64,000 nucleotides of DNA from a bacterium HR29 (GTDB lineage Bacteria > Chloroflexota > Dehalococcoidia > Tepidiformales > Tepidiformaceae): assembly GCA_002898215.1 (NCBI GenBank), contig BEIF01000001.1, positions 539,501-603,500 of the forward strand, in the 5' to 3' direction. Every line of letters begins with the position of its first letter. The stretch's first letter is position 1. Position numbers and translations under genes: made by a program. Below are positions 1 to 64,000 of the stretch, piece after piece. Under the pieces are notes generated by a model. That model had not been told where the DNA came from. It saw only the letters and a list, made by a program, of their open reading frames with translations, and did no database searches.

Positions 1-126
1 CTGACCCCGGATGCCATCGATTTCATCACCCAGGACGCCGTCGCGGAGACCGGCCCCCTGCGCGAAGCCTTTGGGCTCGAGCTCACGCCGCTGGAGCGTG
101 CGCTGGCGACGTACCTCAGGGGCTGA
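1..126 (+). CDS. C-terminal end of a probable NAD(P)-binding oxidoreductase (partial)
   Basis: An open frame enters from the left edge and stops at the TGA at 124-126, giving the last 41 residues of a protein that starts outside the window. The tail ends LTPLERALATYL-RG, a pattern I associate with the C-terminus of NDUFA9-like atypical short-chain dehydrogenases, which bind NAD(P) and are related to an accessory subunit of complex I. With only 41 residues this is a weak family guess. The next gene starts 132 bp downstream after a plain spacer in which I see no feature. Confidence 0.4.
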   Translation: MTPDAIDFITQDAVAETGPLREAFGLELTPLERALATYLRG

Positions 127-258
127 GGGTTCGGGAATCGGTATCGTCCCATCTATCGCTCCGATAGACCGCCTCTGGCTCGATCGTGCTGCCCTGCGTA
201 GAATCGGCGCCGGGGACGGCGGGCGGCCGCCCCAAACGCTGAGGGGAGTAACGAGCCT

Positions 259-669
259 GTGCGTGCGGAAACGTCCGACGTCGCATTCCGTCTCCTGCTC
301 GCGCTCGGCGAGCTCTGGGACGGGCTCCAACGCGCCAACATCGATGCCACCCGGAAGGGACTCCATCTCTCCAAGCAGTACCTCGGCGGGTACGTGCGCA
401 TCTCCGTCGGGCCGGGGTCGCGTCCCCGGCTCACCTTCGAATGGAACGAGGCGACGCGGCACCTCCGTGTGCTCCGCTGTGAGGCGTGGCCCGGCCTCGA
501 AGCCACGCTCTCCGCAACGGTCGCCTACGTCCGCGAACAGGCCAGGGCACGGGGCATCGCCGACGTCGTCGACGGGGTGCTGCTGCGCGCCTGTCGCGAA
601 CCGCTCCGGGCAAAGGTGACCCTGGCCGCCCGCGACGGAACGCGCGCCTTAACGCCCCAGCGCGCCTGA
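259..669 (+). CDS. hypothetical protein, 136 aa
   Basis: I do not recognise this protein. The GTG start at 259 is preceded by a purine-rich GAGGGGA about 12 bp upstream, which makes it the best start. The sequence is soluble-looking with no signal peptide or membrane segment; it mixes a helical N-terminus (VAFRLLLALGELWDGLQ) with a strand-rich middle (YVRISV, RLTFEW) and a helical end. The next gene begins 14 bp after its stop, so the two are probably cotranscribed. Confidence 0.55.
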   Translation: MRAETSDVAFRLLLALGELWDGLQRANIDATRKGLHLSKQYLGGYVRISVGPGSRPRLTFEWNEATRHLRVLRCEAWPGLEATLSATVAYVREQARARGIADVVDGVLLRACREPLRAKVTLAARDGTRALTPQRA

Positions 670-683
670 GCCTCGCAGGGGCC

Positions 684-1034
684 ATGTTCGAGCGGCGCCA
701 CGAGCCGCTGTTGCCCTTCGGCGCCTTCCTTCTCCGTTGGCTGCGTTTCGCCCTCGCTGCCGGAGCGATCGTGGGGGTCTCGCTCGGCGCCGGCGTGGCC
801 GGGTATCACACCGTGGCCGGCCTCGGCTGGGTGGATTCGGTGCTCGAGGCGGCCATGATTCTGGGCGGGATGGGGCCGGTCCATCCCCTGACGGGAACGG
901 CGGCGAAACTCTTCGCCGCGGCGTACGCGCTCTTCGCGGGGGTCGTCTTCCTCGTCGCTGCCGGGGTCTTCTTCGCGCCTGTCATCCACCGCCTCTTCCA
1001 CCACTTCCACCTCGAGCCGCCTGGCGGCGACTGA
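684..1034 (+). CDS. small membrane protein with a pore-loop-like segment, 116 aa
   Basis: This 116-residue protein has two or three hydrophobic segments, near residues 13-35, 40-58 and 68-95. The middle one is short and ends ILGGMGPV, then a strongly hydrophobic helix runs into the His-rich end HRLFHHFHLE. A helix, short re-entrant loop, helix layout resembles the pore module of two-helix potassium channels, and I recall similar bacterial proteins annotated that way, but the canonical TVGYG selectivity filter is absent. The ATG at 684 is chosen because the longer frame upstream runs into the preceding gene. It could also be a plain membrane protein of unknown role. Confidence 0.6.
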   Translation: MFERRHEPLLPFGAFLLRWLRFALAAGAIVGVSLGAGVAGYHTVAGLGWVDSVLEAAMILGGMGPVHPLTGTAAKLFAAAYALFAGVVFLVAAGVFFAPVIHRLFHHFHLEPPGGD

Positions 1035-1415
1035 AGTGGTCGCGGCGCGCTCTGCCGCTCGGGGCCTCTCAGCCGCCGAGAGGTCGTCCCGCAGCTCCCC
1101 CCGCGGCCGGCGACGGAGGTGGCGGCGCGCGTCATCGGGGTCGGTTCCGGGGAGCCGTCTCGCCCTTCGCGCGTCCAAGGAGGCGTTTTCGGGCGCCGGG
1201 CCAGTGATTCCGCGGCGGCAGGAGGTCGCCCGGTAGGAGGTTCGCCGTGGACCCCCGGAAGCGAAGGCCCGCCGCAGTCTGCGCACGCTGCCGGCAGCGA
1301 ACCCGCGTGCGGTCGCGCTTTCGGGCGTCACGGTGGACCGGACCCGTGCGGCCCTTGCGCGGCCGAGGCGGGCTCGGCCAGCGTTCGCACAACCGACCGA
1401 TGCCGAGGCGCGCCG
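1035..1415. other. 381-bp stretch without a recognisable gene
   Basis: Open frames on both strands here translate to Arg/Pro/Ala-rich low-complexity peptides typical of GC-rich non-coding or shadow frames. I see no tRNA, strong hairpin or promoter-like pair. Confidence 0.5.
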
Positions 1416-2531
1416 ATGTCGAAGAGCGTCACCGCTCCGTATACCGCCGCTCGATTCACCGTCGTTCTCCCGACCGGGCTCTTCCTCCTGGTCTTCGTCG
1501 CCATCTGGCTCGGCATTCCTGCCCTCCTCAGCCTTCGTTGGAACATTCCCGGCTGGTTGGCGCTGCTGACCCTCCCGCCGGCCGTCGTGGCCGGGTTCGC
1601 CACGGCGGTGGTTTCCTACGGGCCACTGCTGGGGCTGGCCGAAGGAAAGCGCGGGGAACTTGTCCTCGACGGTGATCGGCTGTGTTGGCGCAGGGGGCGA
1701 CGCTGGCGGGAGGTCGATTTCTCGCGCGCCCATCGCGTGGCAGTCGCCGCCGGGAGGAGCGGGCTGGGGAAGGCTCACGCGAACATCACGATCTTCCCCT
1801 TGGTCGAAATTCTCCACCTGCACGGCATCTCCCGCGACGAAGTGCTCCGTCACATTCCCGCGCCCTACTTCGTATCGGAGGTGGCTCCTACGTCTACCGA
1901 GGGGCTCTGGGGCTTCGAACTTCGGGCCGATGACCCGGCGGGCGGAGATTTCGTCCGTTCCCTGCTCGACACCATATGGCGAAATCGTGCTCGGAATGCG
2001 CTCTTCCGCCTGTACGAGCGGTACCCGTGGGACCGGCGCCCCGAGCCCAGCTTCCGCTGTATCCGATTCATCGAGACGAAGGACATGGCGCCGGAGGACC
2101 GGGCGTTCATCGCCCGGCTGAGCGAGTCGTTCATCGACGACCTCGCGGACTCCTCCGTGCGCGTCACCCCCGATTACCTGGTGGGCTGGGTGTACCGGTC
2201 CTGGAAGAGCACTTGGAGCGGGCAGCCGGACTGCTATTGCGTCATGCCGTTGGGATACGTGAGCGCCGAAGTCTCGCTGCCGCGTCCCGATTGGAAGCCG
2301 TTCGTGGTTGGGCAGCTGCTGATGGAGAGCGCTGCCGCGCTCGGCGGGAGCTCGCGCTCGTACGGTCCGTCGCTGCAGCACCGCCGCTACCTCTACGTGA
2401 CGGGACCGGGGGAGGGCGGGGAGCGCCTCGAGTTGGCCTTCGACTGGTACGAGCCGACCGACGAGCGGTGGGGCGAGGCCGAAGTCTTCGTTCGGTTCGT
2501 CCAGCACGCGAGGCTGCGAGCGAGGGGGTGA
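1416..2531 (+). CDS. hypothetical protein with two N-terminal membrane helices, 371 aa
   Basis: The protein begins with two membrane helices, roughly residues 13-34 and 42-70, followed by a cytoplasmic-looking domain of about 300 residues. The piece just after the membrane (GELVLDGDRLCWRRGRRW) resembles a short PH-like or bPH strand arrangement, but I do not recognise a family and no catalytic motif stands out. The open frame extends upstream to about 1119, but that extension is low complexity, so I chose the ATG at 1416 just before the first helix. A strong hairpin follows at 2561, suggesting the transcript ends here. Confidence 0.6.
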   Translation: MSKSVTAPYTAARFTVVLPTGLFLLVFVAIWLGIPALLSLRWNIPGWLALLTLPPAVVAGFATAVVSYGPLLGLAEGKRGELVLDGDRLCWRRGRRWREVDFSRAHRVAVAAGRSGLGKAHANITIFPLVEILHLHGISRDEVLRHIPAPYFVSEVAPTSTEGLWGFELRADDPAGGDFVRSLLDTIWRNRARNALFRLYERYPWDRRPEPSFRCIRFIETKDMAPEDRAFIARLSESFIDDLADSSVRVTPDYLVGWVYRSWKSTWSGQPDCYCVMPLGYVSAEVSLPRPDWKPFVVGQLLMESAAALGGSSRSYGPSLQHRRYLYVTGPGEGGERLELAFDWYEPTDERWGEAEVFVRFVQHARLRARG

Positions 2532-2560
2532 CCCTTCGCCGTGCGGCGTATCGTGGTGAC

Positions 2561-2592
2561 GGAGGTGGCGGGGAGGCTTCCCCGCCACCTCC
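2561..2592. terminator. perfect 14-bp hairpin between convergent genes
   Basis: Positions 2561-2574 pair exactly with 2579-2592 around a 4-base GGCT loop. The hairpin lies between a plus-strand gene ending at 2531 and a minus-strand gene ending at 2688. There is no clear T tract on either side, so it would act as a shared, bidirectional hairpin rather than a canonical intrinsic terminator. Confidence 0.7.
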
Positions 2593-2687
2593 GCGCTCGC
2601 CAGCACGGTGTCGCGCCGGGTGTTCGCCGCGGCCTTCCGCCGCCCAGCATGGCCTGGGCGAGTGAACCTCCCGCGCCTGCCGCGCTC

Positions 2688-4175
2688 TTACGGATACATC
2701 AGCCGCTGGAGCTCTTTCCGAAGTTCGGCGCGGAAATCGGGATGGGCGATGGAGATCAGCTCCTCTGCCCGCTGGCGGTGGTTCTTCCCCCAGAGCCGGG
2801 CGATGCCGTACTCGGTGATGACGATGTCGGCGAAGTACCGGGGGATGGTGACGATCGAGCCCGCGTCCATCACCGGCACGATCCGGGAGACGGAGCCGCC
2901 GAGGGCCGTGGAGGGTAGCAGGGTGATGGAGCGACCGCCCTTCGAGATGATGCCGCCGATGTGCATTTCGGGCTGCCCGCCCGTGCCGTTGATCATGTTC
3001 GGGCCGAAGCGCGACTCCGAGTTGATCTGGCCGAAGAAGTCGATGCTCACCGCGTTGTTGATGGCGACGAAGTTCTCGATCTGGGCCAGCGTGCGGAGAT
3101 TCAGCACGTAGTCCGGGTCGTACAGCTCGAAGGCCGGGTTGTCGGCGATGATGGCGAAGTCGTTCAGGTCGCAGCCGGTCCAGGCCGTGGCGACCGCCTT
3201 GCCGCGGTTGATGGTCTTCCGCTTGCCGTTGATGACGCCCTCCTTCACGAGGCGCCCGAGACCCGGCGAACCGAGCTCCGTGTGGAGGCCGAGGTCCACG
3301 CGGTTATCGAACACGCCGAGGTTTGGCATCAGGCGCGAGGGCTCGCCGGTGCCGATCTGGATGCAGTCGCCGTCACGGATGAGGGTGGAGAGGTAGCCCG
3401 CGATCGTCTTCACCTCTTCCGACGGCGGCGTGAGGCCCAGGAAGCGGCGCGCATCGTCCGGCGAAATGGCGGTGAGCACCCCAGCGAGGGGGGCGAGGGC
3501 CTGGACGCCTGCCTCCTGGGCGAGCGCGCGCCATGCCTCCTTCCGGTCCTCAGGCAGGCCAGCGATGAGCGCCTCGAACTCTGGCTGCCCGAATGGCGGT
3601 GGCGTGTACTCCACGAAGTAGTCGAATTCGGAGACGTGGGCCCACACATCGCCGTGGACCGGGATGAGGGTCGGGTCCACTTCGGCGATGGCGGTGCGGA
3701 CGCGGCGCACGTAGGCCCGCTTCATCCAGTTGTGCACGCCGAAGTGGACATACCCTTGGGAGTTCGGCGGCGACACCGAGACGAGGACGACATCCGCTTC
3801 GGGGGTCTCGCCCGGGCGTTCGTCGTATCCCTTGAACATCAGCGAGAAGAGGTCGGGGAGGTACGTGCCCCGCCGCTCGTCCATGACGAAGCGGGCGAAG
3901 TCGCCGATGTACAGCTCGAACTCGATATTGAACGACTCCTCGCTCCCCGGCTGGAACCACCCCGGGTCGGTGGCTGGCGCGAGCAAGCGCAGGGTGACGT
4001 TGCGGAGCTCCTCCTTCCGGGCGAAGAGCGGCTGGAGCAGCGAGCGAGGCGGAAAGATGGGGATGGCGACGATATCCCCCGATTGGACGGCCTTCACCGC
4101 CTCCTCGGCCGAAACGAGGTGCTCTTGGTAGTACCGCTGCCAGTCACTCACGTAGCGGGGCGTCTTCTTGCTCAT
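2688..4175 (-). CDS. acetyl-CoA hydrolase/CoA-transferase family protein, 495 aa
   Basis: The protein belongs to the family of acetyl-CoA hydrolases and 4-hydroxybutyrate- or acetate-type CoA-transferases, which move CoA between carboxylic acids through a glutamyl-CoA intermediate. The N-terminal half carries the CoA-transferase fold; the C-terminal half shows the family pattern NGTGGQPEMHIGG, then PRYFADIVITEYGIARLWG and IAHPDFR near the end. The segment HTELGSPGLGRLV matches the region that holds the catalytic Glu in characterised members. Length is slightly above the usual 430-450. It is flanked by unrelated genes, so the acid it uses cannot be named. Hydrolase and transferase cannot be told apart from sequence alone. 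Confidence 0.85.
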   Translation of the reverse strand: MSKKTPRYVSDWQRYYQEHLVSAEEAVKAVQSGDIVAIPIFPPRSLLQPLFARKEELRNVTLRLLAPATDPGWFQPGSEESFNIEFELYIGDFARFVMDERRGTYLPDLFSLMFKGYDERPGETPEADVVLVSVSPPNSQGYVHFGVHNWMKRAYVRRVRTAIAEVDPTLIPVHGDVWAHVSEFDYFVEYTPPPFGQPEFEALIAGLPEDRKEAWRALAQEAGVQALAPLAGVLTAISPDDARRFLGLTPPSEEVKTIAGYLSTLIRDGDCIQIGTGEPSRLMPNLGVFDNRVDLGLHTELGSPGLGRLVKEGVINGKRKTINRGKAVATAWTGCDLNDFAIIADNPAFELYDPDYVLNLRTLAQIENFVAINNAVSIDFFGQINSESRFGPNMINGTGGQPEMHIGGIISKGGRSITLLPSTALGGSVSRIVPVMDAGSIVTIPRYFADIVITEYGIARLWGKNHRQRAEELISIAHPDFRAELRKELQRLMYP

Positions 4176-4327
4176 CGAACGTCTCTTCCTCAGCTCCTTG
4201 CGAATCGGGTTGCCAGCGCGCCATTTTCGCCCGCGTTCGAGGTAGGCGTAAACCCCTGAGCGTCGGAAACCGTCGTGCCGGCTCGGAGGCTTTACCGTGC
4301 GCGGCTCCTGCCAGACACTCGGCGTTG

Positions 4328-5038
4328 ATGAGGACCGAGGGGCGCACGGCCGCTCAGGGGCGGTTCCTCCTGCTCGTGGCGAGTCTCTTCACGGGCACCC
4401 TGATCGTCTCGAACATCATCGCGGTGAAGATCGCGGACTTCAGCGCCGTATCCGGCCCCATCCCTGATTACTACCTCCCGGCCGCGGTCGTCGTGTTCCC
4501 GGTCTCCTACATCTTGGGCGACGTCCTCACCGAGGTGTACGGCTACGCCGTCGCCCGGCGCATCATCTGGTCGGCGTTCCTCGCCAACGCGGTGGCGGTG
4601 GGGGCCATCGCCGCAGCCCAGGAGCTCCCCAGCGCTCCCTTCTGGGGTAACCAGGAGGCGTACGAGGCGATCCTTGGGCAGACGTGGCGGATCGTCCTCG
4701 CCAGCTTCACGGCGTACCTCGCCGGCGAGTTCTCGAACTCGATGGTGCTCTCCAGGATGAAGCTGCTCACCCGGGGGAGGTTGCTGTGGACCCGCACCAT
4801 CGGCTCGACGGTGGTGGGCCAGGGGCTCGATTCCGCCATCTTCATCACCATCGCCTTCGCTGGACAGCCGGGCGTCGACGTCTGGGCGCTGATTTGGAAG
4901 CAGTGGAGCTTCAAGGTCGCCTTCGAAGCGCTTGCCACGCCCTTCACCTACCTCGCCGTGAATGCGCTCAAACGCGCGGAAGGCATCGATGTCTACGACG
5001 AAGGCGTGAGCCTGAACCCCGTGGCGGTCTGGGAGTAG
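4328..5038 (+). CDS. yhhQ: queuosine precursor transporter (YhhQ/VUT family), 236 aa
   Basis: This is a multi-pass inner-membrane protein of COG1738, whose E. coli member YhhQ imports queuosine precursors for tRNA modification. The motif run after the second helix, PVSYILGDVLTEVYGY, is diagnostic, as are GEFSNSMVLSRMK and the long loop before the last helices. Length matches the family (220-240). A TTG at 4325 sits immediately before the ATG at 4328; I prefer the ATG. No queuosine biosynthesis gene is next to it, so salvage rather than synthesis is likely, though this is inference. Confidence 0.85.
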   Translation: MRTEGRTAAQGRFLLLVASLFTGTLIVSNIIAVKIADFSAVSGPIPDYYLPAAVVVFPVSYILGDVLTEVYGYAVARRIIWSAFLANAVAVGAIAAAQELPSAPFWGNQEAYEAILGQTWRIVLASFTAYLAGEFSNSMVLSRMKLLTRGRLLWTRTIGSTVVGQGLDSAIFITIAFAGQPGVDVWALIWKQWSFKVAFEALATPFTYLAVNALKRAEGIDVYDEGVSLNPVAVWE

Positions 5039-5077
5039 TCGGGCCGGCCATCCCACCCCGCTACACTACGGATCGGA

Positions 5078-6928
5078 ATGGCTGTTTCGTCCGCGGTGTC
5101 GGAAAAGCTCCGCGCTCAGCTCGAGGCGCTCCCTGCCCGCCCTGGGGTCTACCTCTTCCGGAACGCCAAGGGCGAGGTCATCTACGTCGGGAAGGCAGCG
5201 CGCCTTCGCGAGCGGGTGCGGTCGTACTTCGGTGCACCGCATTCGCTCGAGCCGAAGACGTACGCCCTTCGCCAGCAGATCGACGACCTCGAGTACATCG
5301 TCACGAACAACGCCGCCGAGGCGCTCTTGCTCGAAGCTGCGCTCATCAAGCGCCACCAGCCCCTCTTCAACGTTCGCCTCAAGGACGACAAGCGGTACCC
5401 GTACCTCCGGATCGACGTCCAGAACCCCTGGCCCCGGGTCGCGATCGTGCGCCGGGTCGAACGGGACGGGGCGCGCTACTTCGGCCCCTTCGCCAGCGCC
5501 AGCTCCGTCCGAGCGACGCTCGACTTGGTGAAGAAGCTCTTCCCCTGGCGGTCGTGCACGAAGGAGATCACCGGGAAGGACCCCCGACCTTGCCTCGATT
5601 ACTACATCAAACGCTGCATCGCTCCCTGCACCGGCTACTGCACGAAGGAGGAGTACGACGAGGTCATCCAACAAGTCATCCTCTTCCTCGAAGGTCGAGC
5701 GGGCGATGTCCTCAAGCGGCTCACCCAGCAGATGGAGGAAGCCGCCGAACGGCTCGACTTCGAACGGGCGGCGATGATCCGCGACCAGATTCGTGCGATC
5801 CAGCGCACCGTCGAACGCCAGACGGTGGCGACGACGAAGGACGAGGACGCCGATATCTTCGGCATCGCTCGCGAGGGGGACCACGCCTGCGTGCAGGTGT
5901 TCTTCGTCCGCGGAACGCAGATGATCGGCCGGGACCACTTCGTCCTCGAAGGCGTCACCGGCGAGGCCGACGCGGCCGTGCTGGGGAGCTTCCTCCAGCA
6001 GTACTACGAGGGGGCGCAGTACGTTCCCCGTCTCGTCTGCGTTCCCTTCGAGCCGGCCGACCGGGAGGAGCTGGAGGCGATGCTCGCGGCGAGGCGCGGG
6101 GCGCGCGTCGAGGTGCGGGTACCTCAACGGGGCGAGAAGCGCCGTCTCACCGCACTCGCCGGCGAGAACGCCAAGGAGACGCTCTCCCTCCTGCGGGTGA
6201 AGTGGCTCACGGATTCGACGAAGACGGAACGCGCCCTGGAGCAGCTCCGGGAGGAGCTAGCCCTGCCCGACATTCCGCGGCGCATCGAGTGCTACGACAA
6301 CTCGAACATCCAGGGCACCGCCGCTGTCTCGAGCATGGTCGTCTTCGTCGACGGCAAGCCGGCTCCGAGCCAGTACCGGCGCTTCCGCGTGAAAACCGTC
6401 ACGGGCGCGGATGACTTCGCCACCATGGCGGAGGTGCTCCGTCGCCGGTTCCGGCGAGCGGCCCGGCCCGAGGATGGCTCCCAGCAGCCCGCCGATGCCT
6501 GGGAGCTCCCCGACTTGGTCATCGTCGACGGCGGAAAGGGGCAGCTCAACGCGGCGCTCCAGGCGATGCGCGACGTAGGAGCGCACGACATTCCCGTGGT
6601 GGCGCTGGCGAAACGGCACGAGGAGCTGTATCTCCCGGAGGAGGACGAGCCCCTCGTGCTCCCGCGGGGTTCGGAAGCGCTGTTCCTCGTTCAGCGCATT
6701 CGCGACGAGGCGCACCGCTTCGCCCTCATGTACCACCGGAAGGTGCGCGGCAAGGCCGCGACGCAATCGGCGCTCGACACGATCCCTGGAATCGGCCCGA
6801 AGCGGAAGAAGGCGCTGCTGCGGAAGTTCGGCTCGGTGCGTGCCATCCGCGAGGCGAGCATCGACGAGATCGCGGCGACCGTCGGCTTCACTCGTTCGCT
6901 GGCCGAACGGGTGAAGGCGATGCTCTGA
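5078..6928 (+). CDS. uvrC: excinuclease ABC subunit C
   Basis: UvrC makes both incisions around bulky lesions in nucleotide excision repair after UvrAB marks the site. The N-terminal GIY-YIG nuclease is clear (GVY at 23-25, YVG at 36-38), followed by a Cys-containing segment, the UVR helix pair that binds UvrB (EEAAERLDFERAAMIRDQI, about residues 221-240), the RNase H-like second nuclease (ECYDNSNIQG to GADDFATM) and a C-terminal helix-hairpin-helix (LDTIPGIGPKRKKALL). Length of 616 is normal and all domains are intact. The start follows the previous gene by only 39 bp. Confidence 0.97.
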   Translation: MAVSSAVSEKLRAQLEALPARPGVYLFRNAKGEVIYVGKAARLRERVRSYFGAPHSLEPKTYALRQQIDDLEYIVTNNAAEALLLEAALIKRHQPLFNVRLKDDKRYPYLRIDVQNPWPRVAIVRRVERDGARYFGPFASASSVRATLDLVKKLFPWRSCTKEITGKDPRPCLDYYIKRCIAPCTGYCTKEEYDEVIQQVILFLEGRAGDVLKRLTQQMEEAAERLDFERAAMIRDQIRAIQRTVERQTVATTKDEDADIFGIAREGDHACVQVFFVRGTQMIGRDHFVLEGVTGEADAAVLGSFLQQYYEGAQYVPRLVCVPFEPADREELEAMLAARRGARVEVRVPQRGEKRRLTALAGENAKETLSLLRVKWLTDSTKTERALEQLREELALPDIPRRIECYDNSNIQGTAAVSSMVVFVDGKPAPSQYRRFRVKTVTGADDFATMAEVLRRRFRRAARPEDGSQQPADAWELPDLVIVDGGKGQLNAALQAMRDVGAHDIPVVALAKRHEELYLPEEDEPLVLPRGSEALFLVQRIRDEAHRFALMYHRKVRGKAATQSALDTIPGIGPKRKKALLRKFGSVRAIREASIDEIAATVGFTRSLAERVKAML

Positions 6929-7004
6929 TTCGGGGACCGACAGGCGAACGGCTGCTCGCTCGAACCCTCCAGAGGCGTGGGGTCGGTGCCGATACATCCG
7001 ATCG

Positions 7005-8435
7005 ATGGGCAGGTACGGCAATCGCGCATTCTCGCGCGTCATGAGCCTCGTTGCGGCTGCGCTCGGGGTGGTGCCGTTGCTCCTCCTGGCGGTGCTTTCG
7101 AGTTGGCGAGAGGCGGACCTCCGTGTGGCCGCCCCGGCGTTCCACTTCTACGCCGTCTCCGCTACGTGCGCTGCTGCCGTAGCCGTCTCCACCGCCATCA
7201 TCGTCGCGGTCCGCAGCGCCCGCGACCCGCGGAACGCCTTCATCGCCGCGGGCTTCCTGGGGCTGGCCGGCATCTTCCTCGCCCACGGGCTCTCGACGCC
7301 GGGCTTCCTCGTCGAGTCGTACGGGGACCCGCACGCGGTGCTCCTCTCGGCTCCTCTCAGCCTCCTGGCGGCTGGAGTCGCGGTCGGAGCGGCCGTTCTG
7401 CCCGAACGCAGCGCTCTGTGGCGCGGGCTCTCCCGGCGCTCCGGGTGGGCGTTGGCGCTGTATGCAGCGGCTGTCGGGGGCTATTTCGCCGTCGCGATGC
7501 TCGAGCCTACGTGGTTGGGGCGCATTCCGCGGACGCGAGTGGCGGACTGGGGCGTCGGCGCCCTGGTCATGGCTCTCCTGGGGTGGGCGGCTTGGCGGTA
7601 CTGGCGCGCCTGGCGGCTGACGGAAACGACCGGCCAGCTCGCCATGACGCTCGGGCTTCTGCTCCTGGCGGAAAGCCAGTTGGCAATGCTCATCGGCTCG
7701 CTCTGGGAGCTGCGCTGGTGGACATACCACGCCCTCATGCTCGCCGCCTTCGCGGCCGTCGCCCTCGGCTGGGCGATGGAGGGCTGGGAACGGCGCTCGC
7801 TGGCCATCGTTCCGCGAGCGCTGGCGCTACGGGAGCGCCTCGATGCGCTCGTGATCCCCGATGCCGCGGCCTTGGAGGAGTTGGAAGAGGCGATCGGCGT
7901 CAAAGATGCGTACACCCGGAATCACATGTCGCGCGTCGCTTCCCTTGCACGTGCGCTGGCGCAGGAGCTCGGGCTGCCCCCGCGCAGTGTCGCCATCGCC
8001 GAAACCGCGGGGCGCATCCACGACATCGGAAAACTCGTCGTGCCGGACCGCATCCTGCTGAAACCCGGGCCCCTCACCCCCGAAGAGTTCGAGCGCGTGA
8101 AGCACCACACCGTTCGCGGCGAACAGATCGCGCTCCAGTCCCGCGCCCTGGCCGACGTTGCGCGCGTCGTGCGGGCCCATCACGAACGCTACGATGGGCG
8201 CGGCTATCCCGACGGCCTCGCCGGAGAGGAGATCCCCATCGAAGCGCGGGTGGTGGCCGTGGCCGACACGTTCGATGCCCTCACATCCTCGCGGGCGTAC
8301 CGCCCCGCACGTCCCCTCGGCGAGGCGGTGGAGGAGCTCCGCCGCGTCGCAGGGACTCAGCTCGACCCCCGGTGCGTGGATGCATTCCTCCGCTGGCTCG
8401 CGCGGGAGGAGGCAAGGAGCGCGCTCGCGGCCTGA
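7005..8435 (+). CDS. membrane-anchored HD-GYP domain phosphodiesterase, 476 aa
   Basis: About 250 N-terminal residues form seven or eight membrane helices, a putative sensor. The C-terminal third is an HD-GYP domain: first His in RNHMSRV, the metal pair in HDIGK, and the signature HHERYDGRGYPDGL. HD-GYP proteins hydrolyse cyclic-di-GMP or related cyclic dinucleotides at a two- or three-iron centre facing the cytoplasm. All hallmark residues are present, so it should be active. No GGDEF partner lies in the window. Its signal and regulatory targets cannot be read from the sequence. Confidence 0.9.
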   Translation: MGRYGNRAFSRVMSLVAAALGVVPLLLLAVLSSWREADLRVAAPAFHFYAVSATCAAAVAVSTAIIVAVRSARDPRNAFIAAGFLGLAGIFLAHGLSTPGFLVESYGDPHAVLLSAPLSLLAAGVAVGAAVLPERSALWRGLSRRSGWALALYAAAVGGYFAVAMLEPTWLGRIPRTRVADWGVGALVMALLGWAAWRYWRAWRLTETTGQLAMTLGLLLLAESQLAMLIGSLWELRWWTYHALMLAAFAAVALGWAMEGWERRSLAIVPRALALRERLDALVIPDAAALEELEEAIGVKDAYTRNHMSRVASLARALAQELGLPPRSVAIAETAGRIHDIGKLVVPDRILLKPGPLTPEEFERVKHHTVRGEQIALQSRALADVARVVRAHHERYDGRGYPDGLAGEEIPIEARVVAVADTFDALTSSRAYRPARPLGEAVEELRRVAGTQLDPRCVDAFLRWLAREEARSALAA

Positions 8436-8448
8436 GCCAGCGCCTCTC

Positions 8449-9520
8449 CTACCGCTGCCCGGCGGCTACGACGTCGGCCGCGGCAGGCAGAACCGCCCCA
8501 GGGTATGGCCCGGGGTCGATGAGGTCGAGGTCGTGCGCGAACACGCCCGAACTCCCTTCGACGATCCAGACGTGGAGGTTCCAAGGTGTCACCGCGACGA
8601 ACAACCCCGAACAGGCGGCAGTGTTCGGCGCCACGCTCACGCGGCCGCCGGGGAGGAAGCAGAGGTTCTCGTGCCGATGCCACACGTCGAGGGCGCCGAA
8701 GTACGAGGGCGGCGTCTCGGTCACGCGCTCGCCGGTGAACATCACGCCGACGAGCCTCCAGGTGCCGTCGAGGCGCTTGGTGTAGAGGAGGGTTTCCGGC
8801 TTGTCGGGGTTCATGAGCTCGCCGTCGCGCGCATACGCGGGGTGATAGAAGTGGGCGGCGATGCCGGGTAGGTCCTGCGTGATTTGGACGTAGCCGGCTG
8901 CCAAGGCTTGCGCGATGTCTTCGTACTTGCGAGTGGCCTCCACCACGCGGGCATGGAATTCGGCCGCTGCGCGGAGCTGACTGGCCGTCACCGCGACTTC
9001 CTGCCCGTGGAAGTGGGCCGAGCCGGATTCCATGCCGGAGTCCTCCCGGATGGCGGTGTGGCCGTGGGAGCCGTCGAGGTGGAGCGCTTCGGCGGCGGTT
9101 CCGGTTCGGGCCCCTTCCGGCACGGCGGCAACGGCCGTGTCCGACTCGTGAGCGTGACCTTCGCTCGCTTCGGCGCCGGCCTCGTCGGGATGGGAGTGCT
9201 GGCCCACCGTGCTGCCGAGCCAGAGCGAGACCGCGGCCGCGCTGGCGAGGATTGGCAGCGCTGTGAGGCGGATGGCTCGCCCGGCACGGGGAGAGAGCCG
9301 GGTTCGCTCGGTCGCCCAGCGAACGGCACCCGCCGCGAACGCCACGCTGGCGAGGGCGAGCCCGGCCCCGACCAAGGCGTGTCCGGGGTTGGAGAGGCTG
9401 AAGACGTGTTCGCGCTCCGCGAGGGCGGCGTCGCGCGCATGGAGAACGGCGTCGACGGCGGCCGGCGAGCTGCAGGAGCACTCCGACCCCCGCCAAGGTC
9501 CACAGCACCCGGTACGACAC
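8449..9520 (-). CDS. hypothetical two-helix membrane protein, frame broken by one base near 9458-9466
   Basis: The long frame ending at 8449 encodes about 340 residues: AVDAVLHARDAAL then SLSNPGHALVGAG with a membrane helix, a second helix, a His-rich linker (GHAHES, DGSHGH), and a C-terminal domain with ITQDLPGIAAHFYHP and a HENLCF segment. Read upstream in its own frame the N-terminus becomes a nonsensical Cys-rich stretch. In the next frame a GTG at 9520 gives MSYRVLWTLAGVGVLLQLAG, a good membrane helix that joins AVDAVLHARD if one C is dropped near 9458-9466. The span of 1,072 bp is one more than a multiple of three. I do not recognise a function; His clusters suggest metal binding. Confidence 0.6.
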
Positions 9521-9584
9521 TGCACCGCACCCCCGCAGCGATGCACCGAGCGTACTCCGCAGCCGAGCGCCCCTCAAGCTGTCG

Positions 9585-10028
9585 CTACCCCTGCGCCTCG
9601 GTCTCCTCCATGCATTCGAGCAGGAGGCGGCAGCACAACGAGCCGGCCTCGGCGGTCGGGCGGAGCTCGTCGGGGCGCTTCCACGCCCAGGCTTCGTAGA
9701 GGGTCACGCTCGGGTCGAGGGCGGGGTCGGGCAGGTGCGGCGGCCAGGTGAGGGCGCGGGCCTCCACGAGGGTCAGCACGAGGTGCCCGGCTGGCCGCTC
9801 GCCTCGCGTCTCTCCGAGGACGGCCACCGGGGCGACCTCGATGCCGAGCTTCTCGCGCCCGCAGCGCACGGCACCGCTCGGGGGGTCCTCGCCCGGCCGT
9901 AGCGTCAGGGCCGGGAGCCCCCACATCCCGGGCAACTCGTCGTCCGGGCGGTCGGGCCGCAGCACCGCGAGCACCCGCTCCGCGCCTTGCTGCCAGATCA
10001 CGAGCGCGACGGAGTGCTTTCCGGCCAT
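9585..10028 (-). CDS. NUDIX-fold protein with a degenerate catalytic box, 147 aa
   Basis: Length, the opening VALVIWQQGAERVLAVLRP, the middle MWGLPALTLRPGEDP and the strand order fit a NUDIX hydrolase. The box itself is damaged: where active members have G(x5)E(x7)REUxEExGU, this protein has GEDPPSGAVRCGREKLGIEV, lacking the first Glu and the double Glu that bind magnesium and appearing one residue short. It may be a binding rather than hydrolytic member. The ATG at 10028 lies inside the 3' end of thiI, overlapping it by 31 bp, so the two are translationally coupled. Confidence 0.65.
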   Translation of the reverse strand: MAGKHSVALVIWQQGAERVLAVLRPDRPDDELPGMWGLPALTLRPGEDPPSGAVRCGREKLGIEVAPVAVLGETRGERPAGHLVLTLVEARALTWPPHLPDPALDPSVTLYEAWAWKRPDELRPTAEAGSLCCRLLLECMEETEAQG

Positions 10029-11245
10029 CGAAACTCCTCGACCTCGGTGTGCGACAGGGCCAGGTCGACGAGCCCTTGGATATCCAGCTCCCGCTCCACC
10101 GCTTCCATCTCCTCGGCCGTGGCGTGGGTGGCAACCCGAGGAGGGACGAGAAACTGACAGCAGTCCATGTCGGGCTCGATAGAGATCTCGTACGTCCCGA
10201 TGCGTTGGGCTTCGGCGGTGATTTCGGATTTGCCCCACGCGACCAGCGGCCGCAGCACGAGCAGCTCCGTCGCGCGGTCGATGGTTGCCATGTTCGTCAG
10301 GGTCTGCGACCCCACCTGTCCGAGGCTCTCCCCCGTGCCCAGTGCCTCGCACCGCTCGCGGTGGGCCACCGCTTCGGCGATACGGAGCATCATGCGCCGA
10401 TAGGCGATGATCCGTAGCTCGGCCGGAACCGATACGACGATCCGCTGCTGGACATAACCGAACTGACACGCGTAGAGCCGCGACTCGAACTGGTGGCGCG
10501 TCAGGAGTTTCACCAGCTCGCGGCACTTCTCCCACGAGGAGGGGTCGGTGAACGGGAACGAGGTGAAGTGGACGAACACTATCCGGCAGCCGCGCTGCAT
10601 CAGCCGGTAGGCGGCGACTGGCGAGTCGATGCCTCCCGAAAGGAGCACGGCAACCCGTCCCGACGTGCCCACGGGAAGGCCGCCAGGACCCTCCTCGTGG
10701 GTCACGAAGGCGAAGGCTCCTTCCCGCTGGATTTCGACGCCGAAGGTGAGTTCCGGATGGCGAAGGTCCACCGTCATCGGGTGCCGCCGGAGGATTGCGG
10801 CGCCCACGGCCCGCTCGATCTCCGGCGTCGTGAGAGGAAACGACTTCTCACCCCGCTGGGCGCGCACGCAGAAGGAGGTCGGAGGCTCACGCACGAGGAC
10901 GTCGAAGGCCTCGGCCAAGGCATCGATGTCGGGTTTCGTTCGTACGGCTAGGGAGAAGTTGCTGATCCCGAACACCCATCGAAGCCGCTTCCGCACCTCG
11001 GGCCAGGCTCGGACATCCTCCAGGTGGACGAAGCAGCGGTTCGGGCGGATCGTTACCTTCGATACGGGCAGGCCGGTAAGGGCGCGCTCCGTGTTGTCGC
11101 GGAGGACGCGCATGAACCATTCTTTGTTCCGGCCCTTGAGGGCGATTTCCGAGAAGCGCACGATGACCCGCCATTCGAGCCCGGGCTCCAGCGCGCGTGC
11201 CGGCAGCTCGTCCGATGTCTGGGCCTCGACAGCGAAGTCGGCCAT
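9998..11245 (-). CDS. thiI: tRNA 4-thiouridine synthetase ThiI, short form without rhodanese domain
   Basis: ThiI adenylates U8 of tRNA and installs sulfur; in some bacteria it also feeds thiamine synthesis. An N-terminal ferredoxin-like segment (RFSEIALKGRNKEWF) leads into a THUMP domain, then the PP-loop ATPase SGGIDSPVAAYRLMQRG and the conserved ALGTGESLGQVGSQTLTN and DMDCCQF patches. The chain stops at 415 residues, so the C-terminal rhodanese domain of the E. coli enzyme is missing, as in many bacteria that take sulfur directly from a cysteine desulfurase. The start at 11245 follows a GAGAGGAGAGC ribosome-binding site. An open frame extends further upstream but is low complexity. Confidence 0.93.
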   Translation of the reverse strand: MADFAVEAQTSDELPARALEPGLEWRVIVRFSEIALKGRNKEWFMRVLRDNTERALTGLPVSKVTIRPNRCFVHLEDVRAWPEVRKRLRWVFGISNFSLAVRTKPDIDALAEAFDVLVREPPTSFCVRAQRGEKSFPLTTPEIERAVGAAILRRHPMTVDLRHPELTFGVEIQREGAFAFVTHEEGPGGLPVGTSGRVAVLLSGGIDSPVAAYRLMQRGCRIVFVHFTSFPFTDPSSWEKCRELVKLLTRHQFESRLYACQFGYVQQRIVVSVPAELRIIAYRRMMLRIAEAVAHRERCEALGTGESLGQVGSQTLTNMATIDRATELLVLRPLVAWGKSEITAEAQRIGTYEISIEPDMDCCQFLVPPRVATHATAEEMEAVERELDIQGLVDLALSHTEVEEFRWPESTPSRS

Positions 11246-11310
11246 GCTCTCCTCTCGGAATGCATCAGGGCGGGCACCCGGCCCGCCCTGGAAGGTTCGC
11301 CGCTCGGCGA

Positions 11311-12252
11311 CTACGCCTGTGCGGGCTGCTCCTGCTGCTGTTGGGGCTGTGCAGCGGGCGGGAACGCCGGCCGCCCCTCGACCGCGGGTCGGAACACTTG
11401 CTCCATCATCCGGAAGCAGTCGTCCACGGTCCACGGTTCGCGGGAGGTGATTTGGCGAATGATCTCCGGCGTGTTGTAGAGGGCGATGTCGTACCCCCGG
11501 ACGTGGACGATGCGGCCGTTCAGCCAGTCGGACTCCTTGCTGGCGATGTAGACGACGGGGATGGCGATGTTGTCGGGCGACATCCGCGGGTCATCCTCGC
11601 GGATCGTCGGCGCGCCACCCGGCCGCGTCTGAGGGATGGTGGCGGTCATCCGCGTGGCGGCTGCGGGCGAGATGCAGTTGGAGGTGACGCCGTAGCGGGC
11701 GAGGGCGTTCGCGCACGAGTAGGTGAACCCCACAATCCCCATCTTCGCCGCGGCGTAGTTCGGCTGGCCCGCAGCCCCGTGGAGGCCGGATACGGACGTG
11801 AAGTTGATGAGCCGGTAATGCCCCTCCCGGGCTGTCCGCCAGTAAATCGAGGCGAACTTCGTCGTGTTGAAGGTCCCCTTCAGGTGGACGGCGATGACCG
11901 CATCCCACTCCTCTTCGGTCATGTTGAAGACCATGCGGTCGCGGAGGATGCCGGCGACGTTGATGAGGACATCGAGCCGGCCGAACTCGTTCAGCGCCGT
12001 TCGGATGATGTTCTCGGCGGCCTCGTGGTCAGCAACGTTGTCGAAGTTGGCGACCGCGGTCCCGCCGGCTTTGCGGATCTCCTCCACGACCTGGGCAGCC
12101 GGACCCTGGTCCTGCCCGGTCCCGTCGACGTTGACGCCGAGGTCGTTCACGACGACGGCAGCGCCTTCGGCCGCGAGCCGCTTGGCGATGGCCGCGCCGA
12201 TCCCGCGGCCTGCGCCGGTGACGACGCACACGCGTCCATCCAACCGTCCCAT
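11311..12252 (-). CDS. SDR family 3-hydroxyacyl-CoA dehydrogenase-like protein, 313 aa
   Basis: This is a classical-to-extended short-chain dehydrogenase. The nucleotide-binding TGAGRGIG lies at the N-terminus, followed by NVAG, and the active-site Ser and YxxxK appear in FTSVSG and PNYAAAK. The insertion VVVNDLGVNVDGTGQDQG after the second strand is typical of the dehydrogenase domain of multifunctional beta-oxidation enzymes, which oxidise 3-hydroxyacyl-CoA. The C-terminus carries an extra region and a Gln-rich tail (PQQQQEQPAQ). The ATG at 12252 has a strong GGAGGTAACG upstream. A thiolase and DUF35 gene lie just upstream on the same strand, supporting an acyl-CoA degradation role. Confidence 0.85.
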   Translation of the reverse strand: MGRLDGRVCVVTGAGRGIGAAIAKRLAAEGAAVVVNDLGVNVDGTGQDQGPAAQVVEEIRKAGGTAVANFDNVADHEAAENIIRTALNEFGRLDVLINVAGILRDRMVFNMTEEEWDAVIAVHLKGTFNTTKFASIYWRTAREGHYRLINFTSVSGLHGAAGQPNYAAAKMGIVGFTYSCANALARYGVTSNCISPAAATRMTATIPQTRPGGAPTIREDDPRMSPDNIAIPVVYIASKESDWLNGRIVHVRGYDIALYNTPEIIRQITSREPWTVDDCFRMMEQVFRPAVEGRPAFPPAAQPQQQQEQPAQA

Positions 12253-12374
12253 GGTGTTCTCGTTACCTCCTCGAAGTTGTGCGAAGAGCGGTGCCGGCTC
12301 CGCCGGCGCGGCGACCATGCGGCCGCAGTGTACGCCTGGCGACTTGGGCGCTCAAACGGTCGAACGCCCCGGCA

Positions 12375-12794
12375 TCAGCCTGCGGGCCGCCACTTCAACA
12401 AGGTCACCTCGGGCGTCACGTGGTCGAAGACCGCCGTCACCGGAAGCCCGATACGCACCTCCTCCACGGGGGTTCCGACCACGTTGCCGCTCATGTGGGG
12501 GCCCTCCTCCAGCTCGATCACCGCGAGGACGTACGGGACGTCGGCGGCGAAAGCGGGATGCGCAGGCCGACGCACGACGGTGAACGAGTACACCGTTCCC
12601 CGCCCGGACATCTCGGCCCATTCGAGGTCCTGCGAGAGGCACACGATGCAGTGAGGTCGGGGGTAGTGCTGCAGTCGGCCGCAGTTGCGGCACCGCTGCA
12701 CGAGCAACTTCTCCTGGCGCAGCCCGTCCCAGAATGGCTTGCTGATGAGCGTGGGCCGGGGAAGCGGCTTGCTGTATTCGGCGGTCTGGGTCAT
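12375..12794 (-). CDS. DUF35 zinc-ribbon/OB-fold protein, thiolase partner, 139 aa
   Basis: The N-terminal rubredoxin-like ribbon has two CxxC pairs (CRNCGR and CIVCLS), followed by an OB fold typical of DUF35 (GTVYSFTVV, PYVLAVIEL). DUF35 proteins bind CoA thioesters and form tight complexes with thiolase-like enzymes in lipid, sterol and polyketide pathways and in archaeal HMG-CoA synthesis. Its ATG overlaps the thiolase stop by 4 bp, which supports a thiolase-DUF35 complex here. Confidence 0.9.
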   Translation of the reverse strand: MTQTAEYSKPLPRPTLISKPFWDGLRQEKLLVQRCRNCGRLQHYPRPHCIVCLSQDLEWAEMSGRGTVYSFTVVRRPAHPAFAADVPYVLAVIELEEGPHMSGNVVGTPVEEVRIGLPVTAVFDHVTPEVTLLKWRPAG

Positions 12795-13969
12795 GCGATC
12801 CTCCCAAGGACGAGCGATGCCTGCTCGGAAAGGATTCCTCCGTTCCCGTTCACGAAGGCGAGCTCGCAGTTCGGCACCTGGCGTTCGCCCGCCTCGCCCC
12901 GAAGCTGCCGGACGGCCTCGGTGATGTGGGAAGCGCCCCCGGCCAGCCCTGGTTGCCCGAAGCTGAGCTGGCCGCCGTGGGTGTTCAGTGGCAGGTCTCC
13001 CCGGTAGGTGAGGTCGTGCTCGGCCACGAAGGGACCGCCCCGGCCCTTCTCGCAAAAGCCCGCGTCCTCCAGCGTGATGACCACCGTGATGGTGTAGCAG
13101 TCGTACACCGAGACGAGGTCGATGTTCGCCGGCACGACCCCCGCCATTTCGAAGGCCCTCCCCGCGCTCTCCACGATCGGGGAGGTGGTCATCGGCGTGC
13201 GGTAGGTGATGCTCGCGTGCGTGCACGCCTCCCCAGCACCCAGGAGCGCGACGACGGGGTGGCCGCTTTCGCGGGCTCGCTCGGGCGTGGTCACGATGAA
13301 CGCCGCACCGCCCGTGCACGGCATGACGATCTCCAGCAGGTGCAGCGGGTCGACGACGAGGGGCGAGTTCAGGACGTCGTCGATGGTGATGGGCTGGCCG
13401 TAGAAGATGGCCATGGGGTTCGCACAGGCGTTGGTCCGCTGGTCGACAGCCACCTTCGCCAGTTGCTCGCTCGTCGTGCCGAACTCGTACATGTGTCGCT
13501 GGGCGATCAGCGCGTAGCCGGAATTCGCCCCCATCGGCCCGTACGGCCGCTCGAATTCGGCGGCGGGAAGGCCCATCATCGTGGCGCCGCGCGTGTAGAA
13601 CGTCGAGGGGTCCAGGGCGTCGGCGGTGACGCACAGCACCGCTTGGCAGAGCCCCGTGGTCACGGCAGCCGCCGCACGGATGAACTGGCTGGCGGCCGAA
13701 GCGCCGCCCGTATCCACGATGTCCAGGTAGTGGGGCTGCAGCCCCAGGTACTCGGCCATCATCGAGGCGAACGTCACCGGGGCCCCCATGATCGCGGGCG
13801 CCACCAGCAGCCCGTCGATGTCCGCCGGGCGCATCCGGGCATCCAGCATGGCCAGGCGCGCGGCTTCCAACATAAGGTGCGGAACTGTCCGCCCTTCCGC
13901 GTATCGGGTCGGCTTCAGCTCGCCGATGCCCGCAACGGCGGCTCGGCCCCGCAAGCTCGGGAGGGTCAT
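12791..13969 (-). CDS. thiolase family protein (lipid-transfer/SCP-x type), 392 aa
   Basis: This thiolase-fold protein belongs to the branch that works with DUF35 partners and is often called acetyl-CoA acetyltransferase or SCP-x thiolase; it would cleave 3-ketoacyl-CoA or a branched analogue. The nucleophile region reads DTGGASAASQFIRAA, where the Cys of biosynthetic thiolases is replaced by small residues, a feature often seen in this branch. The C-terminal half carries HGGQLSFGQPG and ELAFVNGNGG. The ATG at 13969 has an AGGAGGAGA ribosome-binding site, while a start at 13993 is possible but worse placed. It is divergent from the SDR at 14068. Confidence 0.82.
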   Translation of the reverse strand: MTLPSLRGRAAVAGIGELKPTRYAEGRTVPHLMLEAARLAMLDARMRPADIDGLLVAPAIMGAPVTFASMMAEYLGLQPHYLDIVDTGGASAASQFIRAAAAVTTGLCQAVLCVTADALDPSTFYTRGATMMGLPAAEFERPYGPMGANSGYALIAQRHMYEFGTTSEQLAKVAVDQRTNACANPMAIFYGQPITIDDVLNSPLVVDPLHLLEIVMPCTGGAAFIVTTPERARESGHPVVALLGAGEACTHASITYRTPMTTSPIVESAGRAFEMAGVVPANIDLVSVYDCYTITVVITLEDAGFCEKGRGGPFVAEHDLTYRGDLPLNTHGGQLSFGQPGLAGGASHITEAVRQLRGEAGERQVPNCELAFVNGNGGILSEQASLVLGRIA

Positions 13970-14067
13970 CGTCTCCTCCTTCGTGCGACGCAAATCATTT
14001 GCGAGGGGTTCCGCGCGCTAGTATGAAGGCCGCGAACCCGCGGCGCCATGCCGGAGGGAGGAAGCTC

Positions 14068-14859
14068 ATGGAACGGCCCGTTGCCCTCATCACCGGGGCG
14101 AGCAGCGGCATCGGCCGGGCCTCGGCGGCCCTCTTCGCCCGCGAAGGATACGCGGTGGTCCTCCTTGCCCGGACTCGCGAGCGGCTCGAAGCGGTGGCCG
14201 ATGCGATCGAGGCGCGCACCGGGTCGCCTGCCATGGTCGCACCCTGCGATGTGAGCGACCGCTCCAAGGTGGAGGCGGCCGTGAGAGCGGCGCTCGACCG
14301 CTTCGGACGCCTCGACGTGCTGGTGGCGAACGCAGGGGTTGGTCTCTACGCGAGGGTCGAGGACGTTCCGCCGGAGGAGTTCGAGGCCCTCTGGCGGACG
14401 AACGTCATGGGGGTGCTCCATCCCGTCCAGTTGGCAGTCCCCCCCATGCGTGCCGCCGGTCGAGGCCACATCGCCGTCGTCGGGTCGGTGGTCGGGAAGC
14501 GTTCGTGGCCGTTCCATGGCCCCTACGCGGCGACGAAGTTCGCCCTCACCGCCCTCGTGCAGGCGCTCCGTGCCGAGCTGGCGGGGAGCGGCGTCACCGC
14601 CTCGCTCATCCTCCCCGGTTCGACGCGGACACGCTTCTTCGAGCGGTCGCAGGTGGTGGGCTCCTATCGTCCCCGTCCCATCGGGCCGGCGCAGCGGCCG
14701 TCGGCGGTCGCGCGGGCGATCCTTCGTTCGGTGCGTGACCCGAAGCCGGAGGTGTACACGGTGCCGGGCTTCCGTTGGGCGGTCGCTGCCGCCGAGGCGT
14801 TCCCCTTCCTCCCCGATCGGGCGGCTGCCTGGTGGGCGAAGCGACAGCGCCGGGACTAG
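14068..14859 (+). CDS. short-chain dehydrogenase/reductase, 263 aa
   Basis: A classical SDR with TGASSGIGRA at the N-terminus, NAG near residue 90, the active-site Ser in VVGSVVGKRS and the YAATK catalytic pair. The Arg after the second strand (LARTRERL) favours NADPH. The C-terminus (FPFLPDRAAAWWAKRQ) resembles membrane-associated DhrS-type SDRs that reduce ketones or retinoid-like lipids. The gene shares its upstream region with the thiolase and ends 4 bp inside the convergent ispH. The substrate is unknown. Confidence 0.85.
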   Translation: MERPVALITGASSGIGRASAALFAREGYAVVLLARTRERLEAVADAIEARTGSPAMVAPCDVSDRSKVEAAVRAALDRFGRLDVLVANAGVGLYARVEDVPPEEFEALWRTNVMGVLHPVQLAVPPMRAAGRGHIAVVGSVVGKRSWPFHGPYAATKFALTALVQALRAELAGSGVTASLILPGSTRTRFFERSQVVGSYRPRPIGPAQRPSAVARAILRSVRDPKPEVYTVPGFRWAVAAAEAFPFLPDRAAAWWAKRQRRD

Positions 14860-15824
14860 GAATTCCCCTGGGCCGCCGTCTCGAGACTCCGTTCCCGGAG
14901 CTGACGCCGCAGCTCGGCCGGGAGCTGGAACTCCATGTCTTCGGTCCGGATAACCCGCTCCTCGAGCTCCGCGCCGTATCGCTCCTGCAGGTATGCGACG
15001 CATTCGTCGACGACGTCCTCGGGCGCGCTCGCCCCGGCAGTGACGACCACGGTCTCGACCCCTTCGAACCAGGAGGGGTCCGCCTCGTGGATGCTGTCGA
15101 TGAGGTAGGCGGGCTTGCCCAGAGCCTGGGCGATCTCGGCCAGCCGCCGGCTGTTGGAGCTGTTCTGGCTGCCCAGGACGATGACGAGGTCCGCCTCCGG
15201 GGCGAGCTCGTGGATCGCCTCCTGGCGGTTCTGCGTGGCGTAGCAGATGTCGTCCTTGGCCGGGCCGGCGATGTCGGGGAAGCGCCGCCGGAGGCGCTCC
15301 ACGATTCGCTTCGCTTCGTCGATGCTGAGGGTTGTCTGCATCAGGTACACCGGCCGGCTGCCGGGCGGAAGCTCGAGCCGCTCGACGTCCTCCTCGTCTT
15401 CCACCAGCGTGATCTGGTCCGGGGCTTCGCCCATGGTGCCGACCACCTCGTCGTGGCCGGCGTGGCCGAGGAGGAGGATCGGCCGCCCTTGGGCGGCGAA
15501 CCGGCGTGCTTCCGAGTGGACCTTGGCAACCAGAGGGCAGGTGGCGTCGATGACATTCAGCCTCCGCCGGCGGGCGGCCTCGCGCACCGCGGGGGAGACG
15601 CCGTGGGCGCTGAAGAGCACGTTCGCCCCCTCCGGGACCGCCTCGATGTCGTCCACGAAGATGGCGCCGCGTCGCTCGAACCGGCGCACCACGACCTTAT
15701 TGTGCACGATTTCGTGGTAGACGTATACCGGCGGCCCGTACAGCTTCAGGGCCAGATCGAGGCTCTCGATGGCCATGTTCACCCCGGCGCAGAAGCCCCG
15801 AGGGTTGGCGAGGATGACGCGCAT
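14856..15824 (-). CDS. ispH: 4-hydroxy-3-methylbut-2-enyl diphosphate reductase
   Basis: IspH is the last enzyme of the MEP pathway and reduces HMBPP to IPP and DMAPP using a [4Fe-4S] cluster. The three cluster cysteines are C12 (in NPRGFCAG), C96 (DATCPLV) and C194 (DDICYATQNRQ), and the HEIVHN, SAHGVSP and SQNSSNS motifs are intact. Length of 322 is normal. A strong GGAAGGAGG ribosome-binding site precedes the ATG at 15824. It lies back to back with the hopanoid operon, whose isoprenoid precursors it supplies. Confidence 0.96.
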   Translation of the reverse strand: MRVILANPRGFCAGVNMAIESLDLALKLYGPPVYVYHEIVHNKVVVRRFERRGAIFVDDIEAVPEGANVLFSAHGVSPAVREAARRRRLNVIDATCPLVAKVHSEARRFAAQGRPILLLGHAGHDEVVGTMGEAPDQITLVEDEEDVERLELPPGSRPVYLMQTTLSIDEAKRIVERLRRRFPDIAGPAKDDICYATQNRQEAIHELAPEADLVIVLGSQNSSNSRRLAEIAQALGKPAYLIDSIHEADPSWFEGVETVVVTAGASAPEDVVDECVAYLQERYGAELEERVIRTEDMEFQLPAELRRQLRERSLETAAQGNS

Positions 15825-15856
15825 CGCCGCACCTCCTTCCCTGGTGCTCGTCTGTG

Positions 15857-15886
15857 TTGCCCTCGGCCCTTCGCTCGCATCATACT
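15857..15886 (+). promoter_or_regulatory. possible promoter of the hopanoid operon
   Basis: TTGCCC at 15857-15862 and CATACT at 15881-15886 are separated by 18 bp and point towards shc. Each box matches the sigma-70 consensus at four of six positions, so this is a modest candidate in the 152-bp gap between ispH and shc. Confidence 0.3.
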
Positions 15887-15976
15887 CTCACACGAAATGC
15901 AACGGATGCCCTTGGCGCCCGTCGTGGCGCGAATTTCGCCGCCAGCGGCATCCCGGGAACGAACGAGGGCACCCCG

Positions 15977-17962
15977 ATGACCGAACCTACCCCTGCCACT
16001 CCTCGCGCCGCCCGCCTGGCGGGCCCCTCCCGTGACGGCCTCGCCGAACGTCTCGACGCGGCGCTCGAGCGGGCGGTGGCGCGGATGTTCGAGCTCCAGC
16101 ACCCCGACGGCTACTGGTGGGCCGAGCTGGAATCGAACGTCACCATGGTCTCCGAGCACTTGATGCTCGAACGGTTCCTCGGCCTGCGGGACGAGACGCG
16201 CTGGCGGAAGATCGTCCGCTACCTCCTCGACCACCAGCGGGAGGACGGCTCGTGGGCGATCTACTACGGCGGGCCCGGCGACGTCAGCGTCAGCATCGAG
16301 GCGTACTTCGCCCTCAAGCTCGCCGGCTACGACCCCGATTCCCCGCCGATGGCCCGCGCCCGCCGCTGGATCCTCGACCATGGCGGTATCGGCGCTGCGC
16401 GCGTCTTCACCAAGCTGTGGCTGGCGCTCTTCGGCCAGTTCGATTGGCGCGCCCTGCCGGCAATGCCGCCCGAAATCATCTGGCTACCACCTCGATTCCC
16501 CTTCAACATCTACGAGTTCGCCTCCTGGGCCCGCGCCACCATCGTCGCCATCCTCGTCGTGTGGCACTACAAACCCGTCGTAGATATCGCGCCCGAAGAG
16601 GGCGTCCAGGAGCTGTACCTCGACCCGCGCGATCGAAGGCGAATCCGGTACCAGCGAGGCGAGCGGCTCCTTTCGTGGAAGAACTTCTTCCTCTCCGTGG
16701 ACCACGTCTTGCGAGCGGTCGATCGCCTGCCCCCGCACCCGTGGCGCGAACGAGCGCTGGCCGCCTGCGAGCGGTGGATCGTCGCCCACCAGGAGGCCGA
16801 CGGTTCCTGGGGCGGCATTCAGCCCCCATGGGTCTACTCCATCATCGCCCTGCGCTGTCGCGGGTACAGCCTCGACCACCCGGTGATGGCGAAGGCGATC
16901 CGCGGTCTCTTGGTGGACTTCGCCCTCGAAGACGAGCGATGGTTCACCGTCCAGCCGTGCGTATCGCCCGTCTGGGACACGGCCCTCATGATCACCGGGC
17001 TCCGAGAAGCCGGGGTGCCCGCCGACCACCCACGTTTGCGGCGTGCTGCCGACTGGCTCGCCGAGCGCGAGATCCGCTTCCCCGGCGACTGGACGGTCAA
17101 GGTCCCGAGGGTGGAGCCGAGCGGCTGGGCCTTCGAGTTCGCCAATGACTGGTATCCGGACACCGACGACACGGCCGAAGTGCTCATCGCCCTGCGCCTC
17201 GTGAAGCTGGGACGCGACCTCGGGCCGCTCAACGCGCGGGCCACGGCCTGGCTCCGCGCCATGCAGTCGTCCAACGGCGGCTGGGGCGCCTTCGACAAGG
17301 ACAACACCAAGCGCTTCGTGGCCGAGATCCCCTTCTGCGACTTCGGGGAGGTCATCGACCCGCCCTCCGAGGACGTCACCGCGCACGTCGTCGAGTGGCT
17401 GGCGCTCCAGGGGGCGACGAGGCGGGACCCCGCGGTGCGGCGGGCGCTCCGCTACCTGTACCGAACCCAGTGCCCCGATGGCTGCTGGTTCGGACGATGG
17501 GGGGTGAACTACCTGTACGGTCTCGGAGCGGTCTTGCCGGCCCTCGCGGCCGTCGGCGAGGACCGCCGGTCGGCGCCCTTCCGGAAGGCCGTCCGCTGGC
17601 TGGAGACGCATCAGAATCCAGACGGCGGCTGGGGGGAAACCTGCGCCTCCTACGACGACCCGGCGCTGGCCGGCGTCGGCCCGAGCACCGCTTCGCAGAC
17701 GGCCTGGGCGCTCCTCGCCCTTTTGGCTGCTGGTGAGACGGAGAGCGAAGCGGTGCGCCGGGGGGTCGAGTACCTCATCCGGACGCAGGAAGCGAACGGC
17801 GAATGGGAGGAGCCGTACTTCACCGGAACGGGCTTCCCGCGCGATTTCATGTTGAAGTATCACTACTACCGGCTCTACTGGCCCCTCTGGGCGCTGGGAC
17901 GGTACCGGCGGCTCCTGAAGGGGAACCCCATCCACCTTCCGGGGTGCGACCCATGGTCGTGA
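15977..17962 (+). CDS. shc: squalene-hopene cyclase
   Basis: The enzyme cyclises squalene to hopene at the membrane face, the committed step to hopanoids. The catalytic acid motif DTDD is present near residue 394 in YPDTDDTAEV, and several QW repeats are visible (QHPDGYWW, HQREDGSW, HQEADGSWGG, MQSSNGGWGAF, HQNPDGGWGE, QEANGEW). The length of 661 is typical. I chose the ATG at 15977 after GAACGAGGGC, since the open frame upstream crosses the ispH promoter region. It heads a six-gene operon and overlaps hpnC by 10 bp. Confidence 0.97.
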   Translation: MTEPTPATPRAARLAGPSRDGLAERLDAALERAVARMFELQHPDGYWWAELESNVTMVSEHLMLERFLGLRDETRWRKIVRYLLDHQREDGSWAIYYGGPGDVSVSIEAYFALKLAGYDPDSPPMARARRWILDHGGIGAARVFTKLWLALFGQFDWRALPAMPPEIIWLPPRFPFNIYEFASWARATIVAILVVWHYKPVVDIAPEEGVQELYLDPRDRRRIRYQRGERLLSWKNFFLSVDHVLRAVDRLPPHPWRERALAACERWIVAHQEADGSWGGIQPPWVYSIIALRCRGYSLDHPVMAKAIRGLLVDFALEDERWFTVQPCVSPVWDTALMITGLREAGVPADHPRLRRAADWLAEREIRFPGDWTVKVPRVEPSGWAFEFANDWYPDTDDTAEVLIALRLVKLGRDLGPLNARATAWLRAMQSSNGGWGAFDKDNTKRFVAEIPFCDFGEVIDPPSEDVTAHVVEWLALQGATRRDPAVRRALRYLYRTQCPDGCWFGRWGVNYLYGLGAVLPALAAVGEDRRSAPFRKAVRWLETHQNPDGGWGETCASYDDPALAGVGPSTASQTAWALLALLAAGETESEAVRRGVEYLIRTQEANGEWEEPYFTGTGFPRDFMLKYHYYRLYWPLWALGRYRRLLKGNPIHLPGCDPWS

Positions 17963-18840
17963 ATGCCGCCCCACCGGTCGCCGTACCGCGCGAGCGGCTC
18001 CAGGCGGCGTACGACTGGTGCCGCTCCTTCGCGCGCGCCAACCAGGAGAACTTCACCGTCATCTCCTGGCTGCTGCCCCGCGAGCTTCATCCTCACTTCG
18101 CCGCTGTCTACACCTTCTGCCGCATGACCGATGACCTGGGTGACGAGGCGGAAGGCGACCGCCTGGCCCTCCTCGATGCCTGGGAGCGGGAGTTCCGGGC
18201 TTCGGCCGAGGGGCCCGCCGACCGCCCCGTGTTCGTGGCGCTCCGTCACACGATGGCGCTCTTCTCCATTCCGGAGGAGCTCTTCCTGCGGCTCATCGAA
18301 GCGAACCGCATCGACCAGCGGAAGCAGCGCTTCGCCACCTTCGCCGAACTCCTCGACTACTGCAGCTACTCGGCTACCCCCGTCGGCCGCATGGTGCTGG
18401 CCCTCCTCGGGTATCGGGACGAGGAGCGGGGCCGGCTCGCGGACGAGATCTGCGTCGGGCTCCAGCTGGCGAACTTCTGGCAGGACGTCAGCCGGGACCT
18501 CGGAAAAGGGCGGCTCTACGTGCCCCTCGAGGACCTGGCCGCCTTCGGTGTGCGCGAGGAAGACATCCTCGCGCGGCGCGTCACCGGCTCGTTCCGACTG
18601 CTCATGCGGTTCGAAGTCCAGCGGACGCGGGAGTACTTCCGCCGCGGCGCGGCCCTGGAGGCGCTCGTCGACCGCCGCGTCCGGCTCGACGTGAGGCTGT
18701 TCCGGCTCGGCGGTGAGGCGGTGCTCGACGCGATTGCTGCCCGCTGCTACGACACGCTCAGCGGGCGCCCCGCGATCCCTCGCTGGAGGAAAGCGTGGCT
18801 GGCGGCGCGGGAAGGCCTTCGGGTCCTCGCCGCCGGATGA
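17953..18840 (+). CDS. hpnC: hydroxysqualene synthase HpnC
   Basis: HpnC and HpnD are squalene/phytoene synthase relatives that together with HpnE convert two farnesyl diphosphates into squalene; HpnC turns presqualene diphosphate into hydroxysqualene. Two Asp-rich metal motifs are present: DDLGDEAEGD near residue 60 and NFWQDVSRDLGKGR in the second half. The N-terminal region YDWCRSFARANQENFTV is typical of HpnC. The start overlaps the end of shc, and hpnD follows after 21 bp. Confidence 0.94.
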   Translation: MVVNAAPPVAVPRERLQAAYDWCRSFARANQENFTVISWLLPRELHPHFAAVYTFCRMTDDLGDEAEGDRLALLDAWEREFRASAEGPADRPVFVALRHTMALFSIPEELFLRLIEANRIDQRKQRFATFAELLDYCSYSATPVGRMVLALLGYRDEERGRLADEICVGLQLANFWQDVSRDLGKGRLYVPLEDLAAFGVREEDILARRVTGSFRLLMRFEVQRTREYFRRGAALEALVDRRVRLDVRLFRLGGEAVLDAIAARCYDTLSGRPAIPRWRKAWLAAREGLRVLAAG

Positions 18841-18861
18841 AGGTAGGAAGGAGGCGCGGCA

Positions 18862-19773
18862 ATGGCATCGGCGCTCACCCTGGCCGAACGCGTTCCCCTT
18901 GAAGGAGCCTGGTCCGCGTCGGACGCCGCCGAGTGGTGCCGCGCCTACACGAAGGAGCGCGCAAAGAACTTCTACTACGCCTTCGCGGTGCTTCCGGACG
19001 ACCAGCGGGCAGCGATCTACGCCGCCTACGCCTTCAGCGGGTACGTCGACGATATCGTCGACGAACTGGACGACCCCAACGAACAGCGCCGCCTCCTCGA
19101 GGACGCGCGGGCTCGGCTCCACCTGGCCAAGGCTGGCGTGCGCGAAGGCCCGTTGTTTTCCGCCCTCGGCGCCGCCCTCGATCGCTTCGCCATCCCGCTG
19201 GAGTACTTCGAGCGGCTGGTCGATGGCGTGGAGATGGACCTGACGCGCACCCGGTACGAGACCTGGCCCGAGCTGCGGGAGTACTGCTTCCACGTAGCCT
19301 CGATGGTGGGGCTCATCTGCACCGCGATCTTCGGCGCCCGCGGCGGTGAGAAGGCGGAGAAGGCGGCGACCGACCTCGGCATCGCCCTGCAGATCGTCAA
19401 CATCATGCGCGACGTCCGCGAAGACGCCGCCAGGGGCCGGGTCTACTTCCCGCACGAGGAGCTCGCCCGCTTCGGACTCACCGCCGAGGAGATCCTGGCC
19501 GGAACGTACGATGAGCGCTTCGTGGCCCTCATGAGGCACTACCATCGTCGCGCGCGGCTCTACTACCGCCGCGGGAGGGAGCTGCTCCCCCTGCTCGACC
19601 TTCGGCCGCGCATGTGCGTCAACGTCCTCCAGGGAGTCTACGCCGCCATCCTCGGACGCATCGCCCGGCGGCGCTACGACGTCCTCTCCGAACGGGTGGC
19701 GCTCTCCGCCGCCGAAAAGTTGGCGCTCGTGGGCTGGCTCTGCCTGCGGGCCGCTTTCGTCCGTCCCCGATGA
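18862..19773 (+). CDS. hpnD: presqualene diphosphate synthase HpnD
   Basis: HpnD condenses two farnesyl diphosphates to presqualene diphosphate. The two Asp-rich motifs are YVDDIVDELDD near residue 61 and NIMRDVREDAARGR near residue 178, and RAKNFYYAF precedes the first, as is usual in this family. The ribosome-binding site GGAAGGAGG lies just upstream of the ATG at 18862. The stop overlaps the hpnE start by 4 bp. A phytoene synthase of the same superfamily sits at 46274, but operon context separates their roles. Confidence 0.95.
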   Translation: MASALTLAERVPLEGAWSASDAAEWCRAYTKERAKNFYYAFAVLPDDQRAAIYAAYAFSGYVDDIVDELDDPNEQRRLLEDARARLHLAKAGVREGPLFSALGAALDRFAIPLEYFERLVDGVEMDLTRTRYETWPELREYCFHVASMVGLICTAIFGARGGEKAEKAATDLGIALQIVNIMRDVREDAARGRVYFPHEELARFGLTAEEILAGTYDERFVALMRHYHRRARLYYRRGRELLPLLDLRPRMCVNVLQGVYAAILGRIARRRYDVLSERVALSAAEKLALVGWLCLRAAFVRPR

Positions 19774-21122
19774 ACGTCGCAGTCATCGGCGCCGGACTGG
19801 CCGGATTGGCGGCGGCTTGTGAGCTCGTGTCGCTCGGACATCGGGTCGTCCTGTTCGAAAAACGCCCCTGGGCGGGCGGGAAGACCTACTCGTTCGTCGA
19901 CGAGGAGACCGGCGAGGAGATCGACAACGGCCAGCACGTCTTCATGCGCTGCACCGTCGCCTATCGGAGCTTCCTTCGCCGCCTGGGGACGGAGCGACTA
20001 GCGATGGTGCAGCCCCGCCTCTCGGTCACGGTGCTGGGGACCGAAGGACGACCAGGAAGGCTGTGGGCCGACCCGGTGCCGGTACCGTTCCACCTGGCTC
20101 GCGCCTTCCTCCGCTACCCGCACCTCACGATGAGCGAGAAGACGGCGATCGCGAGGGCACTGCTCCGCGTCTGGCGGATGCCCGAAACCGAGCGCCTCGC
20201 CCTCCGCGACGTGTCCTTCGCCGAATGGCTGCGCGCTTCGAAGCAGCCTCCGGGTGCGGTGGAGCGGTTCTGGCAGTTCGTGACCCTCCCCACCCTGAAC
20301 TGCCGCACCGAGGAAGCGTCGGCGGCCGACGCGCTCTTCGTGTTCCGCGAGGCCCTCCTGCGCACGAACGATTCAGCGGCCCTGGGGATACCGGATGTGG
20401 GGCTGAGCCGCCTCCACGTGGAGCCTGCCCTCGCCTACGTGCGCGAACGTGGCGGCGAAGTGCTGCTCCGCACGGCCGTCCAGTGCCTGGAGGTCGACGG
20501 CGAAACCGCTGCGGCGGCCGTCGCCGGCCGCCGGCGGTTTCCCATCGATGCCGCGGTGGTGGCGGTGCCGCACGAGGCAGCAGCAGGACTCTTCCCCGAA
20601 GCGATGAGGACGCAGCCGCCCCTCGATGGCCTGAGGCAGATCGCCTCGGCGCCCATCGTGAACGTCCACCTCTGGTTCGACCGCCCGGTGCTGCGCCGCC
20701 GGTTCGCAGCCACGCTTCACCCGCATTTGCAGTGGGTTTTCCGCCGGTCGCCGCCTGGAGAGGAAGGCCAGCACCTCGTCGTTTCTCTCAGCGGCGCGCG
20801 GGAGGAGCTGGAGCTTTCGAAGTCGGCCCTGCAGCGCCGCACCGTGGAGGCGATGGAGGCCGTCCTGCACCCGCCTGCAGGCGCCCGGCTCCTCCGCTGT
20901 GTCGTGGTGAAGGAGCCGGCCGCGACGTTCGTCCCTTCCCCCGGGCTCCGGCGTCCTGGCCCGGCGACCCCCTTGCGGAACGTGGTCCTCGCCGGGGCGT
21001 ACGTGGATACCGGCTGGCCGGCGACGATGGAATCGGCAGTGCGGAGTGGTATTCTTGCCGCTCGTCTGCTACACAATCGCATGAGGGCGACCGAGGGGGC
21101 ACGCGCCGCCCAGGAGGTGTGA
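19770..21122 (+). CDS. hpnE: hydroxysqualene dehydroxylase HpnE
   Basis: An FAD-dependent amine-oxidase-like enzyme that reduces hydroxysqualene to squalene, completing the HpnCDE route. The FAD-binding GAGLAGLAAACEL is at the N-terminus with the acidic strand end VVLFEKRPWAGGK, and the C-terminus has the second FAD contact in NVVLAGAYVDTGWPATMESAVRSG. Length of 450 is typical. The ATG at 19770 overlaps the hpnD stop, so the extended frame upstream is not used. Confidence 0.94.
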   Translation: MNVAVIGAGLAGLAAACELVSLGHRVVLFEKRPWAGGKTYSFVDEETGEEIDNGQHVFMRCTVAYRSFLRRLGTERLAMVQPRLSVTVLGTEGRPGRLWADPVPVPFHLARAFLRYPHLTMSEKTAIARALLRVWRMPETERLALRDVSFAEWLRASKQPPGAVERFWQFVTLPTLNCRTEEASAADALFVFREALLRTNDSAALGIPDVGLSRLHVEPALAYVRERGGEVLLRTAVQCLEVDGETAAAAVAGRRRFPIDAAVVAVPHEAAAGLFPEAMRTQPPLDGLRQIASAPIVNVHLWFDRPVLRRRFAATLHPHLQWVFRRSPPGEEGQHLVVSLSGAREELELSKSALQRRTVEAMEAVLHPPAGARLLRCVVVKEPAATFVPSPGLRRPGPATPLRNVVLAGAYVDTGWPATMESAVRSGILAARLLHNRMRATEGARAAQEV

Positions 21123-21123
21123 G

Positions 21124-22152
21124 ATGGGCATCCCCACGAGCCAGGCCATCGCCGTGGCAACGTACATCCTCCGCCAGCGGCTGAAGGGACGAAAGCGGTA
21201 CCCCCTTGTACTCATGCTCGAACCGCTGTGGCGCTGCAACCTGGAATGCGCCGGCTGCGGGAAGATCCAGCACCCGGAACACATCCTCGACTTGCGGCTT
21301 TCGCCCGAGGAGTGCTGGGCGGCCGCCGAGGAGTGCGGCGCACCGGTCGTATCCATCGCTGGCGGCGAGCCGCTCATCCACCCGGAGATCGACCGGATCG
21401 TCGAGGGGCTCGTGGCGCGGAAGAAGTACGTCTACCTCTGCACCAACGCCATCCTCCTCGAACGCTGGCTGCCGAAGCTGAAGCCCTCGAAATACCTCAC
21501 CATCAGCGTCCACCTCGACGGGCTCCGCGAGCTGCACGACGCGATGGTCGACCGCAAAGGCGTGTTCGATAAGGCAGTGGCCGCCATCCGGGAGGCGAAG
21601 CGCCGCGGGTTCCGGGTTTCGACGAACACGACCGTCTACGCCGACAGCTCCCCGGAGCAGATGCGCGAGCTCTTCAACTTCCTAATGGATGACCTGAAGG
21701 TCGACGGGATGATGGTCTCGCCGGGGTACGACTACCCGAAGGCACCGAACCAGTCGGTGTTCCTCCGACGGCCGGAGATGATCGCGACCTTCCGGAAGAT
21801 CCTCTCCTTCCCGGAGGCGAAGCGCTGGCGCTTCTTCCACACGCCGGCCTTCCTCGAGTTCCTCCAGGGGAAGCGGGCGATGCAGTGCACGGCCTGGGGG
21901 AACCCGACGCGGACGGTGCTCGGGTGGCAACGCCCCTGCTACCTCATCGCCGACGGGTACGTGAAGAGCTTCCGGGAGCTCATCGAAGAAACGGAGTGGG
22001 ACCGGTACGGCTACGGCCGCGACGCGCGCTGCACGAACTGCATGGCCCACTGCGGCTACGAGGCGACGGCAGTGCGAGAGACGATCGCCAGCCCGCTGGA
22101 AGGGATCCGCGCGGCGGTGAGCACCATCGGCGCGCGCGAATCGAGCGCATGA
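21124..22152 (+). CDS. hpnH: radical SAM adenosyl-hopene transferase HpnH
   Basis: HpnH is a radical SAM enzyme that joins a 5'-deoxyadenosyl group to hopene to give adenosylhopane, the first step to C35 hopanoids. The cluster motif CNLECAGC lies near residues 38-45 after LEPLWR, followed by SIAGGEPL. A C-terminal Cys group CTNCMAHCGYE matches the family. Length of 342 is normal. The start is one base after the hpnE stop, and the end overlaps hpnG by 4 bp. Confidence 0.96.
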   Translation: MGIPTSQAIAVATYILRQRLKGRKRYPLVLMLEPLWRCNLECAGCGKIQHPEHILDLRLSPEECWAAAEECGAPVVSIAGGEPLIHPEIDRIVEGLVARKKYVYLCTNAILLERWLPKLKPSKYLTISVHLDGLRELHDAMVDRKGVFDKAVAAIREAKRRGFRVSTNTTVYADSSPEQMRELFNFLMDDLKVDGMMVSPGYDYPKAPNQSVFLRRPEMIATFRKILSFPEAKRWRFFHTPAFLEFLQGKRAMQCTAWGNPTRTVLGWQRPCYLIADGYVKSFRELIEETEWDRYGYGRDARCTNCMAHCGYEATAVRETIASPLEGIRAAVSTIGARESSA

Positions 22153-22847
22153 GCGTCCTCGTCGTCGCGCCGACGGAGCGAGAGGCGAGGGCCATCCGTG
22201 GGGCTCGCGCCTGCGGGGCGGGCCACGCCGCGGGGGAGGGGCTCGTCCGTTTCCTGGAAGCCGAACGCCCGGAAGCGGTGCTGGTCGCTGGCTGGTGTGG
22301 CGGGCTCGACCCTTCCCTCGCCCCAGGGGACGTCGTTCTCGGTCGCTCCGTGAGCGCTCCGGGGCGGACGGAACTCCGGCCGCGGCCGCTGCTCCTCGAG
22401 GCCGCCAGGCGGGAGCTTCGCCGCCGCCGCGGGCTCCGCTTCGTCTCCTCGCGCCTCCTCACCGTCGAGCGGCCGGCCGCGGGCCGCTCGGAGAAGGTGG
22501 ACCTCTGGAACGAGTTCGGGGCAGCAGGCGTCGACATGGAGACGTACGCCCTCGTCGAGGAGCTGGAGGGGCGAGGCATCCCCTGGCTCGTGATCCGGGT
22601 CGTGCTGGACCCGGCGGGGTGGGAGTTACCGCGCTCCCTCACGACGTGGACGGCGGAGGGAGACGAACGGGAGGCGCTGCGCCGGGCGCTGCTCCGCCCG
22701 TGGGAGTGGCCCGCCTACGCCCGGCTTGCGAGGGCCGCTCCGAGGGCCGAGCGCGCTCTCCGGCGGGCCGCGGCCATCGTCGCCCGGGCCCTCGCCGCCG
22801 CGCCAGTCGACGAGCTGCCCGTCGTCCCCGCCGGCGGCGATAGCTGA
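22149..22847 (+). CDS. hpnG: hopanoid-associated nucleosidase/phosphorylase HpnG
   Basis: HpnG removes adenine from adenosylhopane to give ribosylhopane and is related to MTA/SAH nucleosidases. Here the phosphorylase-fold signatures are VLVAGWCGGLDPSLAPGD in the first half and GVDMETYALVEELEGRGIP, the purine/ribose-binding Met-Glu segment, in the second, followed by IRVVLDPAG. Sequence similarity to nucleosidases is weak overall, so the name rests partly on its place directly after hpnH. Length is 232. Confidence 0.85.
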   Translation: MSVLVVAPTEREARAIRGARACGAGHAAGEGLVRFLEAERPEAVLVAGWCGGLDPSLAPGDVVLGRSVSAPGRTELRPRPLLLEAARRELRRRRGLRFVSSRLLTVERPAAGRSEKVDLWNEFGAAGVDMETYALVEELEGRGIPWLVIRVVLDPAGWELPRSLTTWTAEGDEREALRRALLRPWEWPAYARLARAAPRAERALRRAAAIVARALAAAPVDELPVVPAGGDS

Positions 22848-22931
22848 CGGCGAGGGCCGCGGCTGGCTACACTACGAGCCGGCTCGCCCACCGCTTCCGG
22901 CATCCGACAGCAGGCCGCGGTTACGGCGCCG

Positions 22932-23327
22932 ATGGCAGAGGCGATCTTCGATTCCACCGGGAACGTCGTCGCCTGGCGGAATCGAAGCGTGATCTTCGAC
23001 CGCCAGGGAAACCCCATCGCGTTCGTCTGGGACCAGGGTGTCTTCCGCTTCGACGGCCGCTGCGTCGGCTGGTACATCGACGGCTTCTTCTGGGCCCCCG
23101 ACGGCAGGGCCGTCGCCTGCATCCGCGGCGCGACCGGTGGCCCCCCGCCGCCTGCCCGTTACGAGGTGCTGGTGGCGCCGGTCTTCCGGCCCGACCCCCC
23201 TCTCCCGCCCGTCGAACGCGCGCCAGCGCCGCCGCGGATCAGGTCGCCGCGCTGGTCCGGTCTGGTGTGGGACGCATTCGTCGCGGGCGCAGCAGGAGCT
23301 GGGGGGCGGGAAGCGGCCCGCGGATAA
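22932..23327 (+). CDS. 4-fold beta flower-like protein, 131 aa
   Basis: The first 65 residues are repeats of a short pattern in which a hydrophobic-Phe/Tyr strand is followed by D-x-x-G and then a second strand: IFDSTGNVVAWRNR, IFDRQGNPIAFVWD, VFRFDGRCVGWYIDG, FWAPDGRAVACIRG. This matches the recently named 4-fold beta flower family, whose function is unknown. The rest is a Pro-rich tail. It is transcribed in the hopanoid direction, 84 bp after hpnG, and its 3' end overlaps the convergent membrane protein gene by 89 bp. Confidence 0.65.
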   Translation: MAEAIFDSTGNVVAWRNRSVIFDRQGNPIAFVWDQGVFRFDGRCVGWYIDGFFWAPDGRAVACIRGATGGPPPPARYEVLVAPVFRPDPPLPPVERAPAPPRIRSPRWSGLVWDAFVAGAAGAGGREAARG

Positions 23328-23985
23328 CCCATCGGAACAGCACGAACGTCGGCCAGAAGGCCATGTTGTGGAGGGCGGTGGTGTAGCTCCGCAGCTCCCA
23401 GAAGACGACGTTCGCCTCCCATAACATAACGAGAGCTACGTACCGCCACGGGTGACGGGAACGGGCTGCGACGATGGCGGCGAAGCCGAAGCCGGCGACG
23501 CTGCCACCGCCCCACGACCGGTACATCGCGCGGCGGAAGAGATCCCAGTCCGAGATGTGCGGGTAGATGACGTGCAGGGCGAGACCAGCGCCGACTGCCC
23601 CCAGCACGCTCGTGGCGAAGAAGAGGACGATCCCCCAGAAGTTCCCGAAGAGGCGGAAGACCCGCGTGCCGATGAAGACGAAGATCACCGTGACGTAGAT
23701 CGCCTGGGGCCAGGTGAAGGCGAGGAACGGCGCGGTGATGGAGCTCCAGGCTGCCCGCAGCGGGTCGTCCAGGATGTGATGGATGTAGAAGGAGTACGGA
23801 CGGGAGGCGCGCTGGACGTTCTCCACCCCGGCAAGCTGCATGCCGAGGAACTGGGTCCACATGATCGCGAGGTAGGCGAGGATCGGCCAGGGGATGGGGA
23901 GTCCCGGCCACGCCCATCCCCACAGTCGTCGCACCACACCGGCCGCCGACGCCGGCGGCCGCAAGAGCGCCTCGAGCCCGGCCAT
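23239..23985 (-). CDS. multi-pass membrane protein, possibly rhomboid-like, 248 aa
   Basis: Six or so membrane helices are visible. GGGSVAGFG in a helix start and a downstream TTALHNMAF resemble the Ser and His positions of rhomboid intramembrane proteases, and HISDWDLFRRAMYRSWGG could be the preceding loop, but the typical GxSG box is not exact. It may be an inactive rhomboid-like protein or an unrelated transporter fragment. The C-terminal tail (RPRRMRPTPDRTSAAT) is basic and lies in the region overlapping the convergent gene, so the true end of either protein could be debated. Confidence 0.6.
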   Translation of the reverse strand: MAGLEALLRPPASAAGVVRRLWGWAWPGLPIPWPILAYLAIMWTQFLGMQLAGVENVQRASRPYSFYIHHILDDPLRAAWSSITAPFLAFTWPQAIYVTVIFVFIGTRVFRLFGNFWGIVLFFATSVLGAVGAGLALHVIYPHISDWDLFRRAMYRSWGGGSVAGFGFAAIVAARSRHPWRYVALVMLWEANVVFWELRSYTTALHNMAFWPTFVLFRWVIRGPLPAPQLLLRPRRMRPTPDRTSAAT

Positions 23986-24030
23986 CGCCCCACGATTGTA
24001 CGGGCCGCCCTCCGTAGCGGATTCGCGCCC

Positions 24031-24513
24031 CTACAACGGGGAGTCTTCGAACCCGGGGCTGGGAACGCGCAGGGCAATCTCGGCCACTCCCCCTTCGGTC
24101 AGGACCGACTCGAGGGTGAATCCGGCCCGGGCAAGGATGTCGAGGCCGAAGCTGTGGTCCAGCGGGACGAGGGCGAAGAGACGGCGAACTCCGAGGGAGA
24201 TGGCCGCCTGGGAGACCGCTCGGAGCAGTTCGAGCACGGCCGCCTCCGGCGCGACCGCCGCCACGAGGATCTCGAACGAGGCTACCCCCTCCTCCGGGCA
24301 CCGCGCGATGACGGCGCGCCCGACCGGCACCTCCCGGGGACCTACCACGGTCATTTCGATCGCCTCGCCGGTGCCGGTCCCCAGACGGTCCGGCGCATGG
24401 AGGGTGATCCGCCGCAGCGGTGGCGGGAGGGGGGCCGCGGCCCCGCCGCTCACCAGCCAGTACCCGGGAGCTCCCGGGATTTCCGCGCGTTCACCGTTCG
24501 CCGCGACTGCCAT
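24031..24513 (-). CDS. GNAT-like protein, 160 aa
   Basis: The C-terminal half (LLRAVSQAAISLGVRRLFALV, then DILARAGFTLESVLTEGGVAEIAL) follows the helix-strand-GF-strand pattern of the second half of GNAT acetyltransferases. The acetyl-CoA-binding R/QxxGxG/A loop is not recognisable, so catalytic activity is uncertain. It lies upstream of the membrane protein on the same strand with a 45-bp gap, and divergent from the thiolase at 24686. Confidence 0.5.
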   Translation of the reverse strand: MAVAANGERAEIPGAPGYWLVSGGAAAPLPPPLRRITLHAPDRLGTGTGEAIEMTVVGPREVPVGRAVIARCPEEGVASFEILVAAVAPEAAVLELLRAVSQAAISLGVRRLFALVPLDHSFGLDILARAGFTLESVLTEGGVAEIALRVPSPGFEDSPL

Positions 24514-24685
24514 CTGGCCCTCCTCGCCCCATCGTGAAGACCGGAACGAGGGACGCCCACGTCCGAACGGTGCTGCCCTCAGGTACCGGATGGCCCCCGG
24601 GCTCGTCGAGAGCTGCGCGCGAGCCCGTGGCCCGGCACACTGGTGCAGGCTCGCTTCTCAGCACCGAACGAGGAGGCAAGGCAGC

Positions 24686-25903
24686 ATGCGCGACGCTCTC
24701 ATCTGCGGCGCCCTTCGAACCCCGGTCGGCCGGTACGGCGGCACCCTGCGCGATGTTTCCGCCGAGACGCTGGCCGGGCTCGTGGTCGAGGCCATCGTGG
24801 AGCGCTACGGGCTCAAGCCCGAGGCGATCGACGACGTCATCTTCGGGCAGTGCTATCCGAACGGCGAGAACCCTGCCATCGGCCGGATCGCCGCGCTCCG
24901 CGCCGGGCTCCCCGTGGAGGTTCCCGGCTTCCAGCTCGATCGGCGCTGCGGTTCGGGGCTCCAGGCCATCTGCCTTGCCGCAATGGAAATCCAGACGGGG
25001 GTCGCCGACCTCGTGCTTGCCGGCGGGGTCGAAAGCATGAGCCAGGCCGAGTTCTACACGTTGAACCTGCGCTGGGGGCCGAACCGAGGCCACGTCCAGC
25101 TCTACGACCGTCTCGACCGCGCCCGGGTCACCGCCGGGTGCGAATCGAAGTATCCCGTGTACGGCGGAATGCTCGAGACGGCGGAGAACGTCCGTCGCCA
25201 GTACCGGATTTCGCGGGAGGAGCAGGACGCGTACGCCCTGCGCAGCCATCAGCGGGCGGTGGCCGCCTGGGACGCGGGGAAGTTCCAGGACCACATCGTG
25301 CCGGTCCCGGTGCCGCAGCGACGTGGTGAGCCGATCCTCTTCACGCAGGATGAGCATCCGCGGCGGGACACGACCCTCGAGGCGCTGGCGAAGCTCCGTC
25401 CCGTCCGGATCGACGTCGACCCGGAGGCGACGGTGACCGCCGGAAACGCCAGCGGCGAGAACGACGCCGCTGCGGTGGCCATCGTCGCGTCGCCCCAGGC
25501 GGCGGCGCGGTACGGCCTCCAGCCCCTGGCGGTCCTGCGTGGTTGGGCGGTTGCCGGCGTCCACCCGGCCTACATGGGCATGGGCCCGGTGCCTGCCACC
25601 AAGAAGCTCCTCGACCGGCTCGGACTTCGCCTGAGCGACATCGACCTCATCGAGCTGAACGAGGCCTTCGCCGTCCAAGTGCTGGCGGTCACGAGGGAAT
25701 GGGGCTTCACGGAGGCGGACTTCGAGCGCCTGAACGTCAACGGGGGCGGTATCAGCCTCGGCCACCCTGTCGGAGCGACAGGTGTCCGCATCCTCGCCGA
25801 CCTCCTCCCGGAGATGCACCGGCGAGGCGCCCGGTACGCGCTCGAGACCATGTGCATCGGCGGCGGCCAGGGCATCGCCGCCGTCTTCGAGCGGGTGGCC
25901 TGA
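24686..25903 (+). CDS. acetyl-CoA C-acyltransferase (thiolase), 405 aa
   Basis: A canonical thiolase of beta-oxidation or ketogenesis, with the nucleophilic Cys88 in DRRCGSGLQAI, the His of GGGISLGHPVGATG and the second Cys in MCIGGGQG all intact. AGGVESMS and IELNEAFAVQ are also as expected. This differs from the thiolase at 12791, where the nucleophile region is changed. The ATG at 24686 follows GAGGAGGCAAG. The gene stands alone: the region after it is non-coding or pseudogenic, so the pathway cannot be assigned. Confidence 0.93.
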   Translation: MRDALICGALRTPVGRYGGTLRDVSAETLAGLVVEAIVERYGLKPEAIDDVIFGQCYPNGENPAIGRIAALRAGLPVEVPGFQLDRRCGSGLQAICLAAMEIQTGVADLVLAGGVESMSQAEFYTLNLRWGPNRGHVQLYDRLDRARVTAGCESKYPVYGGMLETAENVRRQYRISREEQDAYALRSHQRAVAAWDAGKFQDHIVPVPVPQRRGEPILFTQDEHPRRDTTLEALAKLRPVRIDVDPEATVTAGNASGENDAAAVAIVASPQAAARYGLQPLAVLRGWAVAGVHPAYMGMGPVPATKKLLDRLGLRLSDIDLIELNEAFAVQVLAVTREWGFTEADFERLNVNGGGISLGHPVGATGVRILADLLPEMHRRGARYALETMCIGGGQGIAAVFERVA

Positions 25904-26134
25904 GCCAGCTCGCTCCTAGGCTCCCGCCACCGGCGAAATGCGGCGCGGGGGCAACGGGACGGGGGCACCACGCCTGCGGCTCGGATGCCGGCCAGCTGCC
26001 GGGGCGACGGGCCCGCCACGGCGAACGCCGAAGCTTTCTTCCCGACGGGCGTGCCCTGGGCCCTCGGTTCCGAATAGGGGCTGGGTGGCGAGTGCCTCCA
26101 CCGACAGGGACGCAGCGCTGGAGGGAAGGGCGGC

Positions 26135-26331
26135 GAATGGTCCCGTGGCCAACCTGATGCGCATCGGCGAGCTCGCGGCCCGCACGGGGCTCTCCATCGA
26201 CCGAATCCGGGTTTGGGAGCGTCGCTACCGGCTCGTGTAGCTGGTGAGGAGCGCGGGCGGATTCCGCCTCCTCTACAGCGAGGAGGACCTCCAGACCCTC
26301 CTCGCGATGCGCGACTTGGTCGAGTCGGGGG
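26135..26331 (+). pseudogene. truncated, stop-containing copy of the 5' end of the carH/merR gene at 50012
   Basis: These 197 bp match 50002-50195 with three substitutions and one 3-bp insertion. The copy starts 10 bp before the MerR start codon and covers the DNA-binding helix-turn-helix (RIGELAARTGLSIDRIRVWERRYRLV), whose next codon, CAG in the intact gene, is TAG here. Both ends of the match are sharp. The copy cannot make a complete regulator. Confidence 0.9.
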
Positions 26332-26645
26332 CCGCTGCCGTCGGCGCTGGACCTGTGCGCATCTACCTCCGCCACCTCCTTCCGAACCTCCTCCCGCAGG
26401 TGGCCGTGCTCGCCGTGGTGCGGTACTCGCACGTTATCCTCGGCATCGGGACCCTCTCCTTCCTCGGCGTTGGCATCCAGCCGCCTCGCCCGGAATGGGG
26501 AGCCATGCTCCACGATTCCATGCCCTACTTCTACCGGGCTCCACACCTCCTCCTCGCTCCCTTCGGCGCGACCCTCTTCGTCTGCCTCGCTCTGGCAGCG
26601 GCAGGGGAGCGCCTGCGGCGAACCCTCGACCCCAAGCTTCGATGA
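26332..26645 (+). pseudogene. 3' fragment of a DppC/OppC-type peptide ABC permease gene
   Basis: Directly after the MerR fragment the frame continues as GAGPVRIYLRHLLPNLLPQ, the cytoplasmic coupling loop of DppC/OppC permeases, then two membrane helices and the usual ending RRTLDPKLR at the stop at 26645. About two thirds of a normal permease (all N-terminal helices) is missing, and no other transporter gene is nearby. A GTG at 26244 would open a 133-residue MerR-permease chimera, which is unlikely to work. Confidence 0.8.
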
Positions 26646-26991
26646 CCGGGGACAGCCTCCGAGCGGCCCCACCGCCTCCCCTCTCCGTGCCTATGCCCGT
26701 CGGGCCGGCCCATGCTGTGCGGCATCGGCGACGCTCGTGGTGCGGGCACGCCCCCGCGACCGCCTCAACGGCGATTCGCCGATGCCCTCCCGTTCCTCAC
26801 CGAACGAACCCCTCAGGGGATGTCGTCCTGAACCGGTACCGTCGGTATAGTAAATGGCCACCGGGTGTCGGGAGGGCGCGAAGGCTGCCTAGGGCGACGT
26901 CGGGGGGACGCCGGCCGTGCGCATTCGGCGTACGCCGCATCCCGCTTCGCCGGTTGGTGCAAGCTGGCCACGGGCTCGGGGGAAGGAAGGC
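26646..26991. other. 346-bp gene-free region upstream of the defence locus, with a possible -10 box
   Basis: No gene is convincing on either strand. TATAGT at 26846-26851 is a good -10 box and is the only AT-rich spot, but no matching -35 lies 16-18 bp upstream. If used, the transcript would have a leader of about 135 bases before the helicase start at 26992. Confidence 0.35.
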
Positions 26992-29850
26992 ATGAACGTC
27001 GGGTCGATCGTCCGCTTCCGCAACCGCGACTGGGTGGTCCTGGCGAGCGATGACGCGGACACCGTCCTGCTCCGGCCGCTCACGGGCGTCAGCGAGGATG
27101 CCGTGGGTGTCCATCGGCGGCTCTCCGAACTCATCGCCTATTCAATCCCCACGGAGCGCATCGAGCCCTCCGCCTTTCCCCTACCCGACCCGTCGTCGGT
27201 GGCCGACGCCCAGAGCGTACACCTCCTCTGGCAGGCGGCTCGCCTGCTGCTGCGGGAAGGGGCGACCCCGTTCCGTTCCCTCGGGAGGATCTCGGCCCGG
27301 CCACGGACGTACCAACTCGTACCCCTCATGATGGCCCTCAGGCTCGACCCCGTCCGCCTGCTCATCGCCGACGACGTGGGCGTTGGCAAGACGGTGGAGG
27401 CCGGCCTCATCGTCCGTGAGCTGTGGGACCGGGGCGAAATTCGTCGTGTGGCGGTGCTCTGCCCACCCTACCTCTCCGACTGGTGGCGGATGGAGCTGGA
27501 GGAGAAGTTCCACCTCGAGCCTGTGGTTATCGGGCCCGGTACGGTCGGCCGCCTCGAGCGAGAAGTCCCGCCCGGGCGCACCCTTTACGAACACTTCCCT
27601 GTCCAGGTCATCAGCATCGATTTCATCAAAACCGAACGGAACCGGCCCGCGTTCCTCCTGAAGGCGCCGGAGCTCGTCATCGTCGACGAGGCCCATGGGG
27701 CGACGCCCGCGGAGTCCGGCGACCGGCACCTGCGGTACAAGCTAGTGCGGGAATTGGCCGAGGACCCCCACCGGCACCTGCTTCTACTTACGGCGACCCC
27801 CCACAGCGGCATCCCCGGAGCGTTCCAGAAGCTTCTCGGGCTCCTGAAGCCGGAGTTCGAGACGTGGGACTTCTCCAACCTCTCGGAGATGCAGCGGGCG
27901 AAGCTCGCGCGCCACTTCGTCCAGCGAACGCGAGCGGACATCGAACGCGACTGGGAGGACCGCCCCTGCTTCCCCACTCGGAAGCCGGTCGAGGTAACCT
28001 ACCGCCTCTCTCCCGCGTATTCGGAGCTCTTCTACGACGTGCATCGCTTTTGCGGGAGGATCGTCGAGAGCGGCGAGCAGCTCGAGTGGAACCGGCGGCG
28101 GATGCGGTGGTGGGGCGCTCTCGCCCTCCTCCGCTGCGTCATGTCGAGCCCCCGGGCGGCAGTCGTGGCCCTCCGGAATCGGGCCGGAGACGGGGCCCTC
28201 GAGGCCGAAGTCGACGAAGAGGACATGGCCGACGCCGTCGTCGAGCCGAGCGAACAGCTCGCCTTCGATGAGGCCCCGACGCCGCTCCTCGCCCGCCTGG
28301 AGGGCGCCCTCGAGCCGGGGGAACGTGAGGCCCTCCAACGATTCGCGCGGAAGGCGGCCGAGATCACTCGGGAGGACGACACTAAGCTCCGCGGCTGCCT
28401 CGAAGCGGTCCGCTCCCTCCTCCGCGAAGGGCATCACCCCATCATCTGGTGCTATTACGTCGAAACGGCCGAGTACGTCGCCGAGGCGATCCGCTCCGAG
28501 CTCGTCCCGGAGTTCCCCGACCTCCAGGTGGCCTGCATCACCGGCCGCCTGGACGACGACGAGCGGCGGATGAAGGTCGAGGAGCTGATGGCGGAGCACC
28601 GCCGGGTCCTGGTGGCTACGGATTGCCTGTCGGAAGGGGTGAACCTGCAGAAGGGGTTCACGGCCGTCCTCCACTACGACCTCCCTTGGAACCCGAACCG
28701 CCTCGAGCAGCGCGAGGGGCGCGTCGACCGCTTCGGCCAGGAGCGGGACGAGGTGAAGGCCGTCCGTTACTACGGCGCGGACAACCCGGTCGACGCAGCC
28801 GTCCTCCGGGTTCTCCTCAACAAGGCCGAGGAGATCCGGCGCGCGCTCGGGACGTACGTGCCCGTGCCCGAGAACGCCCAACGCGTTGTGGAGGCGCTCG
28901 TCGACGTCCTCTTCCGGCGGCGGCGTCATAGCCTCGCCCTGCAGACCGCCCTCCCGCTACAACAGGACGGCGTGGAGGAGCTGCACCGGACCTGGGAGCT
29001 CGACGCCCAGCGCGAACGAGAAAGCCGCACCCGCTTCGCCCAGCGCGCCCTGAAACCGCAGGAGGTACGGCGGGAGCTCGAGGCGACGGATGCGGTGCTC
29101 GGCGACGCCGATGCGGTCCAGAACTTCGTGCTATCCGTCGCCAAGCGGCTCCAGCTCAACATCTGGCAGTCGAAGTCGAAGGATGTCTGGAAGGTGGGGA
29201 CGGCGACCACTGGGCTCCACGGTCTCCCCGAGAGCATCCGCGAGGCGCTGCCGAGGTCGGCCGCGGATACCTGGTCGATCACCTTCACGAGCCCGCCATC
29301 CGAAGGGGCGACCTACCTCGGCCGGAATCATCCCTTCGTGACCGCCCTAGCGCGGTACGTGTTCGAACAGGCTCTCGAAGGAGTCGACGAAGCCGTCGCA
29401 GCCCGCTGCGGCGCGCTCCGCACTCGGGCGGTGAGGAAGCTCACCACGCTCCTCCTCCTTCGGCCCCGCTTCTTCCTCGGAGAGGCTGGACGCCCGCCCC
29501 TCCTCGCCGAGGAGGTCCTCGTCTGCGGCTTCGAGGGCTTCTCCGAACGGTGGCTGCGCCCCGCGGAGGCGCTCCCCCTGCTCTCCGCCGAGTCGACGAG
29601 CAACATGCCGTTGGAGGAGAAACGGGACCTCGTGTCCCTCGTCCTCGAGGAAGTGCGCGCCGCACTGACGGCGGACGCGTTGGACCATCCCCTGCGTGTC
29701 ATCCTCGCCGAGCGGGGCGAGGAGCTCGCGGAGTCACATCGGAGGGTCCGCCAGAGCGTGGGCCAGTACATCCGCGGCTTCAGCGTGCGGAGCCACTGGC
29801 CGCCCGACGTGCTCGGACTGCTCGTTCTCCAGCCCGAGGTGGGAGGATAG
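26992..29850 (+). CDS. SNF2-family helicase, DrmD-like, 952 aa
   Basis: A superfamily 2 helicase/translocase. The Walker A is DDVGVGKT at 127-134, the Walker B box DEAH at 232-235, motif III TATPHSG at 267-273, and the second RecA domain spans about 480-585 with LPWNPNRLEQREGRVDRFGQ as motifs V-VI. The remaining 350 residues are helical with no motif I know. DrmD of class 1 DISARM is a SNF2-like helicase of similar size placed directly before its methylase gene, as here. The stop overlaps the ribosome-binding site of the next gene, so the two are coupled. GGAAGGAAGG precedes the ATG. It could also be a generic HepA/RapA-type DNA translocase. Confidence 0.88.
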   Translation: MNVGSIVRFRNRDWVVLASDDADTVLLRPLTGVSEDAVGVHRRLSELIAYSIPTERIEPSAFPLPDPSSVADAQSVHLLWQAARLLLREGATPFRSLGRISARPRTYQLVPLMMALRLDPVRLLIADDVGVGKTVEAGLIVRELWDRGEIRRVAVLCPPYLSDWWRMELEEKFHLEPVVIGPGTVGRLEREVPPGRTLYEHFPVQVISIDFIKTERNRPAFLLKAPELVIVDEAHGATPAESGDRHLRYKLVRELAEDPHRHLLLLTATPHSGIPGAFQKLLGLLKPEFETWDFSNLSEMQRAKLARHFVQRTRADIERDWEDRPCFPTRKPVEVTYRLSPAYSELFYDVHRFCGRIVESGEQLEWNRRRMRWWGALALLRCVMSSPRAAVVALRNRAGDGALEAEVDEEDMADAVVEPSEQLAFDEAPTPLLARLEGALEPGEREALQRFARKAAEITREDDTKLRGCLEAVRSLLREGHHPIIWCYYVETAEYVAEAIRSELVPEFPDLQVACITGRLDDDERRMKVEELMAEHRRVLVATDCLSEGVNLQKGFTAVLHYDLPWNPNRLEQREGRVDRFGQERDEVKAVRYYGADNPVDAAVLRVLLNKAEEIRRALGTYVPVPENAQRVVEALVDVLFRRRRHSLALQTALPLQQDGVEELHRTWELDAQRERESRTRFAQRALKPQEVRRELEATDAVLGDADAVQNFVLSVAKRLQLNIWQSKSKDVWKVGTATTGLHGLPESIREALPRSAADTWSITFTSPPSEGATYLGRNHPFVTALARYVFEQALEGVDEAVAARCGALRTRAVRKLTTLLLLRPRFFLGEAGRPPLLAEEVLVCGFEGFSERWLRPAEALPLLSAESTSNMPLEEKRDLVSLVLEEVRAALTADALDHPLRVILAERGEELAESHRRVRQSVGQYIRGFSVRSHWPPDVLGLLVLQPEVGG

Positions 29851-29852
29851 CC

Positions 29853-34046
<4,194 letters not shown>

Positions 34047-34194
34047 ACCGCGTCAGGGTGACTGGCGGCCGGCACCAAGGTGGTTGTAGCGAGCGTTCCC
34101 TCCGGGCTCGACGGCGACCGTATACCTTCCTTGTCGGGCTTGCCGCGTCTGGAGGAAGTATCCTCAACCCGTCGAGTGGCACCGGGAGGTAGGA

Positions 34195-35742
34195 ATGGGC
34201 ACGGTCGAGACCACCATGGCGCCGGTTCGGAACCTTGTCGACCAGGTTGCCGAGGCACAGCTCCGGCTCCCCGAAATCCAGCGCGCGTACGTCTGGACGC
34301 GGACACAGGTTCGAGACCTGCTCGACTCGCTCTACCGCGGCTACCCCGTCGGTACGGTGCTCATCTGGGAGACGGACGAGGAGCTCCGCTCGCGGACCGT
34401 CGAAGCGCCCGTCTCGACCCGCTCGTCGTCTTCTTCGAACGGTGGCCGGTTCCTCCTCGACGGGCAACAACGGCTCACGTCACTCGCGAAGGTGTTCGTG
34501 ACCCGCGAAGTCGACATCCGCTTCAACATCGAGACGGAGGAATTCCAGGTCGCGAACGCTGCCGTCTGCTCCGACCCGCGGTTCGTGCCGGTCTCGGACG
34601 TCTTCCAGAAGGGGGCCGTTTCGGTCGCCCTCGAGCGCGACCTTCTCTCCCGTCCCGACCGCGAACTGATTCTTTCCCGCCTGAACAAACTGGAGAGAAT
34701 TGCCGACTACCCCGTTCCGGTCCATGTGCTCAAGGGCTTCGACTACGAGGAGGTGACCGATATCTTCGTCCGGGTCAACTCCAAGGGCACACGGCTGCGG
34801 GAAGCGGAGCTTGCCATCGCCCGGCTGGCCTTCCGCTTGCCGGGCATGGTGACGGACGAGCTGGGAGCCTTTCGGGACCGCCTTGCCATCGCGAACTTCG
34901 ACATCGAACTGCGATTCCTCGTCCGCGCCCTAACCGCCGTGGCCACCGGCCAAAGCGGCTTCCGCCAGCTGGCGTTCGTTCCCGAGGAGACGCTCCGTGA
35001 GGCGTGGCGGAAGACGCGGCGAGCTCTGGAATACTTCCTGAACCTGCTTCGCCAGAACCTTGGCATCGAATCGGCAGATTGGCTGCCGTCTCTCAACGCC
35101 ATCGTCGTTCCAGTGGCCTATCTCGCACGTCACGATGACCCGCGTGAGGCGGACACGGTCGGCCTCCTCCGATGGTTCGTGCTCGCGTCCACCTGGCAGA
35201 GGTATGCCGGAGCCGCCGAAACTGCCATGGACCAGGATTTGCGGGCCCTCGAATCACCGGAGCCCTTCAGGGTCCTCGAAGAGCATTTGGTCCAGGCGGT
35301 TGGCCGGACAACGGTTTCTGCCGACGACCTTGACGACGCGGGGTCGACCAGCTCCTTCTTCCTGCCGATGTTCCTCGCCTGCCGCCATCGAGGTGCCGTC
35401 GACTGGTGGACGGGCGTTCGGCTCAGCTCGACCAACCTCGGCACCGATCATTTGCTGGAGCTCCACCACATCTTCCCGAAGGCGCTCGTGAAGCACCGAT
35501 ACCCCAAGAGGGACGTGAACGAGCTGGCCAACCTTGCCTTCCTTTCCCGCCGCGCCAATGCCGAAATCAGTGCCAAGGAGCCGATCGAATACCTTAGCCA
35601 GATCGCGGAGGAGAGGCTCACCACCCAGTTCGTGCCGCTCGACCGTGAGCTGTGGAAGGTGGACCGATTCCAGGACTTCCTGGCCGCGCGGAGGGCATTG
35701 CTCGCACGGGGGATCAACGAGTTCCTTTCGTCGCTGCGGTGA
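34195..35742 (+). CDS. DUF262 protein with C-terminal HNH-like nuclease, GmrSD/BrxU-like, 515 aa
   Basis: The N-terminal DUF262 domain shows LRLPEIQRAYVWTRTQ at 24-39 and the hallmark LLDGQQRLTSL near 86-97, a ParB/Srx-like NTPase fold. The C-terminal part has LELHHIFPKALVKHR near 420-434 and NELANLAFLSRRAN near 442-455, which fit an HNH nuclease. This pairing is found in type IV restriction enzymes such as GmrSD and BrxU, which use nucleotides to cut phage DNA with modified bases. The gene sits 148 bp after the methylase and 155 bp before the giant helicase on the same strand, with GGGAGGTAGGA before its ATG. It may be an embedded type IV partner or a functional subunit of the locus. Confidence 0.88.
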   Translation: MGTVETTMAPVRNLVDQVAEAQLRLPEIQRAYVWTRTQVRDLLDSLYRGYPVGTVLIWETDEELRSRTVEAPVSTRSSSSSNGGRFLLDGQQRLTSLAKVFVTREVDIRFNIETEEFQVANAAVCSDPRFVPVSDVFQKGAVSVALERDLLSRPDRELILSRLNKLERIADYPVPVHVLKGFDYEEVTDIFVRVNSKGTRLREAELAIARLAFRLPGMVTDELGAFRDRLAIANFDIELRFLVRALTAVATGQSGFRQLAFVPEETLREAWRKTRRALEYFLNLLRQNLGIESADWLPSLNAIVVPVAYLARHDDPREADTVGLLRWFVLASTWQRYAGAAETAMDQDLRALESPEPFRVLEEHLVQAVGRTTVSADDLDDAGSTSSFFLPMFLACRHRGAVDWWTGVRLSSTNLGTDHLLELHHIFPKALVKHRYPKRDVNELANLAFLSRRANAEISAKEPIEYLSQIAEERLTTQFVPLDRELWKVDRFQDFLAARRALLARGINEFLSSLR

Positions 35743-35897
35743 GAGATGGGCACGTCGCGAGCCCGGGCGCGTTACTTGACCGACTGGTTGCGGAGACGAT
35801 TACGGAGTGGCACCCCATCTCCGTACCTCGGCCCAGGCGGTGTCGCGACGGGACGCGATGCGGTCCCGCGCGCAGGGCGCTCCCTGGGGGAGGCCGA

Positions 35898-38800
35898 ATG
35901 AGCGTCTTCGCCTTGCATCGGCGCTTGATGGAGGACTACGCGGATTTCATCCGCTCCTTCGTCGCCATCCGGGACGAGCGCGCCCGGCAGTTCGTCGAGC
36001 GGGAGCTCCTGGAAGCTGCGCGGCTCTGGCCGGAGCCACTCCTCCAGCTTTCGCCGGCCTACCAGCGGGACGCGAGCGTCGACGAGCTCGTCGCCGAAGG
36101 AGTCCTCCACCCGGAGGCGGCCCGGATCTTCCGCCGGGGCGAGCAGCCGCTCCGCCTCTTCCGCCACCAGGTGCAGGCGATCCGTGCGGCTCGGGCCGGC
36201 CGGAGCTTCGTGGTGACCTCCGGCACCGGCTCGGGAAAGACGCTCTGCTACCTGGTGCCCATCGTCGATACGGTGCTGAGGAACCCGGAGGTTCTTCGCC
36301 CGACTGCCATCATCGTCTACCCCATGAACGCCCTCGTGAACTCGCAGCTCCAGGCCCTGCGCGACCTGGAGGATGCGTATTGCAGGCGGACCGGCCGCCC
36401 CTTCCCCGTCCGCTTCGCCCGGTACACCGGCGATACACCCCAGGAGGAACGGGAGAGCATCCGCCGCGACCCGCCACACATCCTCCTCACCAACTACGTG
36501 ATGGCCGAGCTCATGCTGGTGCGCCCGGAGGACCACGGGCTCGTGCGCTCCCGGGCCGACCGCAACGAGCCGTTCTTCCTCGTCTTCGACGAGCTCCACA
36601 CGTACCGCGGACGGCAGGGTGCGGACGTCGCGATGCTCGTGAGACGGCTGAAGGCGCGGCTCGAATGCCCGAAGGTCATCCAGATCGGGACGAGCGCGAC
36701 CCTGGTGGCTCACCCGGACGCGACGCCCGAGGAGCGCCGGAGCACGGTGGCCGAGTTCGCCAGCACCTTCTTCGGCTCGAGACTCTCCCCCGACGACGTC
36801 ATCGAGGAGTCGCTCGAGCCGGCCACGGAGGGCGGCCCTCCCACGGCGACCGAGCTGCAAGCGGCCCTGCGGGAACCGCTCCCCGACAACCGCAAGGGCT
36901 TCCGGCGTCACGCGCTCGCCCGCTGGCTCGAGTTCGCCGTCGGGGTCGAGCCGGAAGCCGGCGGCCGTCTCCGGCGGCGCACCCCACGCACGCTCTCCGA
37001 CCTTGCCCAGGAGCTCGCCGAGGCGACGGGAGCGGCCCCACCGGAATGCCGCGCGGCACTCGAGCGCATCCTCCTCCGAGCGGCGGAGATGAACGCTTCC
37101 GAAGGGGAGAGCGCCGAGTTGAGGGAGCCGTTCTTCGCCTTCAAGCTCCACCAGTTCATCTCCCAGGGGAAGGCGCTCTACGCCACGCTGGAAGCGCCGG
37201 AAGTCCGCTCCTTCTCGATGGAGGGGGAGGTGGTCTCCGAGCGGCCGTACTTCCCGCTCCGGTTCTGCCGCCTCTGCGGGCACGAGTACTACCACGTCCT
37301 CCGGACGGACGACGCCTTCATTCCTTTTCCGGTCGGACAGGACGTGGACGAGGAGGACGCCCAGGCAGGCTACCTCACCATCGCCGACGAGTGGAGTGAG
37401 GAGCAGGTCCCCGACGAATGGTTCGATGCGCAAGGGCGGCTTCGTAGGCCGTGGAAGGACCGCGCCCCGCGTCCGGTGTGGGTGCGTCCCGATGGCACCT
37501 TCACCGACGCCGAGCCGGAGGAGGCTACCGCCACGAAGATGTGGTGGCAGGCGAAGCAGTTCTGGCTCTGCCTGCAGTGCGGCGAGTTCTACGACGGCCG
37601 GGACCAGGAGTTCCGGAAGCTCACCTACCTTTCGAGCGAAGGCCGCTCCTCTGCCACCACGGTCCTCGCGGCCTCGCTCCTCCGCCAGGCAGAGGCGACG
37701 GGCGCGGCCAGGCCCAAGCTGCTCACCTTCACCGATAGCCGTCAGGACGCTTCGCTCCAAGCCGGCCACTTCAACGACTTCGTGCGGACGGTCGTCCTCC
37801 GGTCTGCCCTCCACCGTGCGCTGCAGGAGCACGGTGAGCTCCGTTACGACGCGGTCGCCGACGAGACCGTGGCACGGATGGGCTTGGAGCTCCGCGACAT
37901 CGCCAAGAACCCCCTCCTGAGCCCCAGCTCCTCGGCCGCATCGAGCGTGTGGGAGGTCTTCACGGAGTTGACCGAATACCGGCTGTACGACGATCTCAGG
38001 AGGGGCTGGCGGGTGCTTATGCCGAACCTCGAGGAGGCGGGCCTGCTGGCCATCGACTACGAAGGGCTAGCCGAGACGTGCTCGAGAGATGATGTTTGGA
38101 GCGAAGTCCCGCTCCTCTGCGACTCCCCTCCCGAGAAGCGGGAGGAGGTCGTCCGCACGCTCCTCGACTACTTCCGCTACCACCGAGCGATTTACGCGCG
38201 GGTCTTCGAGCGCGACGACAACCTGCGCACGCTCGTCCGACGGGTCCAACAGGAGCTGAATACCTTCTGGGGCCTCGACGAGAACGAGCGGCTTACGGGT
38301 GCTCCTCGGTTCATCATCCGCGGAGGCCGAAGCGAGCTGCCGGACAAGGTGCCCATCCGTTTCCTCGGCCCGCGGACGCCCATTGGGAGGTACCTGCGGC
38401 GGGCCTTGGACCCCGACTCTCAGTCATTGAAGCTGGAGGCCATCCTACAGCCGCTCCTGACCGTGTTGACCGAGCAGGGCTTCCTGCGTGAGGAGGGGCT
38501 CCCGCGAACATCCCTTGTCGGTTACCGGCTGGATGCGGCGCGAATCGTCTGGCGGGTCGGAGACGGCACGCCGCGGCCCGACCCGGTGTACCGACGGGGC
38601 ACGGCTGAGGCCCCTCGGCGCCGGGCGAACCCCTACTTCCAGCGGCTCTACCAGGATGCGGCCGAGCAGTTCGGGTTCCTCGAGGCGCGAGAGCACACCG
38701 CCCAGGTGGTGGCCCCCGGCGAACGAGAGCGTCGGGAGCGGCGCTTCCGCTGGCTGCCTGAGGACCAGAACGACTTCAGCCTTGGCCGCCGCCTCCCATA

Positions 38801-40970
38801 CCTGGTCTGCTCCCCGACGATGGAGCTGGGCATCGACATTGCGGACCTGGACCTCGTGCACCTCCGCAACGTCCCGCCGACGCCGGCGAACTACGCCCAG
38901 CGCTCGGGCCGGGCCGGCCGGCAGGGCCAGCCAGGGCTGGTCGTGACGTTCTGCCACGCCCAGAGCCCACACGACCAATACTTCTTCCGCCACCGGGAAG
39001 AGGTGGTCGCCGGGGCGGTGCGAGCACCCCGGCTGGACCTGACCAACGAGGCGCTCGTTCGGGCCCACGTGCAGGCCGAGTGGCTGGCGCAGGTGGGGCT
39101 GCCGCTCCGCCAGTCGATTACGGACGTCATCGACACTGGGCAATCCGAGACACTCCCTCTCCGTCCGGAGGCGGCCGAGCAGATCCGACTCGGCCCGGAA
39201 TCCCTGGCAAGGGTTCGCGGGCGTATCGAACGCATCCTCGAGGCCGATAGGGAGCTTCTCGAGCGTTCGGGTTGGTACAGCGGGAGCTGGCTCGACCGCG
39301 TGCTCCAGGACGCCCCGCGAACCTTCGACCGGGCCTTCGACCGGTGGCGGGCCCTGTATTGGATCGCCCGGCGGCAACTGGACGACGCTCGAAGATTGGA
39401 GGACCAGGCCCTTAATCGACACGAGCAGGAACAGGCGCAGCAACGGCAGGTGGAAGCGCGCCGACAGTTGAACTTGTTGACCCAAATGGGGGTTGCCCGG
39501 GAGGAGGGCGACTTCTACCCGTATCGGTACCTGGCGACCGAGGGCTTCCTTCCCGGCTACAACTTCCCGGCCCTCCCGGTCCGGGCCTGGGTACCACGAG
39601 GCGAGGGAGAGTACATCTCCAGGGCTCGTTCGCTGGCAATCCGTGAATTCGCCCCGGAGAACCTCGTCTACCACGAGGGCGCCAAATGGCAGGTGGACCG
39701 GCTCTTCCCCCCGCCGGGCGGTCTTGAGGAATGGCTGTCGGTCAAGCATCTCTGTCGGCGCTGTGGCAGCTTCGCGGAGCAGGACCTCGAGCGCTGCCCG
39801 GGATGCAACCAGCTCTTCGACGGGGTACATGGGAGACGTCTCCAACTCCTCGAGCTGGTGAATGTGCGGGTCCGGCGTCGCGAGCGGATCACTTGTAACG
39901 AGGAGGAGCGCATCCGGAGGGGGTACTACATCCAGCTCGCGTTCCGCTTCGCGCCCGCGGAAACGGGGGTCCGGACGGTCGGAGCGGACGTGGTGGCCGA
40001 CGGCACAAAGTTCGCGGAGCTGGTCTACGCGCCCGCGGCCACCATCGCTTACATCAACGAAGGCTGGAGGGGGCGCCGGACCGGCTTCCTTGTGGACTTC
40101 GAGTCGGGCGAAATCTCTTCCGAGGGCGAAGCCAAGGAGGACCAGAACTCGCCCCAGAAGGGAAATAAGAAGCGCGTCTGCCTGTGGGTACAGGAGACGC
40201 AGAACCTGCTGCTCCTTCGCTTCCATGACCCGTTGGTGCGAGAGAGCGACGTGGCCCAGACGACGCTCCAACACGCTCTCAAGCGGGGGATCGAACAGGC
40301 GTTCCAGCTCGAGGATCGGGAGCTCGAGGTAGCTCGCGTCGGCGAAGGCGAGTGGAGGGCGCTGCTCTTCTACGAGGCTGCCGAAGGCGGCCTCGGCGTC
40401 CTGCGTCGGCTGGTGGAGGAGCCGCGAGCGTTGGCCGAGGCTGCCCGGGCGGCGCTCGACATCTGTCACTACGAACCCGATGGTTCGGAAAAGGCGACGC
40501 GGTGTGTTCAGGCCTGCTACGAGTGTCTGCTGAGCTACACGAACCAGCTCGAGGCTCGCAATCTCGACCGGCGGGCGGGGCGTGAATGGCTGCTCAGGCT
40601 GGCGAAGTGCGAGGTGCACCCTCGGGTCGGCCCCCGCAACCGGGACGAACACGTGACGTATCTGCGGTCCCTCTGTCAGTCGACGCTCGAGCAGCGATTC
40701 CTCGAGGCGGTGGTCGCGAGCGGACTTCGCCTTCCCGATGACGCCCAGAAGTCCATCCAGGAACCGCGCTGTATCGCTGACTTCTTCTACCAGCCGAACG
40801 TCCTCGTGTTCTGCGACGGCCCGGTGCACCAGAGCGACGGCCAGCGCCGGATCGACGAGCGTCTCCGCCGGGAGCTGCTCGTTCGCGGGTATCGGGTCAT
40901 CGTGTTCCGCTGGGACGAGGACCCGGCGACCGTGTTCCGCCAGTGGCCGGACGTCTTCGGGGTTCGGTGA
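35898..40970 (+). CDS. giant DEAD-box helicase with DUF1998-like zinc region and C-terminal nuclease signature, 1,690 aa
   Basis: Motif I TSGTGSGKT lies near 109-117, the Walker B FDELHTYRG near 229-237, GTSATL near 264, the class motif FTDSRQDASLQAGHFNDF near 612-629, and motif VI QRSGRAGRQGQ near 1000. CRRCG...CPGC near 1285-1302 and a four-Cys patch around CHYEPDG...CYECLLSY near 1523-1548 form a DUF1998-like zinc region. The last 65 residues contain ADFFYQPNVLVFCDGPVHQ and GYRVIVFRWDED, the pattern of Vsr/DUF559 endonucleases. YprA/MrfA helicases, DrmA/DrmB of DISARM and DruE of Druantia share the helicase or DUF1998 parts; size and layout are closest to DruE. A TTGACC at 35776 could give it its own promoter. 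The ATG at 35898 follows GGGGGAGG; the earlier open frame is low complexity. Confidence 0.88.
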   Translation: MSVFALHRRLMEDYADFIRSFVAIRDERARQFVERELLEAARLWPEPLLQLSPAYQRDASVDELVAEGVLHPEAARIFRRGEQPLRLFRHQVQAIRAARAGRSFVVTSGTGSGKTLCYLVPIVDTVLRNPEVLRPTAIIVYPMNALVNSQLQALRDLEDAYCRRTGRPFPVRFARYTGDTPQEERESIRRDPPHILLTNYVMAELMLVRPEDHGLVRSRADRNEPFFLVFDELHTYRGRQGADVAMLVRRLKARLECPKVIQIGTSATLVAHPDATPEERRSTVAEFASTFFGSRLSPDDVIEESLEPATEGGPPTATELQAALREPLPDNRKGFRRHALARWLEFAVGVEPEAGGRLRRRTPRTLSDLAQELAEATGAAPPECRAALERILLRAAEMNASEGESAELREPFFAFKLHQFISQGKALYATLEAPEVRSFSMEGEVVSERPYFPLRFCRLCGHEYYHVLRTDDAFIPFPVGQDVDEEDAQAGYLTIADEWSEEQVPDEWFDAQGRLRRPWKDRAPRPVWVRPDGTFTDAEPEEATATKMWWQAKQFWLCLQCGEFYDGRDQEFRKLTYLSSEGRSSATTVLAASLLRQAEATGAARPKLLTFTDSRQDASLQAGHFNDFVRTVVLRSALHRALQEHGELRYDAVADETVARMGLELRDIAKNPLLSPSSSAASSVWEVFTELTEYRLYDDLRRGWRVLMPNLEEAGLLAIDYEGLAETCSRDDVWSEVPLLCDSPPEKREEVVRTLLDYFRYHRAIYARVFERDDNLRTLVRRVQQELNTFWGLDENERLTGAPRFIIRGGRSELPDKVPIRFLGPRTPIGRYLRRALDPDSQSLKLEAILQPLLTVLTEQGFLREEGLPRTSLVGYRLDAARIVWRVGDGTPRPDPVYRRGTAEAPRRRANPYFQRLYQDAAEQFGFLEAREHTAQVVAPGERERRERRFRWLPEDQNDFSLGRRLPYLVCSPTMELGIDIADLDLVHLRNVPPTPANYAQRSGRAGRQGQPGLVVTFCHAQSPHDQYFFRHREEVVAGAVRAPRLDLTNEALVRAHVQAEWLAQVGLPLRQSITDVIDTGQSETLPLRPEAAEQIRLGPESLARVRGRIERILEADRELLERSGWYSGSWLDRVLQDAPRTFDRAFDRWRALYWIARRQLDDARRLEDQALNRHEQEQAQQRQVEARRQLNLLTQMGVAREEGDFYPYRYLATEGFLPGYNFPALPVRAWVPRGEGEYISRARSLAIREFAPENLVYHEGAKWQVDRLFPPPGGLEEWLSVKHLCRRCGSFAEQDLERCPGCNQLFDGVHGRRLQLLELVNVRVRRRERITCNEEERIRRGYYIQLAFRFAPAETGVRTVGADVVADGTKFAELVYAPAATIAYINEGWRGRRTGFLVDFESGEISSEGEAKEDQNSPQKGNKKRVCLWVQETQNLLLLRFHDPLVRESDVAQTTLQHALKRGIEQAFQLEDRELEVARVGEGEWRALLFYEAAEGGLGVLRRLVEEPRALAEAARAALDICHYEPDGSEKATRCVQACYECLLSYTNQLEARNLDRRAGREWLLRLAKCEVHPRVGPRNRDEHVTYLRSLCQSTLEQRFLEAVVASGLRLPDDAQKSIQEPRCIADFFYQPNVLVFCDGPVHQSDGQRRIDERLRRELLVRGYRVIVFRWDEDPATVFRQWPDVFGVR

Positions 40971-41011
40971 AGGTGCCGTTGGGGCGCTGCGCCGGGACGC
41001 AACGGTAGGAG

Positions 41012-41041
41012 GGTTCGGCTACTCCCGACGGGGAGCGAACC
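41012..41041. terminator. imperfect hairpin after the defence locus
   Basis: GGTTCG (41012-41017) pairs with CGAACC (41036-41041), and CTCCC (41022-41026) with GGGAG (41031-41035) around a GACG loop, leaving a 4-base bulge. It lies in the 165-bp gap between convergent genes and could end transcription from either side. There is no T tract. Confidence 0.45.
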
Positions 41042-41135
41042 GACATCGCCCTACAGCGGGACGGGGTGAGCGGATGGGGCGGGGCCCCCGCACCGCTGAT
41101 CCGGGCCTTCCGGGCGTCCGGGGTGGCCGCGTGCC

Positions 41136-42086
41136 TCAGCCCCGAGCCGACGTCGACAGGCTCTCCAGCTCCGGCGGATACGGCTCGAAGAGCGTCTGCG
41201 CGGAGAGGTACTCCACTCGGAAGCGGACCGCCCAGGAGCGGAGCAGGGTGAGGATGGCCTCGGCGGGCAAGGCTCGGCGGCGGTAGGCGGCGAGTGCAGC
41301 CCGGAAATGGGCGCGCTCCTCGGCGGAGAGGTGGTCGGCGACGAAGCCGTACAGATGGGCGGCGACATCGGCGAAGCGGCCTAGGGTCGGTGGGTGCTGC
41401 AGCGTGGCCATGAACATGCGCCGGTACTCGGCGAGGGCATCGTGCCAGGGCAGCGACCGCGCGCCGGCCAGCCCACGGCCGAGTTCCCGCGCGCGCCGCG
41501 GATTGTGAGCCAGGAGCACGAACTTGTACCGCGTGTGGAGGTCGACCAGCTCACCGAAAGTGCGGACGTCCCGAAGACGCGCGCTGGCGAAGACTCGCGT
41601 GAGGAAGTTCGCCCGCAACTCCCGGTTCGTGAGACGCCCTTCGTCCTCCATGGGGAGATCGGGGAACGCCTTCGCCATCGCCGCCGCGAAAAGCCCGGGC
41701 TGCCGGCGCCGCGGTCCACCTTCGTTCGGCGCGTAGACCCGCGCATCCTTCACGCCACACGTCGGCGACCGGTTCTTCAGGATGAACCCGTCGATGTCCC
41801 CCACGCTGGTGGCGAAGCGACCGGCGAACTCGGCCATGGCCTCCGTCAGGTCCCTGCCGGTCCCGGGTTGGACGAGGCGGACCTCTCCCTCCGATTCCAC
41901 GAGACGCACCGGCGGTCTGGGCGAGCCCAGCCCGAGCGCGAACTCCGGGCAGATGGGCACGAAATCGACATGGGCGCGGAGGGCGGCGACGAACTCGTCG
42001 GGAATGAGGCTGCCATCGTAGCGGACGGCTTCGAACCCGAGGCAGGCGCTGACCACGACCCGCGGCCGCGGCCATGGTGTGGCCAT
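41136..42086 (-). CDS. DUF523-DUF1722 fusion protein, 316 aa
   Basis: The N-terminal DUF523 (YbbK-like) domain has VSACLGFEAVRYDG, VPICPEF and KNRSPTCGVKDA, with Cys residues suited to a metal or Fe-S site; the C-terminal DUF1722 (YbgA-like) domain starts at LTNRELRANFLTRVF and includes LVDLHTRYKFVLLAHNP. Function is unknown, but ybgA lies next to the photolyase gene in E. coli, and here the fusion is the last gene of a cluster with photolyase. That repeated association suggests a role in light or UV response. Start at 42086; it follows crtI by 4 bp. Confidence 0.9.
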   Translation of the reverse strand: MATPWPRPRVVVSACLGFEAVRYDGSLIPDEFVAALRAHVDFVPICPEFALGLGSPRPPVRLVESEGEVRLVQPGTGRDLTEAMAEFAGRFATSVGDIDGFILKNRSPTCGVKDARVYAPNEGGPRRRQPGLFAAAMAKAFPDLPMEDEGRLTNRELRANFLTRVFASARLRDVRTFGELVDLHTRYKFVLLAHNPRRARELGRGLAGARSLPWHDALAEYRRMFMATLQHPPTLGRFADVAAHLYGFVADHLSAEERAHFRAALAAYRRRALPAEAILTLLRSWAVRFRVEYLSAQTLFEPYPPELESLSTSARG

Positions 42087-42090
42087 GGCA

Positions 42091-43611
42091 CTACCCTCCC
42101 GCGGCTGCCGGAGCGACGAGAACTCGCCGAACAGCGGGACCGAGGTCGGCGGAAACGAGCCGGGCGGTGATGGCGGCGGAGAGGAGCACGCCCGGCATGC
42201 CCGCCCCTGGGTGTGTGCCCGCCCCCACCAGGTAGAGGCCCGGGACCTCCGTCCGGTTGCGCGGCCGGAACGCTGCCGACTGCCACAGGGTGGGCTCGAT
42301 GCTGAAGGCGGCGCCCCTGAAGGAGCGAAGCCGTTCGGCAAAGTCGCGCGGAGTGAACGAGTGGGCGACCACGATGGACTGGCGCAGCCCGGCGAATCCG
42401 GGGACCCGTTCGAGCTCGCGGAGCACCCGCTCCCGGAACGCCGGCTCTTCGTGCTCCCAGTCGATGCCCCGGCCTTCGTGCGGAACCGGGACGAGCACGT
42501 ACATCGTTTCCCGGCCGGGCGGCGCGACGCTGGGGTCGGTCCGCGACGGGGTGTGGACGTAGAAGGCGAGGTGGGGCGGGAGGCCGCGGCCGTCGAAGAC
42601 GTGCCGGAGCGTCCCGCGGTAGTCGCCGGGCATCACGATCGTGTGGTGGGCGAGGTCGGGGAAGGCGCGGTCGAGCCCGAGGTACAGAAGGTAGCAGCTC
42701 ATCGAATACCGCATCCGCGGCAGCCGCCACGCCCATAGCTTCGGTCGGTCCTTGGGCTCGAGCAGCTCCAGATAGGTCATCGGTGCGTCCGCGTTCGAAA
42801 CGACGGCCCGGCTCCGAATGCCCTCGCCTGAAGCGAGGAGCGCTCCCGAGGCCCGCCCGTTCTCCGTGAACACGCGGGACACCGGGGTCCCGGTGAGGAG
42901 GTCGCCTCCGAGCTCACGGAATCGGCGCACCATCGCCTCGACGATGGCGTACGTTCCGCCCCGGGCGTACCACACGCCCTCCGTGCGCTCTAGGTGGGGC
43001 ACGATGCTGTAGACGGAACTCGCCCGGAGGGGATTTCCCCCGATGAATAGGGGGTGGAAGGAGAAGAGCGACCGCACGCGCTCGTCGGCGAAGTGTCGCT
43101 TCGCCAGGGCGTAGACCGAGCGGTGCGCGCCGAGTCGGACGAGCTCGGGCACGACCCGGAGGAAGTCGGCGATGCGGAGGAACGGCTGCCTGGCGAGCTC
43201 GCCGAACGCTCGGTCGTAGATGCGGGCTGTCGAGTGGAGGAAGCGCGCCACCGCAGCGGCGTCCCCGGGGGCCAGGGCCGCCACCGCCCCGGCATCGTCG
43301 CCGCCGCCGTAGTCGACGCTGCTGCCGTCGGCGAACACCACTCGGTAGTACGGGCGCAGCGGCAGCAGCTCGACGTCGGCATCGAACTCCGCACCGGCGG
43401 CGTGCCAGAGCTCCCGGAAGAGTGACGGCAGGGTGACGAGCGTCGGCCCCATGTCCCAGACGTGGCCATGGTCCTCGAGGCGGTACGCCCTCCCTCCCGG
43501 GCGCTCCCGTGCCTCGACCACGAGGGTGCGGTAGCCGGCCGCCTGGAGGCGGAGGGCTGCGGCCAGCCCTCCGAACCCGGCGCCGATGACGAGCACGTCA
43601 ACGCGCCTCAT
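42091..43611 (-). CDS. crtI: phytoene desaturase CrtI
   Basis: CrtI desaturates phytoene stepwise towards lycopene with FAD. GAGFGGLAAALRLQAAGY is the FAD Rossmann motif, followed by VVEARERPGGRAYRLEDHGHVWDMGPT, and the C-terminus has GLYLVGAGTHPGAGMPGVLLSA, the CrtI-type second signature. Length of 506 is standard. ATG 43611 is preferred over the GTG at 43617. The whole downstream pathway (crtB, cruF-like, glycosyltransferase) is in the same operon. How many double bonds it introduces cannot be told from sequence. Confidence 0.94.
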   Translation of the reverse strand: MRRVDVLVIGAGFGGLAAALRLQAAGYRTLVVEARERPGGRAYRLEDHGHVWDMGPTLVTLPSLFRELWHAAGAEFDADVELLPLRPYYRVVFADGSSVDYGGGDDAGAVAALAPGDAAAVARFLHSTARIYDRAFGELARQPFLRIADFLRVVPELVRLGAHRSVYALAKRHFADERVRSLFSFHPLFIGGNPLRASSVYSIVPHLERTEGVWYARGGTYAIVEAMVRRFRELGGDLLTGTPVSRVFTENGRASGALLASGEGIRSRAVVSNADAPMTYLELLEPKDRPKLWAWRLPRMRYSMSCYLLYLGLDRAFPDLAHHTIVMPGDYRGTLRHVFDGRGLPPHLAFYVHTPSRTDPSVAPPGRETMYVLVPVPHEGRGIDWEHEEPAFRERVLRELERVPGFAGLRQSIVVAHSFTPRDFAERLRSFRGAAFSIEPTLWQSAAFRPRNRTEVPGLYLVGAGTHPGAGMPGVLLSAAITARLVSADLGPAVRRVLVAPAAAGG

Positions 43612-43617
43612 GAGCAC

Positions 43618-45138
43618 CTACTCCTTCGCACCTACTCCCTCCACTGCGGCGAGGGGCTCGCCCGCGAAGCCGGAAAGCCGCCGCACCTCGGCCTCGAGCT
43701 GCGCGGTGAGCGCCGCCTCGTCGTCCTCCGGTCGGACCATGATCGGAGTGCCGACGCGTAACTCGACGCGCCAACGGCGCTTCCCGCCGCTTGGCCGGCA
43801 GTAGGTGAGCCCGACGGGGAACACGGGGACCGGCCGCCCCAGTCGGGCCGCCGCACGGGTGGCGAGCCAGGCCGCGCCCTTGCCGAACGGCAGGAGTTCG
43901 TCGGGGCGGTTGCCCGCGTGGGGGTCGTACACCGGCCGGCCCTCGGGGAAAACGGCGAGGAGCTCGCCGGCGCAGAGGCGTTCCAACGCCGTCCTCATGC
44001 CGGCTGCCATCGGGCCGGCTCGAAATCTCTCCCGTCCCGGGCGCTCGATGACGGGCCATCCCGCCAGCCGGCAGTGCCACTCCATCAGACGGCGGAGCGC
44101 TCCGGTTCCTGCCCAGTCGAGTGCGACGAGGATGCTGGGTGGGCGCGGCAGCGTTGCCGTGAGGAGGGCGCCGTCGTACAGGTTGTGGACGTGCCGAACG
44201 GCGAGCAGGGTCGGGCCCTCGGTGGGCACCCGCTCGACTCCCTCCGCGTGCACCTCGAGCCGCCGAACGAGGATGCGGGCGGCTGCGCGTACGAACCGTC
44301 GGCCGAACCGGCCCTCGCGCCCGATGGCTCTGGCGGCCAGCGCCGGGAGTACAGCGACGGGGACGACGATGGCGACCGGCTGCCACAGGCCCACTCCCAG
44401 GGCGATGGACGCCGCGAAGGTGACGTTGGCGAGGTAGCACGCCAGCGGAACGCCGATATCGTGTGGGTCGAGGGCGAGGTCGCGGCGCCAGAGGAGGCGG
44501 CTCAGGCCCATGAACGTGAGGCCGGTGGCCATCCATCCGGCGAAATTCTGGAGGGGCATGCCGAAGTAGGAGCCGTCGTCGAACCAGACCCAGAACCGGA
44601 CCGGGAGGGATTCGTGGGCCATCGCTGGGTCGAGGACGAGGTCCCAGGCGACGAGCAGCCAGCTGCCGACGACGAGCCCGGCTGCAGTTCGAAGGCCAGG
44701 GCGCCGGACCCGCGAGGCGAGCGCCGACCCGAGCGCGTAGCTCGCGAGGCCCATGAAGAACCACGACATGGGGATGGTGTAGGGAACCCGCCCCAGGATC
44801 TTGGCGCCGAGGCCGTCGAGGTACGCATACCCACCGAAGGGCCAGCCTGTCTTCGTTCCGAAGAGCTCCGCTGCCAGCGAGACTCCCGTCGATGCGGCGA
44901 GGAAGATGGCGAGTCGCCCGCGACCGAGAGCGGAGAGCGCCCAGGTGGCCATCGCCGCCGCCCCGAGCCAGATCTGGAGGGGGCCTCCGTGCCGCATACC
45001 GAACTCGTACGTTCGCTGGGCGAGCGCCTCGCCTTGCCACAGCTCGGGGTTGGGGAGCGCGACGAGGATGCCAGCCGCTCCGAAAGCCATCATGGCGATG
45101 TGTCCCACCAAGGCCGCTCGGCTAAGACGGGGGAGCAT
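43618..45138 (-). CDS. CruF-like carotenoid 1',2'-hydratase fused to a PlsC-type acyltransferase, 506 aa
   Basis: The first ~270 residues are a multi-pass membrane domain of the CruF/DUF422 family, which adds water across the 1',2' bond of lycopene-type ends: ELFGTKTGWPFGGYAYL, GRVPYTIPMSWFFMG and SWLLVAWDLVLDPAM are family marks. From about 285 a PlsC-type acyltransferase follows, with VRHVHNLYDGALL in place of the usual NHxxxxD (the His-Asp spacing differs) and an intact LLAVFPEGRPVYDP. Together with the glycosyltransferase upstream this suggests a hydroxylated, glycosylated and acylated carotenoid. The start overlaps the previous stop in a TGATG junction. Fusion of these two steps in one chain is unusual. 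Confidence 0.88.
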   Translation of the reverse strand: MLPRLSRAALVGHIAMMAFGAAGILVALPNPELWQGEALAQRTYEFGMRHGGPLQIWLGAAAMATWALSALGRGRLAIFLAASTGVSLAAELFGTKTGWPFGGYAYLDGLGAKILGRVPYTIPMSWFFMGLASYALGSALASRVRRPGLRTAAGLVVGSWLLVAWDLVLDPAMAHESLPVRFWVWFDDGSYFGMPLQNFAGWMATGLTFMGLSRLLWRRDLALDPHDIGVPLACYLANVTFAASIALGVGLWQPVAIVVPVAVLPALAARAIGREGRFGRRFVRAAARILVRRLEVHAEGVERVPTEGPTLLAVRHVHNLYDGALLTATLPRPPSILVALDWAGTGALRRLMEWHCRLAGWPVIERPGRERFRAGPMAAGMRTALERLCAGELLAVFPEGRPVYDPHAGNRPDELLPFGKGAAWLATRAAARLGRPVPVFPVGLTYCRPSGGKRRWRVELRVGTPIMVRPEDDEAALTAQLEAEVRRLSGFAGEPLAAVEGVGAKE

Positions 45139-46277
45139 CACACCACCTCGGCCAGCAGTCTGCCGCGCCAGCGATGGCGTCGAGCGAGGGCAGCGTGCCA
45201 CAGCCGGAGCGCCACGGGCAGGTCGGCGAGCGGGGCGAGCGCGGCCCACCCGCGGCCATTCGGGTAGGTTCGGGCCACGCCCAGCCCGACAGCGAAGCGG
45301 AGCGCGATGAGGAACAGCGCCGCCGCGCGCGCCGCGTTGCCGTCCCGACGGCGGGCGATGGCGACGAGGAGGGTCAGCGGGAGGGCCTGCACCGCCGTCG
45401 CCGCCCCGAGGCCATTCCAGGGCGCCGGACGGGTGAGGCCGTCGCGGAGCGCCAGGGAACGCGGCCAGTTGCGCCAGGCGTCCGCTACGGAGTCGTACAT
45501 CGCCACTTCGATGTCGGTGGCCTCCACGCTTCCCACCCGTACGCCTGCAGCGTGGAGGGTGCGAGCGATGGTGACGTCCTCGCACCGGCTGCGGGCCGCC
45601 AACCGCCAGAGCTCCTCGGAGCAGAGAAGTTCGCTCCGGGCGAGCATCGCCTGTCCGTTCGCCAGCACCTCACCCTCCCGTCGAGCCACCGTTCCCGGGA
45701 GACCGACGCGAAAGAGCAGCGAGGCGAGCATGGCGGCGTGGAGCGCAGCGAGGGGACCGCGTACGGTCATCCGCGGCGCTGCTGAGAGGACCCCGCAGTT
45801 CGACGCCAAGGCCGTCGCGAGGAGCCGGGCTGGCGCCCTGGGGCCGAGGCCGACGTCGGCGTCGGTCATCAATACCCAGGCCGTCTCCACCGAATCGAGA
45901 GCACACCGGAGGCCCCACGCCTTCCCGTTCGCCCACCATGGGGGCGGCGCTCCCGCCTCGACCAGCCGGATTCGGGCGTCGGCGGACATCGCTGCCCGTA
46001 CGAGGTCGGGCGTGCCATCGTGGGAGCCCGTATCGACGACGACGATTCGAGCCACGGGCCGACGGCACTCACGGAGCGCTGCCAAACACGGCCCGAGCCG
46101 CTTCGCTTCATTGAGGACAGGGATCACGACGGCCACAGGAGGCAGGCACGCCTCGTCATCCGGTGCGGGGGCGTACCGGAGCCGCGGGCTCCGAGCGTGC
46201 CGCGCTAAGCGGCCGTAGACGGCGAGGGAAGCGCCGAGTTGGAGAAGCATGGCCCCCGCACCGAAATAGCTCCTCAC
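45138..46277 (-). CDS. family 2 glycosyltransferase, probable carotenoid glycosyltransferase (CruG/CruC-like), 379 aa
   Basis: An N-terminal membrane helix leads into a GT-A fold with VAVVIPVLNEAKRLGPCLAAL, VVVDTGSHDGT, the metal-binding VLMTDADVGLGP, a NGQAMLARSE acceptor-side patch and EDVTIARTLH. C-terminal hydrophobic helices anchor it. CruG and CruC attach sugars to the hydroxyl made by CruF. The GTG start at 46277 gives a 4-bp overlap with crtB; an ATG at 46250 is the alternative. The sugar cannot be named. Confidence 0.86.
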   Translation of the reverse strand: MRSYFGAGAMLLQLGASLAVYGRLARHARSPRLRYAPAPDDEACLPPVAVVIPVLNEAKRLGPCLAALRECRRPVARIVVVDTGSHDGTPDLVRAAMSADARIRLVEAGAPPPWWANGKAWGLRCALDSVETAWVLMTDADVGLGPRAPARLLATALASNCGVLSAAPRMTVRGPLAALHAAMLASLLFRVGLPGTVARREGEVLANGQAMLARSELLCSEELWRLAARSRCEDVTIARTLHAAGVRVGSVEATDIEVAMYDSVADAWRNWPRSLALRDGLTRPAPWNGLGAATAVQALPLTLLVAIARRRDGNAARAAALFLIALRFAVGLGVARTYPNGRGWAALAPLADLPVALRLWHAALARRHRWRGRLLAEVV

Positions 46278-47167
46278 CGCACCTCTCCGAAGCGGAGGTC
46301 CCACCAAGCGCGGGCGGCGCAGCGGAGCTTGCCCAGCGCCGAGGTTGCCGCCCGCCCGACGAGGACGCCCGCTCCCAATCGGAGCACCTCGTCGAGGATC
46401 GCCCGGTACGCGTAGGCGGCGGCGGTAATTCCGAAGCGGCAGTCGGTGGGGAGGTAGGCGATGCCACGGAGCCCGCGCCGGTACAACGCCCGGGCAGTCG
46501 CCGCTTCCCGGGCGAGCATCGCCTCGAAGGAGGAGCGGCGGACGCCTCTCAGCCGTTCGGGGTCCAGGTCGGCGATGGTGAGGCCGTACGACGACAACGT
46601 CTCCCGGGGAATGTAGCAACGCCCGCGGCGGAGGTCCTCGCCGATGTCGCGGAGGATGTTCGTTCGCTGCATGGCTCGCCCGAGGGCATCTGCCGCCGCG
46701 AGGGCCGGCGGTTCGCGCACGCCCAAGAGAAGCGCCATGGCGACGCCGACCGTTCCTGCCACACCACGGCAGAACGCGTCGAGCTCGGCTTCCGTTCGGA
46801 AGCTGCGGGGGCGTGCGTCGGCCAAGAGGGCGTCCGCGAGCTCGACGAGGACCTCTCGCAGGCCTGGCACGCGCTGGAGCAGGTCGCCGATCGCGTGCTC
46901 GAACACGGTCTCGGGCGCCGGCCCGCCAGCGGCGAGCCATTCCCGCCACTCCGCGGCCTGGGCGTGTTCCGCCGGCCCACCCTCGTCGACAAGGTCGTCG
47001 AGGAAGCGGCAGAAGGCGTAGAGGGCCGTCACCTCGCCCCGGACCCGTCGCGGGAGGAACCGGGTGGCGAAGGCGAAGGTGCGTCCGTGCGTCGCGAGGA
47101 CGTGGGCGAACTCGGAGCTCGCCGAGGGCGCGGCGGTGATGGTGCCCAGGCGCGCGGCAGTCAACAT
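46274..47167 (-). CDS. crtB: phytoene synthase CrtB
   Basis: CrtB joins two geranylgeranyl diphosphates to phytoene, the first carotenoid step. Both Asp-rich motifs are present, RFLDDLVDE near residue 58 and NILRDIGEDLRRGR near 173, with GRTFAFATRFLP before the first, as in phytoene rather than squalene synthases. Length is 297. Its ATG overlaps the photolyase stop by 7 bp, so carotenoid entry is cotranscribed with DNA repair. Confidence 0.94.
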   Translation of the reverse strand: MLTAARLGTITAAPSASSEFAHVLATHGRTFAFATRFLPRRVRGEVTALYAFCRFLDDLVDEGGPAEHAQAAEWREWLAAGGPAPETVFEHAIGDLLQRVPGLREVLVELADALLADARPRSFRTEAELDAFCRGVAGTVGVAMALLLGVREPPALAAADALGRAMQRTNILRDIGEDLRRGRCYIPRETLSSYGLTIADLDPERLRGVRRSSFEAMLAREAATARALYRRGLRGIAYLPTDCRFGITAAAYAYRAILDEVLRLGAGVLVGRAATSALGKLRCAARAWWDLRFGEVR

Positions 47168-48483
47168 GCGTTCTCTCCTACGGCTGCGGCCCGCCAGAGT
47201 TCGCGAGCACGGCGTGCAGCCTCTTGGTGGTCGACAATTGGCGAGGGGTAGGCGTCGCTCCCGTCGCACAGCTCGGGGAGCCACCGGCGGACGTAATCAC
47301 GGTGCGGGTCGAATCGCTCGAGATGTCGTGCAGGGCTAAAAGCGCGGAACGGGGAGGCGGCATCGACCCCGAGGGAGGCCGCCCACTGCCAGCCGAAGGT
47401 GTTGTTCGCCACGTCGCCGTCGACGAGCTCGTGCAGGAAGTGCGCCATGCCCCACCGCCAGTCGACGAGGAGGTCCTTCGTCAGGAAGGAGGCGGTGAGC
47501 ATGCGCAGGCGGTTCGGCATTCTGCCGGTGGCCGCGAGCTCCCTCATCGCCGCGTCGACCATGGGGAAGCCCGTCTCGCCCTTCCGCCAGCGTTCGAAGC
47601 TGGCCCGGTCTTGGCGCCACGGAAGGCGTTCGAACTCGAGGCGGTAAGGCCGCGTCGTGAGGTCGGGCCGGTGCCACAGGACGAAGTGGGCGTACTCTCG
47701 CCACCAAAGCTGGCGCACGAACGGTGCCGAAGGACACCGGACGGCGACCTCGCGCGGCGAGAGGAGCCCGAAGTGGAGGTCCTGGCTCAGCCCCGAGGTA
47801 GCGTCGACGTCGAGGGAGTTCCGCGCCTCCACGTACCGCGCGAGACGCTCGCTTGCGAACCGGTCCAGACGGGCGCGGGCGGCCATCTCGCCGGGCTCGA
47901 TTCCAGCGGGCAAGCGGATGTCGGCACCGAAACTGGCGGGCGACGGGACTGGGTCGGCTGGAACCCCCGGCGTCCTTTGGGGAGGCGGCGGCCCGAGCGG
48001 ATGGCCGACCGTCGCGGAGCGCACCGCTCGGTAGAACGAGGTGAAGCTCGGCAGTCGAGCCGCCTCGGCCACTTTGGGCCACGCCCACGGTGCGAGGAGC
48101 GCGCCGTGGTGCCGAACGAAGCGGACTCCGGCCGACTCCAGGTTCCGGGCGACTCGGCCGTCACGACGCCGGGAGTAAGGGGTGAAATCGGCGGTCACAT
48201 GGACAGCGACCACTCCCAAGGTGCGAGCTACTTCGGGAACCCAGTGCTCCGGGGGGCCTTCGCGGACCAGGAGGGGCACCCCCAGTTGTCCGAGGCGCTC
48301 CCGGAGCTGCCGGAGGGATTCGAGCAGGAACCGGACGCGGCGGGGCCCGGTGGTCGGAGCGCCCAGCAAGTGGGAGTCGAGCACGAAGAGGGCGAAGGCC
48401 GTGCCCTCGGACATCGCCTGCCAGAGGGCTGGGTGGTCGTGGACGCGGAGGTCCCGTCGGAACCAGACGAGGGAGCTGCTCAT
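47161..48483 (-). CDS. phrB: deoxyribodipyrimidine photolyase (class I-like)
   Basis: Photolyase repairs cyclobutane pyrimidine dimers using blue light and reduced FAD. The N-terminal alpha/beta domain starts SSLVWFRRDLRVHDHPAL and the C-terminal FAD domain carries the family patches WWREYAHFVLW, TGFPMVDAAMREL, GRMPNRLRMLTASFLTKDL, FGWQWAAS and DAASPFRAFSP. Length is 440. Antenna cofactor cannot be predicted. It overlaps the SRPBCC gene by 4 bp. It is known that CarH/LitR-type regulators often control photolyase together with carotenoid genes, and here all share one operon. Confidence 0.94.
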   Translation of the reverse strand: MSSSLVWFRRDLRVHDHPALWQAMSEGTAFALFVLDSHLLGAPTTGPRRVRFLLESLRQLRERLGQLGVPLLVREGPPEHWVPEVARTLGVVAVHVTADFTPYSRRRDGRVARNLESAGVRFVRHHGALLAPWAWPKVAEAARLPSFTSFYRAVRSATVGHPLGPPPPQRTPGVPADPVPSPASFGADIRLPAGIEPGEMAARARLDRFASERLARYVEARNSLDVDATSGLSQDLHFGLLSPREVAVRCPSAPFVRQLWWREYAHFVLWHRPDLTTRPYRLEFERLPWRQDRASFERWRKGETGFPMVDAAMRELAATGRMPNRLRMLTASFLTKDLLVDWRWGMAHFLHELVDGDVANNTFGWQWAASLGVDAASPFRAFSPARHLERFDPHRDYVRRWLPELCDGSDAYPSPIVDHQEAARRARELWRAAAVGENAC

Positions 48484-48980
48484 GGGAGCACGAACTCCTC
48501 CGTCCGTACGTCGGCGGGCGGGAGCAAACCGAAGCGCGAACGCAGGACCTCCCGGCGGTATCGGAAGATGCCGCGGAGACGGGGTCGGACACCGAACCGG
48601 TGCACGGGCTCGCTCACCGGGCCGAAGGGCAGGGCGTAGTGGACGATGTCGATGACCCGTACGCCCCCGGGGATGGCCCGGAAATGATGTTGGTGGTGCC
48701 AGAACCGGTAGGGACCGAACCGTTGTTCGTCGACGAAGAGCTCACGGTCGACGACGTGGGTGATCTCGGTTACCCACTGGTTCCGGACGAAGGGGAAGGG
48801 GGAAACCGAATAGGTGATAACCAGCCCGGGGTAGATCCGATGCGGCGCGTTGGATGTGATCCGCAGCCGCAGCCAGGGAGGCGTGATCTCGGGGAGATTC
48901 CAAGGGTCCGAGAAGAACGCCCAGGCTTCCTCGAGGCTGATGGGGAGATCCTGTTTGGCGGCAAGGCGGTGGAGACGCAT
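48480..48980 (-). CDS. SRPBCC family protein, 166 aa
   Basis: A START/Bet v1-like (SRPBCC) fold protein: SLEEAWAFFSDPWNLPEITPPWLRLRI at the start and the strand-rich HHFRAIPGGVRVIDIVHYALPFG are typical of members that sit beside photolyase genes and are often annotated as cyclase or cell-division-inhibitor-like. These proteins bind hydrophobic ligands. A carotenoid or flavin ligand is possible but unproven. Confidence 0.88.
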   Translation of the reverse strand: MRLHRLAAKQDLPISLEEAWAFFSDPWNLPEITPPWLRLRITSNAPHRIYPGLVITYSVSPFPFVRNQWVTEITHVVDRELFVDEQRFGPYRFWHHQHHFRAIPGGVRVIDIVHYALPFGPVSEPVHRFGVRPRLRGIFRYRREVLRSRFGLLPPADVRTEEFVLP

Positions 48981-49042
48981 GGAGCTACTCCGGGTCGAGG
49001 TGGGGGGAGCCCGGTGGCCGGGCTCCCCCGAGAACGGGACGC

Positions 49043-49885
49043 TCAGGCCTCGGCGCTGCCGTGGTCACGCCGCCGGTGAAGGACCGACGCGGAGAGGAGG
49101 GCGAGCGAGGCGCCAGCGGCGACGAGCAGGAGCGCGAGGCCGAGGCGGTTGGAAGCGTTTTCGGACGGAGCGAGCCCGGTGCCGGTGTGCGGCGGGGCGG
49201 GAGCCTCCGCGTCCACCAACGGCACCGCGCGGAGGGAGCTTTCGCCGACGAGGCCGACGGCCACAACTGTGTACACCGTGCGGGCGTTCAGGCGCACGTT
49301 GTCGAGGGAGAGGGCGACGGCATCGGTACCAGAGACCCGGACGTCGAGGTTGTACGCCCCCGCATCGACCGGTGTGTAGGCGCCGACTTCCTTGAACGCG
49401 ACGTTCGAGAAGAGGGCGGTATTCGTGCCGCGCACGACGATGTCGACGGCCGGGGCGTCCGGCGAGGCGTGGATGAAGCGGACGTGCGCCTTCCCCGCTG
49501 CCGGCGTCGCGTTGTTGTCCGTCAGAGGAAGAAGGGAGAGGGACCCGTCGCCCGAACGGCCTACGGCGAGGACGGTGTAATCCTTGCCGGCTTCGATGGT
49601 GAGGGTTGCCTGAAGCGCAGGCGCGCCACCGCCGTCGGAGGGGGACACGAAGACCTTCACCTCGTGCGGACCGGCTGGGAGGGACACGTACTGGGTGGCA
49701 TTCGGGAAAGCGAGGGCGGAGACCGCCTTCTGCCCGTCCACGAAGATGTCGACCGGCGGTGTGTCGGGCGAAGCGTGCATGACGCGGACTCGTCCGGTAC
49801 CACTCTGCGCCTCGATCTCCGACGCCGACGTGCCGAAGACGGCGACGCCGACCAGGGCGAGGGCAAGGAGAAGGTGTTTGGTCAT
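49043..49885 (-). CDS. secreted DUF4397 protein with two repeats and a C-terminal membrane anchor, 280 aa
   Basis: A signal peptide (residues 1-27) is followed by two DUF4397 repeats, starting VRVMHASPDTPPVDIFVDG and VRFIHASPDAPAVDIVVRG, then a Pro-rich linker and one membrane helix with a basic tail (LHRRRDHGSAEA). DUF4397 domains are beta-sandwich modules of cell-surface proteins with unknown role. The gene is the first of the light-responsive operon, directly downstream of the CarH-type control region, 62 bp before the SRPBCC gene. A surface protein in a light regulon is unexpected. Confidence 0.85.
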   Translation of the reverse strand: MTKHLLLALALVGVAVFGTSASEIEAQSGTGRVRVMHASPDTPPVDIFVDGQKAVSALAFPNATQYVSLPAGPHEVKVFVSPSDGGGAPALQATLTIEAGKDYTVLAVGRSGDGSLSLLPLTDNNATPAAGKAHVRFIHASPDAPAVDIVVRGTNTALFSNVAFKEVGAYTPVDAGAYNLDVRVSGTDAVALSLDNVRLNARTVYTVVAVGLVGESSLRAVPLVDAEAPAPPHTGTGLAPSENASNRLGLALLLVAAGASLALLSASVLHRRRDHGSAEA

Positions 49886-49936
49886 CGCTTCGGGTCACCT
49901 CGTGGGGCGGATTCGCGTGTCCTCCGGACAACGCTG

Positions 49937-49993
49937 GACAGACTATAGACAGACTCCGGGTCCCTTGTCCAGAGTCTGTACAGGAATTGTCAA
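49937..49993. promoter_or_regulatory. CarH/LitR-type operator and divergent promoter region
   Basis: GACAGACT occurs at 49937-49944 and 49948-49955, exactly 11 bp apart; its inverse AGTCTGT is at 49973-49979 and runs into TGTACA at 49977-49982. CarH from Thermus is known to bind 11-bp-spaced repeats containing TnTACA. On the minus strand TGGACA (49971-49966) and TATAGT (49947-49942) are spaced 18 bp and make a good promoter for the DUF4397-carotenoid operon, with the repeats lying over the -10 box. A plus-strand promoter for the regulator gene is less clear. Confidence 0.7.
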
Positions 49994-50001
49994 GAGTACG
50001 A

Positions 50002-50195
50002 GAATGGTCCCGTGGCCAACCTGATGCGCATCGGCGAGCTCGCGGCCCGCACGGGGCTCTCCATCGACCGAATCCGGGTTTGGGAGCGTCGCTACCGGCT
50101 CGTGCAGCCGGTGAGGAGCGCGGGCGGATTCCGCCTCTACAGCGAGGAGGACCTCCAGACCCTCCTCGCCATGCGCGACTTGGTCGAGTCGGGGG
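50002..50195 (+). repeat. 194-bp segment duplicated (with changes) at 26135-26331
   Basis: The 5' end of the regulator gene is repeated in direct orientation 23.9 kb upstream, with three substitutions and a 3-bp insertion there. This copy is intact and read through. Confidence 0.9.
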
Positions 50196-50905
50196 TCCCG
50201 GCGAGCGAGGCGGCCAGGCGGGTGCGGTCGGAGCAGGCTTCTGGAGGAGGGGCGAGCCCCGACCGAAGGCTCATCGCGCAGGTGGCGAATCGGCTGAGGC
50301 TGGCCCTGGACGACTGGAACGAGCACGAGGCGCAGGCTGCCCTCGACGATGCCTTCGCCGCCTTCGACTTCGAGACGCTGGTCGACGAGCTCTTCGTGCC
50401 CTACCTCAACGAGCTCGGCGACCGATGGGCGCGCGGGGAGATCTCCGTCGCCCACGAGCATTTCGCCTCGTCGGTCATTCGGGGGCGGCTCATGGCCTTC
50501 GCGCGCGGTTGGGACCGCGGGTTCGGGCCGCGTCTCGTCCTCGCCTGTGTGCCCGGGGAGCTGCACGACCTCCCGCTGGTCATGTTCGGCATCCTCGACC
50601 GTCGGCGCGGCTGGCGCATCACGTTCCTCGGGGCCGACACGCCGATCGCCACCGTGGACGTCGCGCGTCGTGCTGTCGCGCCAGCGGGCGTCATCCTGGC
50701 CTCGTCGACCGAAGAGGGTTTCGAAGCGAACGCGACCGGCGTGGCGGAGTTGGCCGCCGGCGGCCCCGTGGCGCTCGGCGGCAGGGGGGCGACGGAGCGC
50801 ATCGGCGAGGCGTTCGGGCTCCCCGTCCTGCCCCGTTCGCTCACAGAGGCGGCGGCAGCGTTGGAGGACGTCTTCGCGTCGTTGCTCGAGCGGCCCCGCC
50901 CGTAA
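50012..50905 (+). CDS. carH: MerR-type B12-dependent photoreceptor regulator (CarH/LitR family), 297 aa
   Basis: The N-terminal MerR helix-turn-helix (RIGELAARTGLSIDRIRVWERRY) is followed by a four-helix B12 light-sensing bundle and a Rossmann cobalamin domain. The CarH signature W-x9-EH is present as W139...E149-H150, and His185 in GELHDLP sits 35 residues after H150, the same spacing as between His142 and the cobalt-ligand His177 of Thermus CarH. It should bind adenosylcobalamin, repress in the dark as a tetramer, and release DNA in light. It is divergent from the carotenoid/photolyase operon it would control. The start is the GTG at 50012, with ATG at 50024 as alternative. Confidence 0.95.
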   Translation: MANLMRIGELAARTGLSIDRIRVWERRYRLVQPVRSAGGFRLYSEEDLQTLLAMRDLVESGVPASEAARRVRSEQASGGGASPDRRLIAQVANRLRLALDDWNEHEAQAALDDAFAAFDFETLVDELFVPYLNELGDRWARGEISVAHEHFASSVIRGRLMAFARGWDRGFGPRLVLACVPGELHDLPLVMFGILDRRRGWRITFLGADTPIATVDVARRAVAPAGVILASSTEEGFEANATGVAELAAGGPVALGGRGATERIGEAFGLPVLPRSLTEAAAALEDVFASLLERPRP

Positions 50906-51100
50906 GACCCCCGGCCTCCATCGGCGGAGGGACGGCATCCGAGCCTACGCCGGCGCGCCGCGCCGGAGCCACGGGTGGGCGCGGACACCAGAGCGGCGGC
51001 AACGACGGCTCACGGCCGACAGGGGAGAGGAAGAGTCGATGGATCGCCTGAGGCTGTCGGAGGCGGGAGGGGAGGTGCCCCGGCGCGACGGTTGTCGAAG

Positions 51101-51175
51101 TGGAGCGGGAGACGGGATTCGAACCCGCGACATCCTGCTTGGAAGGCAGGCGCTCTGCCTCTGAGCTACTCCCGC
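51101..51175 (-). tRNA. tRNA-Gly (TCC)
   Basis: Read on the minus strand the 75 bases fold as a tRNA: a 7-bp acceptor stem GCGGGAG/CTCCCGC, D arm GCTC...GAGC, anticodon stem CCTGC/GCAGG with loop CTTCCAA (anticodon TCC), T arm GCGGG-TTCGAAT-CCCGT, discriminator T and an encoded CCA end. The 195 bp between carH and this gene hold nothing I recognise. Confidence 0.96.
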
Positions 51176-51234
51176 TCGCCCTGTCCGATCCTACCGCGCG
51201 GGCGGCGGCCGTTCTATTCGCTCCTCGCCGTCGT

Positions 51235-52671
51235 TCAGCTCTCGTGCTGCCGCTGCCATCGGAGCAGCCGGCCGAGGGCCTGGGCAGCCCGGGTGATGGT
51301 GGGGAAGGTCGCCAGGCCGCCGCGCCAGCAGAGCTCCTGGAACTCGTTCGCCTGCTCGAAGCCCTCCGTGTTCAGGGACGGACGGATGGCGACGACCACT
51401 GGCTTGCCGAACCGCTCCTGCACCTGGGCGAGGACCTCGGCCTGCTGTGCGGCACGCTTGCGCGCGTCGCCGAAGCGGGACATCGGCCCCATCCCGAAGC
51501 CGGTGTGGTAGAGGATGACGTCGATGTTCGGCGCCTCGGCGCAGATGCGTAGCGTGGCTTCGAATCCCTCGGTTTCCCACAGGCTGGTGGTGTCGATGGG
51601 ATTGCGGATGCTCGTCCCCGCTTCGGCCGTGACCTTCGCCAAGGCGGCTTGGGTTTCCGGCAGGAGCGGCGGTACCTCCAGCCCCGCGGCGGCTAGGTCG
51701 TCGGCGGCGAGGACGCTGGCACCGCCACCCGCGCCGACCACCGCCACGCGCGGACCCGGTAGACGCCGAGCGAAGCGGAAGGCGACCGCCGAATCCACCA
51801 GCTCCTCCATCGAGTCGACGCGGACCGCGCCGGCCTGCTTGCAAAGGCCGTCGAAGACGGCGAGCGACCCTGCCAGCGAAGCGGTGTGCGAGTGGGCAGC
51901 CCGGGAGCCCGCTTCGGTCCTGCCTCCCTTCAGGAGGATGAGCGGCTTCCGCGCTCCCAGGGCGCGAATGGCGCGTGCCAGTCGCGGGCCGTCCTGGATC
52001 CCCTCGAGGTAGGCAGCCACGATGCGCGTCTCGTCGTCCTCGAGGAAGTACTCGAGGAAGTCGGCGGCCTTCAGGTCGGAGCCGTTCCCGAAGCTCACGA
52101 CCTTCGAGAAACGCAACCCGCGGGGAAGGCCGTACCGGACGAACTCCCCGGCGTTCATCCCGCTCTGGGAGACCATTCCCACGTCGCCCGGCTCCGGCGG
52201 CTGGCCGGGCATCATCGCCAGCCGGGACGCGGGGACGTACAGCCCCATGCAGTTCGGCCCGATGACGCGGATGCCCGCTTCCTTCGCCCGCTCCACGATG
52301 GCCCGCTCGAGGGCGGCCCGCTCTTCGTCCCCCGTCTCGGTGAAGCCGGCCGTGAAGAGGTGGAGGACGCGCACCCCTTTGGCGATGCAATCCTCGACGA
52401 GCTGTGGAACGGCGCGGGCCGGCACGGACGAGATGACATAATCGACATCGTCCGGAACCTCACGCAGGCTGCGGTAACACTTCAGGCCGCGGATCGCCCG
52501 CGCCGTCGGGTGGATGAGGAAGATCGGGCCGGGGAAGCCGATCTCCTGGAGGGATTGGACGAACCCGCCACCGCCGAACCCTTGCTCCTTGGCTGACACG
52601 CCGGCGATGGCGATGGCTTGGGGGTGGAAGACGAAGTCGAGCTCCGGCTTCGCGGTTCGGATACCTCCCAC
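51235..52671 (-). CDS. acyl-CoA synthetase (ADP/NDP-forming) alpha-like protein, 478 aa
   Basis: The chain has an N-terminal CoA-binding Rossmann domain (IAIAGVSAKEQGFGGGGF), a second domain with VIGPNCMGLY and GMVSQSGMNAGEFV, and a third with the phosphorylatable His in AHSHTASLAGS, the order of the alpha subunit of ADP-forming acetyl-CoA synthetases. The ATP-grasp beta part is missing, so it may need a separate subunit or bind CoA ligands only. GTG 52671 puts the start at MGGIRTAKPELDF, just before the first strand. It is divergent from the DUF1461 gene. Confidence 0.85.
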   Translation of the reverse strand: MGGIRTAKPELDFVFHPQAIAIAGVSAKEQGFGGGGFVQSLQEIGFPGPIFLIHPTARAIRGLKCYRSLREVPDDVDYVISSVPARAVPQLVEDCIAKGVRVLHLFTAGFTETGDEERAALERAIVERAKEAGIRVIGPNCMGLYVPASRLAMMPGQPPEPGDVGMVSQSGMNAGEFVRYGLPRGLRFSKVVSFGNGSDLKAADFLEYFLEDDETRIVAAYLEGIQDGPRLARAIRALGARKPLILLKGGRTEAGSRAAHSHTASLAGSLAVFDGLCKQAGAVRVDSMEELVDSAVAFRFARRLPGPRVAVVGAGGGASVLAADDLAAAGLEVPPLLPETQAALAKVTAEAGTSIRNPIDTTSLWETEGFEATLRICAEAPNIDVILYHTGFGMGPMSRFGDARKRAAQQAEVLAQVQERFGKPVVVAIRPSLNTEGFEQANEFQELCWRGGLATFPTITRAAQALGRLLRWQRQHES

Positions 52672-52821
52672 GCTGCTGCTCCGTGTCGTTCGTAGGTGGA
52701 AAACCGTGCGGTCGTGACGAACGGCCGGGTTCAGGCTACCAGACGGGCAGCTTCCGGTCCCCTGCCGAACGACGCTGCGTTGACAGCCCCGTACCGGGGG
52801 TCGGACGATGGCTGCGCGTCC

Positions 52822-53583
52822 ATGCGTGGCAGTTGGCTCGTGGCCCTCGTCCCGCGGCTCGCCACCGCGGCCTTCGTGCTGGCGCTCCCCGTGCTGCTGC
52901 TGACGACGAACGTCCGCATCGCCGCGGGCGAGGTGCGCGTCTACGAAGCGGCCGTCCGACGGTACGGCGCTGCCGAAACGACGGGACTTCCGCTGGAGGA
53001 GCTCGACCGAGCGTCGCGGGAGATCATCGCCTACTTCGAGAACGATGCCCCGGTCCTGCGCATTCTGGTGACCGTCGACGGCAACGAGACCTCGCTCTTC
53101 GGGCCGCGCGAGACCCAGCACATGGCCGACGTGAAGCGGCTAATGCGAGCGGTGTTCCGGGCCAACGAGGTGGCGCTCGCGTTCGTCCTCTCCTACGTCG
53201 CCTTGCGCTACCTCTGGGCGAAGGAAGCGCCCCTCCGCCGTCTCGCGTGGGAGGTGCTCCTCTCCGGAGCGCTGGCTGCCGCCGTGGTCGTGGGCGTCGG
53301 CGCGGTGGTGCTCGTGGGGTTCGAGGGCGCCTGGACCGCGTTCCACGAAGTCGTGTTCCCGAACGACCTCTGGCGCCTCGACCCGGCGCGCGACCGGCTC
53401 ATCCAGATGTTCCCCGAGCCGTTCTGGCAGGATGCCGCCCTCGCCGTGGGGCTGGCGACGCTGGCCGAACTCGCCCTCCTGGCCGCCGCCGCTGGGGCGG
53501 GCCTCCTCCTCAGCCGCGGGAGGGCGGAGGTGGAGGCGAGCCTCAAGGCGGCAGCAATCCCCGCTGCCGGCGAGAGCCGCTAG
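52822..53583 (+). CDS. DUF1461 (TIGR01906-like) integral membrane protein, 253 aa
   Basis: An N-terminal helix (LVPRLATAAFVLALPVLLLTT), an external domain with GLPLEELDRASREIIAYFEN and HMADVKRLMRAVF, and three more helices match DUF1461. The external loop WTAFHEVVFPNDLWRLDPARDRLIQMFPEPFWQD is the family signature, also seen in Firmicutes and Actinobacteria; function unknown. An open frame starts at 52696, but the ATG at 52822 lies directly before the first helix. Confidence 0.82.
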   Translation: MRGSWLVALVPRLATAAFVLALPVLLLTTNVRIAAGEVRVYEAAVRRYGAAETTGLPLEELDRASREIIAYFENDAPVLRILVTVDGNETSLFGPRETQHMADVKRLMRAVFRANEVALAFVLSYVALRYLWAKEAPLRRLAWEVLLSGALAAAVVVGVGAVVLVGFEGAWTAFHEVVFPNDLWRLDPARDRLIQMFPEPFWQDAALAVGLATLAELALLAAAAGAGLLLSRGRAEVEASLKAAAIPAAGESR

Positions 53584-53789
53584 CGGGCGGCGCAGGCGCA
53601 CGCGCCGCCGCCGCAGCAACCTCCCGCCGCCTCGCCCTCTCGGGCGCTGCCGGTCACAGCGAAGGCGGAGAGGACACGCTCGGCCCGGTGCCCCTGACGG
53701 CAGGTTGCCTCCGCGGACACCTCCGTCATCGGCCGGCGCACTTCGAAGCGCTCACGGCAGGTCGGACAGTAGTACTCGTAGATGGCCAT
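53580..53789 (-). CDS. FmdB-type zinc ribbon protein, 69 aa
   Basis: MAIYEYYCPTCRERFEVRRPM is the typical start of FmdB putative regulatory proteins, with the first zinc knuckle CPTC and a second formed by CRQGH, where the usual second CxxC is altered to CxxxH. The end is a Gly/Cys tail (GGCCGGGACACAAR). The family is of unknown role, linked to amide metabolism by name only. The stop overlaps the convergent DUF1461 gene by 4 bp. Confidence 0.85.
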   Translation of the reverse strand: MAIYEYYCPTCRERFEVRRPMTEVSAEATCRQGHRAERVLSAFAVTGSAREGEAAGGCCGGGACACAAR

Positions 53790-53842
53790 GCCCCGAGTGT
53801 AGCCGGCAGTTCCGTGCACCTGGAACGGGAGGGAGGCCGGTG

Positions 53843-54055
53843 CTAGGCGGCATCGCTGGCCGAGGACCGCTCCTCGGCCGCCGTGGGGGCCGGGTTCGCG
53901 CCCTCCCCCTGCACGGCCGGCGGCGGCGCGGCCGGCGCCTCCAAGGTGCCGTTCAGCCACCGCGTGATCGTGTTGCTCGGGCGTACCCAACGGTCGTCGC
54001 GCTTCCCGAACACGCCGCGGAGCGCACCGAGCAGCCGAGCGACCATGCTCGCCAT
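53843..54055 (-). CDS. small hypothetical protein, 70 aa
   Basis: A short frame with a basic amphipathic start (ARLLGALRGVFGKRDDRWVRPSNTITRWLNGTLEAP) and a Pro/Ala-rich end. I recognise no family. The composition of the first half looks like a protein rather than a shadow frame, and it fits between two minus-strand genes. Starts at 54055 and 54046 are both possible; no strong ribosome-binding site is visible. Confidence 0.45.
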   Translation of the reverse strand: MASMVARLLGALRGVFGKRDDRWVRPSNTITRWLNGTLEAPAAPPPAVQGEGANPAPTAAEERSSASDAA

Positions 54056-54079
54056 AACGCCGCGACGATAACCGACCGG

Positions 54080-54883
54080 TCACCTAGATGCAACCCGCTC
54101 CTCCCACCCCCTGCCCTCCGCGCGCCGCAGGAAATCGAGCACGGCGCGGTTCCACGCCTTTGGCTGTTCGAAGTAGGCCGAATGCCCGGCTTCCGGGATC
54201 ACGGCAAGCTCCGCTCCGGGAACGAGCTCGCGGGCGGCAGCGATGACCTCGGGAGGGGTGACTTCGTCCTCCTCGCCCACCACGAAGAGCACGGGAACAC
54301 CGAGGGCGGCGATGGCCTCGTGCATGCTGCCTCGGTAGGAGGGAGGGGGAGGACCGAGAAGGCCCCGCGGTCGTGGGGGGTTCAACGCGTTCACCATACG
54401 GTAGAGAACGGCGAGTGCGGGGTCGCGCTGGGCGAAGCCGCGGGAGAGCGCGTACTCCCGTAGGGAGCCGCGCCGGCGGCTGCGCGCCGCAGCCTGCAGC
54501 TCCCGGACCCGGTCGTCGGCCACACCCCCGTTCGTGCCACTGAAGACGAGGCTGCGGATGGCGCTGGGGCGGTGGCGAATGACCCCGGCAGCGGCACGGC
54601 CACCCATGGAGTGGGCGATGAAGTGAGCCTCACGGATGCCGAGCGCCTCGAGCAGGGCGACGAGGTCCGTCCCGAACGCCCAGCGGCCGACATCGAGGCT
54701 TCCGCGGCTCACGCCCCAGCCGCGCGCGTCGTACACCGTGCAGCGGAATTCGCGCGAGAACGCCGGGATTTGCTGGAACCAGGCGAGATGGTTCGCCCCG
54801 GCCCCGTGGATGAAGACCACGTCCGGCCCGCGGCCGAACTGCTGGTACCAGAGCGCGGCGCCGTTCACGTGTACGTAGGGCAT
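54080..54883 (-). CDS. alpha/beta hydrolase, 267 aa
   Basis: A typical alpha/beta hydrolase: oxyanion region FIHGAGANHLAW, nucleophile elbow AHSMGG, acid in VGEEDEVTPPE and catalytic His in EAGHSAYFE. The triad is complete. It is cotranscribed with the LLM flavoenzyme gene, which ends only 4 bp upstream, so the pair may act on one compound, for example oxygenation then hydrolysis. Substrate unknown. Confidence 0.9.
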   Translation of the reverse strand: MPYVHVNGAALWYQQFGRGPDVVFIHGAGANHLAWFQQIPAFSREFRCTVYDARGWGVSRGSLDVGRWAFGTDLVALLEALGIREAHFIAHSMGGRAAAGVIRHRPSAIRSLVFSGTNGGVADDRVRELQAAARSRRRGSLREYALSRGFAQRDPALAVLYRMVNALNPPRPRGLLGPPPPSYRGSMHEAIAALGVPVLFVVGEEDEVTPPEVIAAARELVPGAELAVIPEAGHSAYFEQPKAWNRAVLDFLRRAEGRGWEERVASR

Positions 54884-54887
54884 GCCG

Positions 54888-56081
54888 CTATGTTCGCCCG
54901 CGCTGCATCCGTTGCACCATCTCCTGTGGGATCTCGACGCCCGCGTCGACGAAGGCTTTCCCGATGGCGGCGGCATTGGGAGCGAAGATCGTCGCCCGGT
55001 TGGCCGAAACCCAATCGCGCGCCCGCACGGTGACGTCGGTCTGCCCCTGGAACCGCGGCGCGACGTAGCGGGCCAGCAGTTCGTAGGAGCGCCACAGCTT
55101 CTCCCGCGGCGCCCATTCGTGGGCCAGGACCAAGAGTCCGCCGAAGCCGCCCGACAGCTCGAAGAGGCGTTCGATCGCCTCGATTGCCTCGTCGGGGCTG
55201 CCGACGATGACGCCTCCCCGTTCGATGGCGGCCTCCAGCGTATCCTGCTCCGGGTCGGGTGGGCGCCCGAGCGTCTCTTCGAAGTACTCCTTGTTCCAGC
55301 GACGGTACCCCGCTTCGACGTCTCGGATAGCCTCCTCGCGGCTGTCGGCGAGGTACACGGGGAGCACGATGCGCCAGTCGCGGCGATGCACGGTGGTCCC
55401 CGCCTTCGCCGCCGATTCCTCGACCAGGCTCCACGTCCGCTGGAGGGAGATGAGGCCTCCCGGCTGGTGGGCGCCGACCGAAAGGACGCCGACGCCGTGC
55501 TTGCCGGCGGTGGTCGGTCCGGCGGGGGAGAAGGTGCTGGCGACGGCTACGAACATGTGCGGCTTCGTGTACGGCGCGAGCTGCAGGCGGGCCTCCCGGA
55601 GCACGAACCAATCCGTCTCCATGGAGACGACCTCGCCCCGGAAGAGGGCCAGGATAGCGCCCAGCGCCTCGTCCATTCGGCGACGTTGGGTGAGCGGGTC
55701 GATGCCCATCATGTAGGCGTCGGAGGTGAGCGCGCCCGGTCCCACACCGAGCATGGCTCGGCCACGGGTCATGTGGTCGAGCTGCACCATGCGGTCGGCC
55801 ACCATCAAGGGATGGTGGTAGGGCAGGCTGACGACTCCCGTGCCAAGGCGGATGTGCTTCGTCCGCTGGGCCGCGGCCGCGATCATGATTTCCGGCGAGG
55901 CGATGATCTCCCAGCCCGCGCTGTGGTGTTCGCCGATCCACGCCTCGTCGTAATCGAGACGGTCCAGGTGCTCGATGAGCTCGAGGTCCCGCTCGAGCGC
56001 CACGGTCGGGTTTTCGCCCAGCGGGTGGAATGGCGCCAGGAAGATTCCGAACTTCAGCCGTTCCGGCCGGTACACGCTCAC
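54888..56081 (-). CDS. LLM class flavin-dependent oxidoreductase, 397 aa
   Basis: A luciferase-like (TIM-barrel) monooxygenase using FMN or F420. LKFGIFLAPFHPLGENP at the start, DEAWIGEHHSAGWEI, IRLGTGVVSLPYHHP and RAMLGVGPGALTSDA are family patches. I chose GTG 56081 (MSVYRPERLKFG); GTG 56075 is equally in frame and the longer open frame upstream crosses a promoter. A flavin reductase gene is divergent from it across a shared palindrome, and could supply reduced flavin. Confidence 0.9.
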   Translation of the reverse strand: MSVYRPERLKFGIFLAPFHPLGENPTVALERDLELIEHLDRLDYDEAWIGEHHSAGWEIIASPEIMIAAAAQRTKHIRLGTGVVSLPYHHPLMVADRMVQLDHMTRGRAMLGVGPGALTSDAYMMGIDPLTQRRRMDEALGAILALFRGEVVSMETDWFVLREARLQLAPYTKPHMFVAVASTFSPAGPTTAGKHGVGVLSVGAHQPGGLISLQRTWSLVEESAAKAGTTVHRRDWRIVLPVYLADSREEAIRDVEAGYRRWNKEYFEETLGRPPDPEQDTLEAAIERGGVIVGSPDEAIEAIERLFELSGGFGGLLVLAHEWAPREKLWRSYELLARYVAPRFQGQTDVTVRARDWVSANRATIFAPNAAAIGKAFVDAGVEIPQEMVQRMQRGRT

Positions 56082-56103
56082 GGTCGCCCCCCGGAGGAAG
56101 TAT

Positions 56104-56125
56104 TTCGCCGTGGGCGAAGTATACT
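56104..56125. promoter_or_regulatory. 15-bp palindrome and overlapping -10 boxes in a divergent promoter
   Basis: TTCGCCGTGGGCGAA at 56104-56118 is a perfect inverted repeat around GTG. It adjoins AGTATACT (56118-56125), itself palindromic, so TATACT can be a -10 box on either strand. On the minus strand GTGACG at 56146-56141 is a fair -35 at 17 bp. The site lies between the LLM oxidoreductase and flavin reductase genes and looks like an operator. Confidence 0.5.
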
Positions 56126-56209
56126 CGCGACGGGGGTGGGCGTCACCCTGTGGCGGCGCTGCACGGAAGCCGGTATCGTTCGGCCATCGATGCCGCCCCC
56201 GGAGGAGCC

Positions 56210-56710
56210 ATGACTCACGCACCCCGTACCGTCGACGCCGCTGCCTTCCGCGAGGCGATGGCGCGGTTCGCCAGCGGCGTCACCGTCGTGACCGCCCGCT
56301 CGGCGCGCGACGGCCGGCTGGCGGGGTTCACCGCCAGCGCCTTCTCCTCCCTCTCCCTCGATCCTCCGCTCGTACTCGTCTGCCTCGACCGACGGGCCGA
56401 CTCGTACCGGGTCTTCTCGGAGGCGGAGGCGATGGCCGTCAGCGTGCTCGCCCACGGCCAGCACGACCTCGCCCTCCACTTCGCCTCGAAGGGGATCGAC
56501 AAGTTCTCCGGCCGAGCGCTGGAGCGCGGCGAGGCCACGGGGCTGCCGCTAATACCCGGTGCGCTCGCCCACATCGAATGCGCCATGCACGACCGCCTCG
56601 AGGGAGGAGACCACGTCATCCTCGTCGGCCGGGTGCTACGTGCAGCCGTCGGCGAAGGCGAGCCGCTCGTCCACTACAACCGCGCCTTCGGCCGGTTCGT
56701 GCGCGGCTAA
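56210..56710 (+). CDS. flavin reductase family protein, 166 aa
   Basis: A small FMN-binding split-barrel protein of the flavin reductase (HpaC-like) family: FREAMARFASGVTVVTA, GFTASAFSSLSLDPPLVLVCL and the His-containing LHFASKGIDKFSG loop are typical. It makes reduced FMN or FAD for a partner monooxygenase; the divergent LLM enzyme is the obvious candidate by position. The ribosome-binding site GGAGGAG precedes the ATG. Its stop overlaps the convergent ABC ATPase gene by 4 bp. Confidence 0.9.
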   Translation: MTHAPRTVDAAAFREAMARFASGVTVVTARSARDGRLAGFTASAFSSLSLDPPLVLVCLDRRADSYRVFSEAEAMAVSVLAHGQHDLALHFASKGIDKFSGRALERGEATGLPLIPGALAHIECAMHDRLEGGDHVILVGRVLRAAVGEGEPLVHYNRAFGRFVRG

Positions 56711-57735
56711 CGCTCGGCGACAAGCCGCGGTTCGCCTGCGACGCGGACGCCCACCGTCGAACCGGGCTCGGGGCGACCCGGTCCGAGCGTCCGCACGCGC
56801 ACGGTGGTCCCGCTGGGCAGGGCCAGCGTGATGAGCTGGTCGTGGCCGAAGTAGTTCAGCCCCACGACACGGGCAGGGATGCCATCGGCTGCGAGCGCGA
56901 GCTCCTCGGGTCGGAGCATCACGTCGAAGCGGCCCCCAGGTGGTGTCGGCGAGCGGAAGCACCCCAACTCGAATTCGATGATGCCGTCGCGGATGCGGGT
57001 CACGGGAAGGAAGTTCGCCTCGCCGACGAACTCCGCCACCGCGCGCGTTGCCGGCCGGCGGTACACCTCCTCTGCCGTCCCCACCTGGGCGATCTGCCCC
57101 TCGATGAGCACGGCCACCCGACCAGGGAGGCTGAGCGCCTCCTTCTGGTCGTGGGTCACAACGATAGCGGTGATGCCGGCAGTGCGGAGGATGCGGAGGA
57201 CATCCTCGCGGACGCGCGCCCGTAGGCCGGCGTCCAGGTTCGAAAACGGCTCATCCAGGAGCACCAGCACCGGCTCGGCCGCCAAGGTTCGGGCCAGGGC
57301 GACCCGCTGCTGCTGCCCGCCGGAAAGCTCGTGGGGCATGCGCCGTTCGGCGCCGCTCAGCCCCACCAGGTCGAGCAGTTCCGCCACGCGGCGTCGCTTG
57401 TCGACGCCCCGCGGGATCCCGAAAGCGACGTTGGCGGCGACATCGAGGTGGGGGAAAAGGGCGTACTCCTGGAAGACCAAGCCGACGCGGCGGCGTTCGG
57501 GGGGGACGGAACCGCGAGGCGAGGCGAGGACGCGTCCGTCGAGGATGACCTCCCCACTGTCGGGCTGCTCGAGGCCCGCGATGATGCGAAGGAGGGTCGT
57601 CTTGCCGCAGCCGCTCGGCCCGACCAAGGCGAGGGTCTCGCCGCGCTCGACGGTGAGGTCCAAGCCGCGGAGCACCTCGTTGGCGCCGAAGCGCTTCCGG
57701 ATGCCCCTCAGCTCGAGAAGGTGCGTTCCGTCCAC
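56707..57735 (-). CDS. fbpC: iron(III) ABC transporter ATPase (FbpC-like), 342 aa
   Basis: Walker A GPSGCGKTT, Q-loop VFQEYALFPHL, signature LSGGQQQR, Walker B VLVLLDEPFSNLD and the His switch VTHDQ are complete, and the C-terminal regulatory TOBE-like domain resembles that of FbpC/AfuC. It powers uptake with the permease and binding protein encoded upstream. The GTG start at 57735 lies 28 bp inside the permease gene. Confidence 0.92.
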   Translation of the reverse strand: MDGTHLLELRGIRKRFGANEVLRGLDLTVERGETLALVGPSGCGKTTLLRIIAGLEQPDSGEVILDGRVLASPRGSVPPERRRVGLVFQEYALFPHLDVAANVAFGIPRGVDKRRRVAELLDLVGLSGAERRMPHELSGGQQQRVALARTLAAEPVLVLLDEPFSNLDAGLRARVREDVLRILRTAGITAIVVTHDQKEALSLPGRVAVLIEGQIAQVGTAEEVYRRPATRAVAEFVGEANFLPVTRIRDGIIEFELGCFRSPTPPGGRFDVMLRPEELALAADGIPARVVGLNYFGHDQLITLALPSGTTVRVRTLGPGRPEPGSTVGVRVAGEPRLVAER

Positions 57736-59279
57736 AACAGCACTCCCACGAAACAGGCCGAGAGGCCCACGATGGCCAAGGCGAAGGGAGCAGCCTCGGC
57801 GAACATCGCATCTTGAGTATAGCTAAACATCCGTGTTGCGAGCGTCGAAAAATCGAGCGGAGCCAGGATGAGGGTGATGGGCAGCTCCTTGACCGCGCCG
57901 ATGAAGGCGAGCGCCCCGCCGGCGGCGGCACCCCGCCACACGATCGGGAGGGTGACGCGTACGAACGTCTTCACGGGGCCTGCGCCCAGGGTGCGCGCCG
58001 ATTCCTCGAGGCGCGGGGAGGCCTGGCGGACAGCGGCACGGACGGGCCCCATCGCCTCGGAGAGGACGTGCAGCGAGAGGGCGAAGACGAGGAGCGGCAA
58101 GCTGCCGTAGAGAGCGGGCGCTGCCCGCAGGGTGAAGAACACCCATGCCAGGGCGAAGGCGAGCGGCGGGACTGCATAGCCGACGTACGCCAGGCGCTCG
58201 ACTGCTTGCGCCCCGGGAAGGCGGGCACGCGCGGCGGTGAAAGCGATGGGGAGTGCCACCGCCACGCTCATCGCCGCCGCGGCGCCGGCTGCCGTGACCG
58301 AATTGCCGAACGCCTCCCGCAATCCGGCGGCGTGGCCCGCGGGGAACCGGGATGCGAGGTCGAGGAGCGCGACCAGGGGGAGGACGACCGCCACGAGTGG
58401 CGGCAAGGCTGCCGCGGCGACCGCCACCGGCTCCCACCGGCCGAGGCGCGTCGGGCGCCTCCGGCGGGGCGCGCCAGTCCCGGTTCTGGCGAGGCGAAGC
58501 CGGCGGAGGAGGAGCCAATCCCCGGCGAGGAGGAGCGCCGTGAGCGCGACCAGCAGCAGGGCGAGCCAGGCGGCGTAGGTGCGGTCGAAGGCAGCGCTGT
58601 ACTGCAAATAGATGGCGAAGGAGTACGTTTCGTATCGCAAGAGGCTCACCGTACCGAAATCGGCGATCGCGTGGAGGGCGACGAGCAGGCCGCCGCCGAG
58701 CAGTGCTGGGCGCAGTTGGGGGAGCGTCACGCTGAGGAAGGCGGCGAGCCTGCCCCTCCCCAACGAACGGGCCGATTCCTCCAGGGCGGGGTCGACGCCC
58801 AGGAGGGCCGCACGAAGGCTGAGGTACTGGTACGGGTAGGTAATCAGGGTGAGCACGATGAGGGCTCCCCAGAAGCCGCTCGGTCGGGGCAGCGGATACA
58901 GCCCTCCCGGGCCGGTAGCCGCGAGGATCACGAACGCCCCAACGTAGCCCGGGATGGCGAGGGGGAGGGTCAGGAGGACGTCGAAGAGACGCCGCGCCGG
59001 GAGGTCGGTCCGTACGGTGAGCATGGCGAGCGGCAGGGCGATGGCGGTGGTCGTGACGACGAGGGCGGCGGCCAGTAGCAGGGTGTTTCGGAGCAGCTCG
59101 GCGTTCCGCCGGCGGAGCACCAGTTCCTCCACGGTGGCCAGGTCGGCCTCGAACGCGCGAAGCGCCAGGTAGGCAAGCGGGACGAGGAGCCCTCCTGCAG
59201 CGAGGGCCACTGGGATGGCGAGGGGCAGAGCGGCGACGGCGGCACGGGGCCGGATGTGGGCGAGGGCCATGGAGCGCAT
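57708..59279 (-). CDS. fbpB: iron(III) ABC transporter permease with two fused transmembrane units (FbpB-like), 523 aa
   Basis: About twelve helices with two EAA coupling loops, ALEESARSLGRGRLAAFLSVTLPQ in the first half and RLEESARTLGAGPVKTFVRVTLPIV in the second, the internal duplication typical of FbpB-type ferric iron permeases. ATGs at 59279 and 59270 are both possible. The gene lies between the lipoprotein gene and the ATPase gene in the transport operon. Confidence 0.93.
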   Translation of the reverse strand: MRSMALAHIRPRAAVAALPLAIPVALAAGGLLVPLAYLALRAFEADLATVEELVLRRRNAELLRNTLLLAAALVVTTTAIALPLAMLTVRTDLPARRLFDVLLTLPLAIPGYVGAFVILAATGPGGLYPLPRPSGFWGALIVLTLITYPYQYLSLRAALLGVDPALEESARSLGRGRLAAFLSVTLPQLRPALLGGGLLVALHAIADFGTVSLLRYETYSFAIYLQYSAAFDRTYAAWLALLLVALTALLLAGDWLLLRRLRLARTGTGAPRRRRPTRLGRWEPVAVAAAALPPLVAVVLPLVALLDLASRFPAGHAAGLREAFGNSVTAAGAAAAMSVAVALPIAFTAARARLPGAQAVERLAYVGYAVPPLAFALAWVFFTLRAAPALYGSLPLLVFALSLHVLSEAMGPVRAAVRQASPRLEESARTLGAGPVKTFVRVTLPIVWRGAAAGGALAFIGAVKELPITLILAPLDFSTLATRMFSYTQDAMFAEAAPFALAIVGLSACFVGVLLWTERTFSS

Positions 59280-59346
59280 CCTATCGGGGCCTGCTGCGGT
59301 CCGGCAGCAGGCCCCGGCTTCGAGGTTCAGCGCGGGTGTCGCGCGC

Positions 59347-60453
59347 TCAGTTCAGCCCCGCCTCGCGGAGAAGCTGCAACGCTCGCTCCAGCGGAAGCTG
59401 CTCCAGCTGGATCGAGGGCCCTTGTCGGACAGCCTGCTCCAGAGGCAGGAGGCGCGGGTCGGGCACGACCTCTTCGATGAGGGGGTACTCTCCGATGTTC
59501 CCCACGAAGTACTGCTGCGCCTTCTCCGAGAGGAGGTATTGGAGGAAGGCACGTGCTGCCGGGACGTTCTTCGCCGTCTTCAGGATCCCGGCACCGGTGA
59601 CCAAGGCCAAGTTGCCCGGGTCGCCTTGTTCGAACTGCGTCATGGCGATGGAGTAACCCGCACGCTGGAAGCGGACCACGTAGTAGTGGTTGGTGGATGC
59701 CAGGTCGATTTCCCCGGCGCGCATCGCCTCGAGCATCGCCGGGTTGGAGGGGTACGCCTTCGGCTGGAGCGCCTTCATCTCCTCGAGCCACTGCCGTGCC
59801 GCCTCCTCACCGTGGACGGCGATGATGCCCGCAAGCATGTCCTGGAAGCTCGAATACGTCGGCGTCCAGCCGATGCGCCCCTGGAGGCCGTTCTCGCGCG
59901 CGAAGCGGGGCAGGTCGAGGATGGACTTGGGAAGCTGTTCCGGCTTCAGCCTGTCCGGGTGGTAGGCGAGGACCCGCAGCCGCATCGTGACCGGCAACCA
60001 GGAACGCGAGTCGGGTACGAACGCGGCCGGGAGGCTCAGGAGCTCGTCGTCGAGCGGGGCGAGGAGCCCGAGGCTGCTGGCGCGGCCGAGGGCCCCGGCG
60101 GTGTTCGCCCAGAAGACGTCCGCCGGGGAGCGGTCACCCTCTTCCTGGAGGGTGGCCAGCATCTGGGCGTCGGAGCCGAACTTCAGCTCCACGTCGATCC
60201 CGGTGTCCTTCTCGAACTGCTGCACGAGCGGCTCGACAAGGTTCTGGCCCCGCCCCGCGTACACCACCAGGGTGCCGCCGACGGTCGGCGTCGGTTCGGG
60301 GGTCGCCGCTCCTTGGGTGGCAGTGGCGGCTGGGCTCGTCGGTTGCGGCGTCGGGGTCGGTTCGCCGTCGTCACCGCATGCCGCGACAGCAGCGAAGAGG
60401 GCCAAGCCGACGGCGACCAGGCCGAAGCGCCGAAGTTGGCGTGTCACAATCAT
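59347..60453 (-). CDS. fbpA: iron(III) ABC transporter substrate-binding lipoprotein (FbpA-like), 368 aa
   Basis: A lipobox AVAAC-G near residue 26 anchors the protein outside the membrane, followed by a Thr/Pro-rich linker. The binding domain starts TLVVYAGRGQNLVEPLVQQFEKDTGI, as in FbpA. A YY pair in NHYYVVRF matches the iron-coordinating Tyr region of ferric-binding proteins. This ligand is not proven; thiamine and spermidine relatives exist. A palindrome just upstream may be its metal-responsive operator. Confidence 0.88.
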   Translation of the reverse strand: MIVTRQLRRFGLVAVGLALFAAVAACGDDGEPTPTPQPTSPAATATQGAATPEPTPTVGGTLVVYAGRGQNLVEPLVQQFEKDTGIDVELKFGSDAQMLATLQEEGDRSPADVFWANTAGALGRASSLGLLAPLDDELLSLPAAFVPDSRSWLPVTMRLRVLAYHPDRLKPEQLPKSILDLPRFARENGLQGRIGWTPTYSSFQDMLAGIIAVHGEEAARQWLEEMKALQPKAYPSNPAMLEAMRAGEIDLASTNHYYVVRFQRAGYSIAMTQFEQGDPGNLALVTGAGILKTAKNVPAARAFLQYLLSEKAQQYFVGNIGEYPLIEEVVPDPRLLPLEQAVRQGPSIQLEQLPLERALQLLREAGLN

Positions 60454-60479
60454 CCCAATGGCGCCTCCGTAGCTTGGAA

Positions 60480-60495
60480 ATTAGGCACTCCTAAT
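60480..60495. promoter_or_regulatory. palindrome upstream of the iron transporter operon
   Basis: ATTAGGCACTCCTAAT is an inverted repeat of ATTAGG/CCTAAT around a 4-bp centre, 26 bp before the fbpA start. TTAGG...CCTAA arms recall DtxR/IdeR-type iron boxes, but those have a longer centre, so the match is partial. TAATTT on the minus strand overlaps it and could be a -10 box. Confidence 0.5.
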
Positions 60496-60552
60496 GCCAG
60501 CAAAGAGCGTACCTTTCGCCGAGCCCACGTGCAAACCACCGGGCCGTTCGGC

Positions 60553-61692
60553 TCAGCCGCCAGTGCCCCGAGGCGCCGCCGTGCGCCCCCGGATCCAGGC
60601 TTCGTACGCGAAGGGGGAGACTTCGGAGGGTTTGATCTCGCTGCGCCCGCCCCAGAAGACGTTCGTGTACCCGAATTCGATGCCCGCTTCCCGCAGGTGG
60701 CGGTCGATCGCCTCCTTGTGGGCCAGCACCCAGGACTTCTCGCGACCGTGCACCACCGCCATGATGTTCACGTTTCCGAACTCGGGCCCCGCCTCGCGCC
60801 AGTACGCGTGGGTCACGACGTGGTGGCGGGCTACCTCCCGGCCTGCGTCGATCTCGCGACCGCGCGGTACCGCCCAATGGAAGAGGGCGTTGTACCGTGT
60901 CACCCGCTCGCCGGCACCGTTCGGCTTCACGTGTTCGAGGAAGGTCGAGAAGCGCCCGATGAGCCCCCGTCGCTCGAGGGCGCGGACCGTGCGGAGAAAG
61001 TCGGCGTAGGCGATGCCGGCCTCCGCCGCGCGGCGCCGCCACAGGTCGCGGCCGACTTCTGCGGCTGTGACCTCCCGCTTCAGGGCGAGCAGCACCCGCC
61101 ACTCCTCGTCGTCCAGTTCGACGAGGCGAACCGGCTGCGGCTCGGGAAGGAGCTCGCTACGGCTCCCCGGAGGGAGGTCGCGCCGCCGTACGTGCCCCAC
61201 GCCGAGCGTGAAGAGGTACTTCGCCGGCATGATGCGGAAGGCCTCGGCACCCACCTCCTCTCCCAGCAGCTCGCAATGACGCTCCAGCGTATGGGGTGGG
61301 GGAACCTTCACCGTTGTCCAGAGGCGGTAGGAGGCGCCGGGTGAGGTGGGGTCGGTGGTCCGCACCACCACGTGTCCCGTGAAGGGGTCGTGCGTGAACA
61401 TCCAGTCGAAGGCCTCGCGCAACCGCTCTTCGGGCACGCGCCATGCCACCAGGGCGCCCTGGGCGAGGTTGGTCGTGACGAGCGTCTGTCGGATGCGTCG
61501 GATGGTCCCCGCCTCCAGCATCGCCCGCAGCCGTTCGACCACGACCGCAGCGTCGAGGCCGGTCCGCTGGGCGATAGCGCCGATGGGGTCCTCGAAGAAG
61601 CCCTGGAGCTGATCTTCGGAGACGCGAAGGATCGCCTCGTTGACGGGGTCGGTCGTGGCTACGGGCACCGGACAGGCGAATGCCACGTTCAC
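60553..61692 (-). CDS. ahbAB: siroheme decarboxylase, AhbA-AhbB fusion, 379 aa
   Basis: Two Lrp/AsnC-like halves are visible, each with a winged helix then a ferredoxin-like domain: the first with TGLDAAVVVERLRAMLEAGTIRRIRQTL, the second with DFLRTVRALERRGLIGRFSTFLEH. AhbA and AhbB form a complex that removes two acetate carboxyls from siroheme to give didecarboxysiroheme in the alternative heme pathway; NirDLGH of heme d1 synthesis are relatives. VTRYNALFHWAVP and VTHAYWREAGPEFGNVNIM are near the known active-site patches. It overlaps hemA by 4 bp and ends the heme operon. Confidence 0.9.
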   Translation of the reverse strand: MNVAFACPVPVATTDPVNEAILRVSEDQLQGFFEDPIGAIAQRTGLDAAVVVERLRAMLEAGTIRRIRQTLVTTNLAQGALVAWRVPEERLREAFDWMFTHDPFTGHVVVRTTDPTSPGASYRLWTTVKVPPPHTLERHCELLGEEVGAEAFRIMPAKYLFTLGVGHVRRRDLPPGSRSELLPEPQPVRLVELDDEEWRVLLALKREVTAAEVGRDLWRRRAAEAGIAYADFLRTVRALERRGLIGRFSTFLEHVKPNGAGERVTRYNALFHWAVPRGREIDAGREVARHHVVTHAYWREAGPEFGNVNIMAVVHGREKSWVLAHKEAIDRHLREAGIEFGYTNVFWGGRSEIKPSEVSPFAYEAWIRGRTAAPRGTGG

Positions 61693-62801
61693 TCCTCCTC
61701 GCGGGTGGGGTCGAGCAACCGGAGCAGCTCCGCCGCCAGGTGGGGGTCGGCCCGCCGGAGGCGTTCGGACGGCGCGTGGAAGAGCCGGTTGACGAGCGAC
61801 TTCGTGATGAGGTCGACCGTCTCGGGCGCCAGTTCCGGGTGCAACTCCCGGATGCGGGCAGCTTCGGCACGGCGAGCACGCTCGACGCGCTGGCGGAAGG
61901 CGCCCACGTACGTATCGGCGTCTTCGGCTGCCATCGCCAGGCGGCGGTCGAGGGCCTCGGCCGCTCGCTTGCGAAGCTCGGCACGGCGCGCACCGCCGTG
62001 GGAGGTCGGCCGTTCGGCCGTCAGCAGGTCGCGAATGGTGAGAAGGGGCAGCGTGCTCTCGCCGGTGAAGTTCCTGGGGGTTCCCAGGTCGACGATCAGG
62101 CGCCGCACCGGGGGTACGTCCGAACGCAGGTCGAGGGGCTCGGCCGCCGAGCCGAGACAGCCGATGAGGACCTCGGGCGCGGGAAGCTCCCGGAGGCGGG
62201 AGAGTGGGTGCCAGGCGAAGCCGCCGGCAGCGAACCAGTGCGACTCGGGGTGCCGCCGGCTCACGACGACCACGGGTTCGAAGCCGAGCTCCTGCGCCCG
62301 CTGGGCTACCAGACGCCCCATCTGACCGACGCCGAGGACCGCCGCCGCACCGTCCGGGTTAATTCGAGCGAGGCGTAGGGCGCGGTCGAGCAGGTGCCCG
62401 GAGTGCCCTACGAACCGAGCGGCGCTTCGGACGTCGCGGGCAGCCGCGACCGCCAGGTCGCCGAGGGCGCGCAGCCAGGGCGGCGCGTGGTGGAGGGCTG
62501 CTCGGACCTGGCCCAGGATCTCCGGCTCTCCCAGGACGACCGAGTGGAGGCCGGCCGCGACTTCGGTCAGGTGGCGGAGAGCGGCGAGCCCCTCGAGCTG
62601 GAGCGGCGCGTCGCAGCCACAGGCCGCCGACCGGTGGTACACCTCGGTTCGCTGGCAAGAGCGCACCACGGCGGCATCGGTGCCGTGTCGGGCCGCCGCG
62701 GCCTCGATGGCCGCTGCCGACGCGCGGTCGCACGACGTCGTGTCCCAGCAGCAAGCCCGGAGTTCGCGCAGGCTGGATTGCAGCTCGCTGGCGTTGCCCA
62801 T
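61689..62801 (-). CDS. hemA: glutamyl-tRNA reductase, short and divergent
   Basis: HemA starts tetrapyrrole synthesis by reducing Glu-tRNA to glutamate-1-semialdehyde. The catalytic Cys is in VRSCQRTEVYH, and AAGLHSVVLGEPEILGQVRAAL and the nucleotide-binding VLGVGQMGRLVA are recognisable, followed by RLIVDLGTPRNF. The length of 370 is below the usual 400-450, and several loops are shortened, but no key residue I know is missing. It is two bases after hemQ and four into ahbAB. Confidence 0.92.
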   Translation of the reverse strand: MGNASELQSSLRELRACCWDTTSCDRASAAAIEAAAARHGTDAAVVRSCQRTEVYHRSAACGCDAPLQLEGLAALRHLTEVAAGLHSVVLGEPEILGQVRAALHHAPPWLRALGDLAVAAARDVRSAARFVGHSGHLLDRALRLARINPDGAAAVLGVGQMGRLVAQRAQELGFEPVVVVSRRHPESHWFAAGGFAWHPLSRLRELPAPEVLIGCLGSAAEPLDLRSDVPPVRRLIVDLGTPRNFTGESTLPLLTIRDLLTAERPTSHGGARRAELRKRAAEALDRRLAMAAEDADTYVGAFRQRVERARRAEAARIRELHPELAPETVDLITKSLVNRLFHAPSERLRRADPHLAAELLRLLDPTREEE

Positions 62802-62803
62802 CG

Positions 62804-63589
62804 CTATCCAATGTGCTCCATGACCTCGCGGATGGGCACCCTCCGACAGGTGAACATCGGTGTATCGCGGAGCGTGTACTGGCTCGCCTCGGTGAAGCGC
62901 AGCCGCTCCACGAGGTCCACGAACTCCTGGGGGTAGTCCGAGTCGAACGCAACGACGAACTCCTGGTCGTCGATGCCGTAGCTGTAGCTCGTGTTCAGCC
63001 TTACCCCTTTGAACGGGCTGGAGGCGTAGATGTGCTCGTCCATCATCCCTTGGCGGGCGTGAGGCGAGAGGTCGTACCAGGCGCGAGTCTTCACGAAGGG
63101 GTAGACGAACAGGTACTTCCCCTGGCCCGGGAGCAGCTCGACCCCTTCGCCCGACCCTTCGATGCGGTTGACGTACTGCGAGCGACGCTGAAGGGAGATG
63201 AAGTTGTACGGCTGGGTGAGATACCCGGCGAGTTTCGTGGCGTTCAGCGCTGCCTGCATCCGCTGGAAGGTGGCCAGGTCGTGGGAGATCCGCCACAGCA
63301 TGAAATCCGCATCCGCGCGCAGGCCGACGAGGGAGTAGGTGCGGATGATGAGGTCCTCCTCGCTCTCGGCCCAACGTTCGATGGTGGATGCGAACTCCTC
63401 CTTCATGCAGGCGCGTTCCTCCGGCGGGAGCCGCCGGAACTCCCGGTCGACTTTGAAGAACGCGTAGTTGAGGTACTGCCGCCGGCTGCGGTCCGGCGGG
63501 GGCAGGGTCACTTGTCCGCTCGGGTCGAGATTCACCATGCGCCCACGTCCGGGCTGCTGAGCGGTGGCGTTCTCGGTCGAATGGCTCAT
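62804..63589 (-). CDS. hemQ: HemQ-like chlorite dismutase family protein (coproheme decarboxylase), 261 aa
   Basis: HemQ converts Fe-coproporphyrin III to heme b by two oxidative decarboxylations. RRQYLNYAFFKVDREFRRLPPEE starts the domain, VKTRAWYDLSPHARQGMMDEH matches the family patch WYxLxxxxRxxMMxEH, and VRLNTSYSYGIDDQEFVVAFD and RFTEASQYT fill the second half. The His of MMDEH is where the heme ligand is expected. The Cys in MFTCRRV replaces the usual end. In the same operon as a siroheme decarboxylase, it may be the last enzyme of a hybrid route. The ATG at 63589 follows AAGGAGCTC. Confidence 0.88.
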   Translation of the reverse strand: MSHSTENATAQQPGRGRMVNLDPSGQVTLPPPDRSRRQYLNYAFFKVDREFRRLPPEERACMKEEFASTIERWAESEEDLIIRTYSLVGLRADADFMLWRISHDLATFQRMQAALNATKLAGYLTQPYNFISLQRRSQYVNRIEGSGEGVELLPGQGKYLFVYPFVKTRAWYDLSPHARQGMMDEHIYASSPFKGVRLNTSYSYGIDDQEFVVAFDSDYPQEFVDLVERLRFTEASQYTLRDTPMFTCRRVPIREVMEHIG

Positions 63590-63602
63590 GAGGCGAGCTC
63601 CT

Positions 63603-64000
63603 TCAGGGGGTGGCAGTCTCGAGGTCGAAGTTGCGCGCGGCGAGCGCTTGCACCTGCTGGTACTCGTCGTCCGAAAGGAGACGAGCCTGGTCGTAGCAGG
63701 CGAACTCGCGAAGCTGTGCCGAGTCGTAAATATTCGGAAGGACAGATGCGACACACGGTTCGTGGAGCACGAACTGGATCGCTGCCTGGCCCAGCGTGCG
63801 ACCTTCGGTGAGGAAGCGGAGGCGTTCGACCTTCCTCAGCCCGTCCTCGAGCCACGCTTTCCGCCGTTCATCGGTCGTCACGCGCCAGAACCGGTGGTCA
63901 CCCGGTTCGAAGGTCGTGGTCGGCTTGACGGTGCCGTCGAGGAGCCCGGAGGCGTGCGGAACGCGTACGAGCACGCCCACGCCGTGCGCCCTTGCGACGG
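63603..64000 (-). CDS. aldo/keto reductase, C-terminal part (partial)
   Basis: The frame runs off the right edge of the window. The visible 131 residues include AHGVGVLVRVPHASGLLDG, the AKR strand-loop that lines the cofactor, then TLGQAAIQFVLHEPCVASVLPNI, matching the strand before the C-terminal helices. AKRs reduce carbonyls with NADPH. It is 13 bp upstream of hemQ and cotranscribed with it; AKR-like proteins occur in heme operons of several Chloroflexota and Actinobacteria by my recollection, with no proven role. Confidence 0.85.
   Translation of the reverse strand, partial: VARAHGVGVLVRVPHASGLLDGTVKPTTTFEPGDHRFWRVTTDERRKAWLEDGLRKVERLRFLTEGRTLGQAAIQFVLHEPCVASVLPNIYDSAQLREFACYDQARLLSDDEYQQVQALAARNFDLETATP

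What the first reader, a model, noticed from the sequence alone, without database searches (positions are those of the whole stretch)
26992..40970. Four-gene 14-kb putative antiphage locus mixing DISARM, type IV and Druantia parts
Seen: a SNF2 helicase (DDVGVGKT, DEAH), a 1,397-residue methylase (DPACGSGHF, NPPW), a DUF262-HNH protein (LLDGQQRLTSL, HHIFP) and a 1,690-residue DEAD helicase with zinc and nuclease signatures, all on one strand. Known: class 1 DISARM has DrmD, DrmMI, DrmA, DrmB and DrmC; Druantia uses the giant DUF1998 helicase DruE, sometimes with a methylase; BrxU/GmrSD are DUF262 enzymes. Inference: the set is a methylation-based defence system with no separate DrmB or DrmC, in which the giant helicase provides both the DUF1998 region and the nuclease.
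Basis: partly seen in the sequence, partly recalled or inferred. Interest (0 to 1): 0.9.

Follow-up and report, generated by a model that had tools for sequence, protein, structure and literature searches.

The report
ARMADA antiphage locus with embedded nuclease
This is a complete copy of the recently described ARMADA antiviral system, with a gene for an enzyme of a kind that cuts chemically modified viral DNA set inside it; the system is known, and the pairing in one gene cluster is a rare but repeated and apparently undescribed variation.

Summary
In detail: four intact co-directional genes at 26,992-40,970. Three form an ARMADA Type I cassette (Bell et al. 2025 preprint, PMC12458937): SNF2/RapA-like helicase (ArmA), PglX-like adenine methylase (ArmB), and YprA-family helicase with fused DUF1998 domain and Vsr-like nuclease (ArmC). 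DISARM is excluded: the genome has no DrmB-like or PLD protein. The unusual part is the DUF262-HNH gene between armB and armC. Its nearest solved relative by sequence and fold is BrxU, a modification-dependent restriction enzyme that is likewise inserted in a BREX operon beside the methylase. Codirectional DUF262 genes abut ARMADA cassettes in four more sampled loci, at different positions and on separate branches; a fifth is divergent, a sixth a decayed relic. Related loci carry other genes in that slot, and several C-A-B cassettes are followed by McrBC. Most likely ARMADA attacks unmarked DNA while the DUF262 enzyme covers modified phage DNA. The partnership is inferred, not shown.

The parts
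26992..29850 (+). armA-like gene: SNF2/RapA (BrxHII-like) helicase, 952 aa
   Evidence: PADLOC PDLC02853 604.8 bits full length, DrmD 302 bits, Helicase_C/SNF2 in Pfam; below the NCBIfam DrmD cut-off (345 vs 610 bits); homologue next to armC in most ARMADA loci examined
29853..34046 (+). armB-like gene: PglX/DrmMI-like adenine-specific DNA methylase, 1397 aa, DPACGSG and NPPW intact
   Evidence: Eco57I 8e-19, N6_Mtase 3e-11; DrmMI 293 bits; motifs
34195..35742 (+). DUF262-HNH gene (GmrSD/BrxU-like putative modification-dependent endonuclease), 515 aa, in the armB-armC gap (148 and 155 bp spacers)
   Evidence: GmrSD_N 2e-27; PDC-M55C 139 and HEC-05 137 bits; profile to BrxU 7p9k 7e-46 over full length; predicted fold best match BrxU 1.5e-15; DGQQR invariant and HHxxP conserved in homologues; GC 0.641 against 0.675-0.686 in its neighbours
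35898..40970 (+). armC-like gene: YprA-family DEAD helicase with MZB/DUF1998 and C-terminal Vsr/DUF559-like nuclease, 1690 aa
   Evidence: DEAD 6e-23, Helicase_C, MZB 3e-10; full-length homologues at about 34-60% identity; predicted C-terminal 500 residues match MrfA (3.7e-9) and DrmB (3e-5); nuclease positions E408, D438, D450-G451, H454 of the modelled piece invariant or nearly so
39468..40967 (+). C-terminal 500 residues of the armC product that were modelled: OB/CON/DUF1998 canopy and Vsr-like nuclease
   Evidence: AlphaFold2 mean pLDDT 83 with 25 sequences, Foldseek

Best explanation
The locus is an ARMADA Type I cassette in the A-B-C gene order with a BrxU-like DUF262-HNH enzyme inserted between armB and armC, making a two-layer defence locus. 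Layer 1 (machinery shown by homology, mechanism inferred from ARMADA and DISARM): ArmB methylates adenines, which most likely marks self DNA. The ArmA and ArmC motors engage invading DNA that lacks the mark or exposes single strands. The Vsr-like domain fused to ArmC cuts it, directly and without killing the cell, as reported for an E. coli Type II system. Layer 2 (inferred from family): the DUF262-HNH protein binds and hydrolyses a nucleotide through its DUF262 domain and uses the HNH domain to cut phage DNA with modified bases, the class of phage that can evade methylation-based discrimination. This is the published division of labour between BREX and BrxU.
For: ArmC lies inside the Type I-like clade in two trees, apart from Type II and Druantia III references. 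All three cassette genes are intact with catalytic motifs. The gene order A-B-C and single C-terminal Vsr-like nuclease match the published Type I description. The DUF262 protein matches BrxU over its full length in sequence and is its best fold match, with nucleotide and HNH motifs conserved. brxU is likewise not a core BREX gene and is inserted next to pglX in pEFER, where it cuts modified DNA and complements BREX (PMC8565348). DUF262 genes recur beside ARMADA cassettes: L129 D-C-A-B with a 93-bp gap; L036 A-B-D-ArmD-C; L172 and L090 C-A-B-D; L088 divergent; and a decayed DUF262 end upstream of armC in L051. These lie on separate branches of the ArmC tree. Another modification-dependent system, McrBC, directly follows armB in several C-A-B loci (L046, L081, L113, L120, L128), and the preprint notes that association.
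Against: No experiment on this locus. DUF262 homologues are mostly found without ARMADA: none of 80 viral-contig loci has armC nearby, and most Chloroflexota homologues do not. DUF262 sits in a minority of ARMADA loci, so it is not needed for the core. Substrate specificity of DUF262 enzymes varies (SspE reads phosphorothioate), so modified phage DNA as its target is inference. Mark-and-attack by ArmB has not been shown for Type I. The promoter and terminator scan was uninformative, so a single transcript is not shown.
Confidence: 0.66

Rival explanations
1. The DUF262-HNH protein is a working subunit of this ARMADA variant: a sensor or nickase that acts in a complex with ArmA-ArmB-ArmC, as ArmD does in Type II.
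For: In-cassette, codirectional position here and in L036, where it sits with ArmD between B and C; the same slot holds ArmD-like RelE/ParE-UvrD proteins in cyanobacterial Type I-like loci. In the E. coli Type II system all four genes were essential.
Against: Close ARMADA relatives (L054, L055, L049, L043) have no DUF262. DUF262 positions relative to A, B and C vary, and its relatives act alone or with Hma/BREX elsewhere. One neighbouring copy in L051 is decayed beside an otherwise open cassette.
Confidence: 0.18
2. The DUF262 gene is an unrelated passenger that landed in an insertion-tolerant slot of a defence island; no functional partnership with ARMADA.
For: The B-C slot in related loci holds varied cargo: OLD/GajA-like and DUF4143, MBL, DUF3800, Uma2, VapC, UvrD. 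Lower GC than its neighbours. Defence genes cluster anyway.
Against: Several distinct DUF262 branches and McrBC, all modification-dependent families, recur beside the same cassette and almost always codirectionally, which is more than random cargo suggests; not tested against a formal background of defence-island neighbours.
Confidence: 0.13
3. It is a DISARM class 1 or Druantia system, or a new hybrid of the two.
For: ArmA has DrmD as second-best family and ArmB has DrmMI as best; ArmC's best PADLOC model is DruE3.
Against: No second DUF1998 protein of DrmB kind and no PLD protein in the genome, no DruH-like gene in the set, DrmD score below the curated cut-off, and ArmC groups with ARMADA Type I rather than Druantia III. 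Similarity to both DISARM and Druantia is the published hallmark of ARMADA.
Confidence: 0.03

Closest known systems
ARMADA Type I (Bell et al. 2025 preprint, PMC12458937)
   Same: BrxHII/RapA-like helicase, PglX-like methylase, YprA-family helicase with fused DUF1998 and C-terminal Vsr nuclease; the A-B-C order is reported for many archaea and cyanobacteria
   Different: A DUF262-HNH gene stands between armB and armC; the main text of the preprint does not mention DUF262 or GmrSD (supplements were not readable here)
BrxU in the pEFER BREX locus (PMC8565348)
   Same: Single-chain DUF262-HNH enzyme, full-length profile and fold match, inserted inside a defence operon beside the PglX methylase
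   Different: Only about 20% identical in the structural alignment; partner system is ARMADA rather than BREX; no activity data
HEC-05 and PDC-M55C (PADLOC candidates)
   Same: Best matching defence profiles of the DUF262 protein; homologues sit beside Hma-type helicase-methylase genes (L034, L130)
   Different: Here the host operon is ARMADA, not Hma
DISARM class 1
   Same: DrmD-like helicase and DrmMI-like methylase
   Different: No separate DrmB and no DrmC PLD nuclease
Druantia type III
   Same: Giant YprA-family helicase related to DruE
   Different: No DruH; different ArmC clade; Vsr-like rather than PLD nuclease
McrBC-ARMADA associations
   Same: A modification-dependent (type IV) restriction system directly after an ARMADA Type I cassette
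   Different: Different enzyme family and position

Membership tests
ARMADA Type I | YprA-family helicase falling in the Type I clade | tested here: met
[quoted passage not shown]
ARMADA Type I | C-terminal Vsr-type nuclease on the helicase | tested here: met
   Conserved E, D, D-G, H pattern; DUF559 only weakly by Pfam, 0.098; activity not assayed
ARMADA Type I | BrxA-like domain after RecA1 and beta-barrel zinc module before RecA2 | not tested
   The region between the two RecA domains is present and carries CxxC motifs at 457 and 558 but was not modelled
ARMADA Type I | Antiphage activity | not testable with these tools
   Shown only for E. coli Type II systems in the preprint
ARMADA Type II | GajB-like ArmD with RelE-like domain after armC | tested here: not met
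   Next gene downstream is DUF523/DUF1722 on the other strand
DISARM class 1 | Separate DrmB (DUF1998) and DrmC (PLD) genes | tested here: not met
   Only two MZB matches in the genome, no PLDc_2 match
DISARM class 1 | DrmD above the curated score | tested here: not met
   345 bits against a cut-off of 610
Druantia III | DruH partner and DruE with PLD domains | tested here: not met
   No such gene in the set; ArmC outside the Druantia III branch; no PLD match in the genome
GmrSD/BrxU DUF262 enzymes | DUF262 domain with DGQQR and C-terminal HNH | tested here: met
GmrSD/BrxU DUF262 enzymes | Cuts modified DNA, nucleotide dependent | not testable with these tools
   No biochemical data for this protein

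The most novel reading that the evidence does not exclude
The DUF262-HNH protein is a functional module of ARMADA itself: ARMADA Type I has an exchangeable subunit slot (between armB and armC, or at the cassette ends) filled by DUF262, McrBC, ArmD or other effectors, giving the same mark-reading core different sensors or effectors.
Probability: 0.2. Interest if true: 0.65.

Novelty: new variant of a known kind. Interest (0 to 1): 0.45.

Why it matters
It carries the BREX-BrxU arrangement, a modification-dependent nuclease placed inside a methylation-based defence operon, over to ARMADA, and suggests that it arose several times. That would support a general rule that self-marking systems recruit enzymes which close the loophole of modified phage DNA, and it offers a compact four-gene locus on which the rule can be tested.

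Tried and rejected
DISARM and Druantia membership (missing DrmB, DrmC, DruH). TALON/BRIGADE: not matched, since BrxHII-like and PglX-like partners and a Vsr-like nuclease are present. Insertion footprint of the DUF262 gene: the repeats near its edges are short and imperfect, the best 25 nt at 80%, and not convincing. Empty-site comparison: the downstream DUF523 neighbour has no match at 1e-30 in 36 relatives, so no syntenic site was found. Viral-contig search for armC: nothing. Viral-contig DUF262 loci: 80 kept, none with armC. The sigma-70 scan found no promoter in this G+C-rich DNA.

Full report
What is there. Four intact genes lie on the + strand at 26,992-40,970. Protein 1 (952 aa) is a SNF2/RapA-like helicase. 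Protein 2 (1397 aa) is a PglX/DrmMI-like adenine methylase. Protein 3 (515 aa) is a DUF262-HNH protein. Protein 4 (1690 aa) is a DEAD helicase with an MZB/DUF1998 domain. All quoted motifs were found. The spacers are 2, 148 and 155 bp. The flanks are a thiolase gene upstream and a DUF523/DUF1722 gene and an amine-oxidase-like gene downstream. The genome is 2.34 Mb in 4 contigs. It probably belongs to Chloroflexota, because a genome placed in the same phylum (G245:C52) appears to be the contig titled uncultured Thermomicrobium sp. (L051); this is an inference.

What it is. A 2025 preprint (PMC12458937) defines ARMADA: a YprA-family helicase with fused DUF1998 and C-terminal Vsr nuclease, plus a BrxHII/RapA-like helicase and a PglX-like methylase shared with DISARM. 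Type I usually runs C-A-B but A-B-C in many archaea and cyanobacteria; Type II runs A-B-C-D. Genes 1, 2 and 4 fit this. Full-length homologues of protein 4 were found in plasmids of Thermus, cyanobacteria and others and in 80 genome contigs, at up to 60% identity (L067). Most have A and B homologues beside them where the contig allows (69 complete cassettes, 49 C-A-B and 20 A-B-C, some loci being copies from one genome). FastTree and a quick IQ-TREE run place the window protein within the large Type I-like clade, apart from the Type II references (L134 E. coli, L148, L152) and Druantia III (L147, L149). L151, with a downstream ArmD-like gene, groups with a haloarchaeal protein (L150) at the base of the Type I side.

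Helicase C-terminus. A model of the last 500 residues (pLDDT 83, 25 sequences) matches MrfA and DrmB. The Vsr-like pattern E408, D438, D450-G451, H454 (numbering of the modelled piece) is invariant or nearly so in 25 proteins.

DISARM and Druantia excluded. The genome has no PLD match and only two MZB matches. DrmD scores 345 bits against a cut-off of 610. No DruH gene is in the set.

The DUF262 gene. Its best defence profiles are PDC-M55C and HEC-05; HEC stands for Hma-embedded candidate. A profile of 19 homologues finds BrxU (7p9k) over its full length at 7e-46, and the predicted structure (pLDDT 88) has BrxU as best fold match. DGQQR and the HH..P motif are conserved. BrxU cuts modified DNA in an ATP-dependent way, is not a core BREX gene, and sits between brxC and pglX (PMC8565348).

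Does the four-gene set recur? In the sampled ARMADA loci DUF262 genes abut the cassette at: L129, P. marcusii plasmid, D-C-A-B; L036, Chloroflexota, A-B-D-ArmD-C (ArmA confirmed); L172, same genome, C-A-B-D; L090, Myxococcota, C-A-B-D. L088 has a divergent GmrSD gene upstream of armC. L051 has a stop-riddled DUF262 end upstream of armC. These occur on separate branches of the ArmC tree, L036 being a long branch of unsure place. On the DUF262 tree the window protein is not with the ARMADA-linked proteins of L036 and L129, which argues for repeated recruitment. DUF262 is a minority feature; most loci lack it.

The slot. In A-B-C loci the B-C gap varies from none (L054, L055) to several kb and holds ArmD-like RelE/ParE-UvrD proteins (L075, L080, L093, and a piece in L073), an OLD/GajA-like ATPase with DUF4143 (L052), an MBL protein (L053), DUF3800 (L067), Uma2 (L045), VapC (L048) or a 1440-aa UvrD-like protein (L162). 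In C-A-B loci McrBC directly follows armB in L046, L081, L113, L120 and L128; the preprint notes an association of a DISARM-like cassette with McrBC.

How it most likely works. Shown by homology: the enzymes and their intact motifs. Inferred: ArmB marks self; ArmA and ArmC engage unmarked or single-strand-bearing DNA and the Vsr-like domain cuts; the DUF262 enzyme cuts modified phage DNA. Direct, non-abortive protection and the need for the ArmB NPPW motif are reported for an E. coli Type II system. Whether DUF262 is a separate layer or a subunit cannot be told from sequence.

Limits.

Noticed in passing
L075:7595-9676, L080:7597-9666, L093:7429-9576, L073:9059-9670: Cyanobacterial A-B-C loci that group with Type I carry an ArmD-like RelE/ParE-UvrD gene between armB and armC, although the preprint ties ArmD to Type II, after armC.
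   Followed up: partly
window 26992-29850: PADLOC model PDLC02853, named DpdE, matches this ArmA over its full length (605 bits), twice the best DrmD model; the model may really describe ARMADA ArmA proteins.
   Followed up: no
L036 and L172 (G119): One Chloroflexota genome holds at least three armC-like loci (contigs 46, 68, 77), two of them with a DUF262 gene in or beside the cassette.
   Followed up: partly
L067:4569-8110 and L067:15105-18861: The nearest ARMADA relative has armB broken into three frames; reading frames after armC look by eye like CRISPR-associated genes (not searched).
   Followed up: no
L151:3431-17226: Allomeiothermus plasmid with an annotated BREX Lon-like brxL gene directly before an A-B-C-D ARMADA-like cassette.
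   Followed up: no
L129:14004-27290: Paracoccus marcusii plasmid pCP157_06 carries a complete DUF262-ARMADA set in another gene order, useful for comparison tests.
   Followed up: partly
L160, L161, L158, L164: Several Chloroflexota armC homologues (51-55% identity) have no armA or armB homologue in the stretch examined.
   Followed up: no
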